Source of the DNA: Calditrichia bacterium
Lineage (GTDB): Bacteria; Calditrichota; Calditrichia; RBG-13-44-9; J075
DNA length: 46,075 bases
Direction of reading: 5' to 3'
Assembly (NCBI GenBank): GCA_028284905.1
Contig: JANQQU010000058.1
Coordinates: forward strand, 1 to 46,075
Shown: positions 1 to 46,075 of the stretch, piece after piece
Numbering within the stretch: position 1 is the stretch's first letter
How the letters are laid out: every line of letters starts with the position of its first letter
Notes under the pieces: generated by a model
Databases searched by the model: none
Told to the model about the DNA's origin: nothing
Seen by the model: the letters and a program-made list of their open reading frames with translations, nothing else
Position numbers and translations under genes: made by a program

Positions 1-132
1 AATATAGGGTGTTAGTCGCTTAGGAGCATTTAATGCTACTTCAGGCAACGGGAAGTCGCTGCCTGAACTTTCAACGATAGACTTTTTACACAGTCTCAAG
101 ACTTAGGGAACGAGCGTTGAAATGGGCCTCTG

Positions 133-183
133 TTTCCCAAACTACAGTTTGGGAAACCAATTAGCTGCGAAACTCTGTTTCGC
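133..183. repeat. Pair of small hairpins, dispersed intergenic repeat (copy 1)
   Basis: Two perfect hairpins stand side by side downstream of the ClC gene. The first has an 11-bp stem of tttcccaaact at 133-143 and 146-156. The second has a 7-bp stem of gcgaaac at 167-173 and 177-183. The same two stem types recur at 40291-40412, so this is a dispersed repeat family and not a gene-specific site. No T-run follows either stem. The first 218 bases hold nothing else that I recognise. Confidence 0.7.
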
Positions 184-218
184 GAATTTGAGAACCAAAT
201 ACCCATGGGGACGCTGAA

Positions 219-2321
219 CTACCTCTTCTGAATCAAAGTCTTAATATCCGCTTTATTCCCCAACACCAGCAGCTTATCATCATGCTGAATTTTGTACTCG
301 GGTGTTGGAATTGCACCGGGGCGATTCGGCAGACAATCATCGGCCAGCACTGCCTTTCGGATAAGGATGACTTCAATGCCGTAACGGGCCCGGACGTTTA
401 ACTGGCGAAGCGATTTGCCGATAAATCTGTCCGGCGGATCCACTTCCATTAAACTGTAGCCTTCCGCTAATTCGATCGTGCGCTCTTTGCTAACAGCCGT
501 AACCACGCTATGCATGCCTCCAGCCAAATCCCATTTGAAAATCTCCCGGTTGTAGGCATCAATCACCTGTTTGCGGCGGATGGATCCCACCAGCTTCTCA
601 TTATTCCTGCTTTTCATGACCGGTAATTCATCGACATTAAAGCGCCCGAAGTGGTGCATCACCAGATCGAGATTGTCATCGAGGTAGAGATAAACCGGGG
701 GAGGATGCGCAATGTCTGCAGCAATGACCAGACTGGACAGGTAAGCTTCATCTTTTAGGAACTGCTTCAGGTCTTCGATGGAAATTGTGCCGATCAGGGA
801 CTCCTGACGATCTACCACAAAATATTCCTGATGATGGCTGCGGATCATGCAGCGAATCAGATCGGTAAAGGTTGAGTTCCCGGAAATGATTTCGACATCT
901 TCGTTCAGCACATCTTTTACCCGAACACCCTTCAACATATTGACATCCTTGCCTTCAAATATCTTCAGTCCTTTTCGCACCAGTTTCATGGTATAGACAG
1001 ATTCCCGTTTCAAATACGTCGCGAGGAGAAGTGAGATAATACAGGATGTCATTAATGGTGCGATAATCAGGTAATCGTTGGTGATTTCAAAGAGTATCAG
1101 AATGGCGCTAATTGGTGCATGCGTTGTTCCGGCAACAACTGCCCCCATACCAACCAGGGCGTATGCACCGGTGTCGGCGGTTACATCCGGCCAGAAAGCA
1201 TTCGCCTGAACACCGACAGCGGCCCCGAGCAGGGCGCCGATAAACAAGGAGGGCGCAAAGATGCCTCCCGATCCTCCGGAGCCAATCGTTAAGGAGGTCG
1301 CAATAACCTTAACGACGATAAGAATGAGGAGAAATTCTCCGAAATTAGCGCCACCGAGCAGGGCATCAGTCGTTTCGTAACCAACCCCGTATATTTCCGG
1401 GAAGCCAAGAGCCATAATGCCCACGAGTAATCCACCGAGTGCCGGTTTTAGGTATGGCGGAATTTGCAGGCGGGAAAATATAAGCCGGCTGCGATCCAGG
1501 GAAAGAATAAAAAGAACCGCGACTAAACCGGAAAGTATGCCGAGAACTGTGTACGGGAAAAATTCGAAAGGACTTACCAGGTGATATTCCGGCACATGGA
1601 AAGCGGGTGAGTCTCCGATAAAGTGCCGGGATACCACAGTCGCAACCACCGAAGAAATAACGATCGGGCTAAATTGCGTGACGGCGAAATCGCCAATAAT
1701 AACCTCCACCGCGAATAGCGCACCGGCAATCGGTGCATTGAAAGTTGCCGCAATGCCGGATGCGGCGCCACAGGCCACAAACGTTCGCAACCGCTTCGCT
1801 GAAACGGAGAGTAATTGCCCGATAGCAGACCCGATAGCAGACCCGATCTGGACAATCGGACCTTCCCGCCCGGCCGATCCCCCGGAGCCAATAGTTAAGG
1901 CGGCGGCAGCGAATTTACTAAAAATAACCCGGGGGCGAATGACTGCACTCTGGGTTGTTACCGCCTCCATCACTTCCGGAACGCCGCTCCCTTTGACCTC
2001 TTGCGCATAATAATGAATAATCCACCCGACCAGCAATCCACCAAGCATGGGGAGAAAAAGACGTTGCCACCAGGGGAGCGCCCGAACCGCCTCCAGGGAA
2101 AATACATCGGTAAAGAAAAACCATGACTCCAGAAATTCGATCGCCTCCCGGAAGCCTATCGCGACAAATGCGCCGAGATTACCAATCACAATTGCCATCA
2201 AAACCATGAAGATTTGCTCGCTGCGGCGTAACCCGCCAATCACAGTGATAATCCTGTCCAGATATTGCCGGCGTAGGCGAATAAATTTGATGATTGATTT
2301 TCGGAGCTTTTTCCGGTTCAT
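219..2321 (-). CDS. ClC-family chloride channel with CBS pair and RCK_C/TrkA-C domain
   Basis: Predicted inner-membrane ClC anion channel of 700 residues. Signature motifs are GSGVP (about 111-115), GREGP with the gating glutamate (151-155), and the GIFAP segment in the second half. The membrane part is followed by two CBS domains (about 470-590), which in other ClCs bind adenine nucleotides, and by a TrkA-C/RCK_C-type domain at the C-terminus. After FNAPIAG the sequence reads AVEV, so the position of the inner proton glutamate of E. coli ClC-ec1 (E203) is valine, as in ClC channels. I infer a channel rather than a 2Cl/H exchanger. The ATG at 2321 (MNRKKL) is preferred because the longer frame begins with TTG at 2396. 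The gene is divergent from carAB. Confidence 0.9.
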   Translation of the reverse strand: MNRKKLRKSIIKFIRLRRQYLDRIITVIGGLRRSEQIFMVLMAIVIGNLGAFVAIGFREAIEFLESWFFFTDVFSLEAVRALPWWQRLFLPMLGGLLVGWIIHYYAQEVKGSGVPEVMEAVTTQSAVIRPRVIFSKFAAAALTIGSGGSAGREGPIVQIGSAIGSAIGQLLSVSAKRLRTFVACGAASGIAATFNAPIAGALFAVEVIIGDFAVTQFSPIVISSVVATVVSRHFIGDSPAFHVPEYHLVSPFEFFPYTVLGILSGLVAVLFILSLDRSRLIFSRLQIPPYLKPALGGLLVGIMALGFPEIYGVGYETTDALLGGANFGEFLLILIVVKVIATSLTIGSGGSGGIFAPSLFIGALLGAAVGVQANAFWPDVTADTGAYALVGMGAVVAGTTHAPISAILILFEITNDYLIIAPLMTSCIISLLLATYLKRESVYTMKLVRKGLKIFEGKDVNMLKGVRVKDVLNEDVEIISGNSTFTDLIRCMIRSHHQEYFVVDRQESLIGTISIEDLKQFLKDEAYLSSLVIAADIAHPPPVYLYLDDNLDLVMHHFGRFNVDELPVMKSRNNEKLVGSIRRKQVIDAYNREIFKWDLAGGMHSVVTAVSKERTIELAEGYSLMEVDPPDRFIGKSLRQLNVRARYGIEVILIRKAVLADDCLPNRPGAIPTPEYKIQHDDKLLVLGNKADIKTLIQKR

Positions 2322-2460
2322 GAGAGATAAACTTTCGGAATATCGTTGTTTTTGCCGAACGAAATTCGCTGAAGCACGAGGGAGAAATGTAAGCAAATTC
2401 GCCGCGGTGTAGTAGCAGTTTTTTTGACTTGAAGAAAAGTTGCCCGGGAAAGATTTATCC

Positions 2461-2491
2461 TTTGTTTCTGAGAGAAAAGTGCTTACTTTTG
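2461..2491 (+). promoter_or_regulatory. FCB-type promoter for carAB (TTTG-N19-TACTTTTG)
   Basis: A TTTG at 2461-2464 lies 19 nt before TACTTTTG at 2484-2491. This matches the -33 TTTG and -7 TAnnTTTG pattern known from Bacteroidetes sigma-A promoters. Transcription would start near 2496, leaving a leader of about 360 nt before carA. Called by pattern only. Confidence 0.55.
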
Positions 2492-2855
2492 CGCCCGGAA
2501 TCTGTTGTTAACCAATACCTGGAGTAACGATAATTCTGGGAGATGTGAAGAACGAAACGGATCAATCGTCAACGGATAACAGCTTAAGGCTTTGCCGACT
2601 AACTATCCGTTGGCTTAAGTTCATCCCCGACCCCCTTGTTTTTTTTGAGCTGTTCGGGCATCCCACCCTTTTTCCCTTTTTTCAAATTCCCCTCAATTTA
2701 TTTCGCACTGTTTTAAAACGCCATCCCCAATTTGTTGTTAGATGTGGTGCCGCGGTTGTAACAGTAACTCTTGTGCGAATTGAGTGGGCGATTCTCTTAC
2801 CATTTATTCCTTCGAACAATTATAAATTAATAAAATACAGAGGTAGGATAAGCTT
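2492..2855 (+). other. Long carAB leader with inverted repeat; no convincing gene
   Basis: This stretch between the predicted promoter and carA contains a perfect 9-bp inverted repeat, caacggata at 2570-2578 and tatccgttg at 2604-2612, and a T-rich run at about 2638-2646. A GTG-initiated open frame of 104 codons covers 2545-2859 and overlaps the carA start, but its translation is rich in F, L, P and R, resembles no family I know, and is probably chance. A role in attenuation of pyrimidine/arginine genes is possible but not shown. Confidence 0.35.
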
Positions 2856-3950
2856 ATGAGTTTTAATAACGGTAATGAAGCAAGTTTTCAAAGCGGGCAC
2901 CTGACCCTGGAGGATGGCAGCGTTTTTGAAGGCTATGTTTTCGGAAAGAACGGCGCCAGTGCCGGAGAAGTTGTTTTTAATACTGGCATGGTCGGTTATC
3001 CGGACACTTTAACCGATCCCTCTTACCTGGGACAAATTCTGGTGATGACCTATCCACTCGTGGGAAATTACGGTATTCCGCCCCATAAGCAGATGAGCAA
3101 TCTGGAACGCAATTTCGAATCTTCCCGGATCCAGGTTAAAGGGTTGATAGTGTCGGACTATTCCACGGATTACAGTCATTGGCACGCGGAAAAAAGTCTT
3201 GATCGCTGGCTGAAAGATTATGGCGTCCCGGGATTAACCGGTGTGGATACCCGTGCGCTCACCAAAAAATTACGCGCCAGTGGCACAATGCTGGGAAAGA
3301 TCGAGATCAAACGTGAGAGCGTCGACTGGTATAATCCGAATCTGGAAAATTTGGTTGCCACTGCCAGCATAGACGCACCGGAAACTTATGGGGAAGGGAA
3401 AAAGACGGTGGTGCTGATCGACTGTGGCGCTAAAAATAATATCATCCATCACCTCATGAAAAGGGGCTTTAAGGTTGTTCGCGTGCCCTGGGATTACGAC
3501 CTCAGTAAAATGCAGTTTGATGGATTGATGATCTCTAATGGACCGGGAGACCCAAAAATGTGCCGGCCAACCGTAGCACAAATTCAGGAAACCATTGCCC
3601 GGGATATTCCGGTGTTTGGCATCTGTATGGGGCATCAGTTACTGGCGTTGGCTGCCGGTGCGGATACCTACAAATTAAAGTATGGCCATCGCAGTCAGAA
3701 TCAACCGGTGTTGGAGGTCGGCACAAATCACTGCCTGGTGACCTCTCAAAATCATGGCTTTGCAGTCGATGATCGAAGTTTGCCGAAGGACTGGTCTCCC
3801 TGGTTTATTAACCTGAACGATCAGACCAATGAAGGCATTCGCCACAAATCCGGCCGTTTTATGAGCGTGCAGTTTCATCCGGAAGCAATGCCCGGCCCTG
3901 TCGATGCAGAGTATCTCTTCGATGAGTTTGCTCGCATGGTAAACGGCTAG
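2856..3950 (+). CDS. carA: Carbamoyl-phosphate synthase small (glutaminase) subunit CarA
   Basis: Hydrolyses glutamine and passes ammonia to CarB for carbamoyl phosphate, the precursor of pyrimidines and arginine. It has 364 residues, slightly shorter than the E. coli protein. The N-terminal half is the CarA-specific domain (LEDGSVFEGYVFG, MTYPLVGNYG). The C-terminal half is a class I amidotransferase with nucleophile C257 in GICMGHQ and the H341/E343 pair in FHPEAMPGP. The ATG at 2856 follows an AGAGGTAGG ribosome-binding site. carB starts 65 bp downstream on the same strand, so the two are almost certainly cotranscribed. Confidence 0.97.
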   Translation: MSFNNGNEASFQSGHLTLEDGSVFEGYVFGKNGASAGEVVFNTGMVGYPDTLTDPSYLGQILVMTYPLVGNYGIPPHKQMSNLERNFESSRIQVKGLIVSDYSTDYSHWHAEKSLDRWLKDYGVPGLTGVDTRALTKKLRASGTMLGKIEIKRESVDWYNPNLENLVATASIDAPETYGEGKKTVVLIDCGAKNNIIHHLMKRGFKVVRVPWDYDLSKMQFDGLMISNGPGDPKMCRPTVAQIQETIARDIPVFGICMGHQLLALAAGADTYKLKYGHRSQNQPVLEVGTNHCLVTSQNHGFAVDDRSLPKDWSPWFINLNDQTNEGIRHKSGRFMSVQFHPEAMPGPVDAEYLFDEFARMVNG

Positions 3951-4015
3951 ACCCGTGTAGTGCACTTAAAAAACTGTATGACGATCTGAAAAAAACTTTA
4001 TGAGGATAAAAAAGC

Positions 4016-7000
4016 ATGGACATCAAAAATAATGAGATCATAAAACCGGAAAAGGTGGTCGTTTTAGGATCGGCGGCACTGAAAATCGGAGAAGCGGGAG
4101 AGTTCGATTATTCCGGCAGCCAGGCGATCAAGGCATTGAAGGAGGAAGGGATTCACACTGTTCTGATAAATCCCAATATTGCCACCATTCAAACCTCCGA
4201 ACATTTGGCAGACAAAGTTTACTTTCTGCCGGTAACCGCAGAATTTGTCGAGAAAGTGATTGCCAAGGAAAAGCCCGATGGCATCCTCCTCAGCTTCGGT
4301 GGACAAACAGCCCTGAACTGCGGACTGGAACTTTCCAGAAAGGGCGTTTTTGAAAAGTACAATGTGCAGGTGCTTGGCTCACCGATTCAGGCGGTGATTG
4401 ATACTGAAGACCGGGAAATATTCGCGCAGCGCCTGGACGAAATTGGGGCAAGTTCCGCTCGGAGCCAGGCGGCAGAAAGCGTCGATGAAGCGATTAAAAT
4501 CGCCGAATCTCTCGGTTTTCCGGTGATTATCAGAATCGCATATGCCCTCGGTGGTTTAGGTTCCGGGGTATGCCGCAGCCGAGAAGAGGTCGAAACGCTG
4601 GCCCGGAAAGCGTTATCCTATACACCGCAGATCCTCGTCGAGGAATATCTGGAAGGCTGGAAGGAAATCGAATATGAAGTAATGCGGGACCAATACAATA
4701 ATTGTATCACCATTTGTAATATGGAAAACTTCGACCCGATGGGGATTCATACCGGGGAGAGCATTGTTGTTGCGCCGAGCCAAACCCTTTCGAACCGGGA
4801 ATATCATTTGCTACGGGAAGTGGCCATTAAAGTGATACGCCACCTGGGAATTGTTGGAGAATGTAATATACAGTATGCGTTAGATCCGAAATCGGAACAA
4901 TACCGCATTATCGAGGTAAATGCGCGCCTTTCCCGTAGTTCTGCACTGGCTTCCAAGGCAACTGGCTATCCATTGGCATTCATTGCCGCGAAGTTGGCCC
5001 TGGGGTATGGCCTGCACAATCTCCCCAATGCGATAACCCGGGTAACGACCGCTTTCTTTGAACCTTCCCTGGATTATGTGGTCGTAAAAATTCCCCGTTG
5101 GGATCTAAAGAAATTCCGAATGGTTTCCCGGGAAATTGGCTCCAGCATGAAGTCCGTTGGGGAAGTAATGGCCATCGGTCGAAAATTCGAAGAAGCGCTG
5201 CAAAAAGCCTTGCGTATGCTGGAAACCGGCGCGCAGGGATTGGTGGCCAATAGCGGATTTGAATTCGAGGATCTGGAGAAAGAGCTGATCAATCCGACAG
5301 AGGAGCGGGTTTTCGCTATTGTCGAAGCAATGGAAAGCGGTATGGATGTCGATAATATTCACCGCCTTTCCCATATCGATAAGTGGTTTCTCTACAAAAT
5401 CGCCAACGTGGTAGAGATCGAAAAGCAGCTGAAAAAAAGCACCGGGGATAAATTGCCGCCAGCGCTCCTGAAAACTGCCAAGCAGATGGGCTTTTCCGAC
5501 AAGCAAATCGCGATAATAACTGGCAGCACTCAACGAAGTGTACGTGAGTGGCGGCACCGCCATAATATTCGCCCGTTTATCCGCCAAATCGATACTTTGG
5601 GCGCGGAATATCCGGCGCAGACCAATTACCTTTACCTTTCCTACAACGGTATCGCTGATGAGATTGAATATCCAATCGATCGCTCGGTGATGATTCTCGG
5701 CTCCGGCTGTTACCGGATTGGTAGTTCGGTGGAATTCGACTGGTGTTGCGTAAACGCCGGATACGCCCTGCGAAAAATGGGCTACCACACCGTGATGCTA
5801 AATTATAATCCAGAGACTGTCAGCACGGATTATGACGAATTCGACAAGTTGTTCTTCGACGAAATTCGTTTGGAAACGGTGCTGGAGATTTACCACAAAT
5901 TAAAAACCATCGGTGTGGTTGTTTCGATGGGTGGCCAGATTCCCAACAATCTGGCAATGGAACTGGATGAGGCCGGGCTACACGTGCTTGGCACCTCCCC
6001 GGATAAAATCGATTCTGCCGAAAATCGCGACAGCTTCTCACAAATGCTTGATGATATGAACATTAAACAACCGCAGTGGAAACGTTTGCATACGCTCGAT
6101 GCCGCCAAAGATTTTGCCAATGATGTCGGCTATCCGGTGTTGGTGCGGCCCTCCTACGTGCTTAGCGGGGCGGCCATGGCTGTTGCGGCGAATGATGAGC
6201 AGTTGTCCCAATATCTGCAACGGGCGGTTAAAATTTCCCCGGATCATCCCACGGTAATCAGTAAGTTTCTGGAAAATGCCAAAGAGATCGAGATGGATGC
6301 CGTCGCCCAAAATGGGGAAATCGTCGCATACGCCATCTCGGAACATGTTGAGAATGCCGGTGTGCACTCCGGTGACGCTACACTGGTAATTCCACCGCAA
6401 CGCACTTATCTGGAAACAATACGGCAGGTGCGAGAGATCTCTACTAAGATTGCGGAAGCACTACATATCAATGGTCCATTCAATATTCAGTTTATTGCTA
6501 AGGAAAATGAAGTGATGGTCATCGAGTGTAACCTGCGGGCATCGCGAAGCTTCCCCTTTGTCTCGAAAATTATGGGGCAGAATTTTATCGATATCGCTAC
6601 CCGGGCAATTATGGGGCACCGGGTGGAGAAGAACGAAGCCCGTCTGTTTGAGCTCGACTATGTCGGGGTAAAAGCACCACAGTTCAGCTTTACCCGCCTG
6701 CAGGGGGCAGATCCAACCCTGGGTGTTGAAATGGCGTCCACCGGTGAGGTCGCTTGCCTGGGGAACGATTTCGAAGAAGCGTTTCTGAAAGCGTTACTCT
6801 CAGTTGGTTTCAAGATGCCGGTGAAAAGCGTATTGCTATCTACCGGGTCGATTGAATCGAAAGCAGAAATGCTGGAGGCGACCCGCCTGCTGATGAAGCA
6901 GGGCATTAAGTTCTATGCAACTGAAGGCACTGCGAAGTTTATGCAAAGTAATGGCATTCCCGCCGAAAAACTATACTGGCCCCTGGAAGAAGGACAGCCC

Positions 7001-7231
7001 AATACGATTGACTATATCAAGGCCGGGAAAATCGACCTGGTGGTGAATATTCCGAAAAATAGCCAAAAAGAAGAGTTGACTAATGGATACTTGATTCGCC
7101 GCACAGCAGTGGACTTTGATGTTCCCTTAATCACCAACCGGCAGGTCGCAATGCGGTTTGCACAAACACTCTCTCGTATCGGTGTGGAAGATTTACAAAT
7201 CAAGAGCTGGTCCGAATATCTGGAGAAATAG
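4016..7231 (+). CDS. carB: Carbamoyl-phosphate synthase large subunit CarB
   Basis: Synthesises carbamoyl phosphate from bicarbonate, ammonia and two ATP. Its 1071 residues match the usual CarB length. Order: first carboxyphosphate ATP-grasp half (start to about 400), oligomerisation region, second carbamate ATP-grasp half (about 555-930), and a C-terminal MGS-like allosteric domain (VLLSTGSIESKAEMLEATRL onward). The opening VLGSAALKIGEAGEFDYSGSQ and INPNIATIQT resemble the Bacteroidetes and eukaryotic CPS/CAD type more than the proteobacterial one, where the same place reads GAGPIVIGQACEFDYSG. The start ATG lies behind TGAGGATAAAAAAGC. It is the second gene of the carAB operon. No frameshift is seen. 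Confidence 0.97.
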   Translation: MDIKNNEIIKPEKVVVLGSAALKIGEAGEFDYSGSQAIKALKEEGIHTVLINPNIATIQTSEHLADKVYFLPVTAEFVEKVIAKEKPDGILLSFGGQTALNCGLELSRKGVFEKYNVQVLGSPIQAVIDTEDREIFAQRLDEIGASSARSQAAESVDEAIKIAESLGFPVIIRIAYALGGLGSGVCRSREEVETLARKALSYTPQILVEEYLEGWKEIEYEVMRDQYNNCITICNMENFDPMGIHTGESIVVAPSQTLSNREYHLLREVAIKVIRHLGIVGECNIQYALDPKSEQYRIIEVNARLSRSSALASKATGYPLAFIAAKLALGYGLHNLPNAITRVTTAFFEPSLDYVVVKIPRWDLKKFRMVSREIGSSMKSVGEVMAIGRKFEEALQKALRMLETGAQGLVANSGFEFEDLEKELINPTEERVFAIVEAMESGMDVDNIHRLSHIDKWFLYKIANVVEIEKQLKKSTGDKLPPALLKTAKQMGFSDKQIAIITGSTQRSVREWRHRHNIRPFIRQIDTLGAEYPAQTNYLYLSYNGIADEIEYPIDRSVMILGSGCYRIGSSVEFDWCCVNAGYALRKMGYHTVMLNYNPETVSTDYDEFDKLFFDEIRLETVLEIYHKLKTIGVVVSMGGQIPNNLAMELDEAGLHVLGTSPDKIDSAENRDSFSQMLDDMNIKQPQWKRLHTLDAAKDFANDVGYPVLVRPSYVLSGAAMAVAANDEQLSQYLQRAVKISPDHPTVISKFLENAKEIEMDAVAQNGEIVAYAISEHVENAGVHSGDATLVIPPQRTYLETIRQVREISTKIAEALHINGPFNIQFIAKENEVMVIECNLRASRSFPFVSKIMGQNFIDIATRAIMGHRVEKNEARLFELDYVGVKAPQFSFTRLQGADPTLGVEMASTGEVACLGNDFEEAFLKALLSVGFKMPVKSVLLSTGSIESKAEMLEATRLLMKQGIKFYATEGTAKFMQSNGIPAEKLYWPLEEGQPNTIDYIKAGKIDLVVNIPKNSQKEELTNGYLIRRTAVDFDVPLITNRQVAMRFAQTLSRIGVEDLQIKSWSEYLEK

Positions 7232-7252
7232 TAACGGGCGGAATGTGGGGGT

Positions 7253-7416
7253 GTTAATGGCGAATGTGGAATGACGAATTCGGAATGTCGAATGTGGAAT
7301 TGTTCTGTTATGTATCTGTTAATTCCGCATTCGCCATTCCACATTCCGCATTGTCCATTATGTATCTTTTAATTCCGCATTCGACATTCGAAATTCGCCA
7401 TTCGTAATTCCGCATT
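7253..7416. repeat. Intergenic array of gaatg/cattc-type repeats with a 50-bp direct repeat
   Basis: The gap between carB and the convergent kinase gene is made almost wholly of short words such as aatgtggaat, aattccgcattcg and cattccacattcc in both orientations. The left part (about 7253-7300) is complementary to the right part (about 7321-7412), so long imperfect hairpins can form. A 26-bp block beginning ttatgtatct is repeated at 7308 and 7358 with one mismatch, giving a 50-bp period. It may end transcription from both sides. Confidence 0.7.
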
Positions 7417-9138
7417 TTAGTAAAGCGATTGACTGCCTATCGGAAATACCAATTGAATACTAGTGCCCTTTCCCGCATTGGAGTTGACGTTAATCGTTGC
7501 CTGATGACCGTCGATGATGCGTTTGATTATCGAAAGTCCCAGTCCCAGTCCATTTACCTTCGTGGTGGTAAACGGGACAAAAAGATTTTTGGCGATGATA
7601 TCCGGCAGGCCCGGTCCATCATCACTTAAAGTGATTTCGAAGCCAGCGTCAAGATCATATTTACTGGAAATCTCGATATTGCCGCCGTCCGGCATTGCCT
7701 CGGAAGAGTTCAGGACGATATTTAAAAAGATTTGCTGCAATTGAACCGGATCGGCAAATATTTTCGGCATCCCTTTCTGCAAATCACTCTTCAGCTGAAT
7801 ATTCTTCGCGTCCAATTGGTAAGAAAGAAACATGATGGCATTTTCGATAATGCGATTCAGTTTGCAGAATTCCCGGGCCGGCTCATTTGGTCTGGTGTAA
7901 TCGAGCAATTGAGTAATGATCGTATTCATGCGGGTTAATTCTTCGCTAATAACATTGCGGTCTTTACTGTTCAGCTCGCTGCCGGATTCGAAAATCATCT
8001 TGATGACGGTCAGTGGATTGCGAATTTCATGCGCGATACCTACTGCCAGTTCGCCCACCGCTGCCAGGCGATCGGCCCGCCGGGTTTGTTCTTCAAGATT
8101 TGCCATGGTATCATACAGCCGGGCGTTATCTATCGTAACGGCGCATAAATCCGCAAACGTGTTCAGCAGATTGGTTTCCTCATCGGTGTAGCGATGAGTG
8201 TCATCGTTGTAAATTTTTATCAGACCAATCGTTTTATCCCTCACTGTTAGCGGAACAGCCAGCAGGGAATCCAAACCTTCTGCCGCGGTAATTTCCCGAA
8301 AACGATAGTCGGTCACTTGCTGAACATTGGGAATGATAACAGTTTTTTGCTCGCGAATGACCTCGCCGAGAGGGTGGCGGTTAATCGCCAGATTGGTGAT
8401 TTTTTCAAACTGCTTCCCGCCTCCAAAATGCGCTTTCATCAACAAGGTCTCGCCATCATCGGAAAGCAGCATGATTGCACAGATGCGGGTTTTCATTAAG
8501 CGGGCGGTTTGCGTGACAATTTCCCGGAGGGTTTTGTTTAACGATAGGGTGCTGGCAATCGTTTTGTTGACTTTGATAAGGGTAGAAAGCTCTTCCACTT
8601 TGCGTTTTACGGTATCAAAGAGGTTACCATTATCAATAACACGCGCAGATTGTTTCGCCAGCAATGTCAATAGATCGAGATCTTCTTCGTCTAATGCGTT
8701 TAGTCGGGTGCTGTCTACATTAACCACGCCAATCAGACGATCTTCGATAAAGAGCGGCACAGCGAGTTCGGAACGAATATCCGCCTTTAACTGAACATAG
8801 CGTTTGTCTTTGCTGACATCTTCAACCAATAGCGCTTTGCCATTTTCAGCTACCCAGCCGGTTATTCCTTCACCAACTTTTAGCTGCGTATCTTCAATTG
8901 GTTCCACAAAACCGCGGTACACTGCGATATTCAACAGGCGCTTCTCCCAATCGACCAATACCAGAGACCCGCTGCTGGCACCGGTGATATGCACTGCGGC
9001 ATCGATAATTAAATTCAATGCGACATCGGTATCCAGGGTAGATGAAATGGAATGGAAGAGTTCATAAAGCATATAGTGCCGATCCTGGCGATGTTCGGCA
9101 GATTTGTTACTGGTATTGCGGGAATTGTCTGTGGACAT
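7417..9138 (-). CDS. Cytoplasmic sensor histidine kinase with two GAF domains
   Basis: Predicted soluble histidine kinase of 573 residues. The N-terminal third holds a GAF domain (about 25-175), followed by a second GAF domain (about 190-335), a HisKA dimerisation helix with the phospho-acceptor histidine in GIAHEIRNPL, and a HATPase_c domain with N-box (NIVLNSSEAMPDGG), SDDGPGLPD and GLGLGLSII. No membrane segment is seen, so the signal is probably a small cytosolic ligand or redox state. The ATG at 9138 (MSTDNS) is preferred over an in-frame ATG at 9243, because it follows CAGGGAA about 8 nt upstream and the extra residues match no domain. No response regulator gene adjoins it, so it is an orphan kinase. 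It is convergent with carB. Confidence 0.9.
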   Translation of the reverse strand: MSTDNSRNTSNKSAEHRQDRHYMLYELFHSISSTLDTDVALNLIIDAAVHITGASSGSLVLVDWEKRLLNIAVYRGFVEPIEDTQLKVGEGITGWVAENGKALLVEDVSKDKRYVQLKADIRSELAVPLFIEDRLIGVVNVDSTRLNALDEEDLDLLTLLAKQSARVIDNGNLFDTVKRKVEELSTLIKVNKTIASTLSLNKTLREIVTQTARLMKTRICAIMLLSDDGETLLMKAHFGGGKQFEKITNLAINRHPLGEVIREQKTVIIPNVQQVTDYRFREITAAEGLDSLLAVPLTVRDKTIGLIKIYNDDTHRYTDEETNLLNTFADLCAVTIDNARLYDTMANLEEQTRRADRLAAVGELAVGIAHEIRNPLTVIKMIFESGSELNSKDRNVISEELTRMNTIITQLLDYTRPNEPAREFCKLNRIIENAIMFLSYQLDAKNIQLKSDLQKGMPKIFADPVQLQQIFLNIVLNSSEAMPDGGNIEISSKYDLDAGFEITLSDDGPGLPDIIAKNLFVPFTTTKVNGLGLGLSIIKRIIDGHQATINVNSNAGKGTSIQLVFPIGSQSLY

Positions 9139-9429
9139 ATATAATTTCCCTGGTGGAAAAGTATTTTCATCCTTATGGGCTCCAATCCGTAACCGATTCA
9201 AAATTTCGTTATCTGGATGAATGTCCCTATATTTACAGGTCATAAATTATGTTTAGCTGCTTAGCGATACAAGATGTTATTAATGATTGTCGTCCGGCTA
9301 TATTCCCGCAATTATGACCAGCAAGTTATTGAATCGTGATTTTTGTTTCCTGGCAAATGCCTATACTTCAAAGCTGAAATTCTCAGCTTCATTAATTCAT
9401 CACCGTAAACTCATAAAGAGGAGATTGTC

Positions 9430-9807
9430 ATGAACGCGAAAGTTCAGATGGTCATCAGGATTTTTTTGGGAGCAATATTGGTATTATTTGGTTTAAATAA
9501 ATTTCTGAATTTTCTGCCGCCGATGGTACCAGGGGCAGAGGCGGGCGCATTTATGGGCGCACTTGTGGCCACTGGATACATGATGCCTTTGGTTGGTTTA
9601 GTTGAGGTGGTTTCCGGCGCCTTGTTGCTAAGTAACAAATATGTCGCAATTGCCTTGTTGCTTTTGGCGCCGATCAGTGTGAATATCGTTGCTTTTCATC
9701 TCTTCCTGGATCCAGCGAATATTGTTCCGGCATTATTGGTTGCCATAATGAATGTATATCTACTACTCGCAAATAAATCTAAATTTTCCGGTGTATTATC
9801 GGCTTAA
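9430..9807 (+). CDS. DoxX-like small membrane protein
   Basis: A 125-residue hydrophobic protein with four predicted membrane helices (about 7-27, 45-65, 68-90, 95-113). The opening RIFLGAILVLFGLNKFLNF and the central GYMMPLVGLVEVVSG agree with the DoxX/DoxX-like family, whose members act with thiol or redox systems in some bacteria but have no single reaction. AAAGAGGAGA precedes the ATG at good spacing. A factor-independent terminator follows at once, so this is a single-gene unit. The next gene encodes a metal regulator, but no functional link can be shown from sequence. Confidence 0.8.
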   Translation: MNAKVQMVIRIFLGAILVLFGLNKFLNFLPPMVPGAEAGAFMGALVATGYMMPLVGLVEVVSGALLLSNKYVAIALLLLAPISVNIVAFHLFLDPANIVPALLVAIMNVYLLLANKSKFSGVLSA

Positions 9808-9834
9808 ATGGAAAGTAAAATTTTTTATATGAAA

Positions 9835-9865
9835 AGTACCCGGCAATTTTGTCGGGTACTTTTTT
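9835..9865 (+). terminator. Rho-independent terminator after the DoxX-like gene
   Basis: Perfect 8-bp stem AGTACCCG (9835-9842) and CGGGTACT (9853-9860) with a 10-nt loop, followed directly by five T. Confidence 0.9.
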
Positions 9866-9885
9866 GGAGGAAATGATCGTCACTA

Positions 9886-9916
9886 TTGCTTTACCTGTAA
9901 GACCATATTAGCTTTG
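9886..9916 (+). promoter_or_regulatory. FCB-type promoter for the DtxR-family gene (TTG-N20-TAGCTTTG)
   Basis: TTG at 9886-9888 and TAGCTTTG at 9909-9916 fit the -33/-7 pattern. The expected start lies about 20 nt before the regulator's ATG. The spacing is the same as in the receptor promoter at 10646. Confidence 0.5.
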
Positions 9917-9938
9917 CCTAAATACTGGATGGAGCGAT

Positions 9939-10592
9939 ATGAAAACTGAAGCAATTGAAGATTATTTAAAGAATATCTACCTCTCCGGCAGAAGCGGCAC
10001 AAAAGTTAGTTTAACTTTGCTGGCAAAAAAACTGGAAGTGAAGCCTGCCTCTGTTTCCGGGATGATTAAGCGCCTGGAAGGAATGAACCTGGTTAAGAAT
10101 AGCAAAAAAACCGGTATTATTCTGACCGATGCCGGTGAAAAAATTGCCCTGGAGGTGATTCGTCATCATCGCCTGATCGAATCGTTTCTTGTGGAAGCAT
10201 TGGGCGTCCCCTGGAACGAAGTGCATGAACAGGCGGAAAAGTGGGAGCATATGCTCTCGGAAAAAATCGAAGACCGCATTGACCAAATGCTTGGCTATCC
10301 GACCCACGATCCTCACGGAGATCCCATTCCCAAGCGGGATGGCTCCGTCCCGGAAACTTCCGATACACCCCTAAATACATTAAAGGCCGGTGACGTTGGA
10401 AAAATAGAACGCATCAATGACCAAAACCCGGAAATCCTTGAATATATTGGTAAATTAGGACTCTATCCGCAAACCAGATTTCGCATCCTTGAAGTCGGCC
10501 CGCTAAACGATCTTATATCATTAGAGGTTGGGGACGAGAAAGTCCAAATCGGTCTCGAGGTTGCCCGTAGAATATTTGTTACCGTCGGCTAA
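9939..10592 (+). CDS. DtxR/MntR-family metal-dependent transcriptional repressor
   Basis: A 217-residue repressor that probably senses Fe(II) or Mn(II). The winged helix-turn-helix is at about 5-70 (SLTLLAKKLEVKPASVSGMIKRLEGMNLV). The dimerisation and metal-binding domain follows with the usual ligand-rich segments RHHRLIESFL (75-84), VHEQAEKWEH (95-104) and PTHDPHGDPIP (121-131). A C-terminal FeoA/SH3-like domain occupies about 147-217, as in the longer DtxR/IdeR members. The gene has its own promoter. A perfect DtxR-box-like palindrome lies just downstream, before the TonB receptor operon, which makes that operon its likely target. Which metal it senses cannot be told from sequence. Confidence 0.93.
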   Translation: MKTEAIEDYLKNIYLSGRSGTKVSLTLLAKKLEVKPASVSGMIKRLEGMNLVKNSKKTGIILTDAGEKIALEVIRHHRLIESFLVEALGVPWNEVHEQAEKWEHMLSEKIEDRIDQMLGYPTHDPHGDPIPKRDGSVPETSDTPLNTLKAGDVGKIERINDQNPEILEYIGKLGLYPQTRFRILEVGPLNDLISLEVGDEKVQIGLEVARRIFVTVG

Positions 10593-10620
10593 GCGGTTTT
10601 CTTGGCAAGACTAAATGATG

Positions 10621-10640
10621 TTTTTAGGCTAGCCTAAAAA
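10621..10640. promoter_or_regulatory. Perfect palindrome, likely DtxR-family operator
   Basis: The 20-bp sequence tttttaggctagcctaaaaa is its own reverse complement. Its core TTAGGCTAGCCTAA follows the known DtxR/IdeR box pattern (TTAGG...CCTAA). It lies 29 bp after the regulator's stop codon and 5 bp before the -33 TTG of the receptor operon, where bound repressor would block RNA polymerase. Confidence 0.85.
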
Positions 10641-10645
10641 TTGTA

Positions 10646-10676
10646 TTGACACGCTAACACAGTCATATTATCTTTC
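10646..10676 (+). promoter_or_regulatory. Promoter of the TonB receptor-thioredoxin operon
   Basis: TTG at 10646 and TATCTTTC at 10669-10676 are 20 nt apart and fit the FCB -33/-7 pattern with one mismatch. The same place also reads as TTGACA-N17-TATCTT. It directly follows the palindrome at 10621-10640. Confidence 0.55.
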
Positions 10677-10709
10677 CTATAATGATAATCCAAATGAGTG
10701 AGGTTAACT

Positions 10710-13001
10710 ATGGGAAGATTAAAGACTGTTCTACTGATTTTCATATCCTTTCTTCTTTTTACAAATATAAATGCCGAGGGGCAACTCGGTTCGATTTCCG
10801 GAACAATTATTGATCAATCCAGCGGCGAAAAGCTGATTGGTGCAAACCTGAGTCTTCAGGGAACCCGCCTGGGGGCAGCCACTGATAGTGTCGGTGCGTT
10901 TTCTATCGAGAACATACCTGCAGGGGATTATATCCTTCAGGTGCAGTACGTTGGTTATCAAACGGCTGAACGTTTGGTTCGAATTGATGCTGCGTCTACG
11001 ATCTCTGAGCAGATTGCCATGGCGCCGAAGTCCCTCTCCGCGAATGCCGTCGTGGTAACAGCAACCCGCACAGAACAGAAACGGAAGGAGGCGCCGGTAA
11101 TTGTTAATGTGCTGGATGAGTTCGTGTTTGATAATACCCAATCTTTAAGTCTGGCGGAAGGGCTCAATTTTCAACCTGGCGTTCGCCTGGAAGTGGACTG
11201 CCAAACTTGCAATTATACCCAAATTCGCATGAATGGCCTGGGAGGCGCATACTCCCAAATATTAATTGATAGCCGCCCGGTGTTTAGTCCTTTAAATGGC
11301 CTCTATGGATTGGATTATATCCCCACGAATATGATCGAAAGGGTGGAAACGATTCGCGGTGGTGGATCTGCGTTGTTTGGATCCAGTGCGATTGGCGGCG
11401 TAGTCAATATTCTTACCAAAGAGCCGGAAGACAATCAATTTAACCTGTCCTTAAATAACGCCAGCATCGATGGCAAAGCGCCGGACCGGGCTATGACCAT
11501 GAATGGCGCGATGTTAAATGAAACCCGTGACAGTGGGATTCATCTTTTTGGGATGCTGCGCGACCGCGGCGTATATGACAACAATGATGATGGATTTTCG
11601 GAAATTTCCAGTATGTCCGTCAATGCCTTTGGGATGCGTGCTTTTCATAAACCATCGACATTTGGAAAGCTGACACTAGAAGCCCATAGCATCAACGAAG
11701 AACGGCAGGGAGGCAATCGAAATGATCGCCCCCCGCACGAAGCGGATCAATCGGAATTTCGCGATCATAAAGTATTTGGTGCTGGCTTAAGTTACGAACA
11801 TTATTTCTCCGAGGATCTCAACAAATTCAACCTCTATTTTTCCGGACAAATTACCGATCGCTTTCACTATACCGGTCTCGATCAGGATCTGAATGCATAT
11901 GGCACAACTGATAATACCACTTTGGTTGGCGGTTGGCAATATACGCATTTGCTCTCCCGTTTTCTCGGCAATACGTCCAACTCTATCACCGTTGGTATGG
12001 AAGGGGTTTATGATGACGTTGATGATCATATTCCCGGTTTCAATGTGCGCACGGATCAAATCACCCGGCAGCTCGGCGGGTATTTACAAAGTGATTGGCA
12101 GCTTCATAAACGCTTGAGCACCTTGTTGGGCGTGCGCTTCGACCATCATAATTTTGTAGATAATCTGGTCGTGAATCCCCGCGCGACACTTTTATATTCG
12201 CTGAATGACGAAATTCAGTGGCGCAGTAGTATTTCCACCGGCTTTCGGGCACCACAGGCTTTCGACGCCGATTTGCATATTGCATTCGCGGGAGGAGGGA
12301 TTTCCCGCATACGGCTTTCCGATAATCTGGAAAAAGAGCGTTCGGTCAGTTACAGCACTTCTGTGGATTATAACCATTCTCAAAAATCCTACTTTCTCGG
12401 TTTTACGCTGGAGGGCTTTTATACCCGCCTGTTTGATGCTTTCGTGTTGGAGGAAGCTGAAGTGGACGGCGAAGGCAATTTGATACTGGAACGGAGAAAC
12501 GGTGGGAATTCAACGGTGCTGGGACTCAGCGGAGAGCTGCGTTTAAATTTGAAAGACCGCTTACAGCTGGGGGCGAGTGTTACTGTGCAACAAAGTGAAT
12601 ACGATCGTGCAATTCAATGGTCCGCTGAGGCGCCGGCGAGTCGAAATTACCTGCGGACTCCATCTGTTTACGGTTCTTATACTGCCGATTTGCGTCTTGC
12701 AAAATCACTGAGCCTTTCAATCTCCGGGGTTTATACCGGGGCGATGGATGTGCCGCATCTCGCCGGGTTTATTGAGCAGGATGTTTTAGAGCGCAGCCCA
12801 TCTTTTCTGGAAACGAATCTGAAAATGAAATACCAGTTGCCTGTAAAAGAAGCGACCGGGCTAACATTCTTCGCTGGCGTTCAGAATTTATTTAATGACT
12901 ATCAGGACGACTTTGATTTATACAAAGATCGCGATTCAAATTACATCTATGGCCCGGCGCGGCCGCGAACTGTTTTCTCCGGTGTAGAAATCGGGCTATG
13001 A
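10710..13001 (+). CDS. TonB-dependent outer-membrane receptor, metal-regulated
   Basis: A 763-residue outer-membrane transporter. A signal peptide (residues 1-22, ending INA) is followed by a carboxypeptidase-regulatory-like domain (about 25-105), a TonB-box-like stretch AVVVTATR (113-120), the plug domain (IRMNGLGGAYSQILIDSRPVF; ERVETIRGGGSALFGSSAIGGVVNI) and a beta-barrel to the end. The plug carries an unusual CQTC pair (C164, C167). The ATG at 10710 lies 6 nt after GAGTGAGG and is preferred to an in-frame GTG at 10698. The DtxR-type palindrome upstream suggests repression by metal, so iron, heme or an iron chelate is the likely substrate. This is an inference. The thioredoxin-like gene overlaps its stop codon. 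Confidence 0.92.
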   Translation: MGRLKTVLLIFISFLLFTNINAEGQLGSISGTIIDQSSGEKLIGANLSLQGTRLGAATDSVGAFSIENIPAGDYILQVQYVGYQTAERLVRIDAASTISEQIAMAPKSLSANAVVVTATRTEQKRKEAPVIVNVLDEFVFDNTQSLSLAEGLNFQPGVRLEVDCQTCNYTQIRMNGLGGAYSQILIDSRPVFSPLNGLYGLDYIPTNMIERVETIRGGGSALFGSSAIGGVVNILTKEPEDNQFNLSLNNASIDGKAPDRAMTMNGAMLNETRDSGIHLFGMLRDRGVYDNNDDGFSEISSMSVNAFGMRAFHKPSTFGKLTLEAHSINEERQGGNRNDRPPHEADQSEFRDHKVFGAGLSYEHYFSEDLNKFNLYFSGQITDRFHYTGLDQDLNAYGTTDNTTLVGGWQYTHLLSRFLGNTSNSITVGMEGVYDDVDDHIPGFNVRTDQITRQLGGYLQSDWQLHKRLSTLLGVRFDHHNFVDNLVVNPRATLLYSLNDEIQWRSSISTGFRAPQAFDADLHIAFAGGGISRIRLSDNLEKERSVSYSTSVDYNHSQKSYFLGFTLEGFYTRLFDAFVLEEAEVDGEGNLILERRNGGNSTVLGLSGELRLNLKDRLQLGASVTVQQSEYDRAIQWSAEAPASRNYLRTPSVYGSYTADLRLAKSLSLSISGVYTGAMDVPHLAGFIEQDVLERSPSFLETNLKMKYQLPVKEATGLTFFAGVQNLFNDYQDDFDLYKDRDSNYIYGPARPRTVFSGVEIGL

Positions 13002-13477
13002 TTCGCTACCTGAATAAATGGGGCATCTTGTTGATTGCTTTTATGGCGCTTTTCCCGGCAAGGGAAAGCGTTGGACAAACTGCAGAGATCGAATGGCTGA
13101 AGTTCGATAAGGGGATAGAAAAAGCCGCCGGGGAGGATAAAATTATTCTCCTTTACGTAGAGACTGATTGGTGTACGATCTGTAAAAAAATGAAGAAGCT
13201 GGTATTCCCGCATAAAATTATTCAGCCCTTATTGGCAGATAGCCTGGTGCCGGTGCGCCTGAATGCAGAGGATACGCTCCGAACGATAAATGCCGGTAAG
13301 CAGTGGCTTAGCGAAGCAGACATTGCTGAAAAATATCAAGTGGACCGATTTCCGGCCTTTCTTTTTCTGGAACCAGGAGGTAAATTGTTATACCGGCTCA
13401 ACGGTTTGCAGCTACCGCGAGACTTCCGGAAAACATTATCGTATTTTGCCCGGAAAGAATATTTAATAGACCAGTAA
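12998..13477 (+). CDS. Exported thioredoxin-like protein
   Basis: A 159-residue protein with an N-terminal signal peptide (about 1-26, ending SVGQ) and a thioredoxin fold of the thioredoxin_7/DsbD-gamma-like kind. The active site is WCTICKKM with C59 and C62, and the cis-proline loop is FPAFLF. It probably reduces a disulfide in the periplasm. Its ATG overlaps the receptor stop codon as ATGA, so the two are translationally coupled. The plug of that receptor contains a CxxC pair, which would be an attractive substrate, but this is inference. No heme-binding CxxCH or metal-chaperone motif is seen. Confidence 0.88.
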   Translation: MIRYLNKWGILLIAFMALFPARESVGQTAEIEWLKFDKGIEKAAGEDKIILLYVETDWCTICKKMKKLVFPHKIIQPLLADSLVPVRLNAEDTLRTINAGKQWLSEADIAEKYQVDRFPAFLFLEPGGKLLYRLNGLQLPRDFRKTLSYFARKEYLIDQ

Positions 13478-13518
13478 GCAAATAGAAAAGTAATTTGAAA
13501 ATTTGGTAGTGTTAAACA

Positions 13519-13623
13519 TATCATGTTCTTGTCGTTGTCATTGCGAGGCGCTTTTTGCCGAAGCAATCTAACATGATACAACGACAAGGGGATCGCTTCG
13601 TCGATGCACTCCTTGCGATGACA
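13519..13623. repeat. Palindromic gtcattgcgag-type repeat element (MITE-like)
   Basis: The ends, gtcattgcgaggcgc near 13537 and the segment ending ccttgcgatgac at 13622, form an imperfect inverted repeat of about 33 bp that also includes cgaagcaatct / ggatcgcttcg. Elements with this tcattgcgag...gaagcaatc signature are scattered in many bacterial genomes. In front and in the middle are two further inverted pairs: tatcatgtt 13519-13527 with aacatgata 13570-13578, and cttgtcgttg 13528-13537 with caacgacaag 13579-13588. No coding frame is present. Confidence 0.75.
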
Positions 13624-13682
13624 GATAGAATGGAATTCAATGTTTCTTCTTTAGCACTACTGAAAACTTTAAGGAGGATGTA

Positions 13683-14390
13683 ATGACAGTTGCGGAAATT
13701 ATGAAAGAATTAGAAGCAATGGGCAATGATGCCACCAAAAATACTTTTCTGAAGCATGGTGCCCCTGAGCCCTTCTTCGGGGTAAAAGTTGGTGACCTGA
13801 AGAAGATTCAAAAAAAGGTTAAAAAGAATCATGAACTATCGCTGGCACTTTATGAAACGGGCAATAGTGACGCGATGTATCTTGCCGGGCTAATCGCTGA
13901 TGAAAAGGAAATTAGCAAATCAGATTTACAGAAATGGGCGAAGGCCGCCAGCTGGTATATGATTAGTGAGTATACAGTTGCCTGGATCGCCGCGGAAAGC
14001 AATTACGGCTATGAGTTAGCTCTGGAATGGATCGAATCCGATCAGGAAAGCATCGCCTCCAGTGGCTGGGCAACATTGGGCAGCCTGGCAATGATTAAGC
14101 CTGATGATGAATTGGACATAGCGGCATTTCAGAAATTGCTCGATCGGGTAGGGGAGACGGTACACAATGCCGCCAACCGGGTTCGCTATACCATGAACGG
14201 CTTTGTTATCTCGGTTGGTTCCGGCATCACGCCATTGAGTGCTTATGCGGCAAAGATTGCAGAGAAAATTGGAAAGGTCTCTGTCGATGTCGGCGGTACT
14301 GCCTGCAAGGTACCCCTGGCGGCCGATTATATCCAAAAGGTAGTGGATAAAGGCCGCCTGGGTAAGAAGAAAAAAATGGCTCGTTGCTAA
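13683..14390 (+). CDS. AlkD-like HEAT-repeat protein (DNA alkylation repair family)
   Basis: A 235-residue all-helical protein of the AlkC/AlkD HEAT-like family. Family marks are GVKVGDLKKIQKKVKKNHELSLALYETG near the N-terminus and DAMYLAGLIADE around 78-89. True AlkD glycosylases remove alkylated bases and use a conserved aspartate in a Trp-rich motif of the W-D-x-x-D type. Here the matching stretch reads SWYMISEYTVAWIAAES, so I cannot place that aspartate and the protein may have a different activity. An excellent AAGGAGGATGTA site precedes the ATG. The C-terminus is basic (KKKKMARC). It stands alone between two intergenic hairpin regions. Confidence 0.75.
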   Translation: MTVAEIMKELEAMGNDATKNTFLKHGAPEPFFGVKVGDLKKIQKKVKKNHELSLALYETGNSDAMYLAGLIADEKEISKSDLQKWAKAASWYMISEYTVAWIAAESNYGYELALEWIESDQESIASSGWATLGSLAMIKPDDELDIAAFQKLLDRVGETVHNAANRVRYTMNGFVISVGSGITPLSAYAAKIAEKIGKVSVDVGGTACKVPLAADYIQKVVDKGRLGKKKKMARC

Positions 14391-14413
14391 AAGAATTATA
14401 ATGATCAATAAAT

Positions 14414-14440
14414 AATGCGCTGAACTATAATCAGCGCATT
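14414..14440. terminator. Shared hairpin between convergent genes
   Basis: Perfect 10-bp stem aatgcgctga (14414-14423) and tcagcgcatt (14431-14440), 7-nt loop. It contains the stop codon of the minus-strand propeller gene and lies 23 bp after the AlkD-like gene. On the minus strand it is followed by ATTTATTGAT. It is probably a bidirectional terminator. Confidence 0.65.
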
Positions 14441-15816
14441 AGGGTCATTTTCTGTGCTTGTCGAAATTCCGGCGTGGCAAATTCATAGATGTAGATACCG
14501 CTGCTCACCGAATTGCCGTCGTCGTTAAGACCATCCCAAACCGCCTGAAATTCACCCGCCTGTTTTAGCTCATTTACCAATGTTCGCACCTGCTGTCCAA
14601 AAATGTTGTAGATAGTTAACTTCACCATGCTACTTTTCGGTATTTGATAAACAATGGTTGTGCTGGGGTTAAAGGGATTGGGATAATTCGCATGAACCTG
14701 ATAACCGCTGGCAACCGCAACTTCATCATCGATCGCAACCACTGCACCGATTGCATCAAAGATGTCGTGCCAACCCACGCCGGCCGTTTCGGAATCATCA
14801 TGGATGGCTGCAAAGATACCATTGGGATAATCCGGTAGCACTGTTTGGAAAGAAGCGATGCCATCCGTATTAGCCACGCCATCTATGTTGAATGTACCCA
14901 GGTGCTCCCAGGTAATACGGTCAAAAACTTCAAAATCCGTTAAAGATTCCCGCTGGTCGGAAACTACGATCAGGCCGCTGCCATTATCTGCACCACTCCC
15001 GTCTGTGCACCTATATAGCCATATTCCCTCAGCATCTTCATCAAAGATGCCGTTATTGCCAAAATTATTGCTGCCGTTTCTTTCATACGGATCGCCATTC
15101 GGATGGTAAGCGTAAACGCCAGTACGGTCATTTTCATCTGGTATATAAATCACCTGGTGAAAATTATCGGCGGTCATTGTTTCCAGTCCCTTTTCCGGGG
15201 TAAATTCTCCAAGATAGTTGCCACTGTTCGCCTCATGGATATAAACCGTCGTTTCCGAAGATAGAAAAATTCGTTTATCACCGTTGGGCAGCTTCAGCAG
15301 AGCAAGGTTCGGCTCAATCGCCAGTTCAACATTCTGCTTGTTGAAATTATGCACGAAGTTTAAATCCGGCAGTGTAAATACACTAACAGTGTTAGACGGT
15401 TCACCAATTGATACATAAAGCAAATCCGTTTCCTGGTCAACAATGACCCCATTTACGTTGCTATTGCTAAATGTTGAATGAACCAGTGAGGATTGTTCGT
15501 TGTCCTCAAAAGGATATTTCCAAACCTCAATTAAGGAGTTATCCTTGGCGGTAACAAACATTAACGTATTAGCAACGTCCGGTGCCTCCCAAAAGTCAAT
15601 GGTGTCAACGTTTTCGCCGGCACCATCTACCTGGAAAGCCGGTTCAATTGTTTGGTCCCCAAATGGACTCAGATTGCAAGGTGAGTTTGTTTGTGCATAA
15701 TTCTGTAGTTGAAGAATGATAATAAGTATTCCCACCGTCAGCAGTTGTCTGGACAAACTGTTTGCCGGGGTTTTATGGCGCCTCCGGAAAAGAGGCTGTA
15801 GTTTCGAAAAACACAT
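14431..15816 (-). CDS. Secreted phytase-like beta-propeller protein with type IX sorting tail (paralog A)
   Basis: A 461-residue exported protein. The signal sequence (about 15-42, ending NYAQ) is followed by a propeller related to beta-propeller (3-)phytases. Family-like elements are DTIDFWEAP, NVNGVIVDQETDLLYVSIGE, EDAEGIWLYRC, GLIVVSDQ, TDFEVFDR and ANTDGIASF ... YPNGIFAAIHDD. The C-terminal 85 residues open with NYPNPFNPSTTI and end QKMTLMR, an FlgD-like type IX secretion signal. It is roughly three-quarters identical by eye to the next gene upstream, indicating tandem duplication. The ATG at 15816 (MCFSKL) follows GGGAGAA; a longer TTG frame is less likely. Actual phytase activity is not certain, because the calcium-binding aspartates cannot all be matched. 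Confidence 0.8.
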   Translation of the reverse strand: MCFSKLQPLFRRRHKTPANSLSRQLLTVGILIIILQLQNYAQTNSPCNLSPFGDQTIEPAFQVDGAGENVDTIDFWEAPDVANTLMFVTAKDNSLIEVWKYPFEDNEQSSLVHSTFSNSNVNGVIVDQETDLLYVSIGEPSNTVSVFTLPDLNFVHNFNKQNVELAIEPNLALLKLPNGDKRIFLSSETTVYIHEANSGNYLGEFTPEKGLETMTADNFHQVIYIPDENDRTGVYAYHPNGDPYERNGSNNFGNNGIFDEDAEGIWLYRCTDGSGADNGSGLIVVSDQRESLTDFEVFDRITWEHLGTFNIDGVANTDGIASFQTVLPDYPNGIFAAIHDDSETAGVGWHDIFDAIGAVVAIDDEVAVASGYQVHANYPNPFNPSTTIVYQIPKSSMVKLTIYNIFGQQVRTLVNELKQAGEFQAVWDGLNDDGNSVSSGIYIYEFATPEFRQAQKMTLMR

Positions 15817-16055
15817 GGTTAATTCTCCCAGTTTTTTATTTCCACTGGAAAAACAATGCAAATACTTTGCCTGAATGGGCGTTTCGCAAAACCGTTGTAG
15901 ATTAAGGGTGAGAGATAGGAAAAGATTGGCGTTTATGTATAATTTCTAAATGTGAAGAATGTTTTGTGCATAAATTTTACAAATTAATATGTGCCGGTTT
16001 TTGGATAGCTGGTGGAATCTATTTATAGTATTCCACCAGACTGAACCCGCGATTT

Positions 16056-17420
16056 TTAGCGCATGAGCGTCATTTTGCCGCTGTATTGATACTCGGGCGT
16101 GGTGAACTTATAAATATATATACCACTGCTAACCGGTAAGGCATTATCATCTAATCCATCCCAGTAAACCTGATGTTCCCCGGCTTGCTGCTGCTGGTTC
16201 AATAACTCGCGAACCGGCTGTCCGAGAATGTTGTAAATTGTCAACTTTGTCCGGGTGTTTTTCGGGATTTGATAAGTAATGGTTGTGCCGGGATTAAATG
16301 GATTCGGATAATTTGAACTGATGTGAAAATTGCGAATTTCCTCAACAGGGTCATCGATAGCAACTATGGCGCCGATGGCATCGAAAATTTTGCGCCAGCC
16401 GACACCGGCAGTCTCGGAATCATCATTTATCGCTACAAAAACCCCTTCGGGATAATCCGGCAATGCTCCCTGAAAGGAGGAAATACCGTCTGTATTGGTA
16501 ACGCCATTAATGTTGAAAGTGCCGAGATGCTCCCAGCTAAGACGATCAAAAACTTCAAAGTCCGTTAAATCCTGCCGTTGGTCGGATACAACGATCAGTC
16601 CGCTACCGTTGTCTTCGCCATTTTCGTCTGTGCACCTGTAAAGCCATATGCCTTCGGCATCTTCATCAAAAATGCCATTGTTGCCAAAGTTGTTTGTGCC
16701 GTTTCTCTCATAAGGATCGCCATTGGGATGGTAGGCATATATACCGGTTTGCTCAGTCTCGTCCGGAATATAAATTACCTGGTGAAAATTATCCGCGGCC
16801 ATGGTCTCGATAATTCTGCCCGGTGTAAATTCACTAATAAAGTTACCGGAATCTGCCTGGTGAATATAAACCGTCGTTTTCGAGGATACATAAATGCGTT
16901 TATCCCCGGATGGAAGCTCGAGGAGGGTGATGTTCGGTTCCCGACCCAATTTGACGCCTGGCTTGTTAAAGTTATGGATAAAAGTCAAGTCCGGCAGAGA
17001 AAACACACTGACTGTATTTATTGATTCTCCAATGGAAACATAGAGCAGGTCTTCTTCCTGATCGACCACAACACCATTGACTTTACTCTCTCCAAATGTT
17101 GAATGCTCCAGTGTATCGATCTGATTGCCCACGAATGGATATTGCCAGACTTCAATTAAAGAGTTGTCTTTGGCAGTAACAAACATCAAAGTGTTGTTAG
17201 CATCGGGGGTATCCCAAAAATCAATCGTGTCGATGTTCTCTCCGGCACCGACAAGTTCAAAATCCGGCTCTAGCGTTACAGTGGCGAACGGATTCAGATT
17301 ACATGGGGAACCAGTTTGCGCGGAAACCGGCAGTTGAAAAAGTATGAAAGTAAAAAGTAATAAAAACAAACGTTCGCTAGATTCGTTTGTAATCCATTTA
17401 AACTGGCCAGAAAAATTCAT
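16056..17420 (-). CDS. Secreted phytase-like beta-propeller protein with type IX sorting tail (paralog B)
   Basis: 454 residues, the sister of the downstream gene with the same order: signal peptide (about 15-35, ending VSAQ), phytase-like propeller (DTIDFWDTP, KVNGVVVDQEEDLLYVSIGE, FDEDAEGIWLYRC, TNTDGISSF, YPEGVFVAINDD) and a C-terminal NYPNPFNPGTTI ... KMTLMR sorting domain. Both keep a SPCNLNPF-like cysteine just after the signal peptide, and EGIWLYRC later, so a disulfide is possible. GGAG lies 9 nt before the ATG. It begins 43 bp after the sodium symporter stop and probably belongs to that transcript. The two copies differ most in surface loops, as expected for duplicates that took different ligands. 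Confidence 0.82.
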   Translation of the reverse strand: MNFSGQFKWITNESSERLFLLLFTFILFQLPVSAQTGSPCNLNPFATVTLEPDFELVGAGENIDTIDFWDTPDANNTLMFVTAKDNSLIEVWQYPFVGNQIDTLEHSTFGESKVNGVVVDQEEDLLYVSIGESINTVSVFSLPDLTFIHNFNKPGVKLGREPNITLLELPSGDKRIYVSSKTTVYIHQADSGNFISEFTPGRIIETMAADNFHQVIYIPDETEQTGIYAYHPNGDPYERNGTNNFGNNGIFDEDAEGIWLYRCTDENGEDNGSGLIVVSDQRQDLTDFEVFDRLSWEHLGTFNINGVTNTDGISSFQGALPDYPEGVFVAINDDSETAGVGWRKIFDAIGAIVAIDDPVEEIRNFHISSNYPNPFNPGTTITYQIPKNTRTKLTIYNILGQPVRELLNQQQQAGEHQVYWDGLDDNALPVSSGIYIYKFTTPEYQYSGKMTLMR

Positions 17421-17463
17421 TTAACGTACTCCGAAATATACTCGCATTAATTTTGCGCCAAAA

Positions 17464-18966
17464 TTAAGCGTTGGTATCGGAGTCGTTCGTGATCCTGGAA
17501 ACTAAACTGCCAATCAAAATAGTTGTAATGCTGCCGACAACCGTATAGAGCGGCCAGGCAATGCTAACGGTTTGAATAACGATAATCATGACCAATAGCG
17601 CTGCAAAGAAGCCGGAGAGTGCCCCCTTTTGATTCGCAGATGGATTTAGCATGCCCAAAAGGAATACACCCAGCAATCCCCCATAAGTATATGAGGCGAT
17701 GCCCAGGGCAACTTCTACGACTGTGCCTTTCAGGCCGATAAAGGCAATAGCTGCACCAGTCAGAACGATTCCCCAAATTAGCGTGGCAACCCGGCTGGTT
17801 TTTAATAACTCTGTTTCGGATTTGTCTTTCCCGAACAGGGGGACATAAATATCCAGCACCGCCGCACTGGAAAGGCTGGAAAGGCTGCTGGAAAGGGTAC
17901 TCATCGCAGCGGCAAATAATGCTGCGACGATAAGACCGCTAATACCAACAGGCATTTCTTCAACGATAAATTTCGGAAAGATGCCATCCGCACGAGTGAC
18001 GTCCAGTTGTTCAATTCCAGCGCCCTGGTAAAAGGCATAGAGCATCACACCAAGCACCAGGAAGATGAGGAACTGCAGAAAAACCACCACACCACTGACA
18101 ACAATCGCTTTTTGACTTTCTTGCTGGTTCTTACAAGTCAACACTCTCTGGACAATCAGCTGGTCCGTGCCATGGGAGGCCAGGCTGAAAATCGCGCCGG
18201 CAATGAGGGCGGTAAAGAAGGTGTACGGCTGTTTAATAAATTCCTGGAAAGTGAGATCCGCTCCAAGGTAAATCCAGTTGAATTTATCATCTCCCGCGGC
18301 CCACTCACTTACTGAGGCAAAACCATCGGGCAGTTTACTCACAATTAATATCATTGCCAGTATGGCACCGCCCATGTAAACAAACCACTGAACCATGTCC
18401 ATCCAGATGACGGAACGGATACCACCGACATACGTGTATACAATTGTCATAATACCGATGAGCAGAATTGCGATAGCGTAAAACTGATTATCATCCAGGC
18501 CGCTGAAAAAACCGCTACCTTTTATGATGATCGCCAATGGGATTGCGGTAGCAAACAGCCTTACCCCATCTGCCAGGAGGCGGGTGAACATAAATGTAAT
18601 TGAAGTTGTGTTCCGGGTGGTTTGTCCGAAGCGCTCTCCGAGAAAATGGTAAGCTGTCGACATTTCGTCACGATAATAAGCGGGAATCATCAGAGAGGCT
18701 ACCACCAGTCGTCCGAACATATAACCCAGCACAATTTGCAGAAAGTTCATATTGCCCAGATAAGAGACTGCCGGAATGCTGATAAACGTTAAAACACTAG
18801 TTTCCGTAGCAACGATGCTAAACGTCACCGCATACCAGGGGATGCTTCTCCCGCCCAGAAAATAATCAGTGGTGTTTTGTTGATTCCGGCCAATCCAGGC
18901 CCCTGCACCGGCGGATAAGGCCATATATACTATCACGATGACGATGTCAATACTCGAAAAGCCCAT
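17464..18966 (-). CDS. Sodium:solute symporter (SSS family)
   Basis: A 500-residue inner-membrane symporter with about 13 membrane helices. It starts IDIVIVIVYMALSAGAGAWIGRNQQNTTDYFLGGRSIPWYAVTFS, the standard SSS opening, and keeps TETSVLTFISIPA. It lies 50 bp after the GH3/beta-lactamase gene on the same strand. In Bacteroidetes, SSS transporters next to NagZ-type and beta-lactamase-like enzymes have been linked to uptake of MurNAc or related peptidoglycan sugars (Tannerella MurT), so an amino sugar is the best guess for the substrate. Glucose, sialate or other sugars remain possible, since SSS specificity cannot be read from sequence. Confidence 0.92.
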   Translation of the reverse strand: MGFSSIDIVIVIVYMALSAGAGAWIGRNQQNTTDYFLGGRSIPWYAVTFSIVATETSVLTFISIPAVSYLGNMNFLQIVLGYMFGRLVVASLMIPAYYRDEMSTAYHFLGERFGQTTRNTTSITFMFTRLLADGVRLFATAIPLAIIIKGSGFFSGLDDNQFYAIAILLIGIMTIVYTYVGGIRSVIWMDMVQWFVYMGGAILAMILIVSKLPDGFASVSEWAAGDDKFNWIYLGADLTFQEFIKQPYTFFTALIAGAIFSLASHGTDQLIVQRVLTCKNQQESQKAIVVSGVVVFLQFLIFLVLGVMLYAFYQGAGIEQLDVTRADGIFPKFIVEEMPVGISGLIVAALFAAAMSTLSSSLSSLSSAAVLDIYVPLFGKDKSETELLKTSRVATLIWGIVLTGAAIAFIGLKGTVVEVALGIASYTYGGLLGVFLLGMLNPSANQKGALSGFFAALLVMIIVIQTVSIAWPLYTVVGSITTILIGSLVSRITNDSDTNA

Positions 18967-19016
18967 ATTTGCCCAATTCTATTTTTGGATGAGAATTCTA
19001 TTTGGATCATTCTTGA

Positions 19017-21929
19017 TCATTCGTTCTCTTCTGGATCACTATTATCGCTTTCACTCTCCGGCACCTCCTCCATAGTCGCTGAGGAATCCGGAACCGCTAT
19101 TTCCACGCCCATATCCTCCAGTAATGCTTTCATTGCCGTGGAATGGAACGCGCGCCGCACATCTCCGATGCCGCCACGGGTGCGGGTGGGATGCACGCGG
19201 TTGGTCAATAATATGATCGCTATATCGTAATTGGGGTCGATCCACATCGAGGTGCCGGTAAATCCGGTATGTCCAAAACTGCCATCGGAGTAATAATCAC
19301 CGGCCAATGAGCCTTCGTGCGGTGTCGTCCAGCCCAGGGCGCGAATACTGCTCTCCGGCATTAGCTGCCGGCGCGTCCAGTATTTAATCGTATAAGGTTT
19401 ATAAATACGATGATGATCGTAAATGCCGCCATTGAGAAACATTTGCGCCAGCTTGGCTAAGTCTTCAGCTGTAGAAAAGAGCCCCGCATGAGTGGAAACA
19501 CCGTTCAGGAAATGAGTGTTTTCATCGTGGACATCACCGTGGATCAAGCCGCGGTTCATGCTGCCGCCGATTTCTGTCGGTGCAATTCTTGGCAGCAACG
19601 GCGCCGGTGGATTATACATTGTGCTCGTCATTCCCAGTGGCTTGTAAAGGCGAGACATCGCCAGTTGATCGATGCTCTGATTGGTAACCGTTTCGAGCAC
19701 TTTGCCAATCATAATTAAACCAAGGTCGGAATAGATCATGGAATCTCCCGGTGTATAGTCCAGGGGCAGATTATAGATGTAATCCAAAGCGGTTTTTTTA
19801 TTGCTGGATTTATTCCAGAGATCCGCCCACCAGTGCGCTCCGGAAGAATGAGAGAAGAGATGGCGGAGTGTCACCTTGTCTTTATCCGGTCCGCTAAAGA
19901 GGGGGAGATAACTGTTGACCGGTATATCCAGATTCAATTTCCCCTGTTCCCAAAGCTGCATGGACACAGACGCGGTAGCTGCTACTTTTGTTACGGAGGC
20001 CAGATCATAAATCGTTTCGGTGGTGACCGCCGGCGCATCAGCCGCATAAGTTTGGTGGCCAAAGGCGCGACTGGTGATCAGCTCTCCATTACGAACAATC
20101 GCCAATTGAGCCCCGGGGAAAATAGTATCTGCGATTGCCTGCTCGATGATGCCAAAGGCTTCCTGCAGCACGGTCTCATCGATGTTGCGGGTCAAGGTCA
20201 TATCATACGATTTACCCTGCAACCCATCGCCAATGTTGAAATAGCCGGGAATTGACACCGGTAGCTTCCCCTGGAAAGGAATTTCGCCAAACATCGCTTT
20301 CACACCGGAAGCAACCGCCAGCGGAGCAGTGCCATATGCGCAGATATATGATGGAATCTCCGGCAATTGTCGAATCACATATGGAGAGCCGAAGGAGGCA
20401 ACGGCCATCGGTTTATCTATCTTGAAAAATTCATCCAATAGTTTTACTGTTGTATCCGGAAGAGAAACGGAACCTTTATGGCTGCCCCAGCGAACGAATA
20501 TGCCAGCAATGACCGTCCGGGATTTTTCCGCCATTTCGATAATCTCGCGAATTTCCCCTTCGCTGGTACGCGGATCTATATAAGCTTGTTTAACTGTCGG
20601 AATACGGCGGGCGACTTCCCGGGTTAATGTGCTGGCATAGCTGGAGGCATTATTTCGATCGGTGATGGAAACCACCAATACGCTGTCCAGCGTATCTGCA
20701 TGAAATGGGAAAATTGATTTATCATCTTTCAGGAGCGTCATTGAAGCATCGGCGATTTCCTGCGCTTTGGCAAGATTCTCCGGACTGGCGAGATGCTTTT
20801 CTACTGTATCCAGATCAATCGTCGGATGACGATGGAGGCCATGCTTGCCTTTGACGCGGAGAATGCGACTGACGGCTTCATCAATGTGGGCCATGGAAAT
20901 GCGTCCCTCGCGCACTGCTTCAATAACAAAATTGCAGGTTGCTTCCAGATCCGGTGGAATGAGAATCACATCAACCCCGGCATTGATGGCGGCAACTGCT
21001 GCTTCCCCGGACCAATAATTGCGGGTAATGCCACCCATGTCCATAGCGTCGGAAATCAGCAGGCCATCGAAGCCCATTTCTTTCCGTAGGACGTCCTCTA
21101 TAAAATATTTATCCAGCGTGGCCGGCCGGCCTTCCATTTGCGGAAATGCGCTAAAGGTAATGTGGGATACCATAATCCCTTTTACCCCGGCTGCAACGGC
21201 ATCACGGAATGGTGCCAGTTCTACATTGCGGATTCTTTCCTGAGAGGCAGTAATTGTCGGCAAACCTAAATGAGAATCAACGTCAGTATCGCCATGACCG
21301 GGATAATGCTTCGCAGTCGCATAAACGCCCTGCGATTGCAATCCGCGAATATAAGCGCTGCCCAGCTTTCCGACCATTGCCGGATCTTCCCCGTAGGAAC
21401 GGGTATTAATGATGATATTGTCCGGGTTATTGTTGACGTCGACAACCGGTGCATAGGCCATATGGACGCCAATCGCTTTCGCCTCACGGGCGGTTACTTC
21501 ACCCATCTGGTAAGCATATTCTTCCGAGCCGGTGGCGCCGAGCGCCATGTTCTGCAAAAACTCGGTACCATGATCGATGCGCATGGGGATACCCCACTCG
21601 ACATCCGCCATTACCAGCAAGGGGTGCTTCGATTCCCGCTGAAGGCGCTCAATACAGCGCGCCACGGCATAAGTTTCGCCGCGATAAAATGCCACGCCGC
21701 CGATATGGTTTTTCCGAACCATATCTAACAAGCGCTCAAAATAAGCATTGTCTTCATTGTAATAGCGGGGGTGAAACGCCGGAGCGAACATTTGCCCGAC
21801 TTTTTCTTCCAGCGTTAATTTTTTGAGTTGATTAACGGCCCATTTCTGGGGAGCGGGCTTAAATTGCCGGGAGCTGCTACAACTCCAGACAAACAGCAGG
21901 GTAAGTGCCAGACAAAAGTATCGTCTCAT
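19017..21929 (-). CDS. Lipoprotein fusion: GH3 beta-N-acetylhexosaminidase (NagZ-like) + beta-lactamase-fold hydrolase
   Basis: 970 residues. The signal sequence MRRYFCLALTLLFVWSC ends at a likely lipidated C17. GH3 catalytic domain about 35-370: the NagZ acid/base loop KHYPGHGDTDVDSH (207-220) and nucleophile D294 in LISDAMDMGG. A GH3 C-terminal sandwich follows (about 400-570). The third part (about 585-940) is a class C beta-lactamase/DD-peptidase fold with S645-V-T-K648, Y733-S-D and H887-T-G. It should release GlcNAc from peptidoglycan fragments and may act on their peptides or on other esters. GH3-lactamase fusions are known in Bacteroidetes. The ATG at 21929 with AGAGGAAAATCT is chosen because a longer frame (from 22079) would bury the signal peptide. 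An acidic tail ends the protein. Confidence 0.92.
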   Translation of the reverse strand: MRRYFCLALTLLFVWSCSSSRQFKPAPQKWAVNQLKKLTLEEKVGQMFAPAFHPRYYNEDNAYFERLLDMVRKNHIGGVAFYRGETYAVARCIERLQRESKHPLLVMADVEWGIPMRIDHGTEFLQNMALGATGSEEYAYQMGEVTAREAKAIGVHMAYAPVVDVNNNPDNIIINTRSYGEDPAMVGKLGSAYIRGLQSQGVYATAKHYPGHGDTDVDSHLGLPTITASQERIRNVELAPFRDAVAAGVKGIMVSHITFSAFPQMEGRPATLDKYFIEDVLRKEMGFDGLLISDAMDMGGITRNYWSGEAAVAAINAGVDVILIPPDLEATCNFVIEAVREGRISMAHIDEAVSRILRVKGKHGLHRHPTIDLDTVEKHLASPENLAKAQEIADASMTLLKDDKSIFPFHADTLDSVLVVSITDRNNASSYASTLTREVARRIPTVKQAYIDPRTSEGEIREIIEMAEKSRTVIAGIFVRWGSHKGSVSLPDTTVKLLDEFFKIDKPMAVASFGSPYVIRQLPEIPSYICAYGTAPLAVASGVKAMFGEIPFQGKLPVSIPGYFNIGDGLQGKSYDMTLTRNIDETVLQEAFGIIEQAIADTIFPGAQLAIVRNGELITSRAFGHQTYAADAPAVTTETIYDLASVTKVAATASVSMQLWEQGKLNLDIPVNSYLPLFSGPDKDKVTLRHLFSHSSGAHWWADLWNKSSNKKTALDYIYNLPLDYTPGDSMIYSDLGLIMIGKVLETVTNQSIDQLAMSRLYKPLGMTSTMYNPPAPLLPRIAPTEIGGSMNRGLIHGDVHDENTHFLNGVSTHAGLFSTAEDLAKLAQMFLNGGIYDHHRIYKPYTIKYWTRRQLMPESSIRALGWTTPHEGSLAGDYYSDGSFGHTGFTGTSMWIDPNYDIAIILLTNRVHPTRTRGGIGDVRRAFHSTAMKALLEDMGVEIAVPDSSATMEEVPESESDNSDPEENE

Positions 21930-22042
21930 AGATTTTCCTCTGTTAATAACAAGTCGATTTGGGATTCGTGGCATTACGTATTGAGCAATTTCAATAAAAT
22001 CCGCCACTTTTTCAAATTCTACATTTTTTTTAACCGTATGTA

Positions 22043-22096
22043 ATACTATATTGTCCATCAGTGAAAGATTTGTATTCAAACGTCAAAATATAGTAT
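22043..22096. promoter_or_regulatory. 10-bp inverted repeat between divergent genes, possible operator
   Basis: Perfect repeat atactatatt (22043-22052) and aatatagtat (22087-22096), 34 bp apart and about four helical turns centre to centre, in the 183-bp gap between the GH3-lactamase and AraC genes. It could be bound by the AraC protein or another dimer acting on both promoters. No consensus is known to me. Confidence 0.45.
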
Positions 22097-22112
22097 CAAC
22101 TGCGGATGTACA

Positions 22113-22985
22113 ATGAAACCACTAAACGTAAAACTTACGAAATCTCCACAGTCATCTTTTAAGTACAAACATATCGCACTCGATGCTTTCGAGTTCAACT
22201 GGCATTGTCATCCGGAGTATGAATTAATGCTAATGTTGAATAGTCGCGGGAAAAGATTCGTCGGTGATAGCATCGCCTTCTATGATCCCGGTGATCTGTT
22301 TATGATTGGTCCCAATTTACCACATACCTGGTATGGGGCTGCCGGAAAGATGGGCAAGAAAAAGACTCATGAAGCCATATTGGTACAATTCATGGGAAAT
22401 TTTGCCGGTTTGGATGTTAGCACTACGCCGGAGTTTAAAGCTGTCAATCGCCTGTTCGAAAATGCTTCGCTGGGATTGCGCTTTCATGGTGATAAGTGCA
22501 AGCTGGCGGCAGAGAAAATGGTCGCGATGGAGCATGCCGACAGTCTGGACCGCTTGATCATGCTGATGGAAGTGCTGAATATTCTCAGTAAAGCTGAAAA
22601 GGAAACGCAGGAGATCCTTTCCAGTATTGAGTTTAAACATCGCTTCCAGCCCGGGGAGCAAAGCCGAATCGACCGCGTTTGTACTTATATCAATCGCAAT
22701 TACCGCAACAGCCTGCGTCTGGAAGATGCTGCCCGCATTGCTAATATGAGCGTCACTGCCTTTAGCCGATTCTTCAAGAAATCTACCGGAAAAACTTTCG
22801 TGCAGTATGTGAATGAATTACGGATTGGCCAGGCCTGCCGAATGTTGATCGAAAGCGAAATGAATATTGCTGAGATTTGCTATGAGGTGGGTTTTAATAA
22901 TATTTCAAATTTCAACCGGCGTTTTTGTGAAAGACAGAATATGAGTCCCCGTCGCTTCCGCCAGGAATTTGCTGCAAAATATTAA
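22113..22985 (+). CDS. AraC-family transcriptional regulator with cupin sensor domain
   Basis: 290 residues. The N-terminal 90 or so form a cupin-like ligand domain (HCHPEYELMLML, IGPNLPHTWYG). The C-terminal 100 hold two helix-turn-helix motifs of AraC type: SLRLEDAARIANMSVTAFSRFFKKSTGKTFVQYVNELRIGQACRML and NIAEICYEVGFNNISNFNRRFCERQNMSPRRFR. It is divergent from the GH3/beta-lactamase-symporter-propeller block and so most likely controls that block in response to a sugar-like ligand. No clear purine-rich ribosome-binding site precedes the ATG at 22113. The start is supported by the length of the cupin domain. Confidence 0.92.
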   Translation: MKPLNVKLTKSPQSSFKYKHIALDAFEFNWHCHPEYELMLMLNSRGKRFVGDSIAFYDPGDLFMIGPNLPHTWYGAAGKMGKKKTHEAILVQFMGNFAGLDVSTTPEFKAVNRLFENASLGLRFHGDKCKLAAEKMVAMEHADSLDRLIMLMEVLNILSKAEKETQEILSSIEFKHRFQPGEQSRIDRVCTYINRNYRNSLRLEDAARIANMSVTAFSRFFKKSTGKTFVQYVNELRIGQACRMLIESEMNIAEICYEVGFNNISNFNRRFCERQNMSPRRFRQEFAAKY

Positions 22986-22993
22986 TTCTCTTC

Positions 22994-23030
22994 AGCGGGA
23001 GAAAAGAATGCTTTACTCCCGCTATTTTAT
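22994..23030 (+). terminator. Terminator between the AraC gene and convergent citrate synthase
   Basis: 8-bp stem agcgggag (22994-23001) and ctcccgct (23016-23023), with a smaller aaag/cttt stem in the loop, followed by ATTTTAT on the plus strand. It begins 8 bp after the AraC stop. It also lies just past the citrate synthase stop and may serve both. Confidence 0.75.
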
Positions 23031-23036
23031 CTTCAC

Positions 23037-24335
23037 TTAACTAATACCATCAGATACATGTCCCTGCAGCCAGCGCGTCGTTACTGATTTTGGACGAACG
23101 ATTGGGCTGTACACCGCCCGATTCATAATTATCTGTGCACATATTCCCAAAATCTGCGCGGTGGAAAACATTACTGTATAGTAGCGAAGCTCCTTCATGC
23201 CGAAGTGGTGTAACAGCGCCCCGGAGATACCATCGATGTTTGGATATGGGTTTTTCGCCTTGCCCTGTTTCTTTAAGAGCGGCGGCACTATTTCTCCCAA
23301 TCTTTCCGAAATTTGGAAGATCGGATTATCCGGACAGTATTCCTTCCCTAAATCGAAGAGTGCAGTATAGCGGGGATCATGATAGCGCAATACGGCATGT
23401 CCAAATCCCGGAATAACATTGCCGGCGGTTAGGTGAGCCCACACGTATTTTGAAAGCACTTCGTCGGATGGCACGCCCCCGAATTTTGCCTGTATTTTGA
23501 GGACAAATTTCAGGCTCTCCTGGTTTGCCAATCCATGCAGCGGTCCCGCCAAACTATTCATAGAAGCAGAAATACTGTAATATAGATCCGCCAAAGAAGA
23601 ATCTACGATCCGGCTGGTATAAACGCTGGCATTCGCACCTTCATGATCGCTATGGACCACTACGAATTGACGAATGAAGTTACGGAACCAGCCATCGGGA
23701 TCCGACAGGCCAAGCATGTGGGCAAAGTTCTCGGAAAATCCCAAATCCGGATTAGCGTCGATCCGGGGTTTCCCTGATAGATAAGACCGATATATCCCCG
23801 CAGCAACAACCGGGAGGCGAGCGATAATGTTTAATGCATCTTCTAGTGTTGCCTCCCAATGTTCATCCCTACGCATACCGCTGCTATAGCGGCTGCTAAA
23901 AACCGATTCCCGCTGCATGGAAAGCATTGCAGTGCTCAGGCGGGTCATCGGGTGGGTATCGTCCGGTAATGAGTCCTGGATTTGCCAAACATAGTCCGGC
24001 ACTTCCGCCCGGCTGCTGATATCTTTTTGGAGTTGCGTAAGGGCGTTGGCATCAGGCAATTCTCCTGTGCAGAGCAGATAAAAAATTTCTTCTCCGGAGA
24101 GATCAACTAACTCTAACACTGGTTTTCCACGAATAAATAAACCTTCTTTAGGATCCACATAAGAGGTGTCGCAAAGCACGGCCCGAACGCCACGCAAACC
24201 TTTTATTACCTGCGTCATGCTAACGGCGGAAATTTGCGTCTCGGCATTGTGCTTTAAAAGTTCCTGTAACGCAGTTCGCCATAGGGGAATTTTTTCTTGC
24301 AGTGTTGATTTTAAATCGGCCATTCTATCATCCAT
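23037..24335 (-). CDS. Citrate synthase, mitochondrial/eukaryotic-type
   Basis: Condenses acetyl-CoA and oxaloacetate to citrate at the entry to the TCA cycle. 432 residues with the full active site: HSDHEGANAS, H267 in AGPLHGLANQE, H313 in GFGHAVLR and D368 in NIDGISG. These segments match the animal mitochondrial enzyme almost word for word (LAGPLHGLANQE; GQGKAKNPxPNxD; RPKSxxT) rather than the E. coli GltA type. This subgroup also occurs in Bacteroidetes-like bacteria, so no recent transfer need be assumed. The start is uncertain between ATGs at 24335 and 24323, only four codons apart. It is transcribed alone. Confidence 0.95.
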   Translation of the reverse strand: MDDRMADLKSTLQEKIPLWRTALQELLKHNAETQISAVSMTQVIKGLRGVRAVLCDTSYVDPKEGLFIRGKPVLELVDLSGEEIFYLLCTGELPDANALTQLQKDISSRAEVPDYVWQIQDSLPDDTHPMTRLSTAMLSMQRESVFSSRYSSGMRRDEHWEATLEDALNIIARLPVVAAGIYRSYLSGKPRIDANPDLGFSENFAHMLGLSDPDGWFRNFIRQFVVVHSDHEGANASVYTSRIVDSSLADLYYSISASMNSLAGPLHGLANQESLKFVLKIQAKFGGVPSDEVLSKYVWAHLTAGNVIPGFGHAVLRYHDPRYTALFDLGKEYCPDNPIFQISERLGEIVPPLLKKQGKAKNPYPNIDGISGALLHHFGMKELRYYTVMFSTAQILGICAQIIMNRAVYSPIVRPKSVTTRWLQGHVSDGIS

Positions 24336-24583
24336 TTCTACCGGTTCTGAATAATGTCAATTAATTCATAAAAAATAATCTGCCTAAGAGAAACTCCAGC
24401 TGGAATGTATCTGTTTTAAGAGGTCACAAAGGACTTATTAAATCAATTAATAAAAAAGGACGATACAGCGCCAGAAAATTATAAAATCCTCCGGCTTTAG
24501 AGATTAGGTCTGAATAAATAGGACATTATTCACATTCAGCGGATTCTCAGCCAGTAAATTAGTTGGCGAACAAGGGAGTACTT

Positions 24584-25267
24584 ATGCGGATTTTAATAGT
24601 TGAAGACGATCATAAGCTGGCATCAAACTTACAGAACCTTTTGAAAGATGAAGGATATGTTGCTCATGTAGAACACGATGGCCTAAAAGCATGGGAGACC
24701 GCTTATGTGGAGAATTATAACCTGATTATTCTTGATATCAATTTACCGGGCATGGATGGATTGACGGTACTAAAAAACTTGCGGGCAGACCAGGTCGATA
24801 CGCCAATTATTTTGTTAACCGCCCGCAATAACACTGATGACAAAGTGCAGGGGTTGGATAGTGGGGCGGATGACTATTTGCCCAAACCTTTTGCAACGCC
24901 GGAATTATTGGCCCGGGTTCGGGCATTAATGCGCCGGAATACCAACGTGAATAGTGCCGTGATTAATGTTGGCAATATAACAGTGAATACATCTTCCCAT
25001 GAGGTGTCTGTAGGGAAAGAATTGATTTCTCTGACGCCACGGGAATACAGCATCCTTGAATTATTACTGTTGAATATGGATCGGGTCGTTTCCCGCTTAT
25101 CGATTGCCGAGCATGTTTGGGATGACAACTTTGATCTGATGACGAACGTCGTTGATGTGCACATTCGAAATCTGAGAAAAAAACTGAAAGATAACGATAA
25201 AAACAATCAGTTGATTTCCACAGTTTGGGGAATCGGTTACATTATCAAAAATACGGCAGAAGCATGA
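24584..25267 (+). CDS. OmpR/PhoB-family response regulator
   Basis: 227 residues. The receiver domain has the acidic pocket EDD (7-9), phosphorylated D51 in LIILDINLPG, the switch T in LLTARNN and K in LPKPF. A winged-helix DNA-binding domain follows (NVGNITVNTSSHEVSV ... LTPREYSILELLLLN ... NVVDVHIRNLRKKLK). The ATG at 24584 has AAGGGAGTACTT before it; a TTG seven codons upstream is less likely. It overlaps the kinase start as ATGA, so the two form a coupled pair. No target site can be named. Confidence 0.95.
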   Translation: MRILIVEDDHKLASNLQNLLKDEGYVAHVEHDGLKAWETAYVENYNLIILDINLPGMDGLTVLKNLRADQVDTPIILLTARNNTDDKVQGLDSGADDYLPKPFATPELLARVRALMRRNTNVNSAVINVGNITVNTSSHEVSVGKELISLTPREYSILELLLLNMDRVVSRLSIAEHVWDDNFDLMTNVVDVHIRNLRKKLKDNDKNNQLISTVWGIGYIIKNTAEA

Positions 25268-26664
25268 TCAAACTTATTAAAGTGCGAATAACGATTTTTG
25301 GTATTGTGATCGTATTCGTACTGTTTATGACTTTTGGTATCTTCATTTATTTGGGGCTGGAAAGCCTGCTGCAGAATCAGTTCGACCGTAGATTATATTT
25401 GCAGGCGGACACGATAGAAGATAGTTATGTCCATGCCGAAGGGAAGTTTAAATTCCTTGAGCCGGGCACGAAGAATTATGATCAGGCGAAAAATAAGCGT
25501 GTCCGAGTCGTGCAAAATACCGGCGATGTATTATTTGAATCGGAATATTTTCAGGAACGGGAGATCCCTTTCCCATTTGAAAAAGCCAACCAGCGTAAGG
25601 ATAAGAAATATTTTTACTACAGTTATCAACGGGGAGAAGACCGTTTTTACCGCAGTATTGTTATTCCCGTTGTCGATCCGCAAACTCAGGAGGTGCTTTC
25701 CTGGGTAGAAGTCAGTGATTCAAAAAGGTATATCGAAGCTTCCCTGTCCTATTTTCGCAAGTTATTACTGGCATCATTACCCCTGGTGCTTATTGGGGTC
25801 GCTGCCGCCAGCTTCTATGTGGTAAATCGTCTGATTCGTCCCGTTTCATTAATGGCACAACGCGCAGAAAAAATTACTTCAGAAAATCTGAACAGTCGGG
25901 TTCCGGTGATCAATCCCCGGGATGAAGTGGGCCGCCTCGGCATTACTTTCAATCAATTATTGAAGCGGTTGGAAGATGCCTTTCGCCAGCAACAGCAACT
26001 ACTGAGTAATATCTCCCACGAGTTAAAAACGCCATTAACAATACTAAGAACCCACTGGGAAGCGGAGATCTCCAACACCCGCTTGCCGCAGGCGACCCGG
26101 GAAAAACTGGTGGGAGACATTGAAGAATTGGCAAGATTGTCGAAAATGGTCGATGACCTCTCGTTGTTGTCCCGCTCTATGGAAGATTTAACCAATCTCA
26201 ACAAAGCTAAGCTGGATTTGTCCGAATTGCTTGGTAACCTGGTGCATGATATGGAAATGCTGGCAGAAGCAAAAGAGCAAACGCTTGTCTGGCAAAATGG
26301 TTCAGCCTTATATGTCAATGGGGACCAGCGCTATTTAAAACGGCTGTTTCTCAATCTGCTGGACAATGCCATTAAATATACGCCGCAAGGAGGGCAGGTT
26401 TCCGTCAATTGTTCCGTTAACGGAAACACAGCCCAGATTGAGATATCCGATTCCGGCATTGGTATTCCGGTTTCCGATCAGCCACATATTTTTGAACGGT
26501 TCTATCGGGCCAAGAATACCAAGTATGGTGCTACGAAAGGCAGTGGCCTTGGCCTGACAATCGCAAAGTGGATTGTCGAGGCGCATGGTGGCACGTTGGC
26601 TATCCAGAGCGGTACCGGCAAAGGCAGCACCTTTGTAGCGACGCTGCCATTATTTCTTTCCTGA
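25264..26664 (+). CDS. Membrane sensor histidine kinase (partner of the upstream regulator)
   Basis: 466 residues. Membrane helix 1 (about 9-31), a periplasmic sensing part of about 130 residues without a known domain, membrane helix 2 (167-187), HAMP linker (about 190-240), HisKA with H252 in NISHELKTPLT, and HATPase_c with NLLDNAIKYTPQGG, ISDSGIGIP and GSGLGLTIAKWI. The start overlaps the response regulator stop (ATGA). The last 15 bp overlap the end of the M56-M23 gene on the other strand, so transcription of one may disturb the other. The signal is unknown. The EnvZ/CusS-like layout suggests an envelope stimulus. Confidence 0.94.
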   Translation: MIKLIKVRITIFGIVIVFVLFMTFGIFIYLGLESLLQNQFDRRLYLQADTIEDSYVHAEGKFKFLEPGTKNYDQAKNKRVRVVQNTGDVLFESEYFQEREIPFPFEKANQRKDKKYFYYSYQRGEDRFYRSIVIPVVDPQTQEVLSWVEVSDSKRYIEASLSYFRKLLLASLPLVLIGVAAASFYVVNRLIRPVSLMAQRAEKITSENLNSRVPVINPRDEVGRLGITFNQLLKRLEDAFRQQQQLLSNISHELKTPLTILRTHWEAEISNTRLPQATREKLVGDIEELARLSKMVDDLSLLSRSMEDLTNLNKAKLDLSELLGNLVHDMEMLAEAKEQTLVWQNGSALYVNGDQRYLKRLFLNLLDNAIKYTPQGGQVSVNCSVNGNTAQIEISDSGIGIPVSDQPHIFERFYRAKNTKYGATKGSGLGLTIAKWIVEAHGGTLAIQSGTGKGSTFVATLPLFLS

Positions 26665-27288
26665 TTTCAGAAATGAGAAATCAATAACATCCCGTGGGTC
26701 AAGCAATTGATCGTTTTGATACACTTCGAAATGAAGATGAGGTGCGGTGGAAACGCCAGTGTTCCCGACTGCGCCGATGACTTCCCCGGCAGCAACTTTA
26801 TCTCCAGCTTGCACATCGATTTTACTTAAATGAGAATAATGGGTCGTATAGCCATCACTGTGCTGAACGGAGATGCGTTTTCCGTGATTGCTGTCGGATG
26901 TTTCCGCAATAGTAATAGTGCCGTCTGCTGCACTGAACACATCGGTGCCGATAGGCGCGGCAATGTCTATGCCTTTATGTAGCTGCTTCTTTTTGGTGGT
27001 CGGATTTTTCCGCATGCCATAATGGGAAGTGATGCGGCCGGATTTAATCGGCGCGGTAAAAGTTAAGGCGTGTAAATTTGCCGCCGTCATTGAGGGGGTA
27101 GGGGAAGCTGTGTCATCACCAAAAGATGTAACGAGCGGGGCGGTAACCGCCAGCGTATTGGTTGGTGTTGTATCCGACAAGCTTGCCGCTGCAGTTGAAG
27201 TGTTAAAATGTTTCGGTGCCAAAGGCAAAATTAAAAGTCCTAATAAAATTGTCAGTAAAATGGGTAAGCAGATTCGCTGCTTTTTCAT
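26650..27288 (-). CDS. Possible internal product: stand-alone M23 peptidase
   Basis: In frame within the M56-M23 gene, codon M334 (27288) is preceded by AAGGAGAG ending 4 nt before it, a better site than those of many genes here. Translation from it gives 212 residues starting MKKQRICLPILLTILLGLLILP, which reads as a signal peptide or anchor, followed by the complete M23 domain. The cell could thus make both the full sensor and a free peptidoglycan hydrolase from one message. This is inference from the ribosome site. The helix is also needed as the last membrane segment of the fusion. Confidence 0.5.
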   Translation of the reverse strand: MKKQRICLPILLTILLGLLILPLAPKHFNTSTAAASLSDTTPTNTLAVTAPLVTSFGDDTASPTPSMTAANLHALTFTAPIKSGRITSHYGMRKNPTTKKKQLHKGIDIAAPIGTDVFSAADGTITIAETSDSNHGKRISVQHSDGYTTHYSHLSKIDVQAGDKVAAGEVIGAVGNTGVSTAPHLHFEVYQNDQLLDPRDVIDFSFLKSGKK

Positions 27289-28287
27289 AATACTCTCCTT
27301 TTTCAGCGTTTTAAGGCGTGTGGTGAAATGCGATAAATTGTTATTTGAGAAACCGGCAAATACCGGGTAGGTATTCGCTTCCATGGAAGTCATTTTGAGC
27401 ACATCCAGCATGCTTCGTCCATAATCCCGCGGTGAAACAGATCCGCTGGATAATACCAGACGATCACAAATCTGCTCCCGGGATTGATTCATGTATCGGG
27501 AGGCGATCCAGACAGCCGGATGAAAGAAGTAAATAATTTGCAGGAGGTTTTGGCAGCGTATCCAGAGCTGGTCGAAACGTTTAATATGCGCCATCTCATG
27601 AGCGACGATTGCCGAAACCCGTGCTTGTTTTTGTGAGGATATCAATTCTTGCGGTATAAAAATAACCGGCCGAAGAACGCCCATCGTAAAAGGAGCAGGG
27701 CAGCTACGATCGGTTACCAGTAAAACCCGTTTTTTTATGGAAAAGTGTGATCGCCAATGAGTAATAATCGCTAGCAACTCCGGTGCTGTTACCGGCGTGC
27801 TTTGGCGGATCAGACGATGATAATAGCCTATTTTTCGAAGAAAGAGAAAGGCGCTTACGCCAATTCCCAGCAACCAAAACAGGAGCATTGAAATCTGCCA
27901 GAACGATAATGAAGAAATTTCAGCTGTGTTTTTTGAAGTCGTCGTCGCTGATGAGAATCCTAGACCTTCCGCGAGCGGGAGGAAGTCATGAAAAAATGTT
28001 TGTTGCTGCGTAACTTCATCACCCCATAGATACGCAATGAGCGGCGTATCTTCTAAAAACGCCCGGGCGCTAAAAGCGGTACTGAAGTCCGGCGGCAGTA
28101 TGAAGCGGAGGAACAGTAACGCCCAAAGGCAATATTGAAAATAGGGGAATCGTCCCCGCAGCACATATCGGGTGAATAATAAGATAACCGCCATTATGAT
28201 CAATCCATAAAGACTTTGCAGGAGGAGATGATTGTAAAATGTCGAAATCATTTCACTCAGAGAAAAAGATGTCCAGAATTCAGCCAT
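26650..28287 (-). CDS. BlaR1-like M56 membrane peptidase fused to an M23 (LytM) peptidoglycan endopeptidase
   Basis: 545 residues. The first 330 form an M56/BlaR1-type membrane zinc protease: helices at about 21-42, 50-65 and 131-150, and H230-E-M-A-H234 (HExxH) with a following REQICD segment. A final helix (about 339-356) leads to a Thr/Ser/Ala-rich linker. The end (about 408-540) is an M23 endopeptidase with H437 and D441 in HKGID, H483/H486 in HYSH and H517-L-H519, all residues needed for zinc and catalysis. In BlaR1 this outer position holds the beta-lactam sensor; here it is an apparently active peptidoglycan hydrolase. The start overlaps the BlaI-type gene by 8 bp (ATGGCTGA). Database names for M23/M56 proteins exist, but I know of no described function. 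Confidence 0.93.
   Translation of the reverse strand: MAEFWTSFSLSEMISTFYNHLLLQSLYGLIIMAVILLFTRYVLRGRFPYFQYCLWALLFLRFILPPDFSTAFSARAFLEDTPLIAYLWGDEVTQQQTFFHDFLPLAEGLGFSSATTTSKNTAEISSLSFWQISMLLFWLLGIGVSAFLFLRKIGYYHRLIRQSTPVTAPELLAIITHWRSHFSIKKRVLLVTDRSCPAPFTMGVLRPVIFIPQELISSQKQARVSAIVAHEMAHIKRFDQLWIRCQNLLQIIYFFHPAVWIASRYMNQSREQICDRLVLSSGSVSPRDYGRSMLDVLKMTSMEANTYPVFAGFSNNNLSHFTTRLKTLKKESIMKKQRICLPILLTILLGLLILPLAPKHFNTSTAAASLSDTTPTNTLAVTAPLVTSFGDDTASPTPSMTAANLHALTFTAPIKSGRITSHYGMRKNPTTKKKQLHKGIDIAAPIGTDVFSAADGTITIAETSDSNHGKRISVQHSDGYTTHYSHLSKIDVQAGDKVAAGEVIGAVGNTGVSTAPHLHFEVYQNDQLLDPRDVIDFSFLKSGKK
27286..27300 (-). promoter_or_regulatory. Strong internal ribosome-binding site before codon 334 of the M56-M23 gene
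   Basis: On the minus strand the sequence AAGGAGAGTATTATG places a near-perfect Shine-Dalgarno at ideal spacing before an in-frame ATG. Confidence 0.65.
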
Positions 28288-28681
28288 TCTTTTTATCCTC
28301 CGCAGTATCTTCTTCCAGAAGGCGATTTAGTTCAGCAATTTCATCCTCTCGCAGGGTATTATTACGGGCGAATAAAGAAACCACTGTTCCATAATCCGTT
28401 TCCAGAACTTTATCGGCAAAGAACTGTACCAGGCGAACCAATCCGGCCGGGCGGGATATTTGCGCGCTATAGATAAAAACCCCATGGAATTGTTCGCGGC
28501 TCAAGAATCCTTTTTTAACCATGCGATCCATAGTTGTTTTTGTGGTGGAATAGGCCCAGCCGTTTTGTGGGGAAATTATATCATGAACTTCGCGGATACT
28601 CTGACTGCCATTGCGCCAAAGTGCCCGGAGAATATCATATTCGGCTTTAGATAAATCCGGTACTTGTGTCATCAAAAACAT
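28280..28681 (-). CDS. BlaI/MecI-family transcriptional repressor
   Basis: 133 residues. The N-terminal winged helix (LSKAEYDILRALWRNGSQSIREVHDIISPQNGWAYSTTKTTMDRMVKKGFLSRE) is typical of BlaI, MecI and CopY. The C-terminal third is the dimerisation helix pair, where proteolysis by BlaR1-type sensors frees the operator. AGGAG lies 5 nt before the ATG. The stop overlaps the M56-M23 start by 8 bp, so repressor and sensor protease are made together. A perfect TACA/TGTA palindrome upstream is its likely own operator. No beta-lactamase gene adjoins it, so the regulated response is something other than a classic bla operon. Confidence 0.95.
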   Translation of the reverse strand: MFLMTQVPDLSKAEYDILRALWRNGSQSIREVHDIISPQNGWAYSTTKTTMDRMVKKGFLSREQFHGVFIYSAQISRPAGLVRLVQFFADKVLETDYGTVVSLFARNNTLREDEIAELNRLLEEDTAEDKKNG

Positions 28682-28706
28682 ATTTTCTCCTAAAATGTCG
28701 CTGCAT

Positions 28707-28721
28707 TGTTACATTGTAACA
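28707..28721. promoter_or_regulatory. BlaI-type operator palindrome
   Basis: tgttacattgtaaca is a perfect 7-1-7 inverted repeat holding the TACA...TGTA half-sites known for BlaI/MecI. It lies 26 bp upstream of the repressor start and just downstream of the predicted -10, well placed for autorepression. Confidence 0.85.
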
Positions 28722-28727
28722 GGTGCT

Positions 28728-28755
28728 AATATAAACACTAAAAAACAAATGTCAA
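28728..28755 (-). promoter_or_regulatory. Promoter of the BlaI / M56-M23 operon
   Basis: On the minus strand TTGACA (28755-28750) and TATATT (28733-28728) are 16 nt apart, a sigma70-like match, followed within a few bases by the BlaI-type palindrome. Confidence 0.5.
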
Positions 28756-28814
28756 TAAAAAAATATAAGGAGAAATTTTTCAGCACAGATAATTGATTTT
28801 ACGTCTGAGGAATC

Positions 28815-28843
28815 GCTGGCCGGTTGTGTGCTAACCAGCCAGC
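28815..28843. other. Hairpin downstream of the phytase-like lipoprotein gene
   Basis: gctggccggtt (28815-28825) pairs with aaccagccagc (28833-28843) with one mismatch around a 7-nt loop. It lies 12 bp past the stop of the minus-strand gene. No T-run follows on either strand, so a terminator role is only possible. Confidence 0.4.
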
Positions 28844-28855
28844 AATGAATAGGGG

Positions 28856-29941
28856 CTAATAGCAGTTAAGGGGCTGCCAAAGATTATTTACAATCGCATC
28901 CAGGGGGATTGCGGAAACATTGCCATCATTGTGTACTGCGAAAAATGCACCGGTAGGGAATTCGCCGAAACTGTTTTGAGTTAATGCGATACCGTCCGTA
29001 TTAGCCGTTTGTTTGCCGGTAAAAGCACCGATTAGCTGGAGCGTGCGGCGATCGAAGATGTAAAATGTGTTATTCCGGTGAGACTGATCCGTCGTAATCC
29101 AAAACCCGCTACCGGTATTATCACATTTATAGAGTGCGATGCCTTCGGGTTCACTTGTAAAGATTCCTTTGCCGAGTAGTTTACCGGTAAACTCCCCATC
29201 AAGATTGTATATCTTAATGCAATTTTCACTGGCCAACTCATCTGCAATCAACAGGCGCTTATAGAAAGTATCAGCATATATCGATTCGACTTTTTTTAAC
29301 ATGCCGGGACCACTGGTATTGCCGAAAGCCTGGATAAACTTACTCTCTACCTGATCACCCTCTATGCGCAGCTGCCATTGTTTAACACGCTGATTGAGCT
29401 GATCTTCCGGGGGGATTTGCTCATTTGCAGTTTCATAATTGTCAGTAATAAACAGGGAATAATCTGTAGCGCTCTCCGAAAAAACTGCGATGCCGTAGGG
29501 GCGCTTCAACTGGTCTTCACCGACTGTGCCAAGGCTCTTCAATCCCGGCAAAGAGAAAATTTGAACCCGGCGATTATCTCTTTCCACAACCATCATGAGG
29601 TTGCCAACAACCGCAATGCCATTGGGGCGCTTAAATTCTCCCGGTGCACTGCCTGGTTGTCCGAATTTCTTTATCAAGCTACCGGTGGCCCCATCATAAA
29701 TTAAAAGGCGATGGGTCTTCTTGGCGGTTGTTATTAGCCAATGCTCGTTGTTCGGTCCATGCCAGATTGCCGGAGAATCAATGTTATCTGTTTCATCTCT
29801 GGGGGTTAAAAAAGCTTCCTCCAGGGTTACCGGTGGCGTTGGTATATTTGATACTTGCCGTTTGCTGCAAGCGACAAAAGTCATTATTAACATAGGGAAT
29901 ATTACTAAACGATATAGTTGTGATGATTTGAATTCAATCAT
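28856..29941 (-). CDS. Phytase-like beta-propeller lipoprotein, partner of TonB receptor
   Basis: 361 residues. The lipoprotein signal MIEFKSSQLYRLVIFPMLIM ends with lipobox FVAC (C25). The rest is a beta-propeller of 3-phytase type: DNIDSPAIWHGP at the start, EFKRPNGIAVVGNLMMVVERDN, KRPYGIAVF, SEPEGIALYKC and NTDGIALTQNSFGEFPTGAFFAVHNDG. These acidic segments match the places where B. subtilis-type phytases bind calcium and phosphate, so it probably cleaves phytate or another phosphate ester at the cell surface. The ATG at 29941 with AAGGAAG is preferred to an upstream start that would hide the lipobox. It follows the TonB receptor gene by 101 bp. It has no type IX tail, unlike the two paralogs at 14.4-17.4 kb. 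Confidence 0.85.
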   Translation of the reverse strand: MIEFKSSQLYRLVIFPMLIMTFVACSKRQVSNIPTPPVTLEEAFLTPRDETDNIDSPAIWHGPNNEHWLITTAKKTHRLLIYDGATGSLIKKFGQPGSAPGEFKRPNGIAVVGNLMMVVERDNRRVQIFSLPGLKSLGTVGEDQLKRPYGIAVFSESATDYSLFITDNYETANEQIPPEDQLNQRVKQWQLRIEGDQVESKFIQAFGNTSGPGMLKKVESIYADTFYKRLLIADELASENCIKIYNLDGEFTGKLLGKGIFTSEPEGIALYKCDNTGSGFWITTDQSHRNNTFYIFDRRTLQLIGAFTGKQTANTDGIALTQNSFGEFPTGAFFAVHNDGNVSAIPLDAIVNNLWQPLNCY

Positions 29942-30042
29942 TCCGGGGCTTCCTTGAATTTTAATGTTATTCTTTACATAGCCAAAGGGCAGATTGCTAA
30001 AGACCTGCCCTTTGTATTTAATGCCAAAACCAATCAATCTTA

Positions 30043-32784
30043 TTATAGATCGTATTTCAAACCGAAGCTCAGCTTCATCTGGTAATACTCCGCCTGGTAA
30101 GTGCGCTCACTGCTGCCGGCGTAATAACGCAGTGGCTGATTAAGCAGGTTGTTCAATTCGAAAAAGAAACGTAGTTCAGGCGTAAATGCATAAGCGCCGT
30201 TGAGATCCAGATAAGTCACTTTGTCATAAAACCGCTCCAGTCCCGGGGTTAAATCCAGGCCATCGGGATCGAGATAGGCGCTGGTATAATTAAACGATGC
30301 ACCTAATACCACTCTTGGTGTCTGAAATGTCAGTGCTGCATTGAGCGTGTGGGGAGCTGTGCCCGGAAGATCAATGGTATCATCGGTTTCAGCTGCATCT
30401 TGAAATTCCGGATTATCAGCAGAGGAACTGGTGTAGGTGTAATTGCCATAAAATCCGAGATTTCTAAGGAGACCGGGGAGAAAGGTCAACTGACGCTGAA
30501 ATGCGAATTCAATTCCCAACAGGGATGCTTCACCACCGTTCTTCGGTTGAAGCGCCTTAAATTCCGCATCGCCAAAATTTGCAACGCCACCTTCATCCAA
30601 ATAAATCCAGCCTTGAATATCTTTATAGAAAACGCCACCGGAAACGATGCCGACAGACTGAAAGTAATGTTCTGCCATTAAGTCAAAATTCATTGAAGTG
30701 GTCGGTTCCAGGGCTGGGTTTCCGATTTCGATTTCTTCATCTTCGACGAGAATATTCCGATAGGGGACCAGTTGATAATAATTCGGCCGGGAAAGCGTGT
30801 TTGTCCAGGCAAATCGTAGAACCGAATTGCTGTTCAGGGTATATTTGGCATGAAAACCCGGTAATATATTGACATAATCATCGGTACCGTTGGTTGTGGA
30901 AGACTCTTCAGTGTCATCATTGAATTCATTCCCGGTATAGTCAATATCGGTTTGCTCCAGGCGAGCACCGGCAATGATTAACCATTGCGGTCCAATGTTT
31001 TGCTGTAACATGGCATATCCGGCTGTGATCTTTTCGGTTGCATTGTAGTTTGCCGGAATGAATTCCGATGGCGCCAATGTTTTTTCGAACAGACTGCTGT
31101 TATCGAGATCGAGGCTGCCTAAAAACTCCGGCGTTGTAAAAGTGCCGATTGAATAATCACCGGCTTCATAATTCGGATCAGAAAGATCTTCGCTGGCAGC
31201 AAGTCCCTGACTGATGAAAGCGTCTTCATCCAGAGGTTCAAACTCATAAAAAATATTATCGCGCAGTTTATCCTTCTGCTTATAACGACCGCCGAGCTTA
31301 ATAGCATTTTTATATTTACCAGTGCTGCTTAGCGGCACTTCCAGATCCAGCTTGAAGCCGAAATCTTCTTCTTCGGTATACTGATCTTCCTCAGTGATTT
31401 CCCGCAGGGAGAAGTCGTTAAAAGATAATGCGGATGCCGGGTTAAACTTTGGCTCTTCCAGGTTGGAATAGTCTGCATTGAAAGCAATATCTCTCGCCCG
31501 CCATTCGATATAGCGTTCAGTGGGACGCTCTTCAGATGCTTTTGAGCCGGATACCAGCCAATTCAGTTTCAATGCATTACCGATTAGGTGTTCGCCGCTC
31601 AGAGAGGTGCTCCAGGTGATTTGCTGCTCCAGGCGGCTATTGTCGTTCGTTTCGTTGCCAATACCACCTTTGGTTTGACGGCGAATTTCCGTAACATCTT
31701 CATCTAAATCCCGGAAGCGCAGGCGGAAACGATTTTCCCAATCATTGCGGTGATTGTAGATTGCACGGGCCTTAATTGTTGAGGTTGGATTGAGGCGATA
31801 ATCAAATGCGGCGGAAGCGCTTCTTCTTAAACGACGAAGATTGTATCTGCGAACATCCCATTCGGACGCCAAATTCGCTTCGGCCCACTCACCTTCCGCG
31901 TTATCCGACCCAAGATTGTTGTCAAAATAAGAGGCATTAATAACAACGCCCAGTTTGTTGTTCAGGTAACGGTTACCGGCGATAAGTGCGAGGTTGGTCT
32001 GGGGCTCTTCCCGCAGGAAGTTGTAGCCGCTGCCGGCCGTTGCGGAGACACGCATCCCATAAGGCGCCTGTCGGGTGACGAGATTAATAGCACCGCCAAT
32101 GGCATCTGCATCCATGTCCGGTGTAACGGCCTTGTTTACTTCAATAGACTGAATCGCGGCAGAGGGAATGAGATCCAGCTGAACCGCCCGAATTTCGCCC
32201 TCGGCAGACGGCACACGTTCGCCGTTGATCATTACAGAACTTAAGCGAGGCTCCGTTCCCCGAAGATTTGCAAAACGGGCTTCACCCTGGTCGTAATTTA
32301 CGGTGATAGACGGTATACGCTTCAGCGCGTCACCAATATTTGCATCGGGAAAACGACCGATTTGATCTGCCGATACAATATTCGTGATATTCGGATTGCT
32401 GCGCTGAATATTCAGTGCCTTTGCCTGTCCTTTCAGACGCTCTCCAAGTACCTGAATTTCACTACCATTGACAATGCCGGGCGTTAATTCAAAATCGACG
32501 GACGCAGCTTCCCCGCTCTTGATAACAATTTCCTGTTGATGAGAGGCATACCCCATATATTCAACAAATACAGTGTACGTTCCAGCCGGCACTTTTAAGA
32601 GAGTAAACTCTCCATTAATATTCGATGTTGTGCCAATTTGCAGGGTTTCAATAAAAACGCTGGCGCCTGCAAGAGACAGTTGATCTTCTGCATCTCGAAT
32701 ACTTCCGGAAATTGCACCGGTTTGTGCAGAAGCTGCAAATGATAAGAGTAAATAAAAAATTAAAATACCAATAACATGTTTCAT
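30043..32784 (-). CDS. TonB-dependent receptor, phytase-linked
   Basis: 913 residues. Signal peptide (1-20, ending ASA), carboxypeptidase-regulatory-like domain (about 24-108), plug (IGRFPDANIGDALKRIPSITVNYDQGEARFANLRG; SIEVNKAVTPDMDADAIGGAINLVTR) and a large beta-barrel ending in a terminal aromatic-rich strand (KLSFGLKYDL). The plug type is the one common in receptors of Xanthomonas/Caulobacter and Bacteroidetes that import sugars or phosphate compounds. GGAGG lies 4 nt before the ATG. The phytase-like lipoprotein gene follows on the same strand, a pairing known in several phyla, so the likely cargo is inositol phosphate or its products. Confidence 0.94.
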   Translation of the reverse strand: MKHVIGILIFYLLLSFAASAQTGAISGSIRDAEDQLSLAGASVFIETLQIGTTSNINGEFTLLKVPAGTYTVFVEYMGYASHQQEIVIKSGEAASVDFELTPGIVNGSEIQVLGERLKGQAKALNIQRSNPNITNIVSADQIGRFPDANIGDALKRIPSITVNYDQGEARFANLRGTEPRLSSVMINGERVPSAEGEIRAVQLDLIPSAAIQSIEVNKAVTPDMDADAIGGAINLVTRQAPYGMRVSATAGSGYNFLREEPQTNLALIAGNRYLNNKLGVVINASYFDNNLGSDNAEGEWAEANLASEWDVRRYNLRRLRRSASAAFDYRLNPTSTIKARAIYNHRNDWENRFRLRFRDLDEDVTEIRRQTKGGIGNETNDNSRLEQQITWSTSLSGEHLIGNALKLNWLVSGSKASEERPTERYIEWRARDIAFNADYSNLEEPKFNPASALSFNDFSLREITEEDQYTEEEDFGFKLDLEVPLSSTGKYKNAIKLGGRYKQKDKLRDNIFYEFEPLDEDAFISQGLAASEDLSDPNYEAGDYSIGTFTTPEFLGSLDLDNSSLFEKTLAPSEFIPANYNATEKITAGYAMLQQNIGPQWLIIAGARLEQTDIDYTGNEFNDDTEESSTTNGTDDYVNILPGFHAKYTLNSNSVLRFAWTNTLSRPNYYQLVPYRNILVEDEEIEIGNPALEPTTSMNFDLMAEHYFQSVGIVSGGVFYKDIQGWIYLDEGGVANFGDAEFKALQPKNGGEASLLGIEFAFQRQLTFLPGLLRNLGFYGNYTYTSSSADNPEFQDAAETDDTIDLPGTAPHTLNAALTFQTPRVVLGASFNYTSAYLDPDGLDLTPGLERFYDKVTYLDLNGAYAFTPELRFFFELNNLLNQPLRYYAGSSERTYQAEYYQMKLSFGLKYDL

Positions 32785-33267
32785 AGAGCCTCCGATTAAA
32801 TGAGTGAATTTTCTCCAATGACCTAAAGGGAGAAATATCGCATATTCACTTTTTCAATTCGGATACAGATGGATAACAATCTGTCTGTTAGATATTAATG
32901 TTGCAAAAAAATGTTGCCTTTTTTCGCACAGATTTGCGGGGTTTTTAACAGAAAATATTTATTCCGGAGTGGGAAAATATCGACTTGTAAACATCAGAAT
33001 AAACGCGTTGATGGAAAACTGTATTGAAACTGCAATAGTTGTATTTGCTCTTAAACAAAATATATATGATTTTCAACCGGTCAGGCAATTTGTATCGGAA
33101 ACGGCTTTTGGGGTAGTGATGCATTATAATCAATGCAAGTTTGGTTGTCTTGTTTTGCTGGTATATATTCAGGTATATTTTTCCTGAACTGATGAAGATG
33201 AATGTCGCTAATTTTGCAAAAGTGAAATGGGCAGTAACTTTTATTACCGGCAATCGTGGAAGTAAAT
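32785..33267. other. Intergenic region between divergent TonB receptor and kinase genes
   Basis: 483 bp, AT-rich, with no gene I can support. A stem-loop in the receptor leader pairs agtgaat (32803-32809) with attcact (32844-32850) and ttctcc with ggagaa inside. A TAATTTTG at 33209-33216, 51 bp before the kinase ATG, could be its -7 element, but no good -33 TTTG stands at the right distance. Short frames here lack ribosome sites and family features. Confidence 0.4.
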
Positions 33268-36200
33268 ATGATTGGCAAAACCATCGATCATTACCGCATA
33301 CTGGAAACGCTTGGCCAAGGTGGGATGGGGGCTGTGTATCTTGCCGAGGATCTGAATCTCCAGAGAAAAGCTGCGCTGAAGTTTCTGACCAATCAATCTC
33401 CGGACGACCAAACGCTGCAGCGGTTTAAGCGGGAAGCACAAGCAGCTGCGGCACTAAATCATCCCAATATTATAACCATTTATGAAATCGGTGAATTCGA
33501 TGGTACTGTTTATATCGCCATGGAATATATCCCCGGAAAATCCCTGCGGGAGTTGATTGATGCTTCTCCACTGGAAATTAACCGGGCGTTAGAAATAATG
33601 ATCAGTATTGCCGTAGGGCTACAAACCGCTCATGAAGCGGGCATTATTCACCGGGATATCAAACCGGAAAATATTCTCATCGGTGAAAATGGTTTAGTTA
33701 AGATTGCTGATTTTGGATTGGCAAAGCAATTGGGAGGGACGAACCTGACAGAAGAGGGGACGACGCTCGGCACTATCAAGTATATGTCCCCGGAAGCACT
33801 ACAGGGGGTGACCAGCGATTCCCGCTCGGACATCTTTTCTGCCGGCGTCATGTTTTACGAAATGCTAACCGGCACGCTCCCTTTTAGTGGGGATTATCCC
33901 GCGGCAACAATGTATGCCATTCTGAACAATGAAGCGGAACCGCCCTCCAGACTTCGGCCGGACCTTCCGGAAAAGTTGGATGCCGTTTTACAAAAAAGTC
34001 TGGCAAAATCTCCGGATAACCGCTACGCTTCAGTTGAGGCATTCCTTTCTGATCTGCAATCGCCACAGGAAAGCAAAACGCTTTCAACACCTTCCCCGGA
34101 TAAGACAACACCCGACCTACCAGCAGGCGACACGTCTCAAGCGCCTCCCAATAATGTTTTACGAAAGATTCTGCTGGGGATAGCGGGAGCCGTCATTCTT
34201 GCCTTTTTGTTCTGGCAATTTTTCACTTCCGATGAGGTGCCGATACTGGAAGGCCGTATACCGGTTGCTGTTGCGGATATCCGGAATGAAACCGGAGAAG
34301 CAGCGCTGGATGGCCTTTCCGGGATGCTCATTACTGCTATGGAACAATCACGCCATCTATCTGTTCTGACGCGTTCCCGCATGCTCGATGTTTTGCAAAA
34401 AGAGGGACAAAATGACCTGGCGATTATTGACGAAACCCTCGCCCGGGACGTTGCCCGTCAGGAACAGGTGCAAATTTTGGTTGTCGCCACAATCCGCAAA
34501 CTTGGCAAGCTGTATACCATGGATATCAAAGTGCATGATGTGCAGGAAGATCGTCATATCTTTGCGGACATGGCCCGGGGAGAAGGACAGGAAAGTATTC
34601 TAAGAATGATTGACGAGCTCTCTGAAAAAACCCGGAAAAATCTTAACGAAAAATTGACGGAAATACGTCAACGAAGCCGGCGCTTGGCGGAAATGACGAC
34701 TGTTAACTTCGATGCGTATCAGGATTACTTTAAAGGACAGGAGCTACTCTCAAACTTTGCTTTTCAGGAGGCGAAAGTCTATTTTCAAAATGCACTGGTG
34801 ATTGATTCAACCTTTGGGTTAGCGCATTTCTGGCTGGCGTTTACCCAGGCGCTGATGTCCGATCAAAATGACCCGTTAACGATAAAGCACAGCAAAATTG
34901 CCGCAAAGTATGTCAATAGTGTACCGGAAAAAGAACAGTATTTGATTCGGGCCGGATTGGCCGTAACGGAAAATCCGAATGATCCCGCCGGTTTTCAGGA
35001 AGGCATTCGCATTCTCCGGGAGATGCGTCGTTTTTATCCGCATGATAAAGCGATGATCTATACCCTGGGCACGTTCTATTATGGTGCTCGTCAATTCGAA
35101 AAGGCTGAAATGTTTTTGAAAAAATCCCTGGAGGATGTACCGGGATATCTGCCGGCTATTGGTTTGTTGGGAGAAAGCCTGGGGCAACAGGACAAGCAAT
35201 TTGAAGCTGAACAAATCTATCGGGATTTCCTGGCAGATGATCCTGGAAATACCTTCATCCTGAACCGCCTGGGCTGGACTTTAATTCGCCAGCAAAAATA
35301 TGCGGAAGCAGTGCCCGTTTTTCGGGAGTGCCTTCAGAACAATACAAACAGTCCAATTATCCTGGCAAAAATCTATGAAGGCCTGGGCACTGCACTGGTG
35401 CGTCAAGAGGACTATGAAGCAGCTTCGGATGCTTTCCAGGAAAGTTATCAATTGAATCCATTGGAGATCGACGTCATTAATAGCCTTGGCTGGGCGCTAT
35501 ACAGACAGAATAAATTCGATGAAGCAGAAGCTGTTTTTGTAAAAAGTACCCGCTTGGATTCCCAGTTGATCTATCATCCGGTATTTGGCCTGAACGAAAG
35601 CTATTCCAGCGCTTTAAACGGCTGGGGCTGGAGTGCATTCAGACAGCGGAAATTTCAGATAGCAGATACTGCTTTCGCAGCTTGTTTGAAAATCAATCCC
35701 AATTTTGTCGATGCACTTAAAGGCCGTGGAGTTGCGCTGGATCGACTGAAGCAACATACAACGGCAGAAGGTTTTCTGAGGCGAGGTATAGCGCTGGCAG
35801 ATAAAGATAACTGGTTGCATAACGACCTCGGCTGGTGTTTGCTAAACCAACGGAAATTAGCCGCAGCCGAAGCCTCATTTTTGGATGCTTTAAAGTTAAA
35901 TCCGAATCAGATATATAGCCTGGATGGATTAATCAATATCGCTCTGCGGCAAAAAAAATATACGCAAGCGCATGAATATGCTGAGCGATTTTATCAGTTA
36001 AATCCAGACAAAATGTCCGGACTGCGAATGATGGCCAGTGCAGACATACTAAAAAATAAATTAGACGAAGCTGAATCCCACATTCAAGCCGCTTATGAGT
36101 TAGATTCACTAAATACGCTTAATATTCGTTTCCGGGGATATTTGTCACTTCGAAAAAAAGAGTTTCATATCGCAAGAAATTTTGCCGAAAAATCTCTGAC

Positions 36201-36504
36201 GATCAATGAAATCTTTCCGAGCTATAATTTGTTGTCAGCGGTATTGATCAATGGTGATATCGATATTGATCAAGGGCTGATGCTGGTGAACAAGGCGCTG
36301 GAATTGCAGTCGGAAACATTTCCAGATATCGTTTCTTATCTGGAATATTTACCGTTGCCAGCTCACACAGCCGGTATTGGCTACTATAAAAAGGGCGATT
36401 ACAAAACAGCGGTGGAGATGCTGGAAAAAGCGGTAAGTCAGCTGCCGCAGCGCCTCGACATACAAAACGATCTGCGGCAGGCGAAAGAGAAGTTAGATCA
36501 TTAG
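33268..36504 (+). CDS. Transmembrane Ser/Thr protein kinase with C-terminal TPR domain
   Basis: 1078 residues. Hanks-type kinase domain (about 8-265) with G-loop GQGGMG (16-21), K38, HRD catalytic loop (H128-R-D130), D148-F-G and MSPE. All key residues are present, so it should be active. A linker and one membrane helix (301-319) put the rest outside the cytoplasm: a FlgO/TolB-N-like domain (VAVADIRNETGEAALDGLSGMLITAMEQ ..., about 330-460), then about a dozen TPR motifs to the end. The ATG at 33268 gives a start directly before the kinase fold; a GTG four codons earlier is possible. Its end overlaps by 4 bp the stop of the convergent sugar-binding protein gene. The substrate is unknown. Confidence 0.93.
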   Translation: MIGKTIDHYRILETLGQGGMGAVYLAEDLNLQRKAALKFLTNQSPDDQTLQRFKREAQAAAALNHPNIITIYEIGEFDGTVYIAMEYIPGKSLRELIDASPLEINRALEIMISIAVGLQTAHEAGIIHRDIKPENILIGENGLVKIADFGLAKQLGGTNLTEEGTTLGTIKYMSPEALQGVTSDSRSDIFSAGVMFYEMLTGTLPFSGDYPAATMYAILNNEAEPPSRLRPDLPEKLDAVLQKSLAKSPDNRYASVEAFLSDLQSPQESKTLSTPSPDKTTPDLPAGDTSQAPPNNVLRKILLGIAGAVILAFLFWQFFTSDEVPILEGRIPVAVADIRNETGEAALDGLSGMLITAMEQSRHLSVLTRSRMLDVLQKEGQNDLAIIDETLARDVARQEQVQILVVATIRKLGKLYTMDIKVHDVQEDRHIFADMARGEGQESILRMIDELSEKTRKNLNEKLTEIRQRSRRLAEMTTVNFDAYQDYFKGQELLSNFAFQEAKVYFQNALVIDSTFGLAHFWLAFTQALMSDQNDPLTIKHSKIAAKYVNSVPEKEQYLIRAGLAVTENPNDPAGFQEGIRILREMRRFYPHDKAMIYTLGTFYYGARQFEKAEMFLKKSLEDVPGYLPAIGLLGESLGQQDKQFEAEQIYRDFLADDPGNTFILNRLGWTLIRQQKYAEAVPVFRECLQNNTNSPIILAKIYEGLGTALVRQEDYEAASDAFQESYQLNPLEIDVINSLGWALYRQNKFDEAEAVFVKSTRLDSQLIYHPVFGLNESYSSALNGWGWSAFRQRKFQIADTAFAACLKINPNFVDALKGRGVALDRLKQHTTAEGFLRRGIALADKDNWLHNDLGWCLLNQRKLAAAEASFLDALKLNPNQIYSLDGLINIALRQKKYTQAHEYAERFYQLNPDKMSGLRMMASADILKNKLDEAESHIQAAYELDSLNTLNIRFRGYLSLRKKEFHIARNFAEKSLTINEIFPSYNLLSAVLINGDIDIDQGLMLVNKALELQSETFPDIVSYLEYLPLPAHTAGIGYYKKGDYKTAVEMLEKAVSQLPQRLDIQNDLRQAKEKLDH

Positions 36505-37595
36505 TGGTCTTGTTCACGATCGCGATCTCTGCCGCGAAAAATGGCATTGAACATATCCCAGAATGAGGGACGGATATGGCGGGTGTCATCTTCGATGTAT
36601 AAAGCGAGGTTCTCTTCAGTGGTAATGCCTATCGGGCCTTTGTAAATGCCGCCATCGATAAGACCATCATAGACGCGTATCGCTATTGTATTCCTGCCGC
36701 CAAAATTAAGCACTTCGCCCGGTAGTTTGTAGGCACGCAGTTTCTGATATTCATCGCCTTCAACCGGTACTTCCCCGAAGACAACTTTGTAAAACCGGCC
36801 GGTTTGTCCGACCTTTTCGCCGTTGACAAAAGTTTGATCAAGGTCATCTATCAGTCCCAGCACCAGCACTAAATCCTTCCCGTAATAATGAGAGGGTAAA
36901 CGAAACTCCTTGCGATACCAGGCAAATCCATCCATATCCCGGTAGCCCTGTGGTTCCCAATACATTGGTACGATGATTTTATCCCAATTAGCGGTGTCGG
37001 CTGTTGTCGATTTCCAATCCATATTATCGCCGGGGCGGAACATCCAGATGCCGGCAAGATTCAGGCTTGTCGATACTGCATTCGGCACCTGGTATATACC
37101 GAGACGGCCTTCGAGAATACCGCCTTCCAGACCCTCATCAAATACGCGGACAGCGATAACGTTATCGTCGGAAAAATTTAGAAATTCCGGGGGAATAATA
37201 TACTCGCGGAAACGATGATAAGCGGTCTCATACTCCGGAGGAAAGCTGCCGGAAAATCCCACCAGATTGCCATTGACGTAAACTTCGTCAACATCATCGA
37301 TGCGGCCGATCTTTAAGTAAATAGTGTGTTCCAGTGGTTCTTTGCCCAAAGTAAAACTCTTGCGATACCAGGCATAGCCATCATAACCGGGAAAGCCTTC
37401 GTCTTCCCAGGTAGACGGGGTAAAAACAGTTTGCCAGTCTTTGTCATTATATTGCGGACTGGCCCATTCCATGTCATCGCCAATTTCGAATTTCCAGTGG
37501 CCGCGCAAGTCAATGATGCGTTGTTCCGGGCCTGCGGAAAACACCCCATGGGTCAGCCATACTGAAATTACGATAATAAAATACTTTAAACTCAT
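36501..37595 (-). CDS. Exported protein with two tandem sugar-binding (GH2-N-like) jelly-roll domains
   Basis: 364 residues. Signal peptide (about 1-20, ending VFSA), then two copies of a galactose-binding-like beta-sandwich of about 150 residues, at about 28-175 and 178-330. Repeated motifs are LRGHWKFEIGDDMEW / LAGIWMFRPGDNMDW, GYAWYRKSFTL / GFAWYRKEFRL, IDDVDEVYVNGNLVG / IDDLDQTFVNGEKVG, and AVRVFDEGLEGGI / AIRVYDGLIDGGI. This fold is the N-terminal domain of GH2 glycosidases, but no catalytic barrel follows, so it probably only binds glycan. The tail is highly charged (RGRDRDREQDH). It is tail-to-tail with the kinase gene and could share its envelope role, but no direct link is seen. Confidence 0.82.
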   Translation of the reverse strand: MSLKYFIIVISVWLTHGVFSAGPEQRIIDLRGHWKFEIGDDMEWASPQYNDKDWQTVFTPSTWEDEGFPGYDGYAWYRKSFTLGKEPLEHTIYLKIGRIDDVDEVYVNGNLVGFSGSFPPEYETAYHRFREYIIPPEFLNFSDDNVIAVRVFDEGLEGGILEGRLGIYQVPNAVSTSLNLAGIWMFRPGDNMDWKSTTADTANWDKIIVPMYWEPQGYRDMDGFAWYRKEFRLPSHYYGKDLVLVLGLIDDLDQTFVNGEKVGQTGRFYKVVFGEVPVEGDEYQKLRAYKLPGEVLNFGGRNTIAIRVYDGLIDGGIYKGPIGITTEENLALYIEDDTRHIRPSFWDMFNAIFRGRDRDREQDH

Positions 37596-37724
37596 TTTTG
37601 CCTCATTCCTGCGCTGCTTGCGCGAAGGGGATTGTCTCTACACTCAACATAATTCTTTTCGTCTCTGTCGGAAATTCCACAATCCATTAGTACGTAAACG
37701 TAAAACTTGTGCTTCGGTTTCTGA

Positions 37725-38411
37725 TTAAATATCGACTAATTTGTACCCGACCCCGTGAACCGTCAAAATAATCCGCGGATGGGTTGGATCCTGCTCAATA
37801 CGTTTGCGGAGCTTCAGAATAAAATTGTCTACTGTCCGGGTCGTCGGGAATTCATCATATCCCCAAACATCATTTAGCAACTGATCGCGGGAAACGGTTT
37901 GCCCCTGATGCTGCCATAGAAATTTAAGAATCTCAAACTCTTTATGGGACATCGGCTCCACCTTGCCCTCCATGTAGGCATCGTAGGTGGAAAAATCCAC
38001 AGTTAGATTGCCAATGCTGACCCGCTGACTATTGCTCTCCGGACTGCTGGAAACCCGCCGCAGGATCGCCTTAATTCTCGCCAGCAATTCCCGTAAGCTG
38101 AATGGTTTGGTAAGATAGTCATCCGCGCCTAATTCCAGGCCAAGCACCTTGTCAATCTCTTCGCCTTTTGCAGTCAGCATAATGACCGGTGTTTTGATGC
38201 CTTGTTCCCGCGCTTTTTTGCAAACATCAAAGCCGGACATGTGCGGCATCATTACGTCCAGCACGATTAAATCGTAACGATTCTCGAGAATGTGCTGCAG
38301 GCCGCTGCGGCCATCTTCTGCCAGATCAACTTCGTAGCCCTCAAATTCCAGATTATCCCGCAATCCCATGCGCATCTGTAGTTCATCTTCCACAATCAGT
38401 ATCTTCGTCAT
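37725..38411 (-). CDS. OmpR/PhoB-family response regulator (second pair)
   Basis: 228 residues. Receiver with EDE (8-10), D52 in LIVLDVMMPHMSG, T in MLTAKGEE and K in LTKPF, then a winged helix with SHKEFEILKFLWQHQGQTVSRDQLLNDVWGYDEFPTTRTVDNFILKLRKRIEQDP. The wording of this second domain is close to PhoB/PhoP-type regulators. Its ATG overlaps the kinase stop as ATGA, so it is translated after the kinase in the same message. No binding site is recognisable. Confidence 0.95.
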   Translation of the reverse strand: MTKILIVEDELQMRMGLRDNLEFEGYEVDLAEDGRSGLQHILENRYDLIVLDVMMPHMSGFDVCKKAREQGIKTPVIMLTAKGEEIDKVLGLELGADDYLTKPFSLRELLARIKAILRRVSSSPESNSQRVSIGNLTVDFSTYDAYMEGKVEPMSHKEFEILKFLWQHQGQTVSRDQLLNDVWGYDEFPTTRTVDNFILKLRKRIEQDPTHPRIILTVHGVGYKLVDI

Positions 38412-40033
38412 TGTTGCTCCTTTGCTGCATCGCTGGCGCCGTTGCCGGCTTCGGCTAATGGGAAAATTAATTGGAAACGACTGCCTTTTCCGGGGGCGCT
38501 CTCTACGGCAATGCTGCCATTGTGTGCATCCATAATGTGTTTCACCAGAGTAAGGCCAAGACCACTGCCTTTGGTGTTGTGTACCAGGGCGCCGGAAACC
38601 CGGTGAAATTTTTCAAATATTGCCTTCTGGTTTTCCGGGGCGATGCCCATTCCCTGGTCTTCTACCGCCAGAAAAACGCTGCCATTTTCTCTGCCGCTGG
38701 AAAGCCGGATAAACTTTTTCTCTTCGCTGTATTTGACGCCGTTATCGAGCAGGTTGATCAATGCTTCGGAAATGGCTTCTTTATCGCCAGGGACTTTTTC
38801 CAGTGATTCTGCCAAATCCATTTCCAGGTCAAAACCCTGGCTTTCCAGGTGGAAACGATAATTCTTCATTACATTTTCGGCGATACTGTTTACATCTACC
38901 GACTGCAGGTGATATTCTTTTTTCCCCGCTTCAATTCGGGAAAAATTAAGAATGTTGTTCACCAAGTGGGTTAAACGCTCCGTTTCCTGCCCAATAATCT
39001 GATAATATTCCTGCTTCCTTTTTTCCGAAGGCACCCGACCCATCTCCAGGGTTTCCGCAAACATCCGTATGAGGGCTAACGGAGTGCGTAATTCGTGAGA
39101 AATGTTGGATACAAAATCAGATTTCATACGAACCAGCTCCATCTCCCGGCGAATATTCCGGTAAACAAAAATGGCTGTAAAAATTAAAACAGCGTCAAGC
39201 AAAATAAGCAGAGCGAGATTTCGGTAGAAGCGGCTGGAGGCCAGTTCCTCGATCGTCTGTCCGGCGGGGCGAATGCCCAACTGATAATCCGGGAAAAGCC
39301 AGAGATTCTTCCGGCCTAATGTTGTTGCCGGATCCAGCGGAGGATTTTTTCCAATCGTTATTTGTCCGGCTTTATGAAAAATGGACATCTTAAGTTCATC
39401 CGAAATGATTTCCATTAACTTCGGACTGAGGAAACTCTCAATAAATTGACGGGGATTTAACAGCAAACCAGCGAGTTGATAGTCGCTGCTTTTAGGATTA
39501 TTACCCAGCGCGAATAATAAAAGTACTTCCTGTCCGGAAGCAGAATCCTGCGAAGTAAGATATAATGGCTCTATTTTACGATAACCGATTTGGCGATACC
39601 GTTGCAGCTGTTTGGATAAAACACTTTTATCGGAAAGGAAATTTTGAATTAAAGAAGATAAACTATCTTCCTGGATTTGATTGTCCGTTGGTAAACAGGC
39701 CTCGGCAACACTGGCCATACTATCCGTTAAAATAATTGCGCTGACGGAGCGGTTGAGAGAAAGAAATTTTTGATATTGCTCGCTGGCGGCCTGACCGGAA
39801 GATTGTTCCTGATGAATGCCCGCCAGATTGCTCACCCAGCTGTTCACGACATCCCAGGCATATTGATTTACGGAAAACAGGATTGCATCTAGCTGCTGAC
39901 GATATGTTTCGCTGATGACCCGCTCCCGCTCACTGATGTTACTCACTTCGTATGCCGTAAAAAACATTGCCGGCAATAGCGCCAACAGGAGCAAAGGAAA
40001 TAGAATTTTGCGAAGTGTCGATTTGTCTCTCAT
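38408..40033 (-). CDS. Membrane sensor histidine kinase (second pair)
   Basis: 541 residues. Helix 1 (about 10-28), a large extracytoplasmic region (29-271) with no domain I recognise, helix 2 (272-291), HisKA with H313 in SDFVSNISHELRTPLALI, and HATPase_c (NLLDNGVKYSEEKK, VEDQGMGIAPENQ, GSGLGLTLVKHIM). No HAMP linker is evident. The size of the outer region suggests a double Cache-like sensor for a small molecule, but this is a guess from length. It is the first gene of the pair and is preceded by an FCB-type promoter. The response regulator follows with a 4-bp overlap. Confidence 0.93.
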   Translation of the reverse strand: MRDKSTLRKILFPLLLLALLPAMFFTAYEVSNISERERVISETYRQQLDAILFSVNQYAWDVVNSWVSNLAGIHQEQSSGQAASEQYQKFLSLNRSVSAIILTDSMASVAEACLPTDNQIQEDSLSSLIQNFLSDKSVLSKQLQRYRQIGYRKIEPLYLTSQDSASGQEVLLLFALGNNPKSSDYQLAGLLLNPRQFIESFLSPKLMEIISDELKMSIFHKAGQITIGKNPPLDPATTLGRKNLWLFPDYQLGIRPAGQTIEELASSRFYRNLALLILLDAVLIFTAIFVYRNIRREMELVRMKSDFVSNISHELRTPLALIRMFAETLEMGRVPSEKRKQEYYQIIGQETERLTHLVNNILNFSRIEAGKKEYHLQSVDVNSIAENVMKNYRFHLESQGFDLEMDLAESLEKVPGDKEAISEALINLLDNGVKYSEEKKFIRLSSGRENGSVFLAVEDQGMGIAPENQKAIFEKFHRVSGALVHNTKGSGLGLTLVKHIMDAHNGSIAVESAPGKGSRFQLIFPLAEAGNGASDAAKEQQ

Positions 40034-40107
40034 ACCGGATATTTCTTAAAATTAAACATCGCCTTTTCAGGCATCCGCATAAAATTTATGCTACGATGCC
40101 GTTATAG

Positions 40108-40137
40108 CAAAGTTAAATGTTGTAAACGTTTGTCAAA
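40108..40137 (-). promoter_or_regulatory. FCB-type promoter of the second kinase-regulator pair (TTTG-N18-TAACTTTG)
   Basis: On the minus strand TTTG (40137-40134) and TAACTTTG (40115-40108) are 18 nt apart. The implied start is about 65-70 nt before the kinase ATG. Confidence 0.5.
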
Positions 40138-40217
40138 AAATGTCATTAGATGGGGTTTTAAGTTGAAAGTTCAGGGTTCAGCGTTCAAAGTTTAGCGCTT
40201 ATTAATGGCTTTTTCCT

Positions 40218-40245
40218 CCTCGATCCCGGAGGGCCGGGATCGAGG
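40218..40245. repeat. Perfect 12-bp GC-rich hairpin
   Basis: cctcgatcccgg (40218-40229) and ccgggatcgagg (40234-40245) around a four-base loop. Very stable, no T-run after it. It lies alone in the 533-bp gap 40034-40566, which holds no gene I can support. Confidence 0.7.
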
Positions 40246-40290
40246 ATGTTAAACAACCGCTCAACTGCTCATTACAATTGCTTATTTCTT

Positions 40291-40412
40291 CTCGTTCCCA
40301 AACTCCCGTTTTGGAATGCATTTTAAGGGAAACTCTGTTTCCTACTCATTATTTAATCGCGAAACAGGAGTTTCGCATATAATTGCGTTCCCAAAGGGGG
40401 ACTTTGGGAACG
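40291..40412. repeat. Cluster of small hairpins, dispersed intergenic repeat (copy 2)
   Basis: Stem types seen at 133-183 recur: an imperfect cgttcccaaact/ttttggaa pair near 40293, ggaaac/gtttcc at 40328-40342, gcgaaac/gtttcgc at 40359-40376 (7 bp, perfect), and cgttcccaaag/ctttgggaacg at 40386-40412 (11 bp, perfect). An open frame over the cluster is only a by-product of the repeats. Confidence 0.7.
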
Positions 40413-40566
40413 AGGTGCTGATCAAAGAGGGCTTTACTACTACTCATTACAATTGTTTTTCTGAATCTCTTTCGCTAATATCTATTGCACCATTTAGTTT
40501 AACAGGGTTGCTTGGAAATTCTAAACCAAATTTTAGCAGATAGACTGATTCGAGAATCATCCCATT

Positions 40567-41001
40567 ATGAAAAACTACCCTGCTGTAGATAAACTGGTTG
40601 CCGCCGTTCGAGAGCATCAATTGATTTTCTCCTTTCCGGATACTGAGTTAGCTTTACAGGAGCAATTTTATGTACGGTTGAGCATAGCTAGTTACGGGAA
40701 AGTTGTTGCCCTGCCGGTGATGGATGAGTATGAGGATGTGTCAGATAAAAACCCGGTAGTTCTCCTACAATTAGTGCTTCAGGAATGCGAATTGTTTGAG
40801 GAAGCCGGGGATTTTCTTACTTGGAAAACAGATGTCGGACTAAATGCAAATTTGCCAATAGTCAGGAAAATCTACAAAGAATTAACTGTGGCGGTGCCAG
40901 AATTGCGCTGCATCTTGGGCGAGGAATTAAGGGCGATTCCGTTATACGAAATGGAATTTAATACAGGCGTTGCTCAGGCGTTAAGAAAAGCAAAAGCTTA
41001 A
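40567..41001 (+). CDS. Hypothetical protein
   Basis: 144 residues, no family recognised. It is soluble, mildly acidic, with no signal peptide or membrane helix; the second half is predicted to be mainly helical (NPVVLLQLVLQECELFEEAG; PIVRKIYKELTVAVPELRCILGEELR). The length, the ATG and its position 13 bp before the SDR gene on the same strand support a real gene cotranscribed with that oxidoreductase. The ribosome site is weak. I can offer no function. Confidence 0.6.
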   Translation: MKNYPAVDKLVAAVREHQLIFSFPDTELALQEQFYVRLSIASYGKVVALPVMDEYEDVSDKNPVVLLQLVLQECELFEEAGDFLTWKTDVGLNANLPIVRKIYKELTVAVPELRCILGEELRAIPLYEMEFNTGVAQALRKAKA

Positions 41002-41014
41002 AAATGGAGAAGCT

Positions 41015-41761
41015 ATGGAAAAAACGTTGATTGTAACGGGTGGCAGCAGGGGCATTGGCGCCGCAACGTCGTTGTTGGCAGCAAGGGAAGGATATAAAGT
41101 CTGCATCAATTTCCGCAAGGATGAAGTTGCTGCGGTAAATGTAATGACCAGCATAAAAGCCGCTGGTGGCGTCGCGATTGCCTGCAAGGCGGATATCGGC
41201 ACTACCGCCGGGGTTGATCACTTGTTTCGGGTGGTTGATGAGCAATTCGGGCGGTTGGATGGATTGGTTAATAATGCCGGCATTCTGGAAACACAGGCCC
41301 GTTTGGCAGATATTGATGCCGACCGCCTGCAGCGCATTTTTCAGACAAATGTTATCGGCGCTTTCCTTTGTGCACGAGAGGCAGTTAAGCGCATGTCCAC
41401 AAAAAATAAGGGGGATGGCGGCGCAATTGTGAATGTCTCCTCCGGGGCGGCGATATCCGGGGCACCGGGAGAATATGTCGACTATGCCGCGTCAAAAGGA
41501 GCAATGGATACTATGACTGTTGGCCTGGCCAAAGAGGTTGCGGAAGAAGGCATCCGGGTTAATGGCGTCCGTCCGGGATTTATCTATACCGACATTCATG
41601 CCGACGGAGGTGAGCCTGACCGGGTCGACCGGGTAAAGGCCTTCGTCCCATTAAAAAGAGGCGGCACGGCAACGGAAGTCGCTGAAGCAATCCTTTGGTT
41701 GTTATCGGATAAATCGTCCTTCTCAACCGGGACATTTATTGATGTAAGCGGTGGAAAATAA
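41015..41761 (+). CDS. Short-chain dehydrogenase/reductase (classical SDR)
   Basis: 248 residues, NAD(P)-dependent oxidoreductase of the FabG-like classical kind. TGGSRGIG (8-15) binds the cofactor, NNAG is at 86-89, and the catalytic set is S142/S143 with Y157-A-A-S-K161. R33-K35 after the second strand (INFRKDE) suggest NADP(H). The C-terminus ends TGTFIDVSGGK as in many SDRs. A good TGGAGAAGCT site precedes the ATG. The substrate cannot be told from sequence; sugar-alcohol or beta-ketoacyl reduction are both possible. Confidence 0.93.
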   Translation: MEKTLIVTGGSRGIGAATSLLAAREGYKVCINFRKDEVAAVNVMTSIKAAGGVAIACKADIGTTAGVDHLFRVVDEQFGRLDGLVNNAGILETQARLADIDADRLQRIFQTNVIGAFLCAREAVKRMSTKNKGDGGAIVNVSSGAAISGAPGEYVDYAASKGAMDTMTVGLAKEVAEEGIRVNGVRPGFIYTDIHADGGEPDRVDRVKAFVPLKRGGTATEVAEAILWLLSDKSSFSTGTFIDVSGGK

Positions 41762-41853
41762 CTGCCCGGATGTGTTACCTGAATTGTTTTTAAAACCTTT
41801 TCGGGATAGATATATTTTTATTAAAGACGAATCATCTTTTAGGGGAATGAATA

Positions 41854-42207
41854 TTGCGCGTAGATAAGTTAACGATTGCAGTTGATGACATGATGGCAAT
41901 GAAAGACTTTTACAGCGGGACATTCCAAATAGAATTTACCGCGGTAGAACTGTTTGGTAATACACTTTACCAGGGAAGCAAGGATGGCCTGACAATACTG
42001 CTTTGTCCAAAAACTTTAGCCGGTGTTGAGGCGGATATCAATACTATTCAACCCCGCTTTGTGGTAAAGGATGTTGCTGCTACATTTCACCGGGCTGTTG
42101 AAAGTGGCGGCAAATCTCTGACGGAAGTGCAGGAGTATGACGGCGAAAGTGTTGCCGCAGTTCGCGATCCTGATAATAATTCTGTTGAGTTTGTGGAAGC
42201 CAAATAA
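41854..42207 (+). CDS. VOC-superfamily (glyoxalase/bleomycin resistance-like) protein
   Basis: 117 residues with the paired beta-alpha-beta-beta-beta modules of the vicinal oxygen chelate fold: RVDKLTIAVDDMMAMKDFYSGTF at the start and YDGESVAAVRDPDNNSVEFVEAK at the end. The usual first metal histidine (H in the first strand) is not present at the expected place, where T7 or A9 stands, so metal binding is doubtful; a terminal E is kept. The start appears to be a TTG at 41854 with AGGGG 8 nt before it, since no in-frame ATG lies nearby. It follows the SDR gene by 92 bp. Confidence 0.82.
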   Translation: MRVDKLTIAVDDMMAMKDFYSGTFQIEFTAVELFGNTLYQGSKDGLTILLCPKTLAGVEADINTIQPRFVVKDVAATFHRAVESGGKSLTEVQEYDGESVAAVRDPDNNSVEFVEAK

Positions 42208-42219
42208 GCTGAAGATTTC

Positions 42220-42249
42220 AAAGTATTAATCGGATTATCCGATACTTTT
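42220..42249 (+). terminator. Possible terminator after the VOC gene
   Basis: aaagt (42220-42224) with acttt (42244-42248) and, after a 4-nt bulge, atcgga with tccgat around a tta loop; four T at the end. It may instead act as a translation-start structure for the next gene at 42282. Confidence 0.4.
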
Positions 42250-42281
42250 CACCATGTCGCAAATTTTTGAAAGAGGATATC

Positions 42282-43064
42282 ATGTCTGATTTTCAATTGG
42301 TAACCGTCAACGAAAGCAACGTCGATGAACTGGGCTTTTTTTGTGTGCAAAACAAAAAGCATCCGGGCTATATCGCAAAAAGGCGTTGGTTACGGGATCG
42401 CTTTTCTGAAGGGCTGCGCATAAAGTTAATACGTACGGCCGAAGAAAAAACTGCTGGATTTTTGGAATACATTCCCGGAGAATATACCTGGAGAGTTGTT
42501 GAAGCAGAGGATTATTTCGTAATTCACTGTTTATGGGTAGCGTCCAAAAAATTCCCCTTGAAAGGAATGGCTGCTGCTTTATTGGAAGACTGCTTCAATG
42601 ATGCAAAGGCACAGAAAAGGAAAGGCGTAGCAGTTATAACCAGTGATGGCCCCTGGATGGCGACTAGAAAAGTTTATGAAAAATATGGCTTTGAGGAAGT
42701 CGACCAGGCGCCCCCCACTTTTCAATTGCTGACCAAGGAAGTCTCCGGAATCCGGTCGGCCAATTTTCCAAACAATTGGGAGCAACGCTTACGGAGCCTT
42801 CAGGAATTAACACTGCTTTACACCGATCAATGCCCGTATATCTCCAAGGCTGTTGGCGAATTGCCAGCCGTTGCGAAAGCCTTTGGCGTCGATTTGAAGT
42901 TACAAGAACTTGAAAATGCTGCCGATGCGCGACAGCTGATGCCGACACCATACGGCACAATTTGCCTGGCTTACCAGGGACGCATCCTCGCTGATCATCC
43001 CATTAGCACCACCCGTTTCAAAAACATTCTAAGAAAAGATTTGGGATTTCGTGAAAAGAAGTGA
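42282..43064 (+). CDS. GNAT acetyltransferase with C-terminal YoaP-like thioredoxin-fold domain
   Basis: 260 residues. The N-terminal part (about 1-150) is a GNAT domain: FLEYIPGEYTWRVVEAEDYFVIHCLWVASKKFPLKGMAAALLEDCFNDAKAQKRKGVAVITSDGPWM and KVYEKYGFEEVD, with the acetyl-CoA loop near FPLKGMA. The C-terminal part (about 165-255) begins with the thioredoxin-like strand TLLYTDQCPYISKAV and is of YoaP type. The substrate is unknown; YoaP relatives are uncharacterised. The ATG at 42282 follows AGAGGATATC. One cysteine (CPY) at the start of the second fold could be reactive. Confidence 0.8.
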   Translation: MSDFQLVTVNESNVDELGFFCVQNKKHPGYIAKRRWLRDRFSEGLRIKLIRTAEEKTAGFLEYIPGEYTWRVVEAEDYFVIHCLWVASKKFPLKGMAAALLEDCFNDAKAQKRKGVAVITSDGPWMATRKVYEKYGFEEVDQAPPTFQLLTKEVSGIRSANFPNNWEQRLRSLQELTLLYTDQCPYISKAVGELPAVAKAFGVDLKLQELENAADARQLMPTPYGTICLAYQGRILADHPISTTRFKNILRKDLGFREKK

Positions 43065-43181
43065 ATGAGTTGCTTCACTTACCACGACACTCCTTCGCGA
43101 TAGATGCGCTGAACAAACCCAATATCTAAATCTTACGTTTCCCAAATTATCTGACCATGAACAAAACTGAGGGTTTTACTG

Positions 43182-44567
43182 ATGCGATTCCGATTTTTTC
43201 TATCAATTCTGATTTTAGTCTCCACATGCCTGAGTGCGCAAAATGACGACGGTTGGACAAACCTTTTTAATGGGAAGGATTTAAACGGCTGGCGCGTTCT
43301 TAACGGCACGGCCGAATTCGAAATTGCAGATGGTGCTATCGTCGGCATCAGTAAGATGAATACGCCGAATACTTTTCTTGCGACAGAAAATATGTTCGGA
43401 GATTTCATCCTGGAATATGAAGCCCTGGTAGACAATGAGCTGAATGCCGGGGTGCAGATTCGCAGCAACAGCCTGCCATCATACCAAAATGGGCGGGTAC
43501 ATGGATACCAGGTGGAACTGGACCCATCGCCGCGTGCCTGGAGTGGAGGTATTTATGATGAAGGCCGGCGCGGTTGGCTTTACAACCTGGAGGCCAATCA
43601 ACCAGCGCGGCGGGCGTTCAAGAGAGGGGAGTGGAATGCTTTCCGGGTAGAAGCGATCGGCACGCATATTCGGGTGTGGCTAAATGGCGTGCCAACGACG
43701 GATCTTGTCGATGAAATGACGGCCAGCGGATTTATCGCGCTACAAGTGCACAGCATCGGAAATGAGGCGCTGGCAGGGAAACAGGTACGTTATCGCAACA
43801 TTCGCATTCGTACTGAAAATCTTTCAGCAGTGCAAATGCCAATAACAAATGATATTCCTCAGGTGAGCTATCTGAACAATCAGCTGACCGAGCGGGAAAA
43901 AACTGAAGGCTGGCAATTGCTCTGGGATGGCAGCTCTAATAAAGGCTGGCGGGGCGCAAAGCTCGATCATTTTCCTGAAGCGGGATGGACGATAAATGAC
44001 GGCATTTTAACCGTGGAGAAAAGTGGGGGAGGGGAGTCGACCAATGGCGGCGATATCGTGACGCGAGCAAAGTATGGCAATTTCGAGCTGGAAGTGGATT
44101 TTCGGATGACAAAAGGTGCCAATAGCGGTATCAAGTATTTTGTAGATACCGGTTTAAACAAAGGAGCGGGATCTTCTATCGGGTGCGAATTTCAAATCCT
44201 CGATGATAATCACCATCCGGATGCGAAGCAAGGCACTAATGGCAATCGAACTTTGGCTTCGCTGTATGATCTGATTCCGGCCAATGCCAAATATTACGCA
44301 CCGGACGAATCCACCGCCAAACGGTCCAATGGATATGGCTGGAACCGGGCTAAAATCGTTTCGCAGGATAATAAAGTCGCCCATTATCTCAACGGCATCA
44401 AAGTTGTTGAGTATGAACGAGGTACCCAGGTGTGGCGGGCGTTGGTTGCACGCAGTAAATATGTGGTATGGCCATCGTTCGGAGAGTTGGCAGAAGGACA
44501 CATTTTGTTGCAAGACCATGGCGATGAAGTTTCATTCCGGAATATCAAAATTAAAACGGGAGATTGA
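43182..44567 (+). CDS. Exported protein with two DUF1080 (3-keto-disaccharide hydrolase-like) domains
   Basis: 461 residues. Signal peptide (about 1-20, ending CLSAQ), then two DUF1080/LamG-like beta-sandwich domains: the first opens [32 protein letters not shown] (about 24-210), the second [37 protein letters not shown] (about 245-460). Each has the inner repeat [22 protein letters not shown] / [25 protein letters not shown]1080 proteins have been found to cleave 3-keto-glycosides made by Gfo/Idh oxidoreductases. The next gene is such an oxidoreductase and overlaps its stop codon, which supports that role here. GAGGG precedes the ATG. Confidence 0.9.
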
Positions 44568-45907
44568 TGATGACTTTGAAGAAATACGATCGACGGGAAT
44601 TTCTGAAAAAAGCAGCGAAGGTATCTGCAGGCACGATTTTGGGGACAACTTTGTTTTCGGCTAAGAGCTATGGGCGGATTATCGGTGCAAACGACCGGGT
44701 TAATTTTGCCGTTGCCGGGTTGCATGGAAGGGGCGGTGAGCATATTGCTGCAATAACCGCTTGCAAAAACGCTCGCGTGGCTTATTTATGCGATGTAGAT
44801 AGCCGGGCACTGGAGAAGGGGGCAAAGCGACTGCGGGATGCCGGGGGAGATAATGCCAAAGCTGAGAAGGATATCCGGAAAATCCTGGAAGATGAATCTG
44901 TCGACGCTGTCGCGATTGCTACGCCCGACCACTGGCATGCACCAATGACCATCATGAGTATGCAGGCCGGGAAGCATGTCTATTTGGAAAAGCCCAGTAG
45001 TCACAATCCGGCTGAAGGAGAGCTGTTGCTGAAAGCGCAGAAGAAATATGGCAAACTGGTGCAGATGGGTAATCAGCAACGATCTTCGCCGCATACTATA
45101 GAGATTATCCGGAAAATTCAGGATGGCATTATTGGCGATGTCTATTTCGGGAAGGCCTGGTATAGTAACAGTCGCGGAAGCATCGGGGTTGGCAAAGAAA
45201 CAATGGTGCCGGATTACCTCGATTGGGATTTGTGGCAGGGGCCAGCGCCGAGAGTTCCCTACAAAGACAACTATCATCCTTACAATTGGCACTGGTTCTG
45301 GCATTGGGGAACCGGTGAAACATTAAACAACGGCACCCACGAAGTGGACCTTTGTTTGTGGGCGCTTGGCCTGGAAAGATACCCGGAAACAGTAACCGCT
45401 GCCGGCGGCCGCTATCATTTTCAGGATGACTGGGAATTCTATGACACGATTGTTACCAGCTTCGAATTTGGTAATAAACTGATTACCTGGGAAGGAAAGA
45501 GTTGCAACAGCAAACTTTACTATGACCGGGGGCGCGGCGTTACTATTCATGGCACAAAGGGAACCGTCTTGCTGGACCGGAATGGCTACGAACTGGAAGT
45601 AAATGGCCAGGATAAAGTTGTTTACGTGAAAGAAGAAAAAGATGCTTCCACGGATATTCGTGGAGGTGGACCGATGACGGATGCGCATTTCCAGAATTTC
45701 ATTAACGGGATCACCGATGGCGAAACGCTGCGCGCGCCGGTTAACGAGGGGAACCTCAGTGTAACGATGCTACAACTGTCCAATATTGCCTGGGCGGAAG
45801 CGGTAACGTTGAAACTGGACACAGAAACCGGGCATATTCTCAATAACGAAAAAGCAGCCGCCCGCCGATTCCGTAGCTATGAACCGGGTTGGGAACCAAA
45901 AATATGA
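44567..45907 (+). CDS. Tat-exported Gfo/Idh/MocA-family oxidoreductase
   Basis: 447 residues from the ATG at 44567 (or 446 from 44570). The Tat-type leader YDRREFLKKAAKVSAGTILGTTLF has the paired arginines and points to export in folded form with bound NAD(P). Rossmann domain: VNFAVAGLHGRGGEHIAAI, LCDVD, and VAIATPDHWHAPMTIMSMQAGKHVYLEKPSSHN, with the EKP lysine that acts in catalysis. The C-terminal half is the alpha/beta substrate domain (GTHEVDLCLWALG). It should oxidise a sugar or glycoside, probably at C3, feeding the double DUF1080 protein encoded just upstream (TGATG overlap). The exact sugar is unknown. Confidence 0.93.
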   Translation: MMTLKKYDRREFLKKAAKVSAGTILGTTLFSAKSYGRIIGANDRVNFAVAGLHGRGGEHIAAITACKNARVAYLCDVDSRALEKGAKRLRDAGGDNAKAEKDIRKILEDESVDAVAIATPDHWHAPMTIMSMQAGKHVYLEKPSSHNPAEGELLLKAQKKYGKLVQMGNQQRSSPHTIEIIRKIQDGIIGDVYFGKAWYSNSRGSIGVGKETMVPDYLDWDLWQGPAPRVPYKDNYHPYNWHWFWHWGTGETLNNGTHEVDLCLWALGLERYPETVTAAGGRYHFQDDWEFYDTIVTSFEFGNKLITWEGKSCNSKLYYDRGRGVTIHGTKGTVLLDRNGYELEVNGQDKVVYVKEEKDASTDIRGGGPMTDAHFQNFINGITDGETLRAPVNEGNLSVTMLQLSNIAWAEAVTLKLDTETGHILNNEKAAARRFRSYEPGWEPKI

Positions 45908-45913
45908 ACTAGG

Positions 45914-46075
45914 AAATGAGCAAATGGGCAAATGGGTATTTTTGAAATCTGCTCATCTGCTCATCTGCTCATCTGCTCATTTGCTCATCTGCTCATCTGC
46001 TCATCTGCTCATCTGCTCATCTGCTCATCTGCTCATCTGCTCATCTGCTCATCTGCTCATCTGCTCATCTGCTCA
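45914..46075. repeat. 8-bp tandem repeat (gctcatct)n with inverted degenerate copies, cut by window end
   Basis: From 45951 to the edge, the 8-bp unit gctcatct is repeated 15 times plus 5 bases, with one variant (gctcattt at 45975). Before it, at 45914-45937, three degenerate units lie in the opposite orientation: aaatgagc, aaatgggc and aaatgggt. The array starts right after the oxidoreductase stop. It can fold back on itself and may slip in length. Confidence 0.95.

Follow-up and report, generated by a model that had tools for sequence, protein, structure and literature searches.

A BlaI-type repressor and an M56-M23 fusion protein in Calditrichia form a candidate self-contained, wall-sensing switch

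The window, a 46,075-nucleotide stretch of DNA from a Calditrichia bacterium, carries an operon in which the gene for a BlaI/MecI-type repressor is followed by the gene for a membrane protein that joins a BlaR1-type M56 protease to a C-terminal M23/LytM domain (Table 1). The two genes overlap by a few bases, and in relatives they overlap or abut as well. Full-length matches to the M56-M23 protein in other genomes reached E values of 1e-177 or better, which rules out a chance origin of this arrangement. ORF coordinates, Pfam and residue checks bore out each element named in the original prediction, namely the BlaI-type gene, the 8-bp overlap, the HEMAH motif, the final membrane helix and the intact M23 residues; to these we add an operator palindrome and H486.

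Table 1. Features of the operon and its upstream region (positions in the window)
Feature	Position	Strand	Remarks
BlaI operator, TGTTACAATGTAACA	28707-28721	.	perfect palindrome, TGTTACA and TGTAACA about a central A; 26-40 bp before blaI ATG, just downstream of -10 box
Operon promoter, sigma-70-like	28728-28755	-	-35 TTGACA 28755-28750, 16-nt spacer, -10 TATATT 28733-28728
BlaI/MecI-type repressor gene	28280-28681	-	133 aa; Pfam PF03965, PDB MecI match
BlaI F104	28370-28372	-	aligned with P1' Phe102 of MecI/BlaI, the BlaR1 cut position
Overlap of blaI stop and M56-M23 start, ATGGCTGA	28280-28287	-	8 bp; from ORF coordinates
M56-M23 membrane protein gene	26650-28287	-	545 aa; BlaR1-type M56 protease, C-terminal M23/LytM domain
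BlaR1-type M56 module, residues 21-305	27373-28227	-	Pfam PF05569 (Peptidase_M56), 128 bits; cytosolic gluzincin domain
HEMAH zinc-protease motif, residues 230-234	27586-27600	-	corresponds to BlaR1 H201, E202, H205
Last membrane helix, residues 336-353	27229-27282	-	hydrophobic; conserved LP[ML] motif after it
M23/LytM domain, residues 436-531 (Pfam), fold 401-538	26695-26982	-	PF01551 (Peptidase_M23), 112 bits
M23 HxxxD zinc ligands H437, D441	26965-26979	-	intact
M23 catalytic His486	26830-26832	-	LytM H260 equivalent; intact
M23 HxH motif H517, H519	26731-26739	-	intact

The repressor ORF matched Pfam Penicillinase_R with 96 bits over the full model (positions 1-115) and PDB MecI 1okr with an E value of 6e-12, and it has the winged-helix and dimerization domain of the BlaI/MecI family. 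Where BlaR1 cuts its repressors, the P1' Phe is almost invariant (PMC9834060), and the corresponding F104 is invariant in our BlaI alignment (A2). The predicted P1 residue is Leu103 in the window protein versus Asn101 in S. aureus. A possible alternative ATG for blaI lies at 28672.

In the partner protein, the M56 module contains three membrane helices (residues 10-43, 48-63 and 129-162), and the AlphaFold model of residues 17-319 matched BlaR1 (8ext) with a Z score of 19.6 over 244 aligned residues (rmsd 3.4), reproducing the BlaR1 fold with helices on both sides of the protease domain. The HExxH motif is invariant in alignment A4, and BlaR1 residues H201, E202, H205, D210, D246, Y261 and R294 correspond, in that order, to invariant H230, E231, H234, D239, D275, Y289 and R324. 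E271, the distal Glu ligand of the M56 site, is likewise invariant, so that all BlaR1 catalytic and salt-bridge residues are present, as expected of the BlaR1-type protease originally proposed. The protein is nevertheless not BlaR1 proper: it scored 104 bits against a cut-off of 400 with NCBIfam blaR1_generic, and beyond the last helix Pfam found only M23 and not the C-terminal class-D beta-lactamase-like penicillin sensor. A putative autocleavage site is suggested at G312-F313, where relatives have P-x-F, although this position aligns only approximately with BlaR1 S283-F284.

Homology predicts that the M23 domain lies outside the membrane and not in the cytoplasm, as the original prediction needs it to. 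A linker of 16-64 residues (median 29) separates the last helix from M23, whereas in BlaR1 the sensor domain follows closely behind the helix (PMC9834060); because the linker is this long, rigid coupling of the BlaR1 kind is doubtful. BlaR1 is also shed via a signal-peptidase site (PMC9834060), but when we looked for a shared site of this type behind the last helix, only the LP[ML] motif proved to be common. The extracellular loop formed by residues 87-125 was modeled with pLDDT below 50; in BlaR1, the extracellular loop docks in the site of the outer domain.

The predicted structure of residues 401-538 matched the M23 enzymes DipM, StM23 and ShyA with Z scores of about 20, and the HxxxD and HxH motifs and the second catalytic His are all in place. 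The original description of the domain as active-looking thus holds for the window copy, which keeps every catalytic residue, but not for the family, since a catalytic His is missing from 11 of the 31 fused M23 domains (Q, Y or K stands at the H486 position in nine). By comparison, only one of 34 free M23s from related genomes has lost it (Fisher p 0.0009). The zinc ligands are intact in all 31 fused domains, and this stricter keeping of binding than of catalysis is what would be expected of a receptor domain: in fused M23, binding appears to be the constant and hydrolysis the option. The His losses are scattered, and parsimony counts 8 changes, of which the weakly supported tree compels only one. 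The M23 and M56 domain trees likewise had too little support to tell whether the fusion had a single origin or to count the losses.

The gene pair is kept in 4 of the 40 genomes of the class and in about 20 of 82 KSB1-type genomes, and it also occurs in a few MAGs labeled Myxococcota or Proteobacteria; a survey that scored three candidates per genome found it in at least 5 of 385. Conservation across Calditrichota-type, KSB1-type and these few other genomes sustains the original proposal of a true pair. The same group of BlaI proteins is also paired with M56 proteins that bear two M23s, a coiled coil, an unnamed domain or nearly nothing outside the membrane.

The operator sits at the operon's own promoter and is a TACA/TGTA palindrome of the type used by the BlaI family; an identical or variant palindrome (TACTACAnTGTAGTA) precedes blaI in most relatives. 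The promoter matches the consensus at 11 of 12 positions, but shuffled sequence yields 0.7 such matches by chance, so that its support rests on the relatives: most orthologous loci have TTGAC at a distance of 29-38 bp ahead of the operator. In the 8.55-Mb source genome the exact operator occurs once, at the blaI promoter, and the 1-mismatch site falls in coding sequence. Whole-genome scans returned a match in 10 of 14 genomes, exactly one in nine of those ten, and the second match of G021 is in coding sequence. A looser operator core gave 54 matches versus 97 for the reversed control (15 genomes), and the inspected off-target core sites in the source and relative genomes were within coding sequences except for one in G003 (C57), which lies between ORFs with poorly matching flanks. 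Other BlaI paralogs of the source genome have different upstream repeats. Exact, degenerate and loose operator patterns therefore revealed no wider BlaI regulon in the source genome or its relatives, with operator copies not exceeding chance. The original prediction held that cell-wall state could switch a BlaI regulon, to be listed from a genome-wide palindrome search; that search gave one exact site and no list, and since the operon's own promoter was the only place where the scanned genomes showed the operator, the circuit looks autoregulatory. Rather than commanding a larger set of genes, the pair gives the impression of a wall-sensing switch that is complete in itself.

On balance, we lean toward an autoregulated, self-amplifying BlaR1/BlaI-type switch of this self-contained kind, whose receptor would be an M23-derived domain that binds the wall and perhaps also cuts it. 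BlaI dimers on the palindrome would block the promoter until a wall peptide is bound, in a zinc-dependent manner, by the M23 domain outside, whether or not M23 also cuts the peptide. The helices would then relay the signal to the M56 site, where BlaI would be cut before F104, and the opened promoter would yield more M56-M23 protein together with the BlaI that resets the switch. Sequence and predicted structure establish the overlapping operon, the M23 domain placed behind the last helix by a flexible linker and the dedicated palindrome at the promoter. In favor of the scheme, in which M23 is a plausible input to the switch, stand the BlaR1-type module, the P1' Phe of BlaI, the conservation of the pair, the single operator, the stricter keeping of zinc ligands than of the catalytic His, and the varied outer parts that accompany the same BlaI group. 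Because the M23 active site is complete in the window, the induced protein would probably also be a tethered wall endopeptidase, a single molecule serving as both input and output; where relatives lack a catalytic His, binding alone appears to be left. A broader evolutionary reading, which we offer tentatively, is that a wall-hydrolase fold was made the native peptidoglycan receptor of a BlaR1-type protease, perhaps repeatedly, with zinc-dependent binding kept, cutting lost in some lineages and the protein's own operon as the sole target.

Two counterpoints may be set beside the switch. L067-L069 keep a BlaI-M56 pair of the same BlaI group with almost no outer domain, so M23 is not needed for the pair to be retained, and His-less copies in a circuit that controls only itself have no obvious output.

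M23 could alternatively be cargo, such that the operon is a regulated source of a wall hydrolase (or an amidase activator) tethered to the membrane. In this version M56 would detect envelope stress by means of its own helices or its extracellular loop and then cut BlaI. As regulation appears confined to the operon, the regulated product would have to be the fusion protein itself, and the complete active site in the window, the long flexible tether-like linker and the near-bare M56 proteins of L067-L069 all fit such a role, as does a free, signal-bearing M23 in G004 at the place where its relative G003 carries BlaI-M56-M23. The frequent loss of the catalytic His from fused domains that all keep their zinc ligands ill suits a pure hydrolase, and we regard this explanation as rather unlikely.

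The scheme as first envisaged, with M23 as the wall sensor and a larger BlaI regulon of wall or stress genes under the control of the protease, has a precedent in S. aureus BlaI, which controls both blaZ and mecA (PMC9834060, PMC7593790), but the lone exact operator, the coding location of its nearest variant, core matches no more frequent than in the reversed control and the differing repeats of the paralogs make it improbable. A beta-lactam response system that carries M23 incidentally would account for the BlaI and BlaR1-type parts; it is more improbable still, given a protein without a penicillin-binding sensor domain and an operon without a beta-lactamase or transpeptidase gene, the GH3/PF00144 gene 4.6 kb away having no operator match nearby. 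Finally, a functional fusion with an incidental BlaI neighbor, conceivable because further BlaI-M56 pairs in the genome point to a general habit of both families, deserves almost no credence in view of the overlapping or abutting genes, their conserved order and BlaI proteins that are 59-65% identical among the first four genomes.

Like BlaR1/BlaI and MecR1/MecI of Staphylococcus and Bacillus, the preferred switch has a BlaI-type repressor with a P1' Phe, a TACA/TGTA palindromic operator and an M56 membrane protease that shares their active-site residues and N-out/C-out helix arrangement. Unlike them, it has M23 in place of the class-D beta-lactamase-like sensor, Leu or Met in place of Asn at P1 of the repressor, and a long flexible linker before the outer domain; neither a resistance gene nor a second operator turned up. 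The M23 domain shares its fold and zinc ligands with the endopeptidases ShyA, DipM, LytM and Csd/Pgp3, and the window copy has all of their catalytic residues, yet here the domain is fused behind a BlaR1-type protease and in 11 of 31 fused relatives lacks one catalytic His. EnvC, NlpD and RgsM, LytM regulators without detected activity, illustrate that such domains can bind or activate rather than cut, although no protease that cuts a repressor is attached to any of them. EnvC-type domains have lost the zinc site, which the fused M23 domains all keep. RgsM binds peptidoglycan, and no activity was detected in vitro (PMC6107284).

M56-M23 fusions are already known, and the papers we found agree with the original statement that no mechanism has been described for them. 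BlaR1-type signaling is known mainly from antibiotic resistance, yet many genomes are rich in M56-BlaI pairs, and to our knowledge few of the natural signals of these pairs have been identified. In the present case a candidate ligand, the stem peptides of peptidoglycan, is suggested by the outer domain itself, and with a circuit that apparently has one promoter, a single reporter would suffice to test the question of the signal. The penicillin sensor may, this suggests, have arisen by an outer-domain swap on a protease that was already watching the wall. BlaI-adjoining M56 proteins that end in TonB_C, HEAT or another C-terminal part similarly combine a single protease-repressor module with outer parts that can be exchanged; of the outer parts seen here, M23 alone is a wall enzyme in its own right. 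Within the source genome, M56 proteins adjoining BlaI carry HEAT at L048 and TonB_C at L049.

The repressor gene comes first and overlaps the M56-M23 gene by 8 bp, and the fusion protein carried every residue listed in the original prediction along with the second M23 catalytic His, H486, absent from that list. Genes for a response regulator and a histidine kinase (window 24563-26664) converge on the M56-M23 gene, the 3' end of the kinase gene overlapping it by 15 bp (26650-26664). The window also encodes a PF00144 beta-lactamase-type serine hydrolase domain fused to GH3 domains (19017-22079).

Genes and protein domains of the blaI and M56-M23 pair
Feature	Position	Strand
BlaI/MecI-type repressor, 133 aa	28280-28681	minus
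M56-M23 protein, 545 aa	26650-28287	minus
Peptidase_M56 domain	residues 21-305 of the 545-aa protein	
Peptidase_M23 domain	residues 436-531 of the 545-aa protein	

A survey showed that the pair is conserved, with BlaI beside the fusion wherever the contig extends far enough. The full fusion was present in 4/40 genomes of the class and about 20/82 genomes of the phylum of G094 (candidate division KSB1); it also occurred in MAGs carrying the labels Deltaproteobacteria/Myxococcota (L070) and Pseudomonadales (L071), and M56-M23-TonB_C in a Rhodobacterales MAG (L074), labels that may be wrong. In genomes G002, G003 and G021, identity to the window proteins was 59-65% for BlaI and 33-40% for M56-M23. 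A review of M23 proteins places M56 among their rare partners, with multi-catalytic architectures at <1% of hits, and states that M56 has not been shown to take part in cutting the wall (PMC9662197). As originally stated, the literature searched, of partial coverage, described no BlaI-M56-M23 mechanism.

Upstream of blaI, 6 bp beyond the TATATT of a TTGACA-16-TATATT promoter, lies a perfect palindrome, TGTTACAATGTAACA (28707-28721), where a bound repressor would cover the transcription start. This sequence or a variant (TACTACAnTGTAGTA; spacers of 0-2 nt) precedes blaI in most orthologous loci, with TTGAC usually 37-38 bp ahead of it; automatic search gave no convincing palindrome before blaI in L143, L150, L152 and L154. 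The original prediction had not noticed this operator and proposed a BlaI regulon with TACA/TGTA palindromes: a site of that kind does stand at the blaI promoter, but the wider set did not materialize in searches with exact, degenerate and looser patterns. The exact palindrome has one copy in the 8.55-Mb genome, and the sole 1-mismatch copy sits within a coding sequence. TRBTACANTGTAVYA matched in 10 of 14 genomes searched, in nine of them once, at blaI; the second match in G021 is within a coding sequence. The looser core TNNTACANTGTANNA showed no excess over its reversed control in 15 genomes (54 matches vs 97), and the matches read in the window's own genome, G003, G434 and G406 were inside coding sequences, save one between two ORFs (G003:C57). 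At the level of sequence, the regulon appears to be the operon alone, though such searches would miss sites of a BlaI tolerating very degenerate sequences. Upstream of this genome's other BlaI genes the repeats differ, so its BlaI-M56 pairs look mutually insulated. Further pairs of this kind are L046-L050, with M56 C-termini that include HEAT repeats (L048) and TonB_C (L049).

An AlphaFold model built from 16 sequences (mean pLDDT 76) predicted membrane helices at residues 10-43, 48-63, 129-162 and 336-353. Residues 17-319 resembled the BlaR1 cryo-EM structure (8ext; Z 19.6, 244 residues aligned, rmsd 3.4), and residues 401-538 matched LytM/M23 domains (Z about 20). Because both BlaR1 termini lie outside (PMC9834060) and net charge per segment agrees with that topology, M23 is predicted to lie outside the inner membrane, as the original prediction supposed. 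Residues important in BlaR1 (PMC9834060) correspond to invariant H230, E231, H234, D239, D275, Y289 and R324. Window BlaI F104 aligns with P1' Phe102, almost invariant at the BlaR1 cut site; at P1, Leu/Met stands in place of Asn.

Zinc ligands were retained in all 31 distinct fused M23 domains. H486 (equivalent to LytM-H260) is Gln, Tyr or Lys in 9/31 fused and 0/34 free domains (p 0.0006). L161 and L165 carry Cys in place of the first HxH His when the alignment is read by eye, the automatic column count showing only one of the two owing to a gap. A catalytic His is thus lost in 11/31 fused vs 1/34 free domains (Fisher p 0.0009), in sets that are not phylogenetically independent, the free one comprising best M23 matches of related genomes rather than a random sample. 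In keeping the binding site while turnover is dispensable, the pattern resembles the BlaR1 sensor, whose beta-lactamase fold is slow to deacylate (PMC7593790). On balance, we favor an autoregulated switch in which M23 is a wall-binding receptor that may also cut wall in this genome; bound to its ligand, it would pass a signal leading to BlaI cleavage. The linker of 16-64 residues between the last helix and M23 counts against simple BlaR1-like coupling. The main alternative, that M23 is regulated cargo, seems less likely. The favored switch rests on observed anatomy, operator and conservation, and on a predicted ligand, signal transfer and BlaI cleavage.

The outer part varies within the same BlaI group: two M23s (L062, L064, L144, L145), an intact M23 together with a degenerate one (L059), a domain without a Pfam name (L063, L157, L159, L160; ~250 aa, no Pfam match in L160 and L063 as scanned), a short tail only (L067-L069) or a coiled coil (L065, L066). 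The last two loci, from MAGs labelled Alphaproteobacteria, share the BlaI and operator type, and the M56 tail is long and charged. In L151, a separate signal-bearing M23 gene (3063-3653) immediately follows the M56-M23 gene. L163 (G447:C203, 971-2172) has blaI and then an ORF with the last helix and M23 alone; remnants point to M56 having suffered a frameshift and an internal deletion, either as a pseudogene or through an assembly error. L055 (G004:C569, 5035-5562) and L051 (G003:C39, 7623-9660) share the order SDR, HAD, S9-like peptidase; G004 has just a free, signal-bearing M23 in place of BlaI and M56-M23, possibly through loss of BlaI-M56 with M23 retained, or as the ancestral state.
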